In this document: positions 1-41,407 of the stretch, one piece after another
Layout: every line of letters begins with the position of its first letter
Position numbering within the stretch: the first letter of the stretch is position 1
Origin: Candidatus Omnitrophota bacterium
GTDB lineage: Bacteria; Omnitrophota; Gorgyraeia; Gygaellales; Profunditerraquicolaceae
Direction: 5' to 3'
DNA: 41,407 nucleotides
Assembly (NCBI GenBank): GCA_025453395.1
Contig: JALOQK010000002.1
Span: 305,102 to 346,508, forward strand
Translations under genes and position numbers: made by a program
Notes under the pieces: generated by a model
Database searches by the model: none
What the model saw: only the letters and a program-made list of their open reading frames with translations
What the model was told of the DNA's origin: nothing

Positions 1-502
1 CTAAAAAGAAATCCAATTCTTCAGCTAAAAACTTTTTCTTATTCTTTTTTCTGCCCAAAAATACCAAAGCCGTAAGCTCATCCCGGAAATAAGTCGGAAG
101 GCATACCTCTGCCTGAAACATCTGCATTTGGTAAGAAACATCCCGGAGCAGTTTATTCAAAGTCCTATTTTTAACGATTCTGATTTTATTCTTTATCTGG
201 TGGCAGGCGATGGCTTCGGTTTTAAAAAGCCTGCGATGGCTTAAATTGCGGAAGAATTTAATAATGGAATTGTCTGCGTCGATCCGGGCGAACCCAGCCG
301 GGATTTTTAACCCTAAGCTTCCCCGGGACACTGTTAAAACGTAAGAATCGGTATCCGTGTTATGCAGAAGTATCGCCGTGTGCGTAATCTTTACTTTTTG
401 CACCAGCATCCGCGCGATCATCTTAATCAGCGTATCCGGATGATGCACCAGGATCATATTTTTCGCGGCGATCTCAAGTTCGCGTTTATAATCGATGCGC
501 AT
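1..502 (-). CDS. GAF-like sensor protein, N-terminal part (3' end beyond window)
   Basis: An open frame starts with ATG at 502, two bases after the response-regulator stop, and runs off the left edge with about 167 codons visible. It begins MRIDYKRELEIAAKN. The first half has the alternating strand/helix look of a GAF domain: a helix with repeated Met/Ile (IKMIARMLVQ), then HTAILLHNTDTDSYVLTVSRG, a typical GAF beta-strand pair. Near the edge, AEVCLPTYFRDELTALVFLGRK resembles the last GAF strands, where such domains often say that a private display is available. The output domain (histidine kinase, GGDEF or HD-GYP) lies outside the window, so the enzymatic role cannot be named. Tight coupling to the receiver gene suggests a two-component or c-di-GMP signalling pair. 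The GAF call is by pattern only. Confidence 0.6.
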   Translation of the reverse strand, partial: MRIDYKRELEIAAKNMILVHHPDTLIKMIARMLVQKVKITHTAILLHNTDTDSYVLTVSRGSLGLKIPAGFARIDADNSIIKFFRNLSHRRLFKTEAIACHQIKNKIRIVKNRTLNKLLRDVSYQMQMFQAEVCLPTYFRDELTALVFLGRKKNKKKFLAEELDFFL

Positions 503-504
503 CT

Positions 505-867
505 TTATCCGAGCTCTTTCATGACTAACCTTTCAAGCTCATCCAGCTCAAGAGGCTTATGGATGTAATCATGCACCCCATATTCACGGCACTTCTCTAT
601 GGAACCGTCCTCTTCTGGTTTCTTGCCGGTAACCATTATTACTTTTATTCGCGTGTTCTTTTGGCGGATCTGTCTTAAGGTTTCAATGCCGTCAATGCCT
701 GACATTTTTATATCAAGAAGTATCAAATCCGGAGCGGCATTATCCAAAAGCTTAAGCGTCTCTTCTCCGCTTGAAGCGGTAGTAACATTGATTTTCCTCC
801 TGCGAAAGAAATTAGCCGCGAACTCTCTGACATCATCCTCATCATCCACGATCAATAAATTAGCCAA
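505..867 (-). CDS. single-domain response regulator (CheY-like receiver)
   Basis: The 120-residue protein is a complete receiver domain with no output domain. The acidic pair is D8/D9, the phospho-acceptor is D52 in LILLDIKMSG, the switch Thr is T80 in MVTG, and the conserved Lys is K104 in HKPLE. It would be phosphorylated by a histidine kinase and act by protein contact. The start is TTG at 867, preceded by a GGGGG run about eight bases upstream that can serve as ribosome binding site. A promoter-like sequence lies at 921-948. The downstream GAF-like gene begins two bases after the stop, so the two are probably cotranscribed and functionally linked. Confidence 0.9.
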   Translation of the reverse strand: MANLLIVDDEDDVREFAANFFRRRKINVTTASSGEETLKLLDNAAPDLILLDIKMSGIDGIETLRQIRQKNTRIKVIMVTGKKPEEDGSIEKCREYGVHDYIHKPLELDELERLVMKELG

Positions 868-920
868 TTTTTTATCCCCCAGCGTTGTATGATCCTTATG
901 TTCTATAATAAATTAAAATA

Positions 921-948
921 ATTATACCACGGAATTAAGGCTAATCAA
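921..948 (-). promoter_or_regulatory. sigma70-type promoter for the response regulator
   Basis: On the minus strand TTGATT (943-948) is followed after 16 bases by TATAAT (921-926). A TG one base before the -10 makes it an extended -10. It sits just after the etf terminator (954-991) and about 55 bases before the response-regulator start, which fits a separate transcription unit. Confidence 0.6.
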
Positions 949-953
949 TAATT

Positions 954-991
954 AAAAGGGGCGCATCTTAATATAAAGATACGCCCCTTTT
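954..991 (-). terminator. rho-independent terminator after etfA
   Basis: The arms at 976-991 and 954-969 pair over 15 of 16 positions (one C/A mismatch) around a six-base loop. The stem core is GGGGCG/CGCCCC, and a TTTT tract lies on the minus-strand 3' side. It starts about 20 bases after the etfA stop and ends the acyl-CoA dehydrogenase-etfB-etfA operon. Confidence 0.85.
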
Positions 992-1010
992 TAAAATGCC
1001 TCTTAGCCTG

Positions 1011-2213
1011 TTATTTACCTAAAATCTGTTTAAACTCTTTTGTTAAAGCCGGAACCACCTGCAAGACATCGCCAAGAATCCCGTAAGTGGCAACCTTAAA
1101 AATCGGCGCATCCGGGTCTTTGTTTATAGCGATAATTATCTTTGATGATTGCATGCCGACCAAATGCTGGATCTGCCCGGAAATCCCGCAGGCAAAGTAA
1201 ATCTTAGGGGCGACTGTCCGCCCTGTTTGCCCGACCTGATGAGAATAAGGCATCCATTCAGAATCAACCGCGGCACGTGAAGAGCCGACTGCCGCGCCTA
1301 TTACGTGGGCCAAATCTTCTAAAATCTTAAAATTTTCTTTTGAACCCATGCCTCTGCCGCCTGAAACAATAATATCGGCTTCGGCTATATTCACCAAAGA
1401 CTCTACTTCTTCAACTATATCAAGAAGATTTGTGCGGGAAAAATAATCGCTTATTTCAAATTTCTCGCGGATGATCTTTCCTTTTCTATGTTTGTCCGCG
1501 GGAATAGGCTGCATGACTTTATGCCTGACCGTGGCCATTTGCGGGCGATAGTTAGGCGAAATAATCGTAGCCATAATGTTCCCGCCAAAAGCGGGGCGAG
1601 TCTGTAAAAGGATTTTTTTATCCGGGTCAATATCAAGCCCGGTGCAATCAGCAGTAAGTCCGGCCTTGATATTAATGGCAACTCTTGCTATTAGCGACCT
1701 TCCTATGGCGGTAGCCCCGCACAAAAGTATTTCTGGTTTATATTTTTGAATTAATTTTACCAAAATATTGGTATAAGGTTCATCCTGAAAATTAGCGATT
1801 TCAGGGGCCTCTACCAAATAAACAACATCTGCGCCGCGCGCAATAACCTCATCTATTTCACCCTCCAGCTTATCCCCAATAAAAACCGCCCCCACCTGAC
1901 AGTCTAATTTTTTTGCTAATTCAGAAGCCTTTCCCAATAATTCAAAGGCAATGGACTGGACTTTGCCTTTTTTCTGCTCAATGAAAACCCATACCCCTTT
2001 ATAATCTTTGATATCCGGCAATACGCAGACAGGGGCAGATTTTTTAATTTCAATAGCCTTAAATTTACAGGCATCAACACAGGCGCCGCAGATATTGCAC
2101 TTATTAAAATCAATAACTGCCTTTTTATCCGTAACCGTTATGGCCCCAAAAGGGCAAACCTTAACGCATAACGTGCAACCAGTGCATTTTTCCTTAATAA
2201 GATGAATTGACAT
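1011..2213 (-). CDS. etfA: electron transfer flavoprotein alpha subunit with N-terminal 2[4Fe-4S] ferredoxin domain
   Basis: The protein has 400 residues. Residues 1-57 form a ferredoxin module with two complete cluster motifs: C10, C13, C16, C20 and C39, C42, C45, C49. The EtfA domain follows. Its C-terminal FAD-binding part carries GGRGMGSKENF, SHQVGQTGRTVAPK, ACGISGQIQHLVGM and INKDPDAPIF, all hallmark EtfA motifs. Fused ferredoxin domains are known in EtfA proteins of flavin-based electron-bifurcating complexes such as caffeyl-CoA reductase (CarE) and the bifurcating lactate dehydrogenase, where they pass electrons to ferredoxin. Its start is two bases after the etfB stop, and it is the last gene of the operon. 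Bifurcation is inferred from family and architecture. The substrate of the partner dehydrogenase is unknown. Confidence 0.93.
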   Translation of the reverse strand: MSIHLIKEKCTGCTLCVKVCPFGAITVTDKKAVIDFNKCNICGACVDACKFKAIEIKKSAPVCVLPDIKDYKGVWVFIEQKKGKVQSIAFELLGKASELAKKLDCQVGAVFIGDKLEGEIDEVIARGADVVYLVEAPEIANFQDEPYTNILVKLIQKYKPEILLCGATAIGRSLIARVAINIKAGLTADCTGLDIDPDKKILLQTRPAFGGNIMATIISPNYRPQMATVRHKVMQPIPADKHRKGKIIREKFEISDYFSRTNLLDIVEEVESLVNIAEADIIVSGGRGMGSKENFKILEDLAHVIGAAVGSSRAAVDSEWMPYSHQVGQTGRTVAPKIYFACGISGQIQHLVGMQSSKIIIAINKDPDAPIFKVATYGILGDVLQVVPALTKEFKQILGK

Positions 2214-2215
2214 GG

Positions 2216-2998
2216 TTATTTGACCTCATCTTTGATGAGCATTACTAACTCTTTTGCAATTTCCGGGGTTTCTCCCTGCAGTATCTGTCCGCCTGCTCTT
2301 GGCGTGGGCGTGAATATTTTTACAACCTGCGTAGGAGAGCCGCACAAGCCGATATTTTGCGCATCAAGGGCTAATTCTTTTTGAGTTAACAGATTAATTT
2401 TAGCGCTTTTTGCCCTCATCATCCCTTTTAGAGAAGCAAGCCTGGGCTGGTTGATTTCTTTGACTACGGTAATTAACGCTGGAAGCGGAGTTTGAATTAC
2501 TTCATAACCCTCTTCCATCATTCTTTCCACCCGCAGGGATTTATCTTTTATTTCCTCAATTTTCTTAACATAGGTTACCTGCGGAATATTTAAGTGCGCG
2601 GCTATTCCGGGGCCGACCTGCGCGGTATCCCCATCAGATGCCTGCTTGCCGCAAATAATAAGATCAAACTCCCCCATTTTCTTTATTGCCCCGGCCAAGG
2701 TATAGCTTGTTGCCCAGGTATCGCTTCCGGCAAAGGCACGGTCACAAATCAAATAACCCTCATCCGCGCCCAAAGAAATAGCCTCTTTAAGCGCGCTTTC
2801 TGCCTGAGCAGGCCCCATAGTAAGGACTAAGACTTTGCCGTTTGTTTTTTCTTTTAAGCGGATCGCTTCTTCAATAGCGTACATATCAAAGGGGTTAATT
2901 ATAGACTTAACCCCCTCGCGAATTAAAGTATTGGTTTCCGGATTGATCCTGACTTCAGTTGTCTCCGGAACCTGTTTTATGCAGACAATTATGTTCAT
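2216..2998 (-). CDS. etfB: electron transfer flavoprotein beta subunit
   Basis: The 260-residue protein shows the EtfB fold from the start: MNIIVCIKQVPET, then NPFDMYAIEEAIRLKE and LTMGPAQAESALKEAISLGADEG. IICGKQASDGDTAQVGP and VIQTPLPALITVVKEINQPR are also typical of EtfB. The subunit binds the nucleotide (AMP, or NAD plus a bifurcating FAD in bifurcating members). The start ATG overlaps the stop of the acyl-CoA dehydrogenase gene by four bases (ATGA), and etfA follows after two bases, so the three proteins should be made together. The long N-terminal loop and the presence of a ferredoxin-fused EtfA favour the bifurcating class, but this was not tested by alignment. Confidence 0.95.
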   Translation of the reverse strand: MNIIVCIKQVPETTEVRINPETNTLIREGVKSIINPFDMYAIEEAIRLKEKTNGKVLVLTMGPAQAESALKEAISLGADEGYLICDRAFAGSDTWATSYTLAGAIKKMGEFDLIICGKQASDGDTAQVGPGIAAHLNIPQVTYVKKIEEIKDKSLRVERMMEEGYEVIQTPLPALITVVKEINQPRLASLKGMMRAKSAKINLLTQKELALDAQNIGLCGSPTQVVKIFTPTPRAGGQILQGETPEIAKELVMLIKDEVK

Positions 2999-4146
2999 TT
3001 ACCTAATTCCTTAATTATCTGCAGGCCTATGATATTTCTTTGGATCTGGTTTGTTCCTTCATAGATCTGGGTAATCTTAGCATCCCTAACATATTTCTCA
3101 ATCGGATAATCTTTCATATAGCCATAGCCGCCAAAGATCTGCATGGCATCTAATGATACCTTCATTGCCACGTCTGACGCGTACATCTTGGCCATAGCTG
3201 ATTCCTTGGAAACATCAGTCTTTCCGGCATCAACCATCCGGGCGCAGGCATAAATTAATGCGCGCGCGGCTTCAATCTCAGTAGCCATGTCGGCAATCAT
3301 CCATTGAATCCCTTGAAAAGAAGATATGGATTTACCAAATTGATGGCGCTGCTTGGCGTATTTAACCGCTAAATCCAAAGACCCTTGGGCTATGCCTAAG
3401 GCCTGGGCTGCTACGCCCGGACGCGACATATCAAAGGTTTTCATGGTTACAATAAAACCCATGCCTTCGCGGGATAATAAATTCTCCTTTGGCAGCTTGC
3501 AATCGGTAAAAACAAGCTCGCGGGTTGAAGAAGCGCGAATACCGAATTTGTCTTCTTTTTTGCCAAAGCTAAAGCCTTTCATGCCCTTTTCTACTATAAA
3601 TGCGGACGCGCCCCTTGCCCCTTTATTTTTATCGGTCATGGCAATAACTACATAGGTTTCCGCGTCCCCGCCGTTGGTGATAAAATGCTTTAAGCCGTTA
3701 AGAATATAGTAATCACCCTCTTTTTTAGCGGTAGTTTTAATCGCCGAGGCGTCTGACCCGGCTTCAGGCTCGGTTACAGCAAACGCTGCCACTTTCTTGC
3801 CTGATGCTAGATCTGGAAGGTATTTTTGCTTTTGCGCGTCATTTCCGAAAAGAACGATTGGAAAAGTCCCCAGGGCTGATGCCGCGTAGCAAACCGCGAT
3901 ACCCCCGCAGGCGCGGGACAACTCTTCTGTGGCAAGGCATAGATTAGTTACGCTAATGCCCATGCCGCCGTATTGCTCCGGGATAAATAAACCGAATAAC
4001 CCGCCCTCGCCAATAACTTTAATGACCTCCCACGGGTATTCTTCGGATTGGTCATATTTTGCGGCTACAGGCTTAATTCTCTCCTGGGCGATTTTTCTTG
4101 CCAGTTCCTGCACCATATTTTGCTCTTCAGAAAACAAATAATCCAT
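2995..4146 (-). CDS. acyl-CoA dehydrogenase (butyryl-CoA dehydrogenase-like)
   Basis: At 383 residues this is the normal length of short-chain acyl-CoA dehydrogenases. The FAD/substrate signature AFAVTEPEAGSDASAIKTTA is present, with a C-terminal helix containing IFGGYGYMKDYPIEKYVRDA. The catalytic-base position is filled by E363 in YEGTNQIQRNI, as in butyryl-CoA dehydrogenase. The enzyme oxidises or reduces the alpha-beta bond of an acyl-CoA and exchanges electrons with Etf. An AGGGAGGT ribosome binding site lies at 4153-4160, before ATG at 4146. The gene heads the acd-etfB-etfA operon. Beta-oxidation, butyrate-type fermentation and an enoyl-CoA respiratory reductase remain possible. No thiolase, crotonase or CoA-transferase is nearby to decide. 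Confidence 0.93.
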   Translation of the reverse strand: MDYLFSEEQNMVQELARKIAQERIKPVAAKYDQSEEYPWEVIKVIGEGGLFGLFIPEQYGGMGISVTNLCLATEELSRACGGIAVCYAASALGTFPIVLFGNDAQKQKYLPDLASGKKVAAFAVTEPEAGSDASAIKTTAKKEGDYYILNGLKHFITNGGDAETYVVIAMTDKNKGARGASAFIVEKGMKGFSFGKKEDKFGIRASSTRELVFTDCKLPKENLLSREGMGFIVTMKTFDMSRPGVAAQALGIAQGSLDLAVKYAKQRHQFGKSISSFQGIQWMIADMATEIEAARALIYACARMVDAGKTDVSKESAMAKMYASDVAMKVSLDAMQIFGGYGYMKDYPIEKYVRDAKITQIYEGTNQIQRNIIGLQIIKELGK

Positions 4147-4165
4147 GTAATTACCTCCCTAAACT

Positions 4166-4181
4166 TGCCTGCCGGCAGGCA
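4166..4181. repeat. 16-bp perfect palindrome TGCCTGCCGGCAGGCA
   Basis: A perfect 16-bp palindrome lies between the predicted promoter and ribosome binding site of the acyl-CoA dehydrogenase operon. In RNA it would form a six-base-pair stem with a CCGG loop. It was seen once in this window. It is GC-rich in an AT-rich surrounding, like small dispersed palindromes found in many bacterial genomes. Confidence 0.6.
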
Positions 4182-4206
4182 GGGTTAAAAGCTTCCAAAG
4201 GCGAGT

Positions 4207-4235
4207 ATATTACTATAAATACGCCTATTTTGCAA
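4207..4235 (-). promoter_or_regulatory. probable promoter of acd-etfB-etfA
   Basis: TTGCAA (4230-4235) and TAATAT (4207-4212) are separated by 17 bases, each matching four of six consensus positions. The -35 lies over the end of the upstream GNAT gene. The predicted leader of about 55 bases contains the 4166-4181 palindrome. Confidence 0.4.
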
Positions 4236-4680
4236 TATTTTTTATAAGGGCTGTTTCCTGACAATTGGGGAATTTCGGGCAGTTAATACACTCCGCCCAG
4301 ATTTTATGCGGAAGAAGGCTGTGTTTAATCTGCTTAAACCCAAGTTTCTTAAAATACCCGGCGCGATAAGTAAGCACAAATACTTTTTTAGAGCCTAATC
4401 CTGCGGCCTCTTTGATGCACGACTGAATTAAAAGCCTGCCAATGCCTTTGCCCTGAAACTTTGCATCTACCGCAAGGCACTTGATTTCAGCTAAATTGTC
4501 CCATGAAATATGCAAAGCCGCGCACCCGATAATCTTTCTAGACTCTTCACAAACCCAAAAATCACGGATATTCTCATATAACTCATTAAGCGACCGGGCA
4601 AGCATAAGATCTTTAGCGGCAAAAGAATTAATAAGCGCTTGGATTTGTTTTATATCCTTAATTACGGCCTTGCGGATCAT
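4225..4680 (-). CDS. GNAT N-acetyltransferase, ArgA-like (COG1246 type)
   Basis: This is a 151-residue single-domain GNAT protein. The acetyl-CoA pyrophosphate loop is QGKGIGR at 76-82, after the beta-4 strand LAEIKCLAVD. The C-terminus has LPHKIWAECINCPKFPNCQETAL, with C131, C134 and C140. This Trp/Cys tail is typical of short N-acetylglutamate synthase-like GNATs. The likely reaction is transfer of acetyl from acetyl-CoA to an amino acid, perhaps glutamate at the head of arginine synthesis. No arg genes are nearby, so the substrate is inferred. The ribosome binding site AGAGGGG lies just before ATG at 4680, eight bases after the glgC stop. Confidence 0.75.
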   Translation of the reverse strand: MIRKAVIKDIKQIQALINSFAAKDLMLARSLNELYENIRDFWVCEESRKIIGCAALHISWDNLAEIKCLAVDAKFQGKGIGRLLIQSCIKEAAGLGSKKVFVLTYRAGYFKKLGFKQIKHSLLPHKIWAECINCPKFPNCQETALIKNIAK

Positions 4681-4688
4681 ATACCCCT

Positions 4689-5915
4689 CTATTTTATTTC
4701 TGTTTTCTTGGCCACAACCACCAGGCCTGAATCAGTAATAGTAAAACGTTTTTTATCTTCTTCCGGGTCATAACCAATGACCATCCCGGATGGAATGGTG
4801 ACATCTTTATCAATAATCGCGCGCTTGATCTTGGCGTATCTACCCACATTAACCCCTTCCATAAGTATAGAATCAATTACCTGCGAATAGCTGTTAATGC
4901 GCACATTCGGAGACAGGATAGAGCGCTGTACCTTGCCGCCGCTTATAATACATCCTCCGGAAACAAGCGAATCAAGGGATAAACCGATCCTGCCGGTAAT
5001 TTCATCTCCGGAAAAAACCGTCTTTGCCGGAGGAAATTGCTCCTGAAAGGTCCTTATCGGCCAATCCTTGTCGTAAAGGTTAAAAACCGGGTCTACCTGG
5101 ATTAAGTCCATATTGGCTTCAAAATAAGCATCCAGGGTTCCGATATCTCTCCAGTATTTTGCCTCTTTTTTATTTTCGTCAATAAAATTATAGGCGGCAA
5201 TGCGGTATCCTTTCTTGATCATTGCCGGAATGATCTCTTTCCCGAAATCATGGCCTGAAGCATTTTTTTTGGCGTCTTCCACCAGCTCATCGCGCAATAC
5301 CTGGTTTTTAAAAACGTAAATTCCCATAGAAGCATAGATCTTATCATTATCTGCCGGCAAAGTCCTTGGCTTATGGGGCTTTTCTTCAAAACTTCTGACT
5401 CTGCCCATAGCATCAACTTCAATTACCCCGAAATGCAAAGATTTTTCTTTATCCACCTCCACCACCCCGATAGTTAAATCCGCGTCCACCTCGCGGTGAT
5501 AATCTATCAGAGTATAATAGTTCATCTTGTAAACATGATCGCCGGCCAGGATCAAAACCTCATCGGGACTATCCATATCCAAGGCATAAAGATTTTGATA
5601 AATGGCATCGGCTGTTCCCAAATACCAAGTATTCCCTACTCTTTGCTGCGCGGGCAATAACTCAATAAACTGGTCTAATTCTGATGGAAGGATATTCCAT
5701 CCCAAGCGGATATGCCTTTGCAAAGAAGCTGATTTATATTGAGTTAAGACATAGATCCTGCGCAGGCCGGAATTTATGCAATTGCTTAAAGTAAAATCTA
5801 TGATCCTGTATATGCCGCCAAAAGGCACTGCCGGCTTAGTTCTGTCTTTAGTCAAAGGCCAAAGCCGCTCGCCTTTTCCTCCAGCCATAATAAAAGTTAA
5901 AACTTTCTTCATCAT
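4689..5915 (-). CDS. glgC: glucose-1-phosphate adenylyltransferase (ADP-glucose pyrophosphorylase)
   Basis: At 408 residues this is close to the bacterial GlgC length. The N-terminal nucleotidyltransferase signature AGGKGERLWPLTKDRTKP (residues 11-28) is followed by FGGIYRIIDFTLSNCINSGLR. TQYKSASLQRHI and the sugar-phosphate loop LAGDHVYKMNY are GlgC-specific. The C-terminal third is a left-handed beta-helix (VSGGCIISGGKVQRSILSPNVRI, INSYSQVIDSILMEGVNVG). It makes ADP-glucose from ATP and glucose-1-phosphate for glycogen synthesis. The start overlaps the MarC gene stop by four bases. No glycogen synthase or branching enzyme is in the window, so those steps must be encoded elsewhere. Confidence 0.93.
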   Translation of the reverse strand: MMKKVLTFIMAGGKGERLWPLTKDRTKPAVPFGGIYRIIDFTLSNCINSGLRRIYVLTQYKSASLQRHIRLGWNILPSELDQFIELLPAQQRVGNTWYLGTADAIYQNLYALDMDSPDEVLILAGDHVYKMNYYTLIDYHREVDADLTIGVVEVDKEKSLHFGVIEVDAMGRVRSFEEKPHKPRTLPADNDKIYASMGIYVFKNQVLRDELVEDAKKNASGHDFGKEIIPAMIKKGYRIAAYNFIDENKKEAKYWRDIGTLDAYFEANMDLIQVDPVFNLYDKDWPIRTFQEQFPPAKTVFSGDEITGRIGLSLDSLVSGGCIISGGKVQRSILSPNVRINSYSQVIDSILMEGVNVGRYAKIKRAIIDKDVTIPSGMVIGYDPEEDKKRFTITDSGLVVVAKKTEIK

Positions 5916-6505
5916 AATATAACCCCGAATCCTTTGCGTACCATCATTACCCCAATTGCGGCAAGTAAAATATACATTATCTTAGAAAAAGCCCTTGCCC
6001 CATTTATGCCGATAGACTTGATTATCACCTCTGATTTAGCTAATGTCAGCCAGACAAAAAGCATATTTATAACCAAACAAACAAGTGTCGGCCAAAAGCC
6101 ATGGCTGTCCAACATCATTAAGGTGGTAGTTAAAACTGCCGGGCCGGTAATAAGAGGTGTCCCCAAAGGAAATACCCCCACATCTTTATCGCTTCCTTCG
6201 GAAGAAAAGCTTTTCTTTGCTCCCGGCAAAAGAAGCCGCACCGATATAATAAATAACAGCGCCCCTCCGGCTATTTGAAAATCCGGGATAGTTATGCCTA
6301 ATACCCTAAGAATAAGTTTACCCAAGAGCATAAACAAAATCGCCATAGCTGCCGCAGTAGTCACGGATTCAGCGATAGCCTTTTGCTTTTGCTTCTTATT
6401 GGCGCCTTCGATCAAAGACACAAATATGGGAATATTGCCTATGGCATCTACCGCCACAAACAATGGTATAAAGCTTAATATATAGGGCTCTAAGCGCTCA
6501 AACAT
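5912..6505 (-). CDS. MarC family integral membrane protein
   Basis: The 197-residue protein has about six hydrophobic segments. The family motif FVAVDAIGNIPIFVSLIEG is near the N-terminus, and FPLGTPLITGPAVLTTTLMM in the second half is strongly characteristic of the MarC/UPF0056 family. It sits in the inner membrane. Members were once linked to antibiotic resistance, and their transport role is unsettled. The stop overlaps glgC by four bases. No ribosome binding site precedes ATG at 6505, and a TATAAT lies only eight bases upstream, so one transcript could be almost leaderless. No alternative Met lies near the N-terminus. Confidence 0.9.
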   Translation of the reverse strand: MFERLEPYILSFIPLFVAVDAIGNIPIFVSLIEGANKKQKQKAIAESVTTAAAMAILFMLLGKLILRVLGITIPDFQIAGGALLFIISVRLLLPGAKKSFSSEGSDKDVGVFPLGTPLITGPAVLTTTLMMLDSHGFWPTLVCLVINMLFVWLTLAKSEVIIKSIGINGARAFSKIMYILLAAIGVMMVRKGFGVIL

Positions 6506-6513
6506 ATAGTAGT

Positions 6514-6542
6514 ATTATAGTTAACGTTTATTAAAATGCAAA
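6514..6542 (-). promoter_or_regulatory. candidate promoter(s) upstream of the MarC gene
   Basis: A TATAAT hexamer lies at 6514-6519, with TTTGCA at 6537-6542 after a 17-base spacer. A second TATAAT lies farther upstream at 6547-6552 without a good -35. The first would place the transcription start within about two bases of ATG 6505; the second would give a leader near 35 bases. Confidence 0.45.
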
Positions 6543-6561
6543 TACAATTATAGGCGGGATT

Positions 6562-8259
6562 CTATTTATTAAAAATTACGGCGCTTAATTTACCTTTTTC
6601 GTCGCGCTGGACGGCTTTGACGCAAGAAATAATTTTGCTTAAGTTTTCTTTTTGCGCTTCATTAATCTGAATGCCTTGAGAAATTTGCTCCCATGAGGCA
6701 TCCGCAAGCCATTTATCCAATAGACTAATAAGCGTGGCATCCAATTTTTTATTCACCTCTGCCTGAAGAATATTCGCGCAGGCTTTATTTGAAAAAACAA
6801 CCCTTCCGTCCTCTTGAAAAATGATGATACCTTGCGCGACATCAGCAAAAGCCGCGCTAAGGGCTTTGGCGTGGCTGGTCAGCTTTTCATTTTCCGCGCG
6901 GATTTTCTTGGTTGCGGTTTTAAGCTGGGCGTCCAGCGTCTTGGAAACAATTTCATTAAGCTGGGCAGTTACACTTTCCACATTTCCCTGGTCTTGGCTT
7001 ATTGCCTGCAATAAAGGCTTAAATTCCTGTGATAGATCTACTTGCTTTTCCTTATCTGCCTGCTCTAAGATTTCCGCTTTCTGTTCCAGCAGAATCCGCA
7101 CTTCATCTTCAGGCATGCCTTTTAGAATAAGTAATTTCTTGATCATAGATTCAAAATCAACAGACAATTTAACACGCGCGGAGAGGCTTTTTAGAAAACT
7201 TGCCTTTTTCTTCAAGGACATCGGCCCCTTTAGAAAACCGGAAAGCATTTTATTCGCCTCGGTCTGGTCCATAATCATATTCAATACGCTTTCCATGCCT
7301 TCAAGCGCGCCTTTAAGCTCTTCTTTTACCTGAATAGTTTTAATCTGCTTTGAAAGCTCTTTTCCTAAAACCGCGCAGGATCTATAAAGAAGCTTTGCCG
7401 CTTCGTCGTCTTTATTCTCAATCAGGTTTGCGTAGAGATTATCCCGGAGTAAATCCAACTTCTTAGTTACCCCGGAAATAATCGTTTTTGCCTTCTCGCC
7501 GCCTACTTTATTTAAAATGTGCACGGCTTCAGTAATAGAATGTACCTCTTCCAGCGGGTCCTGGTTTAGCTTCTCCACAAACGCTGACTGCTGGGTATTT
7601 TCTTGAAGCGCTGTATCAATTAACGCGATAAGCTTATCTTCGGGATTTTCTTCGGGGGATTCTTTCGGCTTTTCCGGCTCTGCCAAAGCGCTTCCATCAT
7701 TAGGCTTGCCGAATATTTTATCCAGTTCACGGGTTAAGTCTTCATCGCTCATATCCGATTTTCCGGAAATAACACGCTTATCCATCCCGATCAATTCATA
7801 TTTAATGGGATTCAACTTAAAATGAGTGATGTTTTTCTGCTTAAATAAGGCCTCGGCGCCACCTTGCGCAATAATATCCTGAGAGCGCATGGCAAAAACA
7901 CCCAAGAAACTTATAAAATCCTCGCGGCTAAAGCCTTTATCAAACTCAACGCTTACCACTTTAGCCGCGGTAAAAAGCGTAACTAATTTATCCACTACCG
8001 GATTTCTCTCCTCAATGGCAGTGTCAATATATCTTATTTTCTTCTCGGCAATATAAAGCGCCACATGGTTGTGCTCCTGCATCAGGGCACTTAGAATTTT
8101 AAATGAATCTTCAATGGGTTGCAATGCCAAAGGATGGGTAATCCCAAAATCGTGTGACTGCGACACAGCTCGCGCGAGGTATTTGACCATATCGGAAATT
8201 TTCTTTTTTTCCTCGGGGGTTACTGTCGCAGGCTTCTTATTATCCGGCATCTGCTCCAT
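6562..8259 (-). CDS. 565-residue cytoplasmic protein with C-terminal PAS-like domain, no output domain
   Basis: I recognise no named family over the full length. Residues about 20-170 include FGITHPLALQPIEDSFKIL, recalling the 'HP' N-terminal module that precedes HD or HEAT-repeat regions in some bacterial signalling proteins. A low-complexity linker rich in Pro/Glu/Lys follows (about 188-208). A long, almost fully helical region comes next (about 210-460), with coiled-coil character near ATKKIRAENEKLTSHAKALS. Residues about 468-565 look like a PAS domain (ADVAQGIIIFQEDGRVVFSNKACANIL, ending VQRDEKGKLSAVIFN). No transmembrane segment, kinase, GGDEF or HD motif is present. The ribosome binding site AAAGGAGAG precedes ATG 8259. 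It probably senses a signal and works through a partner, but the function is unknown. Confidence 0.75.
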   Translation of the reverse strand: MEQMPDNKKPATVTPEEKKKISDMVKYLARAVSQSHDFGITHPLALQPIEDSFKILSALMQEHNHVALYIAEKKIRYIDTAIEERNPVVDKLVTLFTAAKVVSVEFDKGFSREDFISFLGVFAMRSQDIIAQGGAEALFKQKNITHFKLNPIKYELIGMDKRVISGKSDMSDEDLTRELDKIFGKPNDGSALAEPEKPKESPEENPEDKLIALIDTALQENTQQSAFVEKLNQDPLEEVHSITEAVHILNKVGGEKAKTIISGVTKKLDLLRDNLYANLIENKDDEAAKLLYRSCAVLGKELSKQIKTIQVKEELKGALEGMESVLNMIMDQTEANKMLSGFLKGPMSLKKKASFLKSLSARVKLSVDFESMIKKLLILKGMPEDEVRILLEQKAEILEQADKEKQVDLSQEFKPLLQAISQDQGNVESVTAQLNEIVSKTLDAQLKTATKKIRAENEKLTSHAKALSAAFADVAQGIIIFQEDGRVVFSNKACANILQAEVNKKLDATLISLLDKWLADASWEQISQGIQINEAQKENLSKIISCVKAVQRDEKGKLSAVIFNK

Positions 8260-8278
8260 ACATCTCTCCTTTGCCTCT

Positions 8279-8307
8279 ATTATAATACATGGTAGACGCT
8301 TTAGCTA
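8279..8307 (-). promoter_or_regulatory. possible promoter of the PAS-protein gene
   Basis: A perfect TATAAT at 8279-8284 lies about 20 bases before ATG 8259, close before the ribosome binding site. The upstream -35 region (around 8302-8308, TTAGCT) is weak. The element lies in the 49-base gap after the transporter gene. Confidence 0.35.
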
Positions 8308-8308
8308 A

Positions 8309-9451
8309 CTATATCTTTTTAATTAACGGCAGACACAAAAAACTTGTAAGCGCAGAGATGACAATTAAAGGTTTTAGGCCTAAAATAGGCAGTAAGAACG
8401 CTCCGGAAAGGTTGCTTGCCACAAGCGCTAAGTTGCTAAAACTGCATAAAAGCGCGAAAGACGTCGCCTCTAAGCCCTTAGCAGTATTTCTGGCCATAAA
8501 ATCCATAACCATCAGAAAGATAAACATCCCCAAAACGCCATAAAGGATATTATAAATTACCGCGGTCACCGGAGTATAATATAGGTAACTTAAAGTCGTT
8601 ACCGCCCCCAAGAATATGGAGATATAAAGCCATTTCTTGATATTTATTCTTTTGCTTAGCTTAAAATAGATAAGAGCGCCAGTTACCTCAAAAACAGCTC
8701 CTATAGCGCTAAAATAGCCGATCCAAATCTTATCCCACTTAAACTGGTCGCGTTGAACAAAGAAAAGCGGGGTGCCAAACGAAGGCGAATATTTATAAAG
8801 AAAAATAAATACTCCTACTAAAATCAGGCGCTTATCGCCTAAAACTTTTTTCATGTCCGTTAGAAAACTGGACTTAGGCCTTGTTTCCGCGATAAGCGGC
8901 TTGTAGAAAAACGCGGTAAGGCCTACCAAAAGATAAAACGGGATTAAAAGCATATACCCGGCGCGGTAATTTAATTTTTCCGCAATATAGCCTCCGCAGA
9001 TTCCGGTCATAAGCCCTGATATAGTAATAGCTATCCATTGGATGCTTTGAATTTTTCCGGTTATACCGAATTCTTTACCCTGCACGCACATCATGCCGTC
9101 CACGCTTACATCGCGAAAAGCGGCATTAGTGGCATTAAACAATAAAACAACAACTAGGAAAAATACCGGCAGGCTGAATAATCCGATGCATAATACGCAG
9201 ATGATATCTAAAGAAAGCGCAATAAATATCCAGGCTTTTTTGCTCAACCAACTGTCAATGACATAGCCGATCATCGGCTTGATAAGCCAGGCGCTTATGG
9301 TAAAACTGGTGATCAGCATTATTTTTTCCGGAGAGAATCCGAGTGTTTCCTTGAAATAGTAAAAAAGGCTTTGGGAGGGGAGCCCCTCTATCCCCTGGGC
9401 GAAATATACGCCCGAGCTTAAAGCAAAAAGCCAGAAAAGTTTTTTATCCAT
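8309..9451 (-). CDS. MFS transporter, BT1/FBT (folate-biopterin transporter)-like
   Basis: The 380-residue polytopic membrane protein has about eleven to twelve hydrophobic segments. The order SQSLFYYFKETLGFSPEKI, SAWLIKPMIGYVIDSW, FRDVSVDGMMCV and GKIQSIQWIAITISGLMTGICGG matches the BT1 branch of the major facilitator superfamily: a conserved IKP...G loop after TM2 and a D-x-x-x-D-x-x segment in TM4. Transport of a pterin-like or other organic solute is possible, but the substrate cannot be read from sequence. No ribosome binding site precedes ATG 9451, which lies about six bases after the T-tract of the secG terminator. Expression may therefore depend on read-through, or on a promoter I cannot identify. 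Confidence 0.75.
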   Translation of the reverse strand: MDKKLFWLFALSSGVYFAQGIEGLPSQSLFYYFKETLGFSPEKIMLITSFTISAWLIKPMIGYVIDSWLSKKAWIFIALSLDIICVLCIGLFSLPVFFLVVVLLFNATNAAFRDVSVDGMMCVQGKEFGITGKIQSIQWIAITISGLMTGICGGYIAEKLNYRAGYMLLIPFYLLVGLTAFFYKPLIAETRPKSSFLTDMKKVLGDKRLILVGVFIFLYKYSPSFGTPLFFVQRDQFKWDKIWIGYFSAIGAVFEVTGALIYFKLSKRINIKKWLYISIFLGAVTTLSYLYYTPVTAVIYNILYGVLGMFIFLMVMDFMARNTAKGLEATSFALLCSFSNLALVASNLSGAFLLPILGLKPLIVISALTSFLCLPLIKKI

Positions 9452-9456
9452 AATTT

Positions 9457-9495
9457 TAAAAAAAAGCCACTTCTTTATAAGAAGCGGCCTTTTTT
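9457..9495 (-). terminator. rho-independent terminator after secG
   Basis: On the minus strand GCCGCTTC (9481-9488) pairs with GAAGTGGC (9466-9473), with one G-U pair, around a short TTATAAA loop. It is followed by a run of eight or nine T (about 9457-9465). It ends the pgk-tpiA-secG transcript about 20 bases after the secG stop. Confidence 0.8.
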
Positions 9496-9513
9496 GGAAT
9501 TTTTAATAAATGT

Positions 9514-9876
9514 TTATTGAGTTTTGGGATTTTCTTGTGCATTCGCGTCTTTAGGCGCAGTTTGAGCAACGGGTAAAGCTGTATTTTTGGTATCTGTTGC
9601 CGCAGCCGCTTGCTTTTTATCAACCTTAAGGTTATCTCTTATCAATGATTTTCCCTGCTGCGCTGATAAAAACGCCAAGGTTAAACAAGTAATAAAAAAC
9701 ATCGTGGAAAGAACAGTTGTGGACTTGGTCAAAAAGGCGCTGGTCTTAGTCCCTAAGATGGACTCCACTCCCGCGACACCTTCTACCAGGCCTCCGCCTC
9801 TTCCGGATTGGATCAAAACAATCACCAACAGCAAAATACAAACAATAACGTGGATTACAAGCATAAATATCATCAT
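9514..9876 (-). CDS. secG: preprotein translocase subunit SecG
   Basis: The 120-residue protein has two transmembrane helices (about 2-23 and 53-70). The SecG signature between them is LIQSGRGGGLVEGVAGVESI followed by LGTKTSAFLTKSTTVLSTMF. SecG joins SecY and SecE in the inner-membrane channel and assists SecA-driven export. The C-terminal tail (about 75-120) is Ala/Pro/Gln/Lys-rich and probably disordered, making the protein longer than the roughly 75-110 residues usual for the family. The ribosome binding site AAAGGAA lies before ATG 9876. It follows tpiA after 21 bases, an arrangement seen in many bacteria. Confidence 0.95.
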   Translation of the reverse strand: MMIFMLVIHVIVCILLLVIVLIQSGRGGGLVEGVAGVESILGTKTSAFLTKSTTVLSTMFFITCLTLAFLSAQQGKSLIRDNLKVDKKQAAAATDTKNTALPVAQTAPKDANAQENPKTQ

Positions 9877-9897
9877 AACCGGATTCCTTTTGTTTAA

Positions 9898-10671
9898 TTA
9901 TTTCTTAACTGTATTTGCCTGAATAACAATCTGCGAAAAAGAATCTATTTTTAAACTGGCTCCTCCCACCAACGCGCCATCGACATCCGGCTGGCGCATT
10001 AATTCTGCGATATTTTCCGGTTTAACGCTTCCGCCGTATTGAATGCGTATTTCCCGGGAAGTTTCCCGGCCATACATTTTAGCTAATAGATCGCGGATAT
10101 ATTTATGCGCTTCCTGCGCCTGTTGGGTAGTCGCGGTTTTTCCGGTGCCAATTGCCCAGACCGGTTCATAAGCAATGACAACCCGTACGGCATCTTGGGC
10201 AGTAATATCTTTTAAGCCGCTTAAAACATGGTCATCTAAAACCTTAAAGGTTAAATTCTTTTCTCTTTCTTCTAAAGATTCACCCACGCACATTATCGGG
10301 GTCAATCCATTCTTTAATACCGCCTGTACTCTTTTGTTAACCCCGGAGTTAGTTTCTCCAAAAAACTGCCGGCGCTCGGAATGGCCAATAATCGCATATT
10401 TAACCCCTATTTCCTTAAGCATCTTGCAGGATATTTCTGCGGTAAAAGCCCCTTCTTCCTGCCAATGCGCGTTTTGCGAACCAACCATAATATTGGATTG
10501 CTCTAAAACTTCAGAAACCTCCATAAGAGACGTAAAAGGCGGACAAACTACAATATCTATATCTGTGTTTTCTAATTTATATAATTCTCGCTTCAAACCA
10601 TTGGCCAGCTCCAGGGCCTCGGTAACGGTCTTATACATCTTCCAATTTCCGGCAATAATTGTCTTTCTCAT
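9898..10671 (-). CDS. tpiA: triosephosphate isomerase
   Basis: The 257-residue TIM barrel has all catalytic residues: K11 in AGNWKMYK, H97 in IIGHSERR and E169 in IAYEPVWAIGTGKT. The phosphate-binding end motif IQYGGSVKPENI is present, as is DVDGALVGGASL. It interconverts dihydroxyacetone phosphate and glyceraldehyde-3-phosphate in glycolysis and gluconeogenesis. The start is one base after the pgk stop, so it is cotranscribed with pgk from the 11887-11915 promoter. Confidence 0.97.
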   Translation of the reverse strand: MRKTIIAGNWKMYKTVTEALELANGLKRELYKLENTDIDIVVCPPFTSLMEVSEVLEQSNIMVGSQNAHWQEEGAFTAEISCKMLKEIGVKYAIIGHSERRQFFGETNSGVNKRVQAVLKNGLTPIMCVGESLEEREKNLTFKVLDDHVLSGLKDITAQDAVRVVIAYEPVWAIGTGKTATTQQAQEAHKYIRDLLAKMYGRETSREIRIQYGGSVKPENIAELMRQPDVDGALVGGASLKIDSFSQIVIQANTVKK

Positions 10672-10672
10672 A

Positions 10673-11857
10673 TTATTTCTTCTGCGTTAATGCCGCAACT
10701 CCGGGAAGCATTTTACCTTCCAGGTATTCAAGACTGGCGCCACCGCCAGTTGAGATATGCGTCATTTTATCTTCCAGCTTGAATTTCGCCACCGCCGCGG
10801 CAGTATCTCCTCCGCCAATAATAGAAACCGCTTTTAATGTGCAGATATACTCTGCGACTTGCTTTGTCCCGTTGGCAAAAGCATCCATCTCAAAAATTCC
10901 CAATGGCCCATTCCAAACAATGGTTTTAACGCTGGACAATTTCTTTTTAAATAATTCTATTGTTTTAGGGCCAATATCTACGGCGATCCTTCCATCTGGA
11001 ATGGCATCGCCGACAATTTCGGCCTTGGCATTAGCATCAACATTATCCACTATTACGTTATCAACTGGTAAAAGTATTTCCTTGTTTAAAGATTTCGCTT
11101 TATCCAGGATGCTCTTGGCGATATCAAGTTTGTCTTTTTCTAACTTTGAATTACCGATCTGTTTTCCTTGCGCTTTTAAGAAAGTATAGGCCATGCCTCC
11201 GCCAATAATAATCGCATCACATTTAGGAAGCAAATTTTCAATAACCGCGATTTTATCCGAAACCTTGGCGCCTCCTAAAATAACTATAAACGGCCTTTGG
11301 GGATTCTCTACGGCGCTTCCTAAATATTCTATCTCCTTGGCAAGCAAGAATCCAGAAACCGAAGGCAAATATTTAGTCACCCCTTCAGTTGAAGCATGCG
11401 CCCTGTGGGCGGTGCCAAAGGCGTCATTAACAAAACAATCTGCTAAAGAGGCCAGCTGCTTGGCAAAACCGGCATCATTAGCTTCTTCTTCGGCATGAAA
11501 CCTTAAATTCTCAAGTAAAACAACTTTTTCCTGGCTTGCGTCTATTTCTTTTTTAACTGAATCGCCTGCGCACTCTTCTATAAACTTAACCGGCACTCCC
11601 AAAAGCTCTCTTAAGCGCGCGGCAACCGGCTTAAGGCTGTATTTTGCTACAACCTTGCCATCAGGACGCCCCAAATGGCTTACAAGAATCAACTTTTTAG
11701 GCGATTTCTCCAGAATAAACTTTATGGTCGGAATTGTAGAGCGGATACGGATATCATCAGTAATATTAAGATTAGCGTCAAGCGGCACGTTAAAATCCGC
11801 GCGCATCAAGACGTTCTTATTTTTAAGCTCCAGGTCTTTAACCGTCATTTTCGCCAT
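10673..11857 (-). CDS. pgk: phosphoglycerate kinase
   Basis: At 394 residues this is standard length. The N-terminal substrate domain has [20 protein letters not shown] and ENLRFHAEE. The C-terminal nucleotide domain has [24 protein letters not shown] and [15 protein letters not shown]. It transfers phosphate from 1,3-bisphosphoglycerate to ADP. The ribosome binding site GGAGGG stands six bases before ATG 11857. It is the first gene of pgk-tpiA-secG. No gapA precedes it; an AbiE operon occupies that side instead. Confidence 0.97.
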
Positions 11858-11886
11858 ATTGCCCTCCGTTATATTTAAGGTATAAG

Positions 11887-11915
11887 AATATATCCTAAAC
11901 GACGCTATTTGTCAA
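11887..11915 (-). promoter_or_regulatory. consensus sigma70 promoter of pgk-tpiA-secG
   Basis: A perfect TTGACA (11910-11915) and TATATT (11887-11892) are separated by exactly 17 bases. They lie 30-58 bases before the pgk start, between the AbiEii stop and pgk. This is the best promoter in the window. Confidence 0.85.
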
Positions 11916-11928
11916 AGGTTTTTGCTTT

Positions 11929-12699
11929 TTACCATCCCTGAACATACTCCATAAAAAGCAGCACTTTCTTTGCATCTTCCGGAGAAAATACAAATTGCTC
12001 TACATCTCTGGATAAAAGCTTAAAATCAAGCTTCTCGCAACGTTCAAGTAGCGCTGCTTTAAGCATTTCTTTATTCTTAATGCCAGCGCGATCTTTTAAA
12101 TATATAAAATCTGGTTTTGCTTTACCAGCCAAAAATATAGCATCATAGAAATCCCTGCCTATCGCCCTTTTACGGGCAAGAATAGCATAAAATTTCTGCG
12201 CCAGCAAAATATCAACAGGAACAACGTTAATACTCTTAAAAATATCAAACTTATTAATGATTACACTCTGCGCTAAATATTTAAAATTTTGCGGCTGGGC
12301 ATCCAGCTTAATTAAAATTTTTTCATCCTTATGCCCAGAAAGCCCTTCGTTAAACAAAACCCCCATAATCTTGATATCAGCGCTAAAAGCCCCCTTAAAT
12401 GAAGTGCCGGTTTGAATAACATATCCCTCAAGGGTAAGTTTCTTTGATACTGTTTGAGTTAAAACGCTAAAATCATTCTTATCCAGGCCCCGATTATCAA
12501 AATCCAGGTCCTCGGAAAATCTAGGCAGTCCATGCGCAATATGGATTGCCGTACCTCCCATAAACACCAGCTTTTGCCCATATCGATTGGCAAACACCGC
12601 TTCCAGTATCTTATACTGGAAATACTCTCGCAAAAGATTACGTTTAAAATGCCGTAACTGTTCAGGAAAAAATGATTCTATCTGTTTAAGCTCAAGCAT
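11929..12699 (-). CDS. AbiEii/AbiGii-type nucleotidyltransferase toxin
   Basis: The 256-residue protein carries the minimal nucleotidyltransferase signature of the AbiEii family: FMGGTAIHIAHGLPRFSEDL, with G48-G49-T50, R60, S62 and the metal-ligand pair D64/D66. Downstream, PVDILLAQKFYAILARKRAIGRDFYDAIFL is the family's second conserved block (the Lys and Arg/Asp helix). AbiEii proteins are type IV toxins that modify RNA or nucleotides and can abort phage infection. The gene overlaps the AbiEi antitoxin gene by eight bases. All recognisable active-site residues are intact. The activity is inferred from the family. Confidence 0.85.
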   Translation of the reverse strand: MLELKQIESFFPEQLRHFKRNLLREYFQYKILEAVFANRYGQKLVFMGGTAIHIAHGLPRFSEDLDFDNRGLDKNDFSVLTQTVSKKLTLEGYVIQTGTSFKGAFSADIKIMGVLFNEGLSGHKDEKILIKLDAQPQNFKYLAQSVIINKFDIFKSINVVPVDILLAQKFYAILARKRAIGRDFYDAIFLAGKAKPDFIYLKDRAGIKNKEMLKAALLERCEKLDFKLLSRDVEQFVFSPEDAKKVLLFMEYVQGW

Positions 12700-13309
12700 G
12701 CCTAATATACTCCCAAAAATTATTTACTCTACGCTTCAAAGATACCTGCCTATAAACACCCAGATAGCTATTTATCTTACTATGATTCATCAGCTTAAGA
12801 AATACCTCGCGATTAATACGCAGTCCTTCAAAGCTTACGGCATCGCGAAGTTCAGTCTTCATATAAAAAAGATCCAGAAATGCCTTTTCCGGAGAAGCCA
12901 ACTTAAATAACTTTTCATTATTCTTTAGAAAGTCAAAGCCGAAATACAGCTTTGGCTGAATAGTCCGGTAAATAAATGACCCTATTGGAGTTTTAAAATT
13001 GCTGGTTTTGCGGGTTGACGCGGAAGTAATTCCATAGACACTTTCCGGAATCAATCCATAATAAGCAAGCGCCATTTCAAACGAAACATACGAAGGCGCG
13101 TAAATTCGGTTGGCGATCTCAAAAAGAACCTTCTCATTAAGAGCCCTATCGGCAAAAAGGTAATACCCCTTAATTACCTTACGAATATAGCCCTTTTCCT
13201 GCCATTCGTTAAGCCGCCTACGATGAAACGCAGGGACAGCTTGCCGTATGTCAGCGAGCGAAAACACCGTAAATGGCCCTAAGATCTTTTGAAATTCGAT
13301 ATAAGTCAT
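12692..13309 (-). CDS. AbiEi-type antitoxin / transcriptional regulator
   Basis: The 205-residue partner of AbiEii has an N-terminal winged-helix-like region (FSLADIRQAVPAFHRRRLNEWQEKGYIRKVIKGYYLF) and a C-terminal domain with YVSFEMALAYYGLIPESVYGITSAST. Both are typical of AbiEi antitoxins, which repress their own operon. An in-frame TTG at 13363 would give 18 more residues. I chose ATG 13309 because GGAG lies seven bases upstream and because a TTGACA/TACATT promoter (13347-13375) overlaps the longer start. The stop overlaps the toxin start (ATGCTTGA), giving translational coupling. Confidence 0.8.
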   Translation of the reverse strand: MTYIEFQKILGPFTVFSLADIRQAVPAFHRRRLNEWQEKGYIRKVIKGYYLFADRALNEKVLFEIANRIYAPSYVSFEMALAYYGLIPESVYGITSASTRKTSNFKTPIGSFIYRTIQPKLYFGFDFLKNNEKLFKLASPEKAFLDLFYMKTELRDAVSFEGLRINREVFLKLMNHSKINSYLGVYRQVSLKRRVNNFWEYIRHA

Positions 13310-13346
13310 ACATTTCTCCAAAGTGCTATTTATAACATCTATAAGA

Positions 13347-13375
13347 AATGTATCACAAGACAATCAAACTGTCAA
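13347..13375 (-). promoter_or_regulatory. promoter of the AbiE operon
   Basis: TTGACA (13370-13375), a 17-base spacer and TACATT (13347-13352), with TG one base ahead as an extended -10. Transcription would start near 13340, which rules out the upstream TTG codon at 13363 as start. A loose inverted pair GACA-N7-TGTC lies over the -35 and could be a regulator half-site, but it is weak. Confidence 0.7.
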
Positions 13376-13415
13376 GATTAAATATGTGGTTTCCATTATC
13401 GCCGAAAATAGCCAC

Positions 13416-14615
13416 TTAATTAACAATTTTCTGATCGCACAAACCGCTTATAGCCCCTAAGAAAAACCAGAAAACCGGAGCATCCCGCATTCCCACAATG
13501 ATCAACGTGGATGCGTTAGCAAAAATCAAGACTGCCACAATGCCAGCAATTCCCCCTAAAATCATCCCCTGCCCGGGAACTGAATCACCCTGCCAAAGGG
13601 CTTTAAATTTAGATACCATTCTAAAAAAACAAAAGAATATCCCGCAAAAAGCAAAAAAACCAATAATGCCCATTTCCGATAAAACTTCTAAAAATGTGTT
13701 GTGGGCGTGCAAATGAATACGCCCTTCAGGATAACCTCCAACAGGACCAAACTCATAAAGCAACTTCTCAAAAGTCCCGGTGCCGGACCCCAAAAGCGGA
13801 TAGTGCAAAAATATCTTACCAGCTGTCTGGTATAATAACATCCTATCTCCCCAAGTATTAGTATTAAAAGTATTATGCAGCCTGTTTTGAAAAAAGGTAG
13901 GCATAAGAATAACCGCAAAAATAAGCAATAACGCCCATAAGAATAACCTTCTGGTTTTCTTAAGTAGAAGCACAGTAAATACTGCTACAGCTACTGAAAA
14001 CCATGTAGAACGCGAACCAACCCAAACAAAAACTGGCAGTATAAAAATTAGCCCCACAAAATTCAATACATGCCATAACCTTGCCCCGGCTAAAATAGCC
14101 CCACATGCGCACAACGGGGCAAAAATAATCAAGAAATTAGTCAGGGTTACATCCATTTTAAAAGCTGTAAAAAGCCGTTCCGGATGAAACGCTAAATAAT
14201 CTTTCATTCCCCCAATCCCTATTACTATATTCAAAGAAACGACAATCGTGCAAATAATAAAGAAATTCCTGATATTATTTTTGACAACAACAAGCCCGAG
14301 GATAAAGAATAAAACATAAGGGATATACCGATCCATTAATATCCCATAGCTATGCTTAGGTAACGCGCTAAATAAAGTTGACAAAATAGCTGCTCCCAAG
14401 AAAATTAATATGGCTTTAAGCACGGGGCTTACATGCAATAAACCCTTATTATATGCATATTTATACTTTAAAAAACTAGCAACAAATAAAACCGCAACTG
14501 ATAATCCTAAAATAACCTTAACCGCTATTTTTAAGAAAGGCGCTAAAACTAAAAACAGGCACAATGCAACTAATAAAAAACGATCTGCGAAATTAATGAG
14601 TTTTTGCTGTTCCAT
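13416..14615 (-). CDS. O-antigen ligase family membrane protein (WaaL-like)
   Basis: The 399-residue protein has roughly eleven or twelve transmembrane segments and a large loop in the second half. It has the O-antigen ligase/polymerase signature: GSRSTW (R202) in a membrane segment, then LLGSGTGTFEKLLYEFGP, and a periplasmic loop with HLHAHNTFLEVLSEMGIIG (H301, H303, H305, N306). It would transfer lipid-linked glycan to lipid A core or to another acceptor, or polymerise repeat units. Its start overlaps the stop of the next upstream gene by one base. It is the last gene of the glycan island. Confidence 0.82.
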   Translation of the reverse strand: MEQQKLINFADRFLLVALCLFLVLAPFLKIAVKVILGLSVAVLFVASFLKYKYAYNKGLLHVSPVLKAILIFLGAAILSTLFSALPKHSYGILMDRYIPYVLFFILGLVVVKNNIRNFFIICTIVVSLNIVIGIGGMKDYLAFHPERLFTAFKMDVTLTNFLIIFAPLCACGAILAGARLWHVLNFVGLIFILPVFVWVGSRSTWFSVAVAVFTVLLLKKTRRLFLWALLLIFAVILMPTFFQNRLHNTFNTNTWGDRMLLYQTAGKIFLHYPLLGSGTGTFEKLLYEFGPVGGYPEGRIHLHAHNTFLEVLSEMGIIGFFAFCGIFFCFFRMVSKFKALWQGDSVPGQGMILGGIAGIVAVLIFANASTLIIVGMRDAPVFWFFLGAISGLCDQKIVN

Positions 14616-15559
14616 TAGGCTATTATAATAAATAGTGAAAAAAGCCCCAGGATAAAAGTTATTATATAAAACCTTATCACTGTTTCCGGCTGGCTAAAAC
14701 CTAATTTCATAAAATAATGATGGATATGGGAAGAATCTCCGGTAAAAATATTTTGCCGCCTCAAAACCCTCCTCATTATCGCCAGTACCGTATCCAATAT
14801 CGGCAAAAAAAGCAGCAGCACCACAGGGACAAAATAATGATTTTGAACGCTGCCCATAGGTTTATATACTCCCAAACATCCTACAGATAAACCTAAGAAT
14901 AGGCTGCCCGTATCCCCCATGAATATTTTTGCCGGGTAGAAATTATACCTTAAAAACGCAAGTATTGCCCCAAACAATGCCAATGCCACGCAAGAAACAA
15001 ACACATCTTGCAAGATTAAACTAAAGATAAAAATAAATAATGATGTTACGCCAACAACCCCAGAGGCAAGCCCGTCTAAACCATCCAAAAGATTAATAGC
15101 GTTTGTTATGCCAACAAGCCATAACAAAGTTATCGGGATACTAAACATTCCGAGGTTAATATTGATAAATTTGCCGATAGTAACATTTTCTAAAAGAAAC
15201 CCTGACTTAATAATCATAAAGGAAATTATTATTTGAATTATAAATTTTAATCGCGCGCTACTGCCTTGAAAATCATCGTATATGCCTAACATTAAAATAA
15301 GAGTTATCCCGATTAACAGACTAAAAAACAAAGAAAAATTTACTCTAAAGAAAGAAAAATCAAAAAGGGAAATTACCGATAACCCTCCCAAAACCCCTAA
15401 GTAAATCGCCAACCCCCCAAGCTTGGTTACGATCTTCTTATGGATTTTACGATGGTTTGTTTTATCAATGGCGTAAAATTTTAAAGCAATATAGCGGATA
15501 GTAGGGGTAATTAGAAAAACGATTATAAAGGATATTGCCACTACAAAGAAATATGCCAT
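14615..15559 (-). CDS. undecaprenyl-phosphate sugar-1-phosphate transferase (WecA/TagO type)
   Basis: The 314-residue polytopic protein of the MraY/WecA superfamily has every motif of the family: IDKTNHRKIHKKIVTKLGG near the N-terminus, GIYDDFQG (D95/D96), NAINLLDGLDGLASG (N156, D159, D162), KIFMGDTGSLFLG (D216) and DSSHIHHYFMKLGFS (H278, H280, H281). It joins a sugar-1-phosphate, commonly GlcNAc-1-P, to the lipid carrier to start glycan assembly. The ribosome binding site GAAGGTG precedes ATG 15559. Lack of a UDP-MurNAc-pentapeptide context argues against MraY. It is the only recognisable initiating transferase here. Confidence 0.9.
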   Translation of the reverse strand: MAYFFVVAISFIIVFLITPTIRYIALKFYAIDKTNHRKIHKKIVTKLGGLAIYLGVLGGLSVISLFDFSFFRVNFSLFFSLLIGITLILMLGIYDDFQGSSARLKFIIQIIISFMIIKSGFLLENVTIGKFININLGMFSIPITLLWLVGITNAINLLDGLDGLASGVVGVTSLFIFIFSLILQDVFVSCVALALFGAILAFLRYNFYPAKIFMGDTGSLFLGLSVGCLGVYKPMGSVQNHYFVPVVLLLFLPILDTVLAIMRRVLRRQNIFTGDSSHIHHYFMKLGFSQPETVIRFYIITFILGLFSLFIIIA

Positions 15560-15605
15560 ATCACCTTCTCTTATTTAGCAGTTAAAAAGTTCATACTTGG
15601 CAAAC

Positions 15606-16424
15606 TTAAGATAACTTATCCATCGCCCTGCGATTTACCAGCTTTCTTTCCTGGTCAAAAAACCACCCCCACTTAAAGAAATATTTGACAGCAGAAACAA
15701 TATGACACCAAAATAAATAGTAATTACTATAAGAACCTCTGGAGTAATGGTGAATTACAGAAACCTGCGGATAAAAAACTGTCCGATAATGTTTATGGAT
15801 TCTTCTTGAGAAATCAACATCTTCTAAGTACATGAAAAACCTCTGGTCAAAGATCCCGACTTTCGCAAGAATCTCCCTGCGCAAAAACATAAAACAGCCT
15901 GATAGACACGGCACATCCATAATCATTCTATATCCAGTAAATCTTAATTCGTAATTCTCAAGACTTTTCCTAAATAATCTGTTTACTATAGCTATATTGC
16001 TCCTTCTGAGAAATAAATCAAGCGGATTCGGCAATAACTTACAAAGATACTGAATTGATCCATCAGGATAACAAACTTTTGGCATCAGAAGCCCAACGTT
16101 TATATTCTTCTCCATGAAATTAAAGATTGCTTCCAATACCCCACTCTCAAAGGAAATGTCGGGGTTTAATACTAAGTGATATTTTGACAGCCCCGCTGAA
16201 TTGCGTATCGCTATATTATGAGCAGCACCAAAACCTAAATTCTTATTGTTAAAAATATACTCGGCGTTAAAATCAACTAATATATCTCTTAACTTGTCAG
16301 ACGGAGAATTGTCAATAATATACAATTTTAGATTCAGTGAAGAATTTAAAAAACTTTGTACCGCTTTCTTCAGCTGCGCGCCTTCTGTTTTGTAAACAAC
16401 AATAGAGCAAATAATATCATACAT
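15606..16424 (-). CDS. GT2 glycosyltransferase (rhamnosyltransferase-like)
   Basis: The 272-residue family-2 glycosyltransferase begins IICSIVVYKTEGAQLKKAVQ, and its nucleotide-sugar region is LYIIDNSPSD and NNKNLGFGAAHNIAI. HLVLNPDISF serves as the DxD-like segment. The acceptor part has DVPCLSGCFMFLRREILAKV and FDQRFFMYLEDVDFSRRI, the ED(V/x)D motif common in WbbL-type rhamnosyltransferases. It adds one sugar on the cytoplasmic face. Donor and acceptor are not readable. It lies between the pyruvyl/FrhB genes and the initiating transferase in the same operon. Confidence 0.88.
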   Translation of the reverse strand: MYDIICSIVVYKTEGAQLKKAVQSFLNSSLNLKLYIIDNSPSDKLRDILVDFNAEYIFNNKNLGFGAAHNIAIRNSAGLSKYHLVLNPDISFESGVLEAIFNFMEKNINVGLLMPKVCYPDGSIQYLCKLLPNPLDLFLRRSNIAIVNRLFRKSLENYELRFTGYRMIMDVPCLSGCFMFLRREILAKVGIFDQRFFMYLEDVDFSRRIHKHYRTVFYPQVSVIHHYSRGSYSNYYLFWCHIVSAVKYFFKWGWFFDQERKLVNRRAMDKLS

Positions 16425-16438
16425 TCTAATTCGCCCCT

Positions 16439-17119
16439 CTAAAAGTATAATCTTTTATAATGCTCCAGGAAACGGCTTAACCTTATACTGCGCTTCTCTT
16501 TTGGAGCAATATATAGGATGCGAGAAAAAACCCTAGAATAAAACTTCTTAACCAGCGTGAAGAAAAAGGCCTCTTTTTTTCTTTGATGGAGAATATAAAT
16601 ATTAGAGCAATTACCCGTGTTGTCATTCCATTTTCTATCTAAAACTTCCAAATATTTATTTTCTTTCAAATAATGGATTACATGGCCGTTTTCATAAAGC
16701 GCCACGTCTTGTTTGGGTATAGCATCTTCATCAACATGGTCCATAATAGTTTTGAAGGCTTCTTTTGCTTGATTGCAGTTTTTAATAATAAACATGCCGG
16801 AATTTATTCGGTTAGATCTGCCTAAGGTCATATAAATATATTTACCTGGCCTCTCAAGAGTGAGAATCCCAGGAGCACCAAGGCTAATCCTACAATCGGC
16901 ATCCACGAAAAATAACCAGTTATACCCTCTCTGCAATCCATGCAGAATTAAAGGGATTTTCATCCAAGCGGAATCCGAGGCACTTATCCTTTTCTTGGGA
17001 TGATCAAATAAAATATACCGGTATCCGTATTTATCAGCATATTTCCTATGGCTTAGGATATTATCTTTGTAGATTCGGTCATAATTATTTGTTGCGATAG
17101 AGAACATTAAGACTTCCAC
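16439..17119 (-). CDS. putative GT-A glycosyltransferase (GT34/GMA12-like)
   Basis: The 226-residue protein has the block WMKIPLILHGLQRGYNWLFF followed by VDADCRISL, giving a DxD motif (D73, D75), and later INSGMFIIKN. This order resembles the GMA12/MNN10 galactosyl/mannosyltransferase family (GT34) and some bacterial relatives. The N-terminus FSIATNNYDRIYKDNILSHRKYADKYGY also fits. I chose GTG at 17119 because AAGGAG sits eight bases upstream, overlapping the stop region of the FrhB-like gene; ATG at 17107 is an alternative. The donor is unknown. The basic C-terminus may bind membrane. Confidence 0.6.
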   Translation of the reverse strand: MEVLMFSIATNNYDRIYKDNILSHRKYADKYGYRYILFDHPKKRISASDSAWMKIPLILHGLQRGYNWLFFVDADCRISLGAPGILTLERPGKYIYMTLGRSNRINSGMFIIKNCNQAKEAFKTIMDHVDEDAIPKQDVALYENGHVIHYLKENKYLEVLDRKWNDNTGNCSNIYILHQRKKEAFFFTLVKKFYSRVFSRILYIAPKEKRSIRLSRFLEHYKRLYF

Positions 17120-17123
17120 AAAT

Positions 17124-18356
17124 CTACTCCTTTTCCTTAATATTGACGCATCCCATCAGATAAAAGTTTAAAGCTTTAAGCCACAACTTAAGATTCATTT
17201 TAATTTCAGATTTTAATAATTTTGAACGATAAACAGGATATTTCTTAGCAAACAGCTTAAGAAAGAACAACAAATATTGATACTTATTTTTTTTATCCCC
17301 TCGCTGTGTCTTTTCAAATAATGCCAACGCTCCTGGATCAACTGGAAAAATATCAATTTTATTTGCTGATTTTATTTCCTGTATAAATGCCTTACCGACT
17401 GTGTTTCTTATGACGCCTACTGAATAATTTATCTGGTTGTTTATCTTATAGGCAAACCATCCGCTACCGATAGAAATATCTGCTAACTCTGATGTCTGAT
17501 CAATACACATCCGGCAACGAGCAGGGATAGCATCGATGCCTATGGATAAAAGAGCGTTCCAGAATTCTAAATGATTGATTATCCTGTCTTCGTTATTTGA
17601 TCTGATCAATGTTTTGCCCGGAGGAAAATCACCAAAGCGGTATTTTATAGATTGAACTTGATCTTCCTTTATGCCTCTTTCCTTAAGCGCCGCAAGCGTA
17701 CCTAAGAAACTAATCCCATGTGTGCAAAAAAGCCCAAGGTGTAAAACTATTTTTTTCTTAAGGTATTTATTGACTAGCTCGGCTTTTCTAATGCCCTGAA
17801 TCTGGCAAGGCATGCCCACAATTGCAAACTTTTGCCCTTCTTGAGTATTCAGGATTTCTTTCAACATTATGTTAACAGGGACAGGGCAATATTTTGCGCC
17901 GACGGATGAAATAATTTCTTCTTGAGTTCTGGCGATAAATGAGTGTGGCCGCAATGGGTTACCATCATCCATCACCGTAATCAATGCCCCATCAATAATT
18001 CCTCTTTCAAGCGCAGAAATTAATAACTGCGTAACCAGACCGCCCGATGACGAATCATAACGAAGATTATTATCTGTAGAATAACCACTGAAACAACTAA
18101 GATAACTACCCAAAACGCTGCTCTGTGCCTGCCGGTCAAATAAAACCTTATTTAACTCTTCAAAATCTACAGAATGCCCCGGGCAGACTTTATAACAAAC
18201 CCCACAACCAACGCATTTTTTACTATCAACCACCGTACGATATACTCCTTTATCGCGATCAACCACCATATTGATAGCGTTTACTGGACACATTCCCACG
18301 CATGTTCCGCAGCCAGTACATAACCCATCCATATATACACTCTTAATATTTATCAT
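17124..18356 (-). CDS. FrhB-like (F420 hydrogenase/dehydrogenase beta-type) iron-sulfur protein
   Basis: The protein has 410 residues. An N-terminal 2[4Fe-4S] ferredoxin domain (C13, C16, C19, C23; C48, C51, C54, C58) is followed by the FrhB/FdhB N- and C-terminal domains. YDSSSGGLVTQLLISALERG, VGAKYCPVPVN and FAIVGMPCQIQGIRK are family motifs, as is ARCRMCIDQTSELADISIGS. True FrhB subunits bind FAD and F420 in methanogens. Copies inside polysaccharide clusters are frequent and their reaction is unproved; a flavin/iron-sulfur reduction step on a sugar or lipid-linked intermediate is possible. The gene overlaps the pyruvyltransferase gene by four bases, which argues for joint action. Confidence 0.85.
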   Translation of the reverse strand: MINIKSVYMDGLCTGCGTCVGMCPVNAINMVVDRDKGVYRTVVDSKKCVGCGVCYKVCPGHSVDFEELNKVLFDRQAQSSVLGSYLSCFSGYSTDNNLRYDSSSGGLVTQLLISALERGIIDGALITVMDDGNPLRPHSFIARTQEEIISSVGAKYCPVPVNIMLKEILNTQEGQKFAIVGMPCQIQGIRKAELVNKYLKKKIVLHLGLFCTHGISFLGTLAALKERGIKEDQVQSIKYRFGDFPPGKTLIRSNNEDRIINHLEFWNALLSIGIDAIPARCRMCIDQTSELADISIGSGWFAYKINNQINYSVGVIRNTVGKAFIQEIKSANKIDIFPVDPGALALFEKTQRGDKKNKYQYLLFFLKLFAKKYPVYRSKLLKSEIKMNLKLWLKALNFYLMGCVNIKEKE

Positions 18357-19657
18357 CTCTTGCCTCTAAGATCGCGGGATAACTTATTTTTTTGATCATA
18401 AATAATCCTAAGAAGCTCGGAAGCCATACCGGTTTGCTTCTCCAGCTCTATGCGTGAATTTTTAAGAGCCGCCCTGATTTCTTCACTATGCGCCAGGCTA
18501 TCCTTAAGCAACTCTATGGCCTTTAGAATTGTAAAATCATTAACATCGCAAGACCTATTACCCTGATGAATTAAATTCATATACCCCTGCAGCTTAAGTT
18601 GTGTATTCACCGTAATTGTTGGCGTACCAGCCATGGTAGCAAAAATCGCAACATGCATCCTAGTACTGATAAATAAGTCCAATTGCCCCAGCATCCCTTT
18701 ACATTCACGAGGAGTATATTCTTTAGAAAGCAATGTTACATTATTCCGGCTGGAAAATAACTCATATAACTTCTGAGTTAAATCCCAATCGCCAAGGTCT
18801 TTTTGCAGTCTCCTATTAGCCAGAAAGAATACAACCGAACCGTTAAGCTGATCAAGAATAAAACGGCAGAGTTGCTGCATGGTTAAGAAATATCCTTCAT
18901 ACTTTATATCTTCCCATTTGGATATCGCCATGCCTATAAGCGGCCGCTTGTCAAGTTTAACCCCCTGAGATTCTAAGAGCCTGCGGGCCTGATCTAAAGG
19001 AATATATGGTTGTTTTACTGCCAAATCCGGAACCAAATATGTTTTTCGAGGGTTAATTTTCATATTCCGAACCGTCTGAAAAGAAAATTCGTCCCTGGGA
19101 AGAACTAAATCGCACAAATTCAACACATAACCTACCAATACCCTAATAAAACCTTTCTTAAGCGGCCCGATGCTTTGAGGGAAGATTGCTACAACTTTTT
19201 CTAATTTATAAGCCAGCCAGTATCCAAAGAGAAAAAGCGGCACCCTTTTCCATTCACTATCCTGCAATGCTTCTCCGCTAATGCTGACAACGATATCTGC
19301 GTCTGAATATGCTTTAAGTGCAGCTAATTTCTTTTTAGAAAAAGTATATTTGTCAAATTTTACCATAAGCCCTAAACGTTTTAGTACCGATAGATTAAAA
19401 ACATTGGCAAATACCCATAAACTCTCCCTAACAATCCAAGCAACCTTTTCTATGAACGAATAACCGGAGAATTGCTCCGCCCATAAAGTCTCCAATGTCC
19501 TGCACCTTGAGTATTTTGCTATCGAAACAGGATCAAAAGATAAAATAGTAAATTCGGCTTCTGGAAATTTAATCTTTAGCTGCTCGAGCGCACTATCCAC
19601 TAAAGCCAAGTTTCCGATATGTTGAGCTGAATAAGCATCAATAAGTAATATATTCAT
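18353..19657 (-). CDS. polysaccharide pyruvyl transferase family protein
   Basis: This 434-residue protein is of the CsaB/WcaK/PssM type. It starts NILLIDAYSAQHIGNLALVDSAL, the typical 'N-x-GN.gD' entry. It continues with VVSISGEALQDSEW, VVAIFPQSIGPLKKG, LPRDEFSFQTVRNM and a second Rossmann-like half ending FISTRMHVAIFATMAGTPTITVN; the R-M-H is the family's conserved catalytic/phosphoenolpyruvate-binding segment. It would add a ketal-linked pyruvate to a sugar, giving negative charge. It is flanked by overlaps with the flippase and the FrhB-like gene. The name is family-level, since some members in such clusters may have other activities. Confidence 0.85.
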   Translation of the reverse strand: MNILLIDAYSAQHIGNLALVDSALEQLKIKFPEAEFTILSFDPVSIAKYSRCRTLETLWAEQFSGYSFIEKVAWIVRESLWVFANVFNLSVLKRLGLMVKFDKYTFSKKKLAALKAYSDADIVVSISGEALQDSEWKRVPLFLFGYWLAYKLEKVVAIFPQSIGPLKKGFIRVLVGYVLNLCDLVLPRDEFSFQTVRNMKINPRKTYLVPDLAVKQPYIPLDQARRLLESQGVKLDKRPLIGMAISKWEDIKYEGYFLTMQQLCRFILDQLNGSVVFFLANRRLQKDLGDWDLTQKLYELFSSRNNVTLLSKEYTPRECKGMLGQLDLFISTRMHVAIFATMAGTPTITVNTQLKLQGYMNLIHQGNRSCDVNDFTILKAIELLKDSLAHSEEIRAALKNSRIELEKQTGMASELLRIIYDQKNKLSRDLRGKR

Positions 19658-20961
19658 TGATCCACGGTTCGATTCCTGCTAAAAGCGTAGATAATCAAAA
19701 TCCAACTTAAATACATAAGCGGGAAACATATCCCAGCGATCACAACCCCGTTTAAACCATAGAAATAAGCTCCCAAATAATTTAATAAGACGCCAAAAAC
19801 TGCGCTTAAGATTTTAGGATAAATTAAAACTTTAGTATCAGCCTTAACGAAGAAAGTCATATTAATAACCTGACCGATAGCGAATAATCCTCCCGACAAA
19901 ACTAATAGCGGCAGCAATCGGGATACCGAGCGATATTCCGGAGCGACTAACAATGAAAAGATTTCATTGTGGAATATCCAAGAAAACGCTATGGATACCA
20001 AAGTAGACATAACCGCCATTATTATCAATAGATTGTTCCACTTTAACGTAGTCGTCACCCTGTAGGAATCATTACCTGCTCCAGCCTGGCTGAAAAATAC
20101 AGGACTTACCATCTGCAAGACCATGCCTGAGAAAATAACAATCGGATAGCATCCGAATTGATAAAGTACAGAATAAAGCCCCACATTCCTGCTATCAGTG
20201 AAATAAAATAGCGCCCATCTGCTGGAAGCAATCTGCGCCCAGGTAAACAACCCCCATGTAGCAAACGGCCAGGCGTAATGAAACAACTGTCTGTTATATT
20301 TATTTAAGATATCCGTCGGCACTTCTATCTTTTCTGCCGCAGGAATCAATCTTAATATTCTATTTCTAAAAAAAACAAGCTGAGAACTTAAAACTACCAA
20401 AGAGGCAATAATGTAACCAAACATAACAATGCTGCTACGCGCACCCCATAGGCTAATTAGGCCAATCGGGATAAAAAAATGCAGCCATTGTCCTATCCCC
20501 TGATGCAATGCCACAACTTTTCTTTGTCTGGCAGCATTTTGAATGTGATCTAGCACAATATTATAACCTGCAAAAATGGAATACAGAGAAGCTAACGTAA
20601 AAAGCCATAACCACTTTGTATAACCAAACGAGAACAGAATTATAAGCAAAACAACAGAAACAGCTACAATTAAAGTAGTCGCCTTAGTCAATAAAAGCTT
20701 AACTGCTTTAATAAAAACATAAAGTTGCCCATCTTCATGGGCCACCGGGAAAAACCTTAAAGAACACAATCCTAGAGGCAAAAGAATTGCCTGCTGCGCC
20801 ACGATCGCTACTGTCATACCAATAGCCAGATCGCCGTATATTGATGGACTAAGCTTATAAGTGAGCAAGCGAACGCCAAAAACTCCACCAGATACTACTA
20901 AAAATTGCCCTAAACAAATCCAAGCCATTTCTATGCTTAATTTTTTGATTCTTACTAACAT
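19654..20961 (-). CDS. wzx: polysaccharide flippase, MATE/Wzx-like
   Basis: The 435-residue protein has about twelve hydrophobic helices and little else. It begins LSIEMAWICLGQFLVVSGGVFGVRLLTYKLSPSIYGDLAIG, the usual 'yg' motif of Wzx/oligosaccharide flippases (polysaccharide biosynthesis protein family). It would flip lipid-linked repeat units across the inner membrane. A GAGGG ribosome binding site precedes ATG 20961. The stop overlaps the pyruvyltransferase start by four bases. The assignment rests on topology and context, because Wzx sequences are poorly conserved. Confidence 0.8.
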   Translation of the reverse strand: MLVRIKKLSIEMAWICLGQFLVVSGGVFGVRLLTYKLSPSIYGDLAIGMTVAIVAQQAILLPLGLCSLRFFPVAHEDGQLYVFIKAVKLLLTKATTLIVAVSVVLLIILFSFGYTKWLWLFTLASLYSIFAGYNIVLDHIQNAARQRKVVALHQGIGQWLHFFIPIGLISLWGARSSIVMFGYIIASLVVLSSQLVFFRNRILRLIPAAEKIEVPTDILNKYNRQLFHYAWPFATWGLFTWAQIASSRWALFYFTDSRNVGLYSVLYQFGCYPIVIFSGMVLQMVSPVFFSQAGAGNDSYRVTTTLKWNNLLIIMAVMSTLVSIAFSWIFHNEIFSLLVAPEYRSVSRLLPLLVLSGGLFAIGQVINMTFFVKADTKVLIYPKILSAVFGVLLNYLGAYFYGLNGVVIAGICFPLMYLSWILIIYAFSRNRTVDQ

Positions 20962-21018
20962 AATATTTACCCTCTTACTTGCAGCTGAAGGAACTGGCGC
21001 CTAGAAAAACAAAACCGC

Positions 21019-22062
21019 CTATAAACCTATCAGTTTCTTTGGCAAACGATGCCCTAATTCTATAAATCTTTTCTCTACTAATATATAACTTAAAGAAGCC
21101 ATCAGAATAATTACTGTCAACACAACAGGAATAAACAAATAAAAACTACTGGTAAAATAACCAAAAAATAAGAAAATTTGAATTACCGGAAAATGGATAA
21201 TATAAACCCCGTAAGAAATGTCATATTTTAAATCAAATACTGGCTTAGAAAACCCGACTAGATATACAATAATCCCTAAACATACAGGATAAACAAAAGC
21301 CTTATAAAAGACATTACCGATAGCATAATAACTGGTGAAAAAAAGAATAACTGAGATCAAAAGCGCATAAAAAGAAGAAAACCTTATTTTATATCCATAC
21401 AAGTAAAGAATAATACCTACGATAAAGAATCTTAAATAGGCTGGAAATTGATCAACAAAAGTATTCCAAGCAGGGTTCATAGTAGAAACAATAAAGAATA
21501 AAGCGGATAAGAAATAAATCAGGATTAGAAATTTAATCCTAAATTTCTTAAATGCATAGTAGATTAACGGCAACAGGACATAAAACAAAACTTCGATTTT
21601 GATAGTCCAAAGGCTGCCATTAATAGCATTGTATTTCAAATTTTCAAAGACTCCGGGGATAGTCGGCTGCAAAAAATTCAGGAATATGGCATTGTAAACA
21701 AAATATTTCAAACTATATATTGCCAGCTTCATGTTAAAAACACCCGGAAATAAGGCTAAAAGCGCGCACATTTGAATCAGTATCATTATAAAATACAAAG
21801 GATAAATCCTAAAAAATCGCTTTATTGAATATGCAATCAACTCTTGATCTTTATCAAAACTCCAAGTAACCAACAAGCCGCTGATGACGAAAAAAGAGCT
21901 CACCGCGAAACCCACAAGATAAGAAATTAATCTTCCCGGGTTAACCCCGTACAGCATATTTATATGAAAAGACACAACCATAAACGCTAATATAAGCCTT
22001 AGCAAGCCGAAATTATTTTCCCTCTTGTAGGTTTGCGCAGCAATCAAATGATTAGTATTCAA
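21019..22062 (-). CDS. acyltransferase 3 family membrane protein (OafA/YrhL-like)
   Basis: The 347-residue protein has about ten transmembrane helices. The N-terminal helix motif FGLLRLILAFMVVSFH gives the conserved R22 and H33. FFVISGLLVTWSF and the arginine-rich loop KRFFRIYPLYF are diagnostic of acyltransferase-3 proteins, which O-acetylate or otherwise acylate surface glycans. LWTIKIEVLFYVLLP is a further family block. The start is TTG at 22062 with GGTGA five bases upstream. It lies between a GT4 enzyme and the flippase, so the glycan built here is probably O-acylated. Confidence 0.9.
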   Translation of the reverse strand: MNTNHLIAAQTYKRENNFGLLRLILAFMVVSFHINMLYGVNPGRLISYLVGFAVSSFFVISGLLVTWSFDKDQELIAYSIKRFFRIYPLYFIMILIQMCALLALFPGVFNMKLAIYSLKYFVYNAIFLNFLQPTIPGVFENLKYNAINGSLWTIKIEVLFYVLLPLIYYAFKKFRIKFLILIYFLSALFFIVSTMNPAWNTFVDQFPAYLRFFIVGIILYLYGYKIRFSSFYALLISVILFFTSYYAIGNVFYKAFVYPVCLGIIVYLVGFSKPVFDLKYDISYGVYIIHFPVIQIFLFFGYFTSSFYLFIPVVLTVIILMASLSYILVEKRFIELGHRLPKKLIGL

Positions 22063-22080
22063 ATTTCACCATTATGTAGT

Positions 22081-23196
22081 TCAGGTAATTTGGTTACTTG
22101 ACAACAAAATATGGAATAATTCCTTCCAGCCGCGTGAGAATAAAGACAAGATCTTGCGTTCCTGCGTTTTATCAAAAACGATTGTTTTATCTATTACTGC
22201 TTTCATCAAACCTGCCAATTGCAGATAATCTTCCGGACTAAAAAATTTAACCTTATCGTAAGCTCCTACAGTTTCATGAGCGTATTCTAAATCTGCCAAG
22301 AGAATGGGTTTTGAGAACAACTTGGCCTCTGTTATGGGCAATCCCCAGGTTTCCAACAATGACGGAAAGATAAGGCATGTAGCGCTATTATAAAGATCGA
22401 ATACTTTTTTCCGGGTTTGAAGGCCGATAAATTTTATGTTTCTTACATGCTTAAAGGAATTAAAAATATGCCGAGCATAACGATTCTCACTGCCGGAAAT
22501 GGTGAAAATAACCTGGAAATCCTCCACCTTTTGTTTCAATAATTCTGCGGCTGCTCTGCAGATAACCTCAAAATTTTTAAAAACTCTGGGGAAAGAAGGA
22601 TATAAAAAAACATTCCCTTTGATTAATACAGGGTCGGGCTTCTCTATAGATCTTATATTCGGATAGGCAACAATTATTTTCTTGGCTCCGGTTAACTGAA
22701 TAAATTTATCCCTTAAACTATCCTGCTGCAATATCACGAAATCATTTTTCTTAATATTAATTGCGTATAAATAACGATAGAACAATTTAAACAATATAAA
22801 CTTATACCCTCCCAAAAATATATCTTTTAGTGTCAGTGGCGGAAAAGGAGAAGGGTTATGGCAGTAAACAGCCCGTATATCTGCTTGCACATTAGGAGTT
22901 GTATCATGCAAAGACAACCAAAGATGAGGACGAATCTTTTTAGATAGCACCCAAAAATATATATATTCATAGTACAAACGTATAAACCATGATTTCTTTG
23001 AGAGGGGAAATGAATAAAACCTTATGTTAGGGTAATTGAAAATGCGCTGGTTATTAACTAAAACTATAACCTCATAGCTACTAGCTAAATCACTAGAGAG
23101 ATAACTCAAGCATTCTGTTAGAATTGATAACGGCCCGCCTTCAGTTAAATTAACTGCGGAAACAACTATTCTTTGTTTTGGCTTTGCATCACTCAT
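22081..23196 (-). CDS. GT4 family glycosyltransferase
   Basis: The 371-residue GT-B protein has an N-terminal domain with VVSAVNLTEGGPLSILTECL and SLHDTTPNVQADIRAVYCHNPSP. The C-terminal donor-binding domain has KGNVFLYPSFPRVFKNFEVI, KFIGLQTRKKVFDLYNSATCLIFPSLLETWGLPITEAKLF and KPILLADLEYAHETVG. The E-x7-E segment (ETWGLPITEA) is the family-4 nucleotide-sugar motif. Mannosyl- or related transferase activity is likely, but the sugar is not readable. No strong ribosome binding site precedes ATG 23196. It follows the Wzy-like gene after eight bases. Confidence 0.88.
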   Translation of the reverse strand: MSDAKPKQRIVVSAVNLTEGGPLSILTECLSYLSSDLASSYEVIVLVNNQRIFNYPNIRFYSFPLSKKSWFIRLYYEYIYFWVLSKKIRPHLWLSLHDTTPNVQADIRAVYCHNPSPFPPLTLKDIFLGGYKFILFKLFYRYLYAINIKKNDFVILQQDSLRDKFIQLTGAKKIIVAYPNIRSIEKPDPVLIKGNVFLYPSFPRVFKNFEVICRAAAELLKQKVEDFQVIFTISGSENRYARHIFNSFKHVRNIKFIGLQTRKKVFDLYNSATCLIFPSLLETWGLPITEAKLFSKPILLADLEYAHETVGAYDKVKFFSPEDYLQLAGLMKAVIDKTIVFDKTQERKILSLFSRGWKELFHILLSSNQIT

Positions 23197-23204
23197 AATA
23201 TAAA

Positions 23205-24446
23205 TTATAAGGGCACTGGCTTGTTTTGAGCATTCCTATGCGTAAAATAATATAACCAAATAAAAAGCAAGAAACCATTATAAAAATAATTGCCCTGCCT
23301 TAACAGATTTAAAACAAATAAACAAATTATCGCATTACTCATAGCCCACAGATAACCGTCCCTTGCCCGAGAAACATAAAACCTGAAAATAAAATAACTG
23401 AAAATAAAAATCCCCAACAGTCCGGTTTCAGAAACAAGCCTTAAAAATAATCCGGAGGCATCCTCTTTGTTCAAAGCATAGGTAATGTTATCTGGGTTAA
23501 TCACCTCAGAGATATAGCGATCATAGGACAAAGGGTGGCTGCCTAACCCGGAACCAAACAAAGGGTTACGCATAAAACTCTTACAGGCTACGAAACCATT
23601 GCTATAGAAAGCAAAAGTACTCAAATTAACCTTGTCTATAGGTTTTTTACCGCTAAGGATAGCTATAGTATCATTAATCCTCACCCTGATCTCGGGTAAA
23701 ATCTTATAAGCACCAAAACTCAAAACAATCAAGATTAATGCGCAGACGGCAACCAACTTTAACTTTTTATGATTAACACTGATCAAGATCAAAGAAACAA
23801 TTATCCCTATATAAGAAATCAATGAAAACGATAACAAAACAGTTGCAATTATAAGAAGACTTGCCTTCTTACCGATAAAATACTTTGTCTTTTGCATGAT
23901 ATTCAAGATGGAAATGAATAAAGCCGGCGCCATCGCCGCCCCCAGATGCGCAGGTTCCTGCATTATTGATGTAATTCTAAGGATGCCTAGCGGAGCGTAA
24001 GGACCTACCGTTCTGGGAATAAAATAGCGGAAGTCATAACCTTTCTGAAATCCGATCCAATAACTAATTTCCTGAAAAATACCAATTAAGGATACCACAC
24101 AAGCAATCTGTAAGTATACGCGAAACAGACCTTCGACCTTGTTGTTATTTAAGCGGATTAGCAGGTAATACGCAAGGCCGTTAAGAACAAATCCAAACAG
24201 TATTTTTAGTAACAAGGGAAGTGAGTTATTTTTCTGGAATAAATTTATCAAGGAGAAAGCAAAAACGGCTAATAAAATATAAATCGAATTCGGAGATATA
24301 TGTATCTTCCGATATGAAAAGATATAAAATAATAGGAAGCTTGTTAAGAATAAATAGCTGACATAGAAATCGAAGAAGCCTTTATTAAAAACAAAGGCCC
24401 CGGTAAAAATATTAGAAATTAATAAGTAGTTAAAAAATTTTATCAT
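23205..24446 (-). CDS. O-antigen polymerase-like membrane protein (Wzy candidate)
   Basis: The 413-residue protein has about ten or eleven transmembrane segments and is rich in Phe/Ile/Leu/Tyr. A large periplasmic loop (about 270-345) contains NPLFGSGLGSHPLSYDRYIS and then LFLRLVSETGLLGIFIFSYF. The GxGxxxxH-like element plus 'SETGLLG' is shared by Wzy and WaaL proteins. Together with the Wzx-like gene in the same operon it suggests repeat-unit polymerisation. A role as second ligase cannot be excluded. Sequence conservation in this class is too low for a firm name. Confidence 0.75.
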   Translation of the reverse strand: MIKFFNYLLISNIFTGAFVFNKGFFDFYVSYLFLTSFLLFYIFSYRKIHISPNSIYILLAVFAFSLINLFQKNNSLPLLLKILFGFVLNGLAYYLLIRLNNNKVEGLFRVYLQIACVVSLIGIFQEISYWIGFQKGYDFRYFIPRTVGPYAPLGILRITSIMQEPAHLGAAMAPALFISILNIMQKTKYFIGKKASLLIIATVLLSFSLISYIGIIVSLILISVNHKKLKLVAVCALILIVLSFGAYKILPEIRVRINDTIAILSGKKPIDKVNLSTFAFYSNGFVACKSFMRNPLFGSGLGSHPLSYDRYISEVINPDNITYALNKEDASGLFLRLVSETGLLGIFIFSYFIFRFYVSRARDGYLWAMSNAIICLFVLNLLRQGNYFYNGFLLFIWLYYFTHRNAQNKPVPL

Positions 24447-24478
24447 TTAGAATAACTTGCCCTGAGGGTTAATTTATA

Positions 24479-25522
24479 TTATCTGCGACTATTTCTATCT
24501 AGCCATAAATAAAAACCGCTGCGCACTACTGCCCTTTTTAACCTAACCGCGGATCCCACCATTGCCTGATTCATAGAACAAAAACGGCATATCCTAATCA
24601 TTCCACGACTATATCCAAAAGCTAACAAATAATTTTTGAATTGCAGCCATAATTGTTGATCGCGAATTAATGATACGACGTGCAAAATCGTATACCAAGG
24701 ATGCTCACGAGTCATCACTTTAAGAAACGACATTCTTAAATCCGGATTACTAAGAAAATACTTATCCGCTAGTTTTAAATAGCCGTCAAAATCAAGTAGA
24801 AATCTTTTCACTAACCCACCGGAATACTGAAAACTTTCATTATCGTTACGCCAAAGCACTAACGAATCCTTTATATACTTGAGCCTACATTTTCTGGCAG
24901 TAAAAGAAATCAATGATGAAGCAAGCGCATATGCTGTAGACTGAAAATCCTGATCAAATCCTGAGATATTCCATTGTTCGCGGCGTAAAATAATTGAACT
25001 CATATAACTAAAAAGAGCACCAATTGAATTCGCATTATTACAGTAAAACTTAAACTCTTCCGCGTTATCGAGGTTAAAAATCCTGTCTTCTATCTTAACA
25101 GACAGCCAAGACATTTGTTTATAGGCATGCATATTTAAGTTGCAGGCGGTTATATTACATAGATATATTTCACACCCGGACTCAATCTCTTTTAAGATTG
25201 TTTTGATTGCCCTCGGCTTTAGCAAATCATCGTCTGAAAACATCCAGCAATATTGGCCTCGTGCCAGTTCGATTGTCTTAGCCATATCCCGGTCCACACC
25301 CATATTCTTCCCAGAGCAGAAATAAACCAAATTCTTAAATTTCTTACGATACATATCCACGACTTCAGAAGTATTATCGGTAGATGCCCCATCCACAATA
25401 ACAATCTCAATGTTATCACTAGCTTGAGAAATAATACTATCCAAAGTCTGACCAATAAATCCTGCGCGATTATAGGTAGGAATGCAAAATGACAGCTTTA
25501 TTTGAGCTGATGAATTTTCCAT
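24479..25522 (-). CDS. GT2 glycosyltransferase
   Basis: This is a family-2 glycosyltransferase of 347 residues from ATG 25522, which lies two bases after the FkbM gene stop. A TTG at 25549 would add nine residues inside the upstream gene and is less likely. The N-terminal motifs are LSFCIPTYNRAGFIGQTLDS and [18 protein letters not shown], with the metal-binding acidic triplet in CWMFSDDDLLKPRA. The C-terminal half lacks obvious membrane anchors. It would transfer a sugar from an unidentified nucleotide donor during repeat-unit assembly. Confidence 0.87.
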   Translation of the reverse strand: MENSSAQIKLSFCIPTYNRAGFIGQTLDSIISQASDNIEIVIVDGASTDNTSEVVDMYRKKFKNLVYFCSGKNMGVDRDMAKTIELARGQYCWMFSDDDLLKPRAIKTILKEIESGCEIYLCNITACNLNMHAYKQMSWLSVKIEDRIFNLDNAEEFKFYCNNANSIGALFSYMSSIILRREQWNISGFDQDFQSTAYALASSLISFTARKCRLKYIKDSLVLWRNDNESFQYSGGLVKRFLLDFDGYLKLADKYFLSNPDLRMSFLKVMTREHPWYTILHVVSLIRDQQLWLQFKNYLLAFGYSRGMIRICRFCSMNQAMVGSAVRLKRAVVRSGFYLWLDRNSRR

Positions 25523-25524
25523 AT

Positions 25525-26487
25525 TTAATATACTTTGGTATTGCGCCAATATTGGACACCATCCAGAAACTTAATCTGCCCAAAAGGAGTAATCCTCTTA
25601 TCGTTGCCAGGAAAATCAAAAATACATTCCCAACCCATGCTCTTAAATAATTTACGTAATCTGCTCTCAACATCATGGCTATGCGTGCCGATATGAATTC
25701 TTTTAACCTTTTCAGAAAGCTGTTCTTTGACAGCGCTTAAAACCCGATATTCCTCACCCTTTATGTCCAAATGTATAAGATCAACTTTTTTTAAGCCCGC
25801 AAGTATTTTATCTAATCCTATACACCTTATCTTTTTGGTATATAGCCCTAAGCCTTTCTTCCCTGTCCAGTAATCTTTAGCATCGCATGGCTGCCCCTTG
25901 ATTCGTTTATAGCTTCTTTTTATAAAACGATAAGTCTCCTTCAGTGGCCTTAAGAGCAATTGCCATGATGTCACAATGTAACTGCCATAGCCTTGCGGAA
26001 AACCAACTTCGAAAATGGCATACCCGTCTTTTCTGCTGACAACAGCTTCTATGAGAGTATGATCATCGGGATTTATGCCATTATCAATAAAATGTTTTCG
26101 CATCCATTTATAAGAAGTCGGCTCTCCTTCCACTCCAATCAGCTTGAACACAAAAGAATCGCCGTGATACTTTTTGATGGCTGCGGCAGCGTTTATTAAA
26201 TGCGGAGCAATACCAGCCCCCAGCTCTATTGCCGTAAAGTCCTGTTTCGCTTGCACAACTGATTCAAGCAGACTAATCCATTCAAAGTACTCTTCTTGAA
26301 AATCAGGATATTGAGTCTCTAGCCATATTCTCTCATCAGTTTCAACGTTGTGTCGCTTCTGAAGCTCAGGGCCAATAGGACAAATATGCGAAACATCGGT
26401 AAAAACACCTAAGAAATTTACCGCATAACCCTTTCTTCCATAACCAGAATACGGCTTAAATTTCCTAAAGATATCATGGTGTTGCAT
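25525..26487 (-). CDS. FkbM family methyltransferase
   Basis: In this 320-residue protein the SAM-binding start is AIELGAGIAPHLINAAAAIKK. FKLIGVEGEPTSYKWMRKHF follows, with its acidic residue at the end of the second strand. The FkbM end block is LIHLDIKGEEYRVLSAVKEQL and IHIGTHSHDVESRLRKLF. It probably O-methylates a sugar hydroxyl of the glycan or a precursor. The N-terminal 75 residues are an extension beyond the core fold. An AAGGGG ribosome binding site precedes ATG 26487. Substrate unknown. Confidence 0.85.
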   Translation of the reverse strand: MQHHDIFRKFKPYSGYGRKGYAVNFLGVFTDVSHICPIGPELQKRHNVETDERIWLETQYPDFQEEYFEWISLLESVVQAKQDFTAIELGAGIAPHLINAAAAIKKYHGDSFVFKLIGVEGEPTSYKWMRKHFIDNGINPDDHTLIEAVVSRKDGYAIFEVGFPQGYGSYIVTSWQLLLRPLKETYRFIKRSYKRIKGQPCDAKDYWTGKKGLGLYTKKIRCIGLDKILAGLKKVDLIHLDIKGEEYRVLSAVKEQLSEKVKRIHIGTHSHDVESRLRKLFKSMGWECIFDFPGNDKRITPFGQIKFLDGVQYWRNTKVY

Positions 26488-26502
26488 AAAATATTTCCCC
26501 TT

Positions 26503-27744
26503 TCACTTCGCTGCTGCAATCTCTAGATTAGGTAAAGGAAAAACCAGCTTAAATTGTTTATATTTCTCTTGCGCCTGAAAAAAATTCTTAAAATGCCAAG
26601 GCAAAACAATCAGATAATCAGGCTTCCTGATAGATAACTGATCTTCTGAAATAATCGGTATCCAGGAACCCGGAGTATAGCATCCAAACTTCTCGGAATT
26701 CACCTCTGCAACAAACGCTATATCTTTATTTGTTAATTGACAGTACTGCAGCAATACGTTCCCCTTAGTCGAAGCTCCAAGCGCAGCTACGTTTTCCCCT
26801 TGTAATTGGGTTGTTTTTAAAAACCCCAGTAAATCTATCTTTGTTTTTTTGACGCGCTTAGCGAATTCCAAATAAGGCTCAAGTGTACCCAAACCGCTAT
26901 CTCTTTCCATTCCAAGGATTTTCTGCACTGATGCGGCAACAGTCGAATTACCACTTGACTTTACCACCATTACGGAAAAACTCCCGCCATTAATATCGTT
27001 AAACTCAACATCAGCAATCCTAAAACCTACCCTATCTGCCATCCATTTAATCTGACTTAATGCGTAGAACTCAAGATGTTCGTGGCAAACGGTATCATAT
27101 GAATTATTCACAAGCATAGTTGGCATGTAGCTTTGCTCAAAAACCCACGCTCCGTCATCCGCGAGGACATCATATATTTGACGCATAAAACCCAATGGAT
27201 CCTCCAGGTCATAAAACATGGAAAAAGATGTGACTATCTTTGCTTTTTTACCGGGAAACCACTCTTTCAATAAAGCAGAAGAAAAGAAATCAGGTATTAA
27301 TTGAATATGCGGTAAATAATACTGATGGAATTTAACCCCCGTAGGATCGATACCTACTAGGTTATACCCTGAGGCTGGATAAGCCGCAAGCGTTGTACCA
27401 TCATTACTACCGATATCAACTATTAAATCTCCTTTTTGCAAGTTAACCTGTTTAAGAATCTTTGCCACTTTCGCATGAAGATGCCTGACCATGCTTGGAT
27501 TTAATCCTGAACGATAACCATAATTTTGGCCATACATCTGACCCAAATCATAGGAATGTTCAAGCTGCAGAAGCCCGCAAATATCTTGATCCCCAGCGCA
27601 TTTTACTAAGCGTAACGGCCCGGTTGTAACTTGCGCGCCTTTTTTACCGGGGAATACCCCTGTGAGCATCTGCTCTCCCAAATCAAGTATCTTCTCCAAC
27701 TTTGTGTTACCGCATATCCTGCAGCTTTCGATCTTTTTATACAC
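26503..27744 (-). CDS. NDP-sugar C-methyltransferase (TylCIII/NovU/EvaC type)
   Basis: The 413-residue protein has the three-part architecture of deoxysugar C-methyltransferases. An N-terminal zinc module (C8, C11, C49, C56) comes first, then a SAM-binding domain (VDIGSNDGTTLAAYPASGYNLVGIDPT). The central catalytic block is VCHEHLEFYAL, and the C-terminal Methyltransf_14-like domain has VAALGASTKGNVLLQY and PDYLIVLPWHF. Known members methylate C3 of NDP-4-keto-6-deoxy sugars, giving branched sugars. The start is GTG at 27744, which overlaps the gmd-like gene by eight bases; a 4,6-dehydratase coupled to a C-methyltransferase is what such a pathway needs. Confidence 0.88.
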   Translation of the reverse strand: MYKKIESCRICGNTKLEKILDLGEQMLTGVFPGKKGAQVTTGPLRLVKCAGDQDICGLLQLEHSYDLGQMYGQNYGYRSGLNPSMVRHLHAKVAKILKQVNLQKGDLIVDIGSNDGTTLAAYPASGYNLVGIDPTGVKFHQYYLPHIQLIPDFFSSALLKEWFPGKKAKIVTSFSMFYDLEDPLGFMRQIYDVLADDGAWVFEQSYMPTMLVNNSYDTVCHEHLEFYALSQIKWMADRVGFRIADVEFNDINGGSFSVMVVKSSGNSTVAASVQKILGMERDSGLGTLEPYLEFAKRVKKTKIDLLGFLKTTQLQGENVAALGASTKGNVLLQYCQLTNKDIAFVAEVNSEKFGCYTPGSWIPIISEDQLSIRKPDYLIVLPWHFKNFFQAQEKYKQFKLVFPLPNLEIAAAK

Positions 27745-28696
27745 TCTTCATCTCCATCTCGGCATCGACCATCAAGGTAATCATTTCACGAAATCCCACC
27801 TTGGGGCTCCATCCCAATTGCGTTCTGGCTTTTGTCCAGTCGCCCACTAATTGCGCTTCCTCAAACATACGATATTCAGCCGGATCATTACGGACATAAG
27901 ATTTATAATCAAGGTTAAGATACCCAAAGACTATCTCACAAATTTCCCGTACTGAATGGGTCTGTCCGGTAGCCACTACATAATCCGAAGCCTCAGGCTG
28001 CTGTAACATAAGCCACATTGCCTGCACATAATCGCCTGCAAACCCCCAATCCCTGCGCGCATCAAGATTACCCAAATGCAGTTCGCCAGCCAAACCCAGT
28101 TTGATCCTTACTGCTTCATGGACAATCTTTTTTGTGACAAAACCCAGGCCCCGACGCGGGCTCTCATGATTGAAAAGTATTGCCGAAGACGCAAATAAAC
28201 CATAATGTTTGCGGTATATCCCTACCATAGAGTGGGCGTAAAGTTTCGCGGCGCCATAAGGTGAACGCGGATTAAAAGGTGTTTTTTCAGATTGAGGTGA
28301 CCCAGTTGTGCCGCCAAACATCTCGCTAGAGGACGCCTGACAAAAACGCGAGCTTATCTTAGCCTGACGGATAATTTCCAGCATATGCACAACCGCCAGC
28401 CCATTTACCTCTGCTATTTTAGCAGGATTATCAAACATCCCGGAGCCTGATGAATAGGCAGCGTAATTATAAACTTCGTCCGGCTTATACCGTAAAAATA
28501 CTTCCTTAATTCCGGAATAGTTTACGATATCTAACTGAAGCAAATCGACCTTATTAATCAAGGAAGATGAAAAATAGTCCGGGATATTATCGCGGTTTTG
28601 CTCAATGCCGATAACCTTATAGCCTTTAGCAAGGAGAAATTCCGTCAAATATGAACCATCCTGACCAGCGATCCCGGTAATTAAGGCAGTTTTCAT
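27737..28696 (-). CDS. GDP-mannose 4,6-dehydratase-like SDR (divergent paralog)
   Basis: At 319 residues from ATG 28696 it is shorter than the canonical gmd of this window (362). It keeps the glycine motif TGIAGQDGSYL, the substrate loops [19 protein letters not shown] and GNLDARRDWGFAGDYVQAMW, and the catalytic YxxxK in SPYGAAK (about Y147/K151). Differences: the usual AAQSHV segment is AAYSSGSGMFD, the catalytic Thr position is Ser (QASSSEMFG), and the cofactor loop reads GIEQNRDN instead of the Arg-rich GLRRRSS, suggesting NAD preference or a changed substrate. It overlaps the C-methyltransferase gene. Likely product: a GDP-4-keto-6-deoxy sugar. The exact substrate (GDP-mannose or GDP-heptose) is open. 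Confidence 0.82.
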   Translation of the reverse strand: MKTALITGIAGQDGSYLTEFLLAKGYKVIGIEQNRDNIPDYFSSSLINKVDLLQLDIVNYSGIKEVFLRYKPDEVYNYAAYSSGSGMFDNPAKIAEVNGLAVVHMLEIIRQAKISSRFCQASSSEMFGGTTGSPQSEKTPFNPRSPYGAAKLYAHSMVGIYRKHYGLFASSAILFNHESPRRGLGFVTKKIVHEAVRIKLGLAGELHLGNLDARRDWGFAGDYVQAMWLMLQQPEASDYVVATGQTHSVREICEIVFGYLNLDYKSYVRNDPAEYRMFEEAQLVGDWTKARTQLGWSPKVGFREMITLMVDAEMEMKSV

Positions 28697-28702
28697 CAAA
28701 TA

Positions 28703-29791
28703 TTATCCGCAAATGTCCTCATATAATAAACAATGCCTGTCTGCGATTTCCTGCCATTGATCACGATCAATATCATGATCATAATCTCTGCGCTTGCCAG
28801 CGTAATTAGCAAGAGCTGACTTCATTTCTTGAATATCATCCACTTTTGTAAAATATATATTTCGTTTCCTATCATAACCTCTTTGGGTCAAAGATGTAGT
28901 TATTACAAACGCCCTGTTTAATACGGCAGCATGAATAGAAGTATTCCATTCTCCGGCGCCATTTCTAAAAGGCAAAATCACCGCATCAGCAACCGCTAAT
29001 AACGCGGCCAAGCCCTGCGCAGGAAGAAAACCGGTAAAAGTCACCTTTTCTGACCATAACCCAAGCGAAACACGCTTAATAATCTCGGGCAAATAGCCTG
29101 TTTCTTTAACATCTTCTCCGGCTATCACAATCTGGTCTGTCGCAGGGTTAGCAATCTCAAATAACAATTCAATACCCTTATGAGGATATATGAACCCCGA
29201 AAAAACAACCAAGCGTTTTTGTGTTTTTAAGTATTGCTTCTTAAGTTGGCTCTTTTCTGTTTCATCAAGATTAACACAAGGGATACTAGATGCATTTTGT
29301 ATAGTTGCGGTTTTCTTTCCCCATAAAGCCCAACGCATTATAAAGTGCAGGCTTTCTATGTATCTTGGGCGCACAAATACCAGTCCGCCAGGAATAATTG
29401 ATTTTAGGAAAACTTTTGGAGCATTTCGCAAAACATATATTTCATGCCAGGTCTGTACAACTTTTTTCCCCATCAAGAATGAAATAACCGGCAACAGCCA
29501 CGGCAACAAAACATTCCCATAACCCTGAGTCGGATATTGAATATGCACAATATCCGGAGACCAGCGCTTGATAACCTTTATAACTTTCAATGTTTCGGCA
29601 ATGCCCCATTTTTTTATAATGGGAAAAATCTCTACCCCTGCTACTTTATTAATCGTGCCGTTTATTGCGCTAGTAAGAACACCAACTTGGATTTCATGAT
29701 TGACAGCAAGCGCTTGCGCCAAATTGTAGGTATAATCACCAACTCCACACTTCATCGGCGGATAAGAACCCGTAACTAACAAAACTCTCAT
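28703..29791 (-). CDS. GT4 family glycosyltransferase
   Basis: The 362-residue GT-B enzyme begins MRVLLVTGSYPPMKCGVGDYTYNLAQAL, the classic acceptor-domain entry of family 4. It continues with PDIVHIQYPTQGYGNVLLPWLLP. The donor domain has RLVVFSGFIYPHKGIELLFEI, VTFTGFLPAQGLAALLAVADAVILPFRNGAGEWNTSIHAAVLNRA, where the usual E-x7-E is replaced by a GEWNTSIHAA arrangement. It probably adds mannose, fucose or a related residue. It ends six bases before ATG of the gmd-like gene. Confidence 0.87.
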   Translation of the reverse strand: MRVLLVTGSYPPMKCGVGDYTYNLAQALAVNHEIQVGVLTSAINGTINKVAGVEIFPIIKKWGIAETLKVIKVIKRWSPDIVHIQYPTQGYGNVLLPWLLPVISFLMGKKVVQTWHEIYVLRNAPKVFLKSIIPGGLVFVRPRYIESLHFIMRWALWGKKTATIQNASSIPCVNLDETEKSQLKKQYLKTQKRLVVFSGFIYPHKGIELLFEIANPATDQIVIAGEDVKETGYLPEIIKRVSLGLWSEKVTFTGFLPAQGLAALLAVADAVILPFRNGAGEWNTSIHAAVLNRAFVITTSLTQRGYDRKRNIYFTKVDDIQEMKSALANYAGKRRDYDHDIDRDQWQEIADRHCLLYEDICG

Positions 29792-29797
29792 TTTAGA

Positions 29798-30508
29798 CTA
29801 AACCTTTCTTAGCGCTAACCACGCAAAGGTATATTTTTTCCCTTGCCAATCAATAGGCGCATCTTTAGCTTCATACAACATTTTACCGGAAGGCACTAAA
29901 CCGTAACATCCCGCTTTAATAATTAAATCCTTAATCTCATCTCTTGAGAAAATCTGCCAATCTAACCCAAATAATTTTACCCCTTTGGTATCAATTTTCT
30001 CCGGCCAATAATCAAATGTCGCGATAAAGTATCCACCTTTATTCAAAAGACGAGATACCTCTTTTAGCAACAACGGGCCATTAAAACCATGCTCTATTAC
30101 TGAAATTGACGTAATTGCCCGAAACGCGCCATCATCAAATTTTGTGTGCATAAAATCGCCGATTTCATAATGTATGAAATTCCGGTAGGGCATTTTTAGC
30201 AAGTTTGAATTTAAATCCACGCCTGTTAAGTTGGAATAACCTAGTTTATGCAAAGCGACAATCGTCTCTGAAGCATAGCAACCAATATCAAGTATCGGCT
30301 CATTTTTTTGTACATGGCTATCAAGAAAATCTATAACAGAAAGCACATCCCAACTCTTCACTCTTCCCCCTATTGCCATTCCAGGCTTAAGCTTTAATTT
30401 CCTCAATAAGCAATGAACGGGTAAATCAATAAAAGAAACCCTTTTAGCCAGCAACTTTTGGCGGGCTTGGAGTATTTCAATTTTATTCTGTAAAATTTTT
30501 AAAGCCAT
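29798..30508 (-). CDS. class I SAM-dependent methyltransferase
   Basis: The 236-residue protein has motif I ILDIGCYASETIVALHKLGY, motif II LTGVDLNSNLL, and the SVIEHGFNGPLLLKEVSRLLNKGGYFIATFDYW blocks typical of Methyltransf_11/25 enzymes. A 60-residue N-terminal helical extension precedes the fold. It may O- or N-methylate a sugar in the island. It is two bases from gmd and six bases from the GT4 gene, so it is tightly embedded in the operon. Substrate unknown. The weak ribosome binding site (GAAAGA) suggests translation coupled to gmd. Confidence 0.8.
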   Translation of the reverse strand: MALKILQNKIEILQARQKLLAKRVSFIDLPVHCLLRKLKLKPGMAIGGRVKSWDVLSVIDFLDSHVQKNEPILDIGCYASETIVALHKLGYSNLTGVDLNSNLLKMPYRNFIHYEIGDFMHTKFDDGAFRAITSISVIEHGFNGPLLLKEVSRLLNKGGYFIATFDYWPEKIDTKGVKLFGLDWQIFSRDEIKDLIIKAGCYGLVPSGKMLYEAKDAPIDWQGKKYTFAWLALRKV

Positions 30509-30510
30509 TA

Positions 30511-31599
30511 CTATCTTTCTTGAGTATGTTTTTTGAGCGATTCTTGGCGTTTAGCACTGCTAAGATCCCGATGTATCATTTCGGAAACTAATTGATGAAA
30601 AGTAACTTTCGGAACCCATCCAAGCTTGGCCTTTGCCTTGCCTGCATCACCAATAAGAGCATCTACCTCTGTTGGCCGGAAATAACGGGAATCCACAGCA
30701 ATAATACAGCGGCCATCTTTTGTATAACCTTTCTCGTTAATTCCAGACCCCTTCCAAGTGATCTTAATATCAAGTTCGGCTGCAGCCAATTCCACGAATT
30801 CACGCACGCTATGCTGCTTTCCGGTAGCAATTACGAGGTCTTGCGGTTGTGGTTGCTGCAACATAAGCCATTGAGCTTCAACATAATCTTTAGCATGCCC
30901 CCAGTCGCGTTTTGCGTTTAGATTACCAAGATACAAACATTCCTGTAATCCCAGCTTTATACGGGCCAGTGCTTGAGTGATCTTGCGGCTTACGAAAAGC
31001 TCACCTCGCACCGGAGACTCATGATTAAACAGTATCCCGTTGCACGCGTAAATGCCATACGCCTCACGATAGTTAACGGTAATCCAGTAAGCGTACAGTT
31101 TGGCAACCGCATATGGCGAGCGAGGATAAAATGGAGTTGTCTCTTTTTGGGGAGTCTCTTGAGCCAACCCAAAAAGTTCCGAAGTAGAAGCTTGGTAATA
31201 GCGAGTTTTATTTTCTAAACCCAATATACGTATTGCCTCAAGGACTCGTAAGGCCCCTAACGCATCGGAATCCGCGGTATACTCAGGCTCCTCAAATGAT
31301 ACCGCGACATGACTTTGAGCCGCCAGGTTATATATCTCATCTGGCTGCGTTTGGTGAATTACGCGTATTAAGCTAGATGAATCTGTCATATCGCCATGGT
31401 GCAGAAAAAAATGCACACCCTTTTCATGAACATCACGCAAAAGATGATCAATGCGAGCCGTATTAAAAAGAGACGAGCGCCGCCTTAAGCCATGAACTAC
31501 ATATCCCTTACCTAAGAGAAATTCAGCCAGATATGCCCCGTCTTGACCAGTAATCCCTGTAATTAAAGCAACTTTTCGGCGCCCCATCCTTTTTCTCAT
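30511..31599 (-). CDS. gmd: GDP-mannose 4,6-dehydratase
   Basis: The 362-residue protein matches Gmd throughout: [18 protein letters not shown] (G15, G18, G21), the NADP loop [36 protein letters not shown], catalytic T139/E141 in QASTSELFG and Y163/K167 in [23 protein letters not shown] and [20 protein letters not shown] bind GDP-mannose. It makes GDP-4-keto-6-deoxymannose, precursor of GDP-fucose, GDP-rhamnose, GDP-perosamine and branched sugars. An AGGAGGT ribosome binding site precedes ATG 31599. The Fcl-like SDRs at 39.4-41.4 kb could use its product. Confidence 0.93.
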
Positions 31600-31601
31600 A
31601 T

Positions 31602-32537
31602 CTAACCTCCTGACGCAACCCGCTTGAGTGTTTTATAAATAGCCCTGGGCATAATTAATTTAGCAAGTTTTCCTAATCCTCGGCGCACAAAAAAGTATAA
31701 ATACGCACACATAGCCTTAGACTTCGGCAATCTATATTTCCTTAACAACCTTAAATGTTCAAGCATGCTTTGAACAGGATAACATTCACCAATGCCCCCA
31801 ACTCTTCTATGCACAAATAGAAGATTATTATAGCAACCAATTGCACCATTCAGATGCAACCTCAACACCAAATCATAATCATTCACAAATTTATAAGCCA
31901 AATCTATTAAACCAATTTCTTGAAAACATTTTCTCCTTATCACCATTGTTGGGAAAAAACAATATGCCCACCCAGACATAATAGCTTTGGCATAATCAGG
32001 GTTACCTTTATATACTTTACCTGAATTCTGACCGTCATGCATAAGCATATCCCCAAAAATAAAATCTGCACCCGTATTTGAAATTATTTCCGCTGCCGCT
32101 TCAATAAAAGATGGCTCAATCCAGTCATCAGATGATAGGCCAAATATAAAATCACCTTCAGCCATACTGATTGCTTTATTAAAAGCATCAGATGTACCGG
32201 AATCAGGCTCGCTAACCCACAAATCTATTTTATCATCAAATTTCTTAATTACTTCCAGAGTGCCATCTGTAGACGCTCCATCTACGATAATATATTCAAT
32301 ATTTTTATAGCTTTGATCCAATACAGACGTTATTGTTTGCTGCAATGTTTCCTGCCGGTTGCGTACAATTGTTACAACGGTTATAAGAGGCATTTGAAGA
32401 TTGTCTTTGCCCCTGCCAGGTCTACGACAGCCTCCTGTTTGGCGCAGAGGATGCGCTTCTCTTGTTAAATAATCTTCAATCGTAGGGACTCTTATCATAT
32501 GCTTTGGGCTTCGCCTGAAAGTATTACTGTTTACCAT
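31602..32537 (-). CDS. GT2 glycosyltransferase with N-terminal extension
   Basis: The family-2 core begins near residue 49 ([20 protein letters not shown]), with [18 protein letters not shown] and the acidic motif [13 protein letters not shown]. This resembles colanic-acid-type transferases such as Wca[19 protein letters not shown] and [10 protein letters not shown] follow. The first 48 residues are basic and have no glycosyltransferase counterpart. They could be real, since the frame is open and overlaps the upstream FkbM gene by 14 bases. Otherwise translation might start at ATG 32393, which however lacks a well-placed ribosome binding site. The stop is two bases before gmd. Confidence 0.85.
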
Positions 32538-33606
32538 CTTTTAGCTTATTTCTAAGCTTCCTGATAACACCAAGAGCAAAAGGAGGCAATATTTGCTTGG
32601 TAATCCATTTAAACTGATTTCTCCTAAAAGGTTTTCTCGAAAGAATGCTATAGTCTGGCTTATTTTGCAAATAGAATTTATCAGTTTTGTACTTATCCAT
32701 ATTCTGGTTTATAAAATTATAGACCTCAATCAACTTATTATAATCCGCAGTAGCGCTTAAAATAACTTTAGAAGCATCAGCAAACTGCTTTTTGATGGTT
32801 TCGATAATCCGATAGACATTAGAATACCTCTCAAAACAATATGAAATTACAGCTAATTTCAGCAAGCTAATCACTTTTCTTTCATCATCATAAGACGCAT
32901 AATCTCCCCAAGTTCCCGGGTTACGCAAAAATAGCGCTTCTCCGACAGATAGAAATCCTTCTCCAAGCCTGAAAGAAGGATGCCAATATTGCTGATTTAA
33001 TATATCTGCGAGACGAAAATCTAGCTTATAGAGGAACTGATACTGATCTTGAAACAATCCTTGCCCTTCGTAAATTTCAAAGAATTCTACCTCGCTAACC
33101 ACACATAATGTATTTTTGCTAATTGACTGTGCGCCTCCAAGCAGCACAGGCAACTCAGACCCTTGGGCATCTATACTGACTACATCAGGAAGAGGCAAAT
33201 TATTACCCTGGACCAACCTATCTATGGTTGTAGTTTCAACAGTAACGGTCCTGTCAAGAGCCGTATCCTCCGCCCATGTCAACCAATCACCCCAGGGTAT
33301 ATGCTCAAGCTTAGCTTTTTGTGCCGGCCTTAGTAAACTGCTGCTTTGCGGATGTTTATTTATATATAAAGTTTGTTTACCTACCTTATCAAGGACACAG
33401 GTGTTTACAAGTAACCCCTTAATCCCCCTAAGTGAAAGCTCTTGAATATACTTTGCGTCATTGCTTGCTTCACGCGGTTCAAAAATAATCAACTTCACTT
33501 TATCGCGGAAAGGAGAACACAATATCTTTTCAACCGGGCCGCAATCCCCAGAACCACCAACATGCCAGATCACAATATCGTTGAAAGCAACTTTATCTTG
33601 ACGCAT
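32524..33606 (-). CDS. FkbM family methyltransferase
   Basis: The protein has 360 residues from ATG 33606, which has GAGAGGAG upstream; a TTG at 33651 would add 15 residues but has no ribosome binding site. The N-terminal part has VIWHVGGSGDCGPVEKIL and LIIFEPREASNDAKYIQ, the SAM-binding entry. The FkbM-type middle TTTIDRLVQGNNLPLPDVVSIDAQGSELPVLLGG is strong. The C-terminal 130 residues are helical with a basic tail and are an addition to the core. It is likely to O-methylate glycan sugars. Its position near the Wzt/Wzm genes makes a chain-end cap conceivable, but this is speculation. Confidence 0.83.
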   Translation of the reverse strand: MRQDKVAFNDIVIWHVGGSGDCGPVEKILCSPFRDKVKLIIFEPREASNDAKYIQELSLRGIKGLLVNTCVLDKVGKQTLYINKHPQSSSLLRPAQKAKLEHIPWGDWLTWAEDTALDRTVTVETTTIDRLVQGNNLPLPDVVSIDAQGSELPVLLGGAQSISKNTLCVVSEVEFFEIYEGQGLFQDQYQFLYKLDFRLADILNQQYWHPSFRLGEGFLSVGEALFLRNPGTWGDYASYDDERKVISLLKLAVISYCFERYSNVYRIIETIKKQFADASKVILSATADYNKLIEVYNFINQNMDKYKTDKFYLQNKPDYSILSRKPFRRNQFKWITKQILPPFALGVIRKLRNKLKDGKQ

Positions 33607-33679
33607 CTTCTTTTGCTCCTCTCTCAAAGAAGTTAAATACTTTATTGTCAATGCTAGGCTAAATAAAAATGCTATCTAT

Positions 33680-33688
33680 TCTATACCA
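33680..33688 (-). promoter_or_regulatory. weak extended -10 element inside the glycan operon
   Basis: On the minus strand TGGTATAGA lies in the longest internal gap of the right half of the island (33607-33700). No convincing -35 is visible. It might give an internal promoter for the FkbM-gmd segment, but it can arise by chance. Confidence 0.2.
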
Positions 33689-33700
33689 GAAAATATTGCA

Positions 33701-34594
33701 TTACCTGAAAAACATAGAAAAAATTTTCTTTGCATATTTAGGATACGACGCAGGCCTGCTAATAGCCCGAAAAACTACACTAATCCAAAATCCACACTTT
33801 AATAAATGTCTGTTGATATTTAGTCTATCCGCAATTTTCTCAATAAAAATTGGACCATTGCCGCGCCATCTACCTCTGGGTCCTTGGGAATTCTTGAGTA
33901 TCTTAAAATCAGAAAAAGTCTCAACCGGCCTATTACGAATCAATCGCACCTTACCATCTTTCGTCCATAAATTCTCCAACAACTTTCGGTCATGGCGCCA
34001 GAATTCCTGGCATAAAATACTTCCAGCACTCTTACTTTTATCTTCATTAAGAAATACATCGCTTAAGATAATAGTGCCGCCTTTTTCATAAGCCCTCATC
34101 GCAAGGTCATTATCCCAAATTATTGCTATGAAATTCCTATCGATACCTCCCAAATCATTAAAAAATTTTTTAGACATTAAAGGAGCAAGCGGTAAAACAA
34201 TAGAATTGGGGTCATTAACGTCAAAACGATGCGCAAAATGCGATTCATCTTTACCGTTTGTGCTTGACCTGCAAGATAATAGCAATTTCTCATTATGATA
34301 GCTTTTATATGTTTCATAGAGCCTATCCAAAGGCCTGGGCATATTAAACGTACAATCATCAGCAAGAACCATAACTAATTCAGTGTTAATATTCCTAAAG
34401 GCTATTTCTGCGCATTGGGCTGGTTTTACTAGCGAATGGATAAAGCGAAAATTATTTGGCAATTCATAATCCGGTGGATTAGGCCCTACAAAGACTAATT
34501 CAAAGTCTATATCGTTATCGCCTATGCTTTTATATAAAGTCATCCAATTCTTCGGACGGTGAGCCGTAGCAACAATGCCAATTTTAGGCTTCAT
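33701..34594 (-). CDS. putative GT-A-like glycosyltransferase, tandem copy 2
   Basis: The 297-residue protein is of no family I can name. The N-terminus KIGIVATAHRPKNWMTLYKS plus FELVFVGPNPPDYELP looks like a GT2-type entry. LVMVLADDCTF provides an acidic pair D79/D80 where GT2 enzymes bind metal. Later blocks are GGIDRNFIAIIWDNDLAMRA, LSDVFLNEDKSKS and EFWRHDRKLLENLW. By eye it is more than half identical to the next gene upstream (34598-35461), with even the SQGPRGRWRG block kept, so the two arose by tandem duplication. It lies in the operon, three bases after its twin. A glycosyltransferase role is inferred. Confidence 0.7.
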   Translation of the reverse strand: MKPKIGIVATAHRPKNWMTLYKSIGDNDIDFELVFVGPNPPDYELPNNFRFIHSLVKPAQCAEIAFRNINTELVMVLADDCTFNMPRPLDRLYETYKSYHNEKLLLSCRSSTNGKDESHFAHRFDVNDPNSIVLPLAPLMSKKFFNDLGGIDRNFIAIIWDNDLAMRAYEKGGTIILSDVFLNEDKSKSAGSILCQEFWRHDRKLLENLWTKDGKVRLIRNRPVETFSDFKILKNSQGPRGRWRGNGPIFIEKIADRLNINRHLLKCGFWISVVFRAISRPASYPKYAKKIFSMFFR

Positions 34595-34597
34595 AGC

Positions 34598-35461
34598 TTA
34601 TTTCCCTTTAATCGCAAGAAATATCCGCTTTGCATAATTAAAATACATTTTTGGTTTTTTAATGCCTCGAACCAATCTCGGCAGGTTATCTTCTATTTTT
34701 TCAAGAACAACTGGACCTTTCCCGCGCCAGCGACCACGAGGCCCTTGGGATTCAGTAAGTATATTCAGATCATGGAAAGATTCTACTACTGGGTTTGCCC
34801 GGTTAAAATTAACCTTGCCATTTTTAACCCAAAGATCCTCAAGTAATCCTCTATCATGCCTCCAAAATTCCTCACAAAGAGCGCTCCCAGCAGTCCTCTT
34901 GCCCTTGTCTTCATCAAGAAATACATCGCTAAGAATGACACTTCCACCCAACGCATGAACCCTCATCGCAATATCTAAATCCCACATTATTCCAATAAAA
35001 TTCCTGTCAATGCCGCCTACTTTAATCCAAAGCTTCCTAGACATTAACCCGGAAAGCGGCACAATAGGAGAGTTTATATCGTTAGCAAAAAAATGGGAAC
35101 AACTGGATGGCTGCTCTTCTCCGTCCATCATATATCTGCATGATACTATTATTTTATCACTATGATAGCTTTGATATTTTTCATAGAGCACATCTAAAGG
35201 CTTGGGTGTTTTAAATATACAATCATCAGCCATGCACATCACTAAATCCGACATGGTGCTTCTAAAAGCTATCTCCAGACATTGCGTTGGTTTTACTAAA
35301 GATTTTATAAAACGAAAATTTCTTGGCAAGTTGAAGCTAGGCGGATTAGGCCCTACAAAGACCAGCTCAAAATCAATTTGGTTATCACCAATGCTTTTAT
35401 GCAGGTTCATCCAATTCTGCGGCCGATGCGCAGAAGAAATAATGCTTATTTTAGGATTCAT
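34598..35461 (-). CDS. putative GT-A-like glycosyltransferase, tandem copy 1
   Basis: The 287-residue twin of the 33701-34594 product. It has the same order of blocks: KISIISSAHRPQNWMNLHKS, FELVFVGPNPPSFNLP, LVMCMADDCIFKTPKPLD, VGGIDRNFIGIMWDLDIAMR, LSDVFLDEDKGK, EFWRHDRGLLEDLW and SQGPRGRWRGKGP. The acidic pair and the HDR element are conserved in both, which points to a shared catalytic plan. Differences gather around residues 110-140 and at the C-terminus, where acceptor choice could differ. It follows wzt after 25 bases with an AAGGG ribosome binding site. Confidence 0.7.
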   Translation of the reverse strand: MNPKISIISSAHRPQNWMNLHKSIGDNQIDFELVFVGPNPPSFNLPRNFRFIKSLVKPTQCLEIAFRSTMSDLVMCMADDCIFKTPKPLDVLYEKYQSYHSDKIIVSCRYMMDGEEQPSSCSHFFANDINSPIVPLSGLMSRKLWIKVGGIDRNFIGIMWDLDIAMRVHALGGSVILSDVFLDEDKGKRTAGSALCEEFWRHDRGLLEDLWVKNGKVNFNRANPVVESFHDLNILTESQGPRGRWRGKGPVVLEKIEDNLPRLVRGIKKPKMYFNYAKRIFLAIKGK

Positions 35462-35486
35462 GCTAAGCCCTTTTTAAACTATTATC

Positions 35487-36806
35487 CTACGGATTTTTTT
35501 CAGTTAACCATTGAAGTTTAGGACGAACCGCCGGTTCCATGCCCCATTCATAAGGGAACTGTCCTCGCGCGCCACCCGGATCATGCCGGTCACCAATATC
35601 TGCGCTTACCACATTAAATAATCTTACATGAGGGGATTGGCTCGGAGCAAGCGGAGGCGAATAAATCCATAGATTAATACTAAGCTGACCTTCATTTAGA
35701 AAATCACCGGGGATGCAACAAGATGTTTTATATATACCCGCTGTGTATGGGGACTGTTTTCCCCATGGACCATTAATATAATTATCCATCGAAGCCATAA
35801 TATATGTACCTAAAGCTCCCACAAACTGGACAATAATAGCAGCCTGAGTATCCTTAAAAACTTGAAATTCAATTTCCAACTTTATCGGATCCCTTACATC
35901 GAATTGCGAATGAACATGCCCGTCATCTCCCACAATACGTACAGAACGCAGCCTAATAATATCATTGCCTGGCGCCAAGGAACTCTGAGGCCAACTAACC
36001 TGTTGATTCAGATCGTTGGTCTTCAGGTAATTTGCAATCGCGCTGCTACTTTCTCCATCAAAAATCATTGCCCCGTAGCGTAACACAATACACCTTTTAC
36101 AAAGCCTCTGAATGGCATTCATGTTATGACTTACAAAAAGAACAGTTCTGCCTTGATGAGCTACATCATCCATCTTCCCCAGGCATTTTTTCTGAAACTG
36201 CGTATCGCCCACAGCTAATACCTCATCAACTACTAAGATTTCCGGCTCCAGGTGCGCTGCAACCGCAAAAGCCAAGCGCACATACATCCCGGAAGAATAA
36301 CGCTTAACCGGAGTATCTAAATACTGCTCTACTTCGGAAAAAGCAACAATGGCGTCAAATTTACGTTTAATTTCCACCCGACTCATCCCGAGTATCGCGC
36401 CGTTTAAATAAATATTCTCCCTGCCGGAAAGCTCCGGATGAAACCCCGTACCAACTTCCAATAAGCTAGCTACCCTGCCTTTAATCGTTACCTGACCAGC
36501 CGAAGGTTCGGTGATCCGGGAAAGAATTTTTAATAACGTGCTCTTTCCTGCTCCATTGCGGCCAATGATCCCGACTACCTCACCACGATTAATCTCAAAA
36601 TTTATATCTTTAAGCGCCCAAACTTCCTCTAAGCTGTTTCCCTGAATAATAGCCTTACCTTTTGTTAAATCCATGGCTTTATCCAGAAAAACCTTGGCAT
36701 TCTGCATTAACACATCGCGCAAGGCTATATAGCGGCCTCTTTCGACTTGATGGCCGATAACATATTTCTTAGATAAGTTTTCACTCTTAAGGACAATATC
36801 AGACAT
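35487..36806 (-). CDS. wzt: polysaccharide ABC transporter ATP-binding protein with C-terminal Wzt domain
   Basis: The protein has 439 residues. The ABC domain (about 1-250) has the Walker A GRNGAGKST (82-90), the signature YSSGM (170-174), Walker B ILVVDE (190-195) and the H-loop SHNM (H227). The order IGRNGAGKSTLLKILSRIT and GTGFHPELSGRENIYLNG is typical of polysaccharide/teichoic acid export ATPases. The C-terminal 185 residues (IRLRSVRIVGDDGHVHSQFDVRD, LEIEFQVFKDTQAAIIVQF) match the Wzt C-terminal beta-sandwich, which in known systems recognises the modified non-reducing end of the O-chain. It pairs with the permease next to it. Confidence 0.93.
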   Translation of the reverse strand: MSDIVLKSENLSKKYVIGHQVERGRYIALRDVLMQNAKVFLDKAMDLTKGKAIIQGNSLEEVWALKDINFEINRGEVVGIIGRNGAGKSTLLKILSRITEPSAGQVTIKGRVASLLEVGTGFHPELSGRENIYLNGAILGMSRVEIKRKFDAIVAFSEVEQYLDTPVKRYSSGMYVRLAFAVAAHLEPEILVVDEVLAVGDTQFQKKCLGKMDDVAHQGRTVLFVSHNMNAIQRLCKRCIVLRYGAMIFDGESSSAIANYLKTNDLNQQVSWPQSSLAPGNDIIRLRSVRIVGDDGHVHSQFDVRDPIKLEIEFQVFKDTQAAIIVQFVGALGTYIMASMDNYINGPWGKQSPYTAGIYKTSCCIPGDFLNEGQLSINLWIYSPPLAPSQSPHVRLFNVVSADIGDRHDPGGARGQFPYEWGMEPAVRPKLQWLTEKNP

Positions 36807-36828
36807 TTCCCTTGATTTGCTTTTAGTA

Positions 36829-37656
36829 TTAAATTAAATCCGCAAAAGAGTTTTCCATTTTACGAAAACTCCAAATACCCAACCAAAGAAAAAACATAAT
36901 CACGCCGATGCTTAAAACAAAACCCGGCCAATAAATTTGGCTTTTCCCTCCTAATATGCTCCACCGAAAACCATCAATGACCCCAACCATAGGATTAAGA
37001 CTATAAAGAAGCCGCCATTTTTCCGGAATTATACTACTACTAAATCCAACCGGAGAAATATAAAGTCCGAATTGCACAACAAAAGGAATTATATAGCGAA
37101 AATCCCTGTATTTTACATTAAGCGCTGTAATCCAGAGGCCGGGACCTAGACTGGCAAAAAGAGCCAAAATAATAAATATAGGCAGCAAAGCCAAATTCCA
37201 GCCCGGCAAAAACCTATAGTAAGCCATCATCCCTAAAAGAATAATAAAGCTTATAAGAAAATCGATAAACGTAGCCACCACCGTGGATACAGGAATAATC
37301 ATCCTGGGGAAATATACTTTACTAATCAGTTTTTCATTGCCAATAAGACTATTAGAAGCTTCGCTTAAAGACACAGAAAACAGTGACCAGGGAAGCATTG
37401 CCGCAAAAACAAGTAGCGCATAAGGCGCATTTCCATCGCTGGGTAATTTTGCCAGATGCCCAAATATTACCACTAACACTAACATGGTTAAAAATGGCCT
37501 CAAGACCGCCCAAAGCACTCCGATAATCGTTTGTTTATAGCGCACTGAAACATCTCGCCAAGCTAAAATTATAAAAAGTTCGCGATACCGCCACAGGTCA
37601 TTCCAGTAGTTTATCGCGGCTCTGCCGGGCTCAAGAATTATAATTTCTTCATTCAT
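36829..37656 (-). CDS. wzm: polysaccharide ABC transporter permease (Wzm-like)
   Basis: The 275-residue ABC-2 type permease has six hydrophobic helices. The N-terminal amphipathic segment LWRYRELFIILAWRDVSVRYKQTIIGVLWAVLRPF is the family hallmark. FAAMLPWSLFSVSLSEASNSLIGNEKLISKVYFPRMIIP and DFRYIIPFVVQFGLYISPVGFS follow. With the ATPase it would export lipid-linked glycan through the inner membrane. The start overlaps hddC by eight bases. TagG and KpsM relatives share this fold, but the Wzt-type partner favours an O-antigen-type system. Confidence 0.92.
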   Translation of the reverse strand: MNEEIIILEPGRAAINYWNDLWRYRELFIILAWRDVSVRYKQTIIGVLWAVLRPFLTMLVLVVIFGHLAKLPSDGNAPYALLVFAAMLPWSLFSVSLSEASNSLIGNEKLISKVYFPRMIIPVSTVVATFIDFLISFIILLGMMAYYRFLPGWNLALLPIFIILALFASLGPGLWITALNVKYRDFRYIIPFVVQFGLYISPVGFSSSIIPEKWRLLYSLNPMVGVIDGFRWSILGGKSQIYWPGFVLSIGVIMFFLWLGIWSFRKMENSFADLI

Positions 37657-38350
37657 GTTTTAGAAAGTTTGAGGCTTTCATCAGATTCTGCGGGGTTCCG
37701 ATATCAACAAAATCTTTTTTACAGTAATAACCATAACAATTTTTACCTGCTAATGCAGGAAACAGGTCATACTCTAAAGAGAAAATCTTATTCTCACCCA
37801 TAAATTGAAAAATTTCCTTCCCCATAAGATATATCCCTACACTACAAAAACTGCCCTTCAAAGGTTTTACTTTTTCATTAAACTTCACAATTCTTTCCCT
37901 ATGATCCAAAATTACTACTCCGGAATTTTGATCATCCTTTGGCCTAGACAAAACAATAGAAAGCAATGCTTTCTTCTTAAGATGGAATTTATAGAAATCA
38001 GAAAAGTTAACTCTGCAAAATGAATCTCCATTTAAAACCAAAAAAGAGCTGGATAGTATCAATGATTGCGCATTTTTTATCGCTCCGCCTGTACCTAATG
38101 GCTTTTTTTCCTGCGAAAGCACTATTTCTAACGATTTCGGAATTCGCTTATAATGCTTTCTAATAGCATCGCCCATATATCCTGAACAGAGAATGAACCG
38201 TTTTAAGCCAAAACCAGCTAAATATTGGATAAGGATATCAAGAAATGGCTTGTTATTAACCTGGGCCATAGGCTTCGGACGGTCACTTACCGCCGGCCTC
38301 AACCTCCTGCCTAAGCCGCCGCATAAAATCACCACATCTATATTTTTCAT
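37649..38350 (-). CDS. hddC: D-glycero-D-manno-heptose 1-phosphate guanylyltransferase
   Basis: This is a 233-residue nucleotidyltransferase. The N-terminus VVILCGGLGRRLRPAVSDRPKPMAQVNNKPFLD has the phosphate loop and K26. LNGDSF holds the metal-binding Asp, and DIGTPQNLMKA ends the fold as in HddC and related enzymes. It would couple GTP with D-glycero-alpha-D-manno-heptose-1-phosphate to give GDP-heptose. The gene lies six bases after the hddA kinase gene, the same pairing as in S-layer and capsule heptose clusters. A mannose- or glucose-1-phosphate transferase is possible but less likely beside hddA. Confidence 0.85.
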   Translation of the reverse strand: MKNIDVVILCGGLGRRLRPAVSDRPKPMAQVNNKPFLDILIQYLAGFGLKRFILCSGYMGDAIRKHYKRIPKSLEIVLSQEKKPLGTGGAIKNAQSLILSSSFLVLNGDSFCRVNFSDFYKFHLKKKALLSIVLSRPKDDQNSGVVILDHRERIVKFNEKVKPLKGSFCSVGIYLMGKEIFQFMGENKIFSLEYDLFPALAGKNCYGYYCKKDFVDIGTPQNLMKASNFLKHE

Positions 38351-38356
38351 GTATCT

Positions 38357-39355
38357 CTAATAAAAATCCTGGGTTGAATACATAATCACTTGACTTCCCA
38401 GTTTTTCAAAAGAAAAAGGCACATAAAGAATTTTGCTTAACCTTTCCTTTATCTTAAGCTGGACCTGCGGCTGGGCGAATACCAGGATAAACCCACCGCC
38501 TCCGGCGCCCAACAGCTTTCCACCAAGCGCACCGGCGCTAAGAGCCGTTTCATAAATAGCATCGATTTCGCTAGTAGAAATCATCCTGGTAAGGCTGCGC
38601 TTGATTTGCCAGGATTCATGCAGTAATTTGCCAAAATCTTGGATATCGCAGGAACCGCTATTCAGGATACCTACTGCCTTATCCACCATCCCCTGCATTC
38701 CTTGCAACTGATTCTTTAATGCGGGCGTCTTCTTAATCTGCTCTTGCGCAATATCCGAAGCATTGCGGGAGAACCCGGTAAAAAATAACATCAGGTGACT
38801 CTGCAATAACTCAATTTTTTCTTTAGGGATAGTTATAGGATTAACATAAAATTCATTTTCACCGCCAAACTCAATTTTATTTAAACCTCCAAAAGCAACG
38901 GCAACCTGATCTTGGGCGCCAACGTTTTCCTTAATCAAATTGTGCTCCACATTAATTGCGTCACGCGCTAATTGCCGCTTAGTAATCATCTTGCCCTTAA
39001 GCGCGTTTAAGGCATGTAAAAATCCTACGGTAAAAGCTGAACTTGAGCCAACTCCGGATCTTGCCGGAATGTCGCTAGTATGCACCATCTCGATCCCATG
39101 ATCAATATTCATGAATTTTAAGCATTCCCGCACAGATGGATGTTGGATCTCAGGGATATCTTGCGTTTCCTCGCGCTCCACGTAACGAATACGATACTTA
39201 TGATTAAAGAAAGGAGGCAGATACCGGCAATTAATATAACAATATTTATTAATCGTGGTGCTTAAGACAGCCCCACCATTTTCCTTATACCATAGAGGAT
39301 AATCTGTGCCTCCTCCAAAGAAAGAAATCCTTAAAGGAGTACGCGTAATAATCAT
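38357..39355 (-). CDS. hddA: D-glycero-D-manno-heptose 7-phosphate kinase (GHMP family)
   Basis: The 332-residue GHMP kinase has ITRTPLRISFFGGGTDYPLWYKENGG at the N-terminus, the phosphate loop SGVGSSSAF at 100-108 and the C-terminal KLLGAGGGGFILVF. GGGTDYP is typical of the HddA/FKP-like branch. It phosphorylates D-glycero-D-manno-heptose-7-phosphate at C1 for GDP-heptose synthesis. The start overlaps the SDR gene by four bases. The isomerase gmhA and phosphatase gmhB are not in the window; they may lie to the right or elsewhere. Confidence 0.87.
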   Translation of the reverse strand: MIITRTPLRISFFGGGTDYPLWYKENGGAVLSTTINKYCYINCRYLPPFFNHKYRIRYVEREETQDIPEIQHPSVRECLKFMNIDHGIEMVHTSDIPARSGVGSSSAFTVGFLHALNALKGKMITKRQLARDAINVEHNLIKENVGAQDQVAVAFGGLNKIEFGGENEFYVNPITIPKEKIELLQSHLMLFFTGFSRNASDIAQEQIKKTPALKNQLQGMQGMVDKAVGILNSGSCDIQDFGKLLHESWQIKRSLTRMISTSEIDAIYETALSAGALGGKLLGAGGGGFILVFAQPQVQLKIKERLSKILYVPFSFEKLGSQVIMYSTQDFY

Positions 39356-40311
39356 GTGTTAACCTTCTTATACCAGGAAATTGTTTTAGCTATGCCATTA
39401 TAAATATCGGTTTTAGGAATAAACCCCAGAGAATCTTGGGCTTTTTTAATATCAATTAAACGCACAGGAATCATTGAAGGTTTGGTTGAATCATAGGTTA
39501 TTCGGGCATTCTGATATCCTTCAATCTCAAGGGCCATGCGTAGAATTTCTTTTAAATTATAAGCTTTGCCTTGCGCGATATTCACCGCGTCAAAAGTAGA
39601 GATTTTTTCCGCAGCCAGAATCAAGCCGTCTATAAAATCATCAATATAAATCAGGTCCCTGATGTCTTGTCCTGTGCCCCAAATTTTAATCGGGTCATGC
39701 CGTTCGATTACTTTCCTTAATGTAGCTGCCATCATATGAGAAGTAGCAAAATCAAAATCATCATATGGCCCATAGATATTAGACGGCCGCACCACTACGC
39801 AAGGCATAGGATTTTTAAGTTTCTGCGAATACAAACGGCAAAGGATTTCGATAAACCTCTTCATCCATCCCACGCCGAAATAAATATCATACGGATCGGC
39901 ATCAAACATTTCTTTCTCGGTTACCGGATTATCGCCGCTGGGAGGATACGCAGCATTACTGCTTAAGAAAATAAACTTTTTTACCTGCGCGAAATAAGCA
40001 GCTTCCAGTACCTGAGAGTTCATGATAATGTTAGGGGTTACGTGCACCAATGGGGTTGAAGCAATGACTGCAGCCCCAGAGGTGTTTGCGGCGCACATAA
40101 AGACGTACTCCATGTCCGCAACAACTTTCCGGCAATCTTCCATATGCATTAAATCGCATCTGATATACTCAATCCGATCATCAGAAACGACAGGATCTTT
40201 TCTGTGGATAGTTGCCCTTATCTTGGCACCTAAAGAGATCATCCTTTTGATCAGATTTGCCCCTACAAAACCTGCGCCACCGGTTATTAAAACTTTCTTA
40301 TTGTAAAACAT
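39352..40311 (-). CDS. SDR-family sugar nucleotide epimerase/reductase, GDP-fucose synthase-like
   Basis: The 319-residue extended SDR has the NAD(P) motif LITGGAGFVGANLI (G11, G12, G14, G17). FLSSNAAYPPSGDNP gives the Ser segment, VVVRPSNIYGPYDDFDFATSHMM the substrate region, and WGTGQDIRDLIYIDDFIDG a late block. The catalytic YxxxK is not seen in the usual place: the segment reads YFGVGWMKR, with K151 but V147 where Tyr is expected, although Tyr141 and Tyr144 are close. The context with hddA/hddC and gmd suggests a 3,5-epimerase/4-reductase or another step on a GDP-4-keto-6-deoxy sugar. It overlaps the RmlC-like gene by 14 bases. Confidence 0.8.
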   Translation of the reverse strand: MFYNKKVLITGGAGFVGANLIKRMISLGAKIRATIHRKDPVVSDDRIEYIRCDLMHMEDCRKVVADMEYVFMCAANTSGAAVIASTPLVHVTPNIIMNSQVLEAAYFAQVKKFIFLSSNAAYPPSGDNPVTEKEMFDADPYDIYFGVGWMKRFIEILCRLYSQKLKNPMPCVVVRPSNIYGPYDDFDFATSHMMAATLRKVIERHDPIKIWGTGQDIRDLIYIDDFIDGLILAAEKISTFDAVNIAQGKAYNLKEILRMALEIEGYQNARITYDSTKPSMIPVRLIDIKKAQDSLGFIPKTDIYNGIAKTISWYKKVNT

Positions 40312-40819
40312 CGCCCTCTCCCGAATCTCTTTTAGATAAAATTGGTTTTTCTACCGGCCACGGGATATTCAACCTGGGATCATTCCAGCTGATGGTAAAC
40401 TGACTGGCGCGATCATAATTAGTAGACTGTTTATAATGAAAAATCGCCTGCTCGGATAAGACAAGATGCCCATTGCCAAATTTCGGAGGCACTAGTACCT
40501 GCAAGCGATTATCCTCCGACAAAACAAATGCGTCCCACTGTCCGTATTGAGCAGACGCCTTATCCCAATTTACCACCGCCAGATAGAACTTTCCCGAAAG
40601 ACAAGAAATCAGTTTCCAAGTTTTATTATCTCCGTGTATGCCTCTTAAAACATGCTTTGATGAAACCGAAATATCATCTTGAATAAAATCAATATCAATT
40701 CCGGATTTCCGGTAAAGTTGATCATTATAGATTTCAATATATCTTCCCCTGAAATCCTCAAATATGGTTGGGGGAGTCACTAACAAAACACCATCCATCT
40801 TGGTTTTCTCAACCTTCAT
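40298..40819 (-). CDS. RmlC-like cupin, NDP-4-keto-sugar 3,5-epimerase family
   Basis: The 173-residue protein of the dTDP-4-dehydrorhamnose epimerase superfamily has FEDFRGRYIEIYN, FIQDDISVSSKHVLRGIHGD (H62 as catalytic base), KLISCLSGKFYLAVVNWD and GNGHLVLSEQAIFHYKQSTNY. The family usually has HGF where this protein has NGHL. Since no rmlA, rmlB or rmlD is nearby but GDP-sugar genes are, it may epimerise a GDP-4-keto-6-deoxy-hexose or -heptose rather than dTDP-rhamnose precursors. An AAGGAG ribosome binding site precedes ATG 40819. It lies three bases after the partial SDR. Confidence 0.82.
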   Translation of the reverse strand: MKVEKTKMDGVLLVTPPTIFEDFRGRYIEIYNDQLYRKSGIDIDFIQDDISVSSKHVLRGIHGDNKTWKLISCLSGKFYLAVVNWDKASAQYGQWDAFVLSEDNRLQVLVPPKFGNGHLVLSEQAIFHYKQSTNYDRASQFTISWNDPRLNIPWPVEKPILSKRDSGEGDVLQ

Positions 40820-40822
40820 CGT

Positions 40823-41407
40823 CTACTCCTTAAAATAGTTTTTCTTTGCTAAATACTCACCTTGGTTATCAATAAACCAATCCCAAGTTTGTTTTAGGCC
40901 TTCCCTTAACGATGTATCAGGAGAGTAATTAAATAATTTCCGCGCCAATGAAATATCCATTACCCTCATCGGAAAACCAGAAGATTTCGTAATGTCAAAA
41001 CGATAATTAAAATCAAGAAATGTATGCAGCGTCTCTACCAACTCCTTAATAGACACTCCTTTGCCGCTACCCAGATTTACAAAACCAGAGCCAGTTCCGT
41101 AAAGAAGCGCCAAAATTACTCCCTCTGCCACATCCAGACTATAAGCAAAATCACGTATCGCAGAGCCATCCCCCCAGACAATTACCGGATCCTCTTTTTT
41201 AGAAATTCTATACATTAAAGAAGGAATTACCATCGCATTATCAGGGTCAAAGTTATCTCCCGGACCATAGACATTGCAAGGCCTGACTACGGAAAAATTA
41301 TCCAGCCCATACTGGATCTTATATGCCTGGACCTGTAATTCCGCCATTCTTTTCGCCCATCCCGGGAACATGTCCATGGGCGGACCATCTAAATTTTCAG
41401 TTTCCTT
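40823..41407 (-). CDS. GDP-fucose synthase (Fcl)-like SDR, C-terminal part (5' end beyond window)
   Basis: The reading frame is open to the right edge; about 194 residues are visible and the N-terminal Rossmann part is missing. The segment FSVVRPCNVYGPGDNFDPDNAMVIPSLMYRI and VIVWGDGSAIRDFAYSLDVAEGVILAL closely fit Fcl/WcaG enzymes. The usual PYxxxK is replaced by MDMFPGWAKRMAE, that is, Pro at the Tyr position and the Lys retained, as in the similar neighbour at 39352-40311. It probably reduces C4 (with or without epimerisation) of a GDP-4-keto-6-deoxy sugar. Function is inferred. Confidence 0.75.
   Translation of the reverse strand, partial: KETENLDGPPMDMFPGWAKRMAELQVQAYKIQYGLDNFSVVRPCNVYGPGDNFDPDNAMVIPSLMYRISKKEDPVIVWGDGSAIRDFAYSLDVAEGVILALLYGTGSGFVNLGSGKGVSIKELVETLHTFLDFNYRFDITKSSGFPMRVMDISLARKLFNYSPDTSLREGLKQTWDWFIDNQGEYLAKKNYFKE

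Follow-up and report, generated by a model that had tools for sequence, protein, structure and literature searches.

A predicted FrhB-like iron-sulfur flavoprotein and pyruvyltransferase pair that probably adds reduced pyruvate to bacterial surface sugars

What does an FrhB-like iron-sulfur flavoprotein do beside a pyruvyltransferase in a bacterial glycan gene cluster? The question is raised by a stretch of 41,407 nucleotides (the window; contig 2, positions 305102-346508) from a Candidatus Omnitrophota genome of 1.62 Mb that is 96.7% complete. The pair and its surroundings, in window coordinates, are as follows.

13416-17119, minus strand: downstream glycan genes, whole run (Pfam)
13416-14615, minus strand: Wzy_C/O-antigen ligase family gene, downstream (Pfam)
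14615-15559, minus strand: WecA/MraY-type gene, downstream (Pfam)
15606-16424 and 16439-17119, minus strand: glycosyltransferases, downstream (Pfam)
17124-18356, minus strand: FrhB-like iron-sulfur flavoprotein gene, 410 aa (ORF list and Pfam)
18353-18356, minus strand: ATGA start/stop overlap of the FrhB-like gene and the PSP gene, 4 bases (ORF coordinates)
18353-19657, minus strand: pyruvyltransferase-family gene (PSP, PF04230), 434 aa (ORF list and Pfam)
19654-20961, minus strand: polytopic membrane protein upstream of the PSP gene
21019-41377, minus strand: upstream glycan genes, whole run (Pfam/NCBIfam)

All glycan genes across 13416-41377 lie on one strand with the pair inside. The upstream run encodes an acyltransferase, glycosyltransferases, methyltransferases, members of the GDP-mannose dehydratase family, an ABC exporter, a heptose kinase-like protein and epimerases (Pfam/NCBIfam), and it also contains two tandem paralogous genes without a Pfam match (33701-35461, minus strand). 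The membrane protein at 19654-20961 had no match in Pfam or NCBIfam; its sequence character and position indicate that it is probably a Wzx-like flippase. ORF coordinates and Pfam bear out the two genes and the 4-base overlap as they were described in the first-pass annotation. Counted by us on the ORF list, overlaps occur at 12 of the 41 junctions between adjacent genes in the window, among them the next junction upstream of the PSP gene (19654-19657, 4 bases), and the overlap within the pair is therefore uninformative by itself. No further FrhB-family gene accompanies the one in the window, which is the single copy in this genome. Outside the glycan cluster, the region 11929-13363 (minus strand) encodes a type IV toxin-antitoxin pair, with overlapping genes for an AbiEii-family toxin and an AbiEi-like antitoxin, which stands between the cluster and glycolysis genes. 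At 1011-4146 (minus strand) lies a set of genes resembling an acryloyl-CoA reductase/Etf module: ETF alpha, which carries a 2x[4Fe-4S] domain at its N-terminus, ETF beta and an acyl-CoA dehydrogenase.

The FrhB-like protein is matched by FrhB_FdhB_C (E-value 5e-29), FrhB_FdhB_N (1e-21) and Fer4_7 (1e-10), and its PF04422 and PF04432 domains both exceed the curated cut-offs (101.6 and 77.2 bits versus 23.3 and 22). Three features within the gene are needed for what follows.

18180-18320, minus strand: N-terminal dicluster ferredoxin domain (Fer4_7 match, aa 13-59)
17505-17807, minus strand: region with four extra conserved cysteines, C184, C211, C281 and C284
17637-17639, minus strand: codon of Arg240, a signature residue together with Ser104 and Trp300

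Both [4Fe-4S] motifs of the ferredoxin domain are intact (C13/16/19/23 and C48/51/54/58), as had been claimed, and their eight cysteines are invariant in an 11-row FrhB alignment. The count of two clusters has to be raised: C184, C211, C281 and C284 are cysteines throughout the PSP-linked sequences (29/29) and those of the FrhB/FdhB clade (24/24), are also kept in the aligned solved chains of the FrhB family, and probably hold a third [4Fe-4S] cluster in the core of FrhB. With twelve conserved cysteines, three clusters rather than two, plus FAD, are to be expected. AlphaFold models of the FrhB-like protein (pLDDT 76.8, pTM 0.78) and of the PSP (pLDDT 83.7, pTM 0.84), built from 11 and 13 sequences and adequate for the fold rather than for active-site geometry, were compared with solved structures by Foldseek. 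The FrhB-like model matches the solved family members 8riu, 8rja, 7np8, 4ci0 and 5dqr, with the F420-reducing CODH component 8riu at E 1e-22, 7-hydroxymethyl chlorophyll a reductase (HCAR, 5dqr) at E 2e-15, and Fsr and Frh also among the matches. FrhB, FdhB, the N-terminal domain of Fsr and the F420-reducing CODH component have the same fold and domain order as the window protein, and share with it the ferredoxin domain (in most of them), the four extra cysteines and the glycine motif of the FAD core.

The strongest indication of function comes from the company that such genes keep. A gene of the FrhB family was counted as linked when it lay no more than 300 bp from a PSP gene or was fused to one. 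A profile from a 4-row FrhB alignment, which brought in plain ferredoxins and F420-type proteins in large number, was left out of this count, and a search for related loci with the single FrhB-like protein as query gave no match. The first-pass annotation had stated that such pairs recur in polysaccharide loci; they do so far beyond chance, with 22/32 FrhB-family genes linked, fusions included, across three independent genome draws (the window's phylum, Bacteroidales and Lachnospirales), and refutation by a lack of co-occurrence in this gene-neighbourhood survey failed. In the window's phylum both families are rare, with FrhB-family genes in 11 and PSP genes in 65 of 285 genomes, and 9 of the 11 FrhB genes directly adjoin a PSP gene or are fused to one. 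The chance that a random gene in the phylum flanks a PSP gene is roughly 3 in 10,000 (a rough figure from 84 matches in roughly 540 Mb), and 9/11 would still have a probability below one in a million if every locus were assumed to hold one PSP among 20 genes. The Bacteroidales draw gave 6 linked genes out of 9 and the Lachnospirales draw 7 out of 12, two tandem fused copies among them.

Adjacent pairs occur in both gene orders, and fusions of both orders, FrhB-PSP (L016, L018, L020, L147) and PSP-FrhB (L139, L048, L151, L158), are spread over several lineages. The pair is found in anaerobes and aerobes alike. Its carriers include the cultured Sinorhizobium meliloti (pSymB, NC_003078, at 258247-259236 with the PSP upstream; 14-base overlap of the two genes), Dinoroseobacter shibae (DSHI_RS20755/RS20760, 8-base overlap), Bacteroides finegoldii (two loci) and Pseudobutyrivibrio xylanivorans (two copies), and also Marinibacterium (FrhB and PSP fused) and Ruminococcus albus. 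The R. albus pair has its ferredoxin as a separate neighbouring gene, in line with an electron-input role. In P. xylanivorans the PSP gene of the first pair is annotated in two overlapping pieces, and on pNP95 (L259:17220-20846) the second PSP and FrhB genes have one membrane-protein-sized gene between them. FrhB-like proteins were also met in human faecal records named 'Bacteriophage sp.' (MT837642, MT836044 and seven others); these may be capsule DNA from bacteria that was wrongly labelled as phage. With a Lachnospirales FrhB as the query, a distant DNA search turned up no match in E. coli genomes, a result of little weight because low DNA identity is to be expected. Our literature searches found no paper describing an FrhB-PSP pair, and a review of pyruvylation mentions neither F420 nor ferredoxin. 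Functional coupling of the FrhB-like protein and the PSP is well supported.

A tree of 68 FrhB sequences was used to place the linked proteins. The label 'PSP-linked' requires 9 changes on this tree versus 22 in shuffles, and a 24-row FrhB/FdhB clade (support 100) of methanogen, Asgard, haloarchaeal and actinobacterial proteins contains no PSP-linked member. The glycan FrhBs have a signature of their own, consisting of SGG, Arg240, Asp298 and Trp300. Ser104 is present in 29/29 PSP-linked proteins versus 0/24 of the FrhB/FdhB clade, Arg240 in 27/29 versus 1/24, Asp298 in 28/29 versus 0/24 and Trp300 in 25/29 versus 0/24; where the glycan FrhBs have SGG and the added Arg240 and Trp300, the FrhB/FdhB/Fsr/CODH group has D/N-GG. 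The window protein keeps three of the four residues (S104, R240 and W300), and its position 298 is Ser, as in the FrhB/FdhB clade. Its nearest relatives form a weakly supported group without a linked PSP, in glycosyltransferase and methyltransferase contexts. The window PSP pairs with that of locus L019 (support 97-99), whereas the FrhBs of the same two loci do not group, an incongruence which indicates that partners were exchanged or that the pairing arose more than once. Judged from these trees, the two genes have not been inherited strictly together. Related FrhBs without a PSP lie near glycosyltransferases and methyltransferases at L013, L130 and L149. At two of these loci (L130:5803-9927 and L149:1043-4309) a methyltransferase, an FrhB and an LPG_synthase_TM membrane protein form a recurring cassette without a PSP, found in Bacteroidales and Desulfobacterales. 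Another non-PSP partner is seen in Lachnospirales, where a nitroreductase domain is fused to an FrhB domain (L138:1677-3425).

The family name suggests an F420-dependent oxidoreductase borrowed for glycan synthesis, and F420-reducing complexes are indeed among the best sequence and fold matches. This reading is largely refuted and has almost nothing left to recommend it. A profile search for the F420 ligase (PF01996) found none in the 96.7% complete genome but did detect the ligase in three F420 control archaea, and the CofD-family match in the genome is YvcK (TIGR01826, 369.6 bits versus a cut-off of 196). PF01933 had been tried as the test for F420 and was rejected in favour of PF01996, as the profile includes YvcK and matches in E. 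coli. The FrhB-like protein also falls far below the cut-off of TIGR03289, the equivalog of F420-dependent FrhB (106.5 versus 331.5 bits), and the signature residues differ. Use of F420 is thus unlikely, given the missing ligase and the glycan FrhBs' own signature, and this supports the statement that nothing here relates to methanogenesis. The partner also differs: FrhB and FdhB work with a hydrogenase or dehydrogenase, whereas the window protein stands with a glycan transferase in a genome without the ligase. FrhB is known from F420 hydrogenases, but the family also has members that do without F420, namely the 8-vinyl reductase BciB and HCAR. Of the traits of a BciB/HCAR-type reductase (ferredoxin dependence, FAD and Fe-S cofactors, reduction of a C=C or C-O bond), only the cofactor motifs can be seen in the sequence of the window protein. 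Both enzymes are FrhB homologues that work without F420, as the window protein probably does, but they act on chlorophyll substrates and the literature consulted reports no PSP partner for them. BciB, which carries FAD and Fe-S clusters, draws on reduced ferredoxin to reduce the C=C bond of a vinyl group (PMC4836224).

The PSP is a clear member of its family (PF04230, E 1.3e-31, aa 13-351; 111 bits versus a cut-off of 25.3) and lies below the cut-off of TIGR03609, the CsaB equivalog (90.4 versus 213.1 bits). The top Foldseek matches of its model are glycosyltransferases and UDP-GlcNAc 2-epimerases, so that the fold is read as GT-B. An alignment of 114 PSPs places the residues of interest as follows.

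18593-19096, minus strand: PEP-site residues R188, R333, H335 and K355, and S246

The residues R188, R333, H335 and K355 correspond to R148, R306, H308 and K328 of CsaB; the PEP-binding residues are thus kept, and are common to CsaB, Pvg1p and the window PSP. Mutagenesis of CsaB showed R148, H308 and K328, which bind PEP, to be essential or important, and replacement of R207 left the enzyme inactive (PMC10435577). A strand-end arginine ('GVSVRxW') is invariant in an alignment of 12 CsaB-type sequences and, by motif and spacing, is likely the counterpart of R207; when profiles were searched against the PDB, Pvg1p aligned around the R-x-H motif only, leaving R207/R266 outside. This arginine is present in 50/84 unlinked PSPs versus 0/30 FrhB-linked ones (one row being ambiguous), and its position is Ser246 in the window PSP. 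The CsaB-type PSPs in the alignment have the arginine, and ketal transferases are not known to have an FrhB partner; the window PSP has the serine and the partner. The arginine is also missing from some unlinked PSPs. A tree test found 8 independent pairs on supported branches, of which 1-3 were informative, all in the predicted direction, a number so small that p cannot go under 0.25. Loss of the arginine was accordingly rejected as proof of a changed reaction, the phylogenetic test being underpowered, and is kept as a lead.

What the joint reaction might be was considered from the proteins, their motifs, their recurrent adjacency and fusion, and the missing F420 ligase. To our knowledge, ketal pyruvyltransferases need no FrhB-type partner. 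CsaB assays contain just PEP and the acceptor (PMC10435577); as a ketal needs nothing more, the presence of a redox partner implies another end product. The pair probably decorates sugars of the cell surface with reduced pyruvate, most likely as an ether of lactic acid. We regard it as an evenly balanced proposition that the two proteins are one catalytic unit, in which the PSP transfers a PEP-derived unit and the FrhB-like protein reduces it, probably to a lactyl ether. The PSP would bind PEP and move the three-carbon unit onto a sugar hydroxyl, the acceptor probably being a cytoplasmic precursor that is lipid-linked or activated by a nucleotide. The FrhB-like protein, with FAD and probably three [4Fe-4S] clusters, would draw electrons of low potential from a donor that is most likely ferredoxin and would reduce the unit, as an enolpyruvyl or hemiketal sugar, ahead of closure to the pyruvate ketal. 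The product would be a reduced form of the pyruvyl group, for which a 1-carboxyethyl (lactyl) ether is the most likely candidate. The redox step in glycan decoration proposed in the first-pass annotation is the natural reading of the coupling, and it is the reaction itself, with its electron donor, step order, intermediate and lactyl product, that we infer.

The same logic is known from MurA and MurB, where a PEP-derived enolpyruvyl ether on a sugar is reduced by a flavin enzyme to a lactyl ether; MurB takes its electrons from NADPH, whereas they would pass through iron-sulfur clusters here. Pfam finds no EPSP-synthase or MurB domain in either protein, and there is no homology on either side. 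It is plausible, at somewhat less than an even chance, that the pair is a second and widespread solution to the MurA/MurB problem, in which the PSP would stop at the enolpyruvyl or hemiketal sugar because it is without the catalytic loop arginine, leaving the FrhB-like protein to form the lactyl ether. Lactyl ethers are documented as sugar decorations in bacterial glycans (PMC10609480, PMC8466920). In Shigella boydii type 17, glucolactilic acid synthesis has been ascribed to two genes, according to the title of a 2006 paper given in PMC5643014, and a two-gene requirement, as worded in that title, fits a proposal based on a pair.

Three other roles for the FrhB-like protein were weighed against this joint reduction. 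It might act on the sugar, removing or reducing a hydroxyl or keto group before the PSP adds an ordinary ketal. HCAR, whose structure matches the model, reduces a hydroxymethyl group, and the related loci without a PSP (see above) suggest that an FrhB can act without one; the repeated fusions to PSP in both orders favour a shared intermediate instead, and we consider action on the sugar rather unlikely. Iron-sulfur proteins can also be sensors, and a non-catalytic redox sensor or structural partner that switches a ketal-forming PSP with the oxygen or redox state could be imagined in the anaerobes and aerobes that carry the pair. Such a role is improbable, since the FAD-core motif and every cluster cysteine are kept and CsaB was assayed without such a partner (PMC10435577). 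Several members of the FrhB/FdhB family catalyse reversible hydride transfer, so that the protein might instead take electrons from the sugar or the pyruvyl product and hand them to ferredoxin. BciB and HCAR, the relatives that do without F420, both act as reductases, however, and we know of no oxidised pyruvate decoration, which leaves this oxidative role only a slim chance.

If the proposed reduction of pyruvate is correct, a large branch of the FrhB family, which databases list under the name 'coenzyme F420 hydrogenase beta subunit', would gain a second function that is related neither to chlorophyll nor to F420. In many glycan loci of bacteria, one gene is annotated as a subunit of a methanogen hydrogenase, and this label would be wrong if the pair produces lactyl ethers. 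Sinorhizobium meliloti and D. shibae are genetically tractable carriers of the pair. A class of surface sugar decorations would obtain candidate genes for its biosynthesis in this pair, and sequence would allow glycan structure to be predicted in gut Bacteroides, rumen Lachnospiraceae, rhizobia and uncultured phyla.
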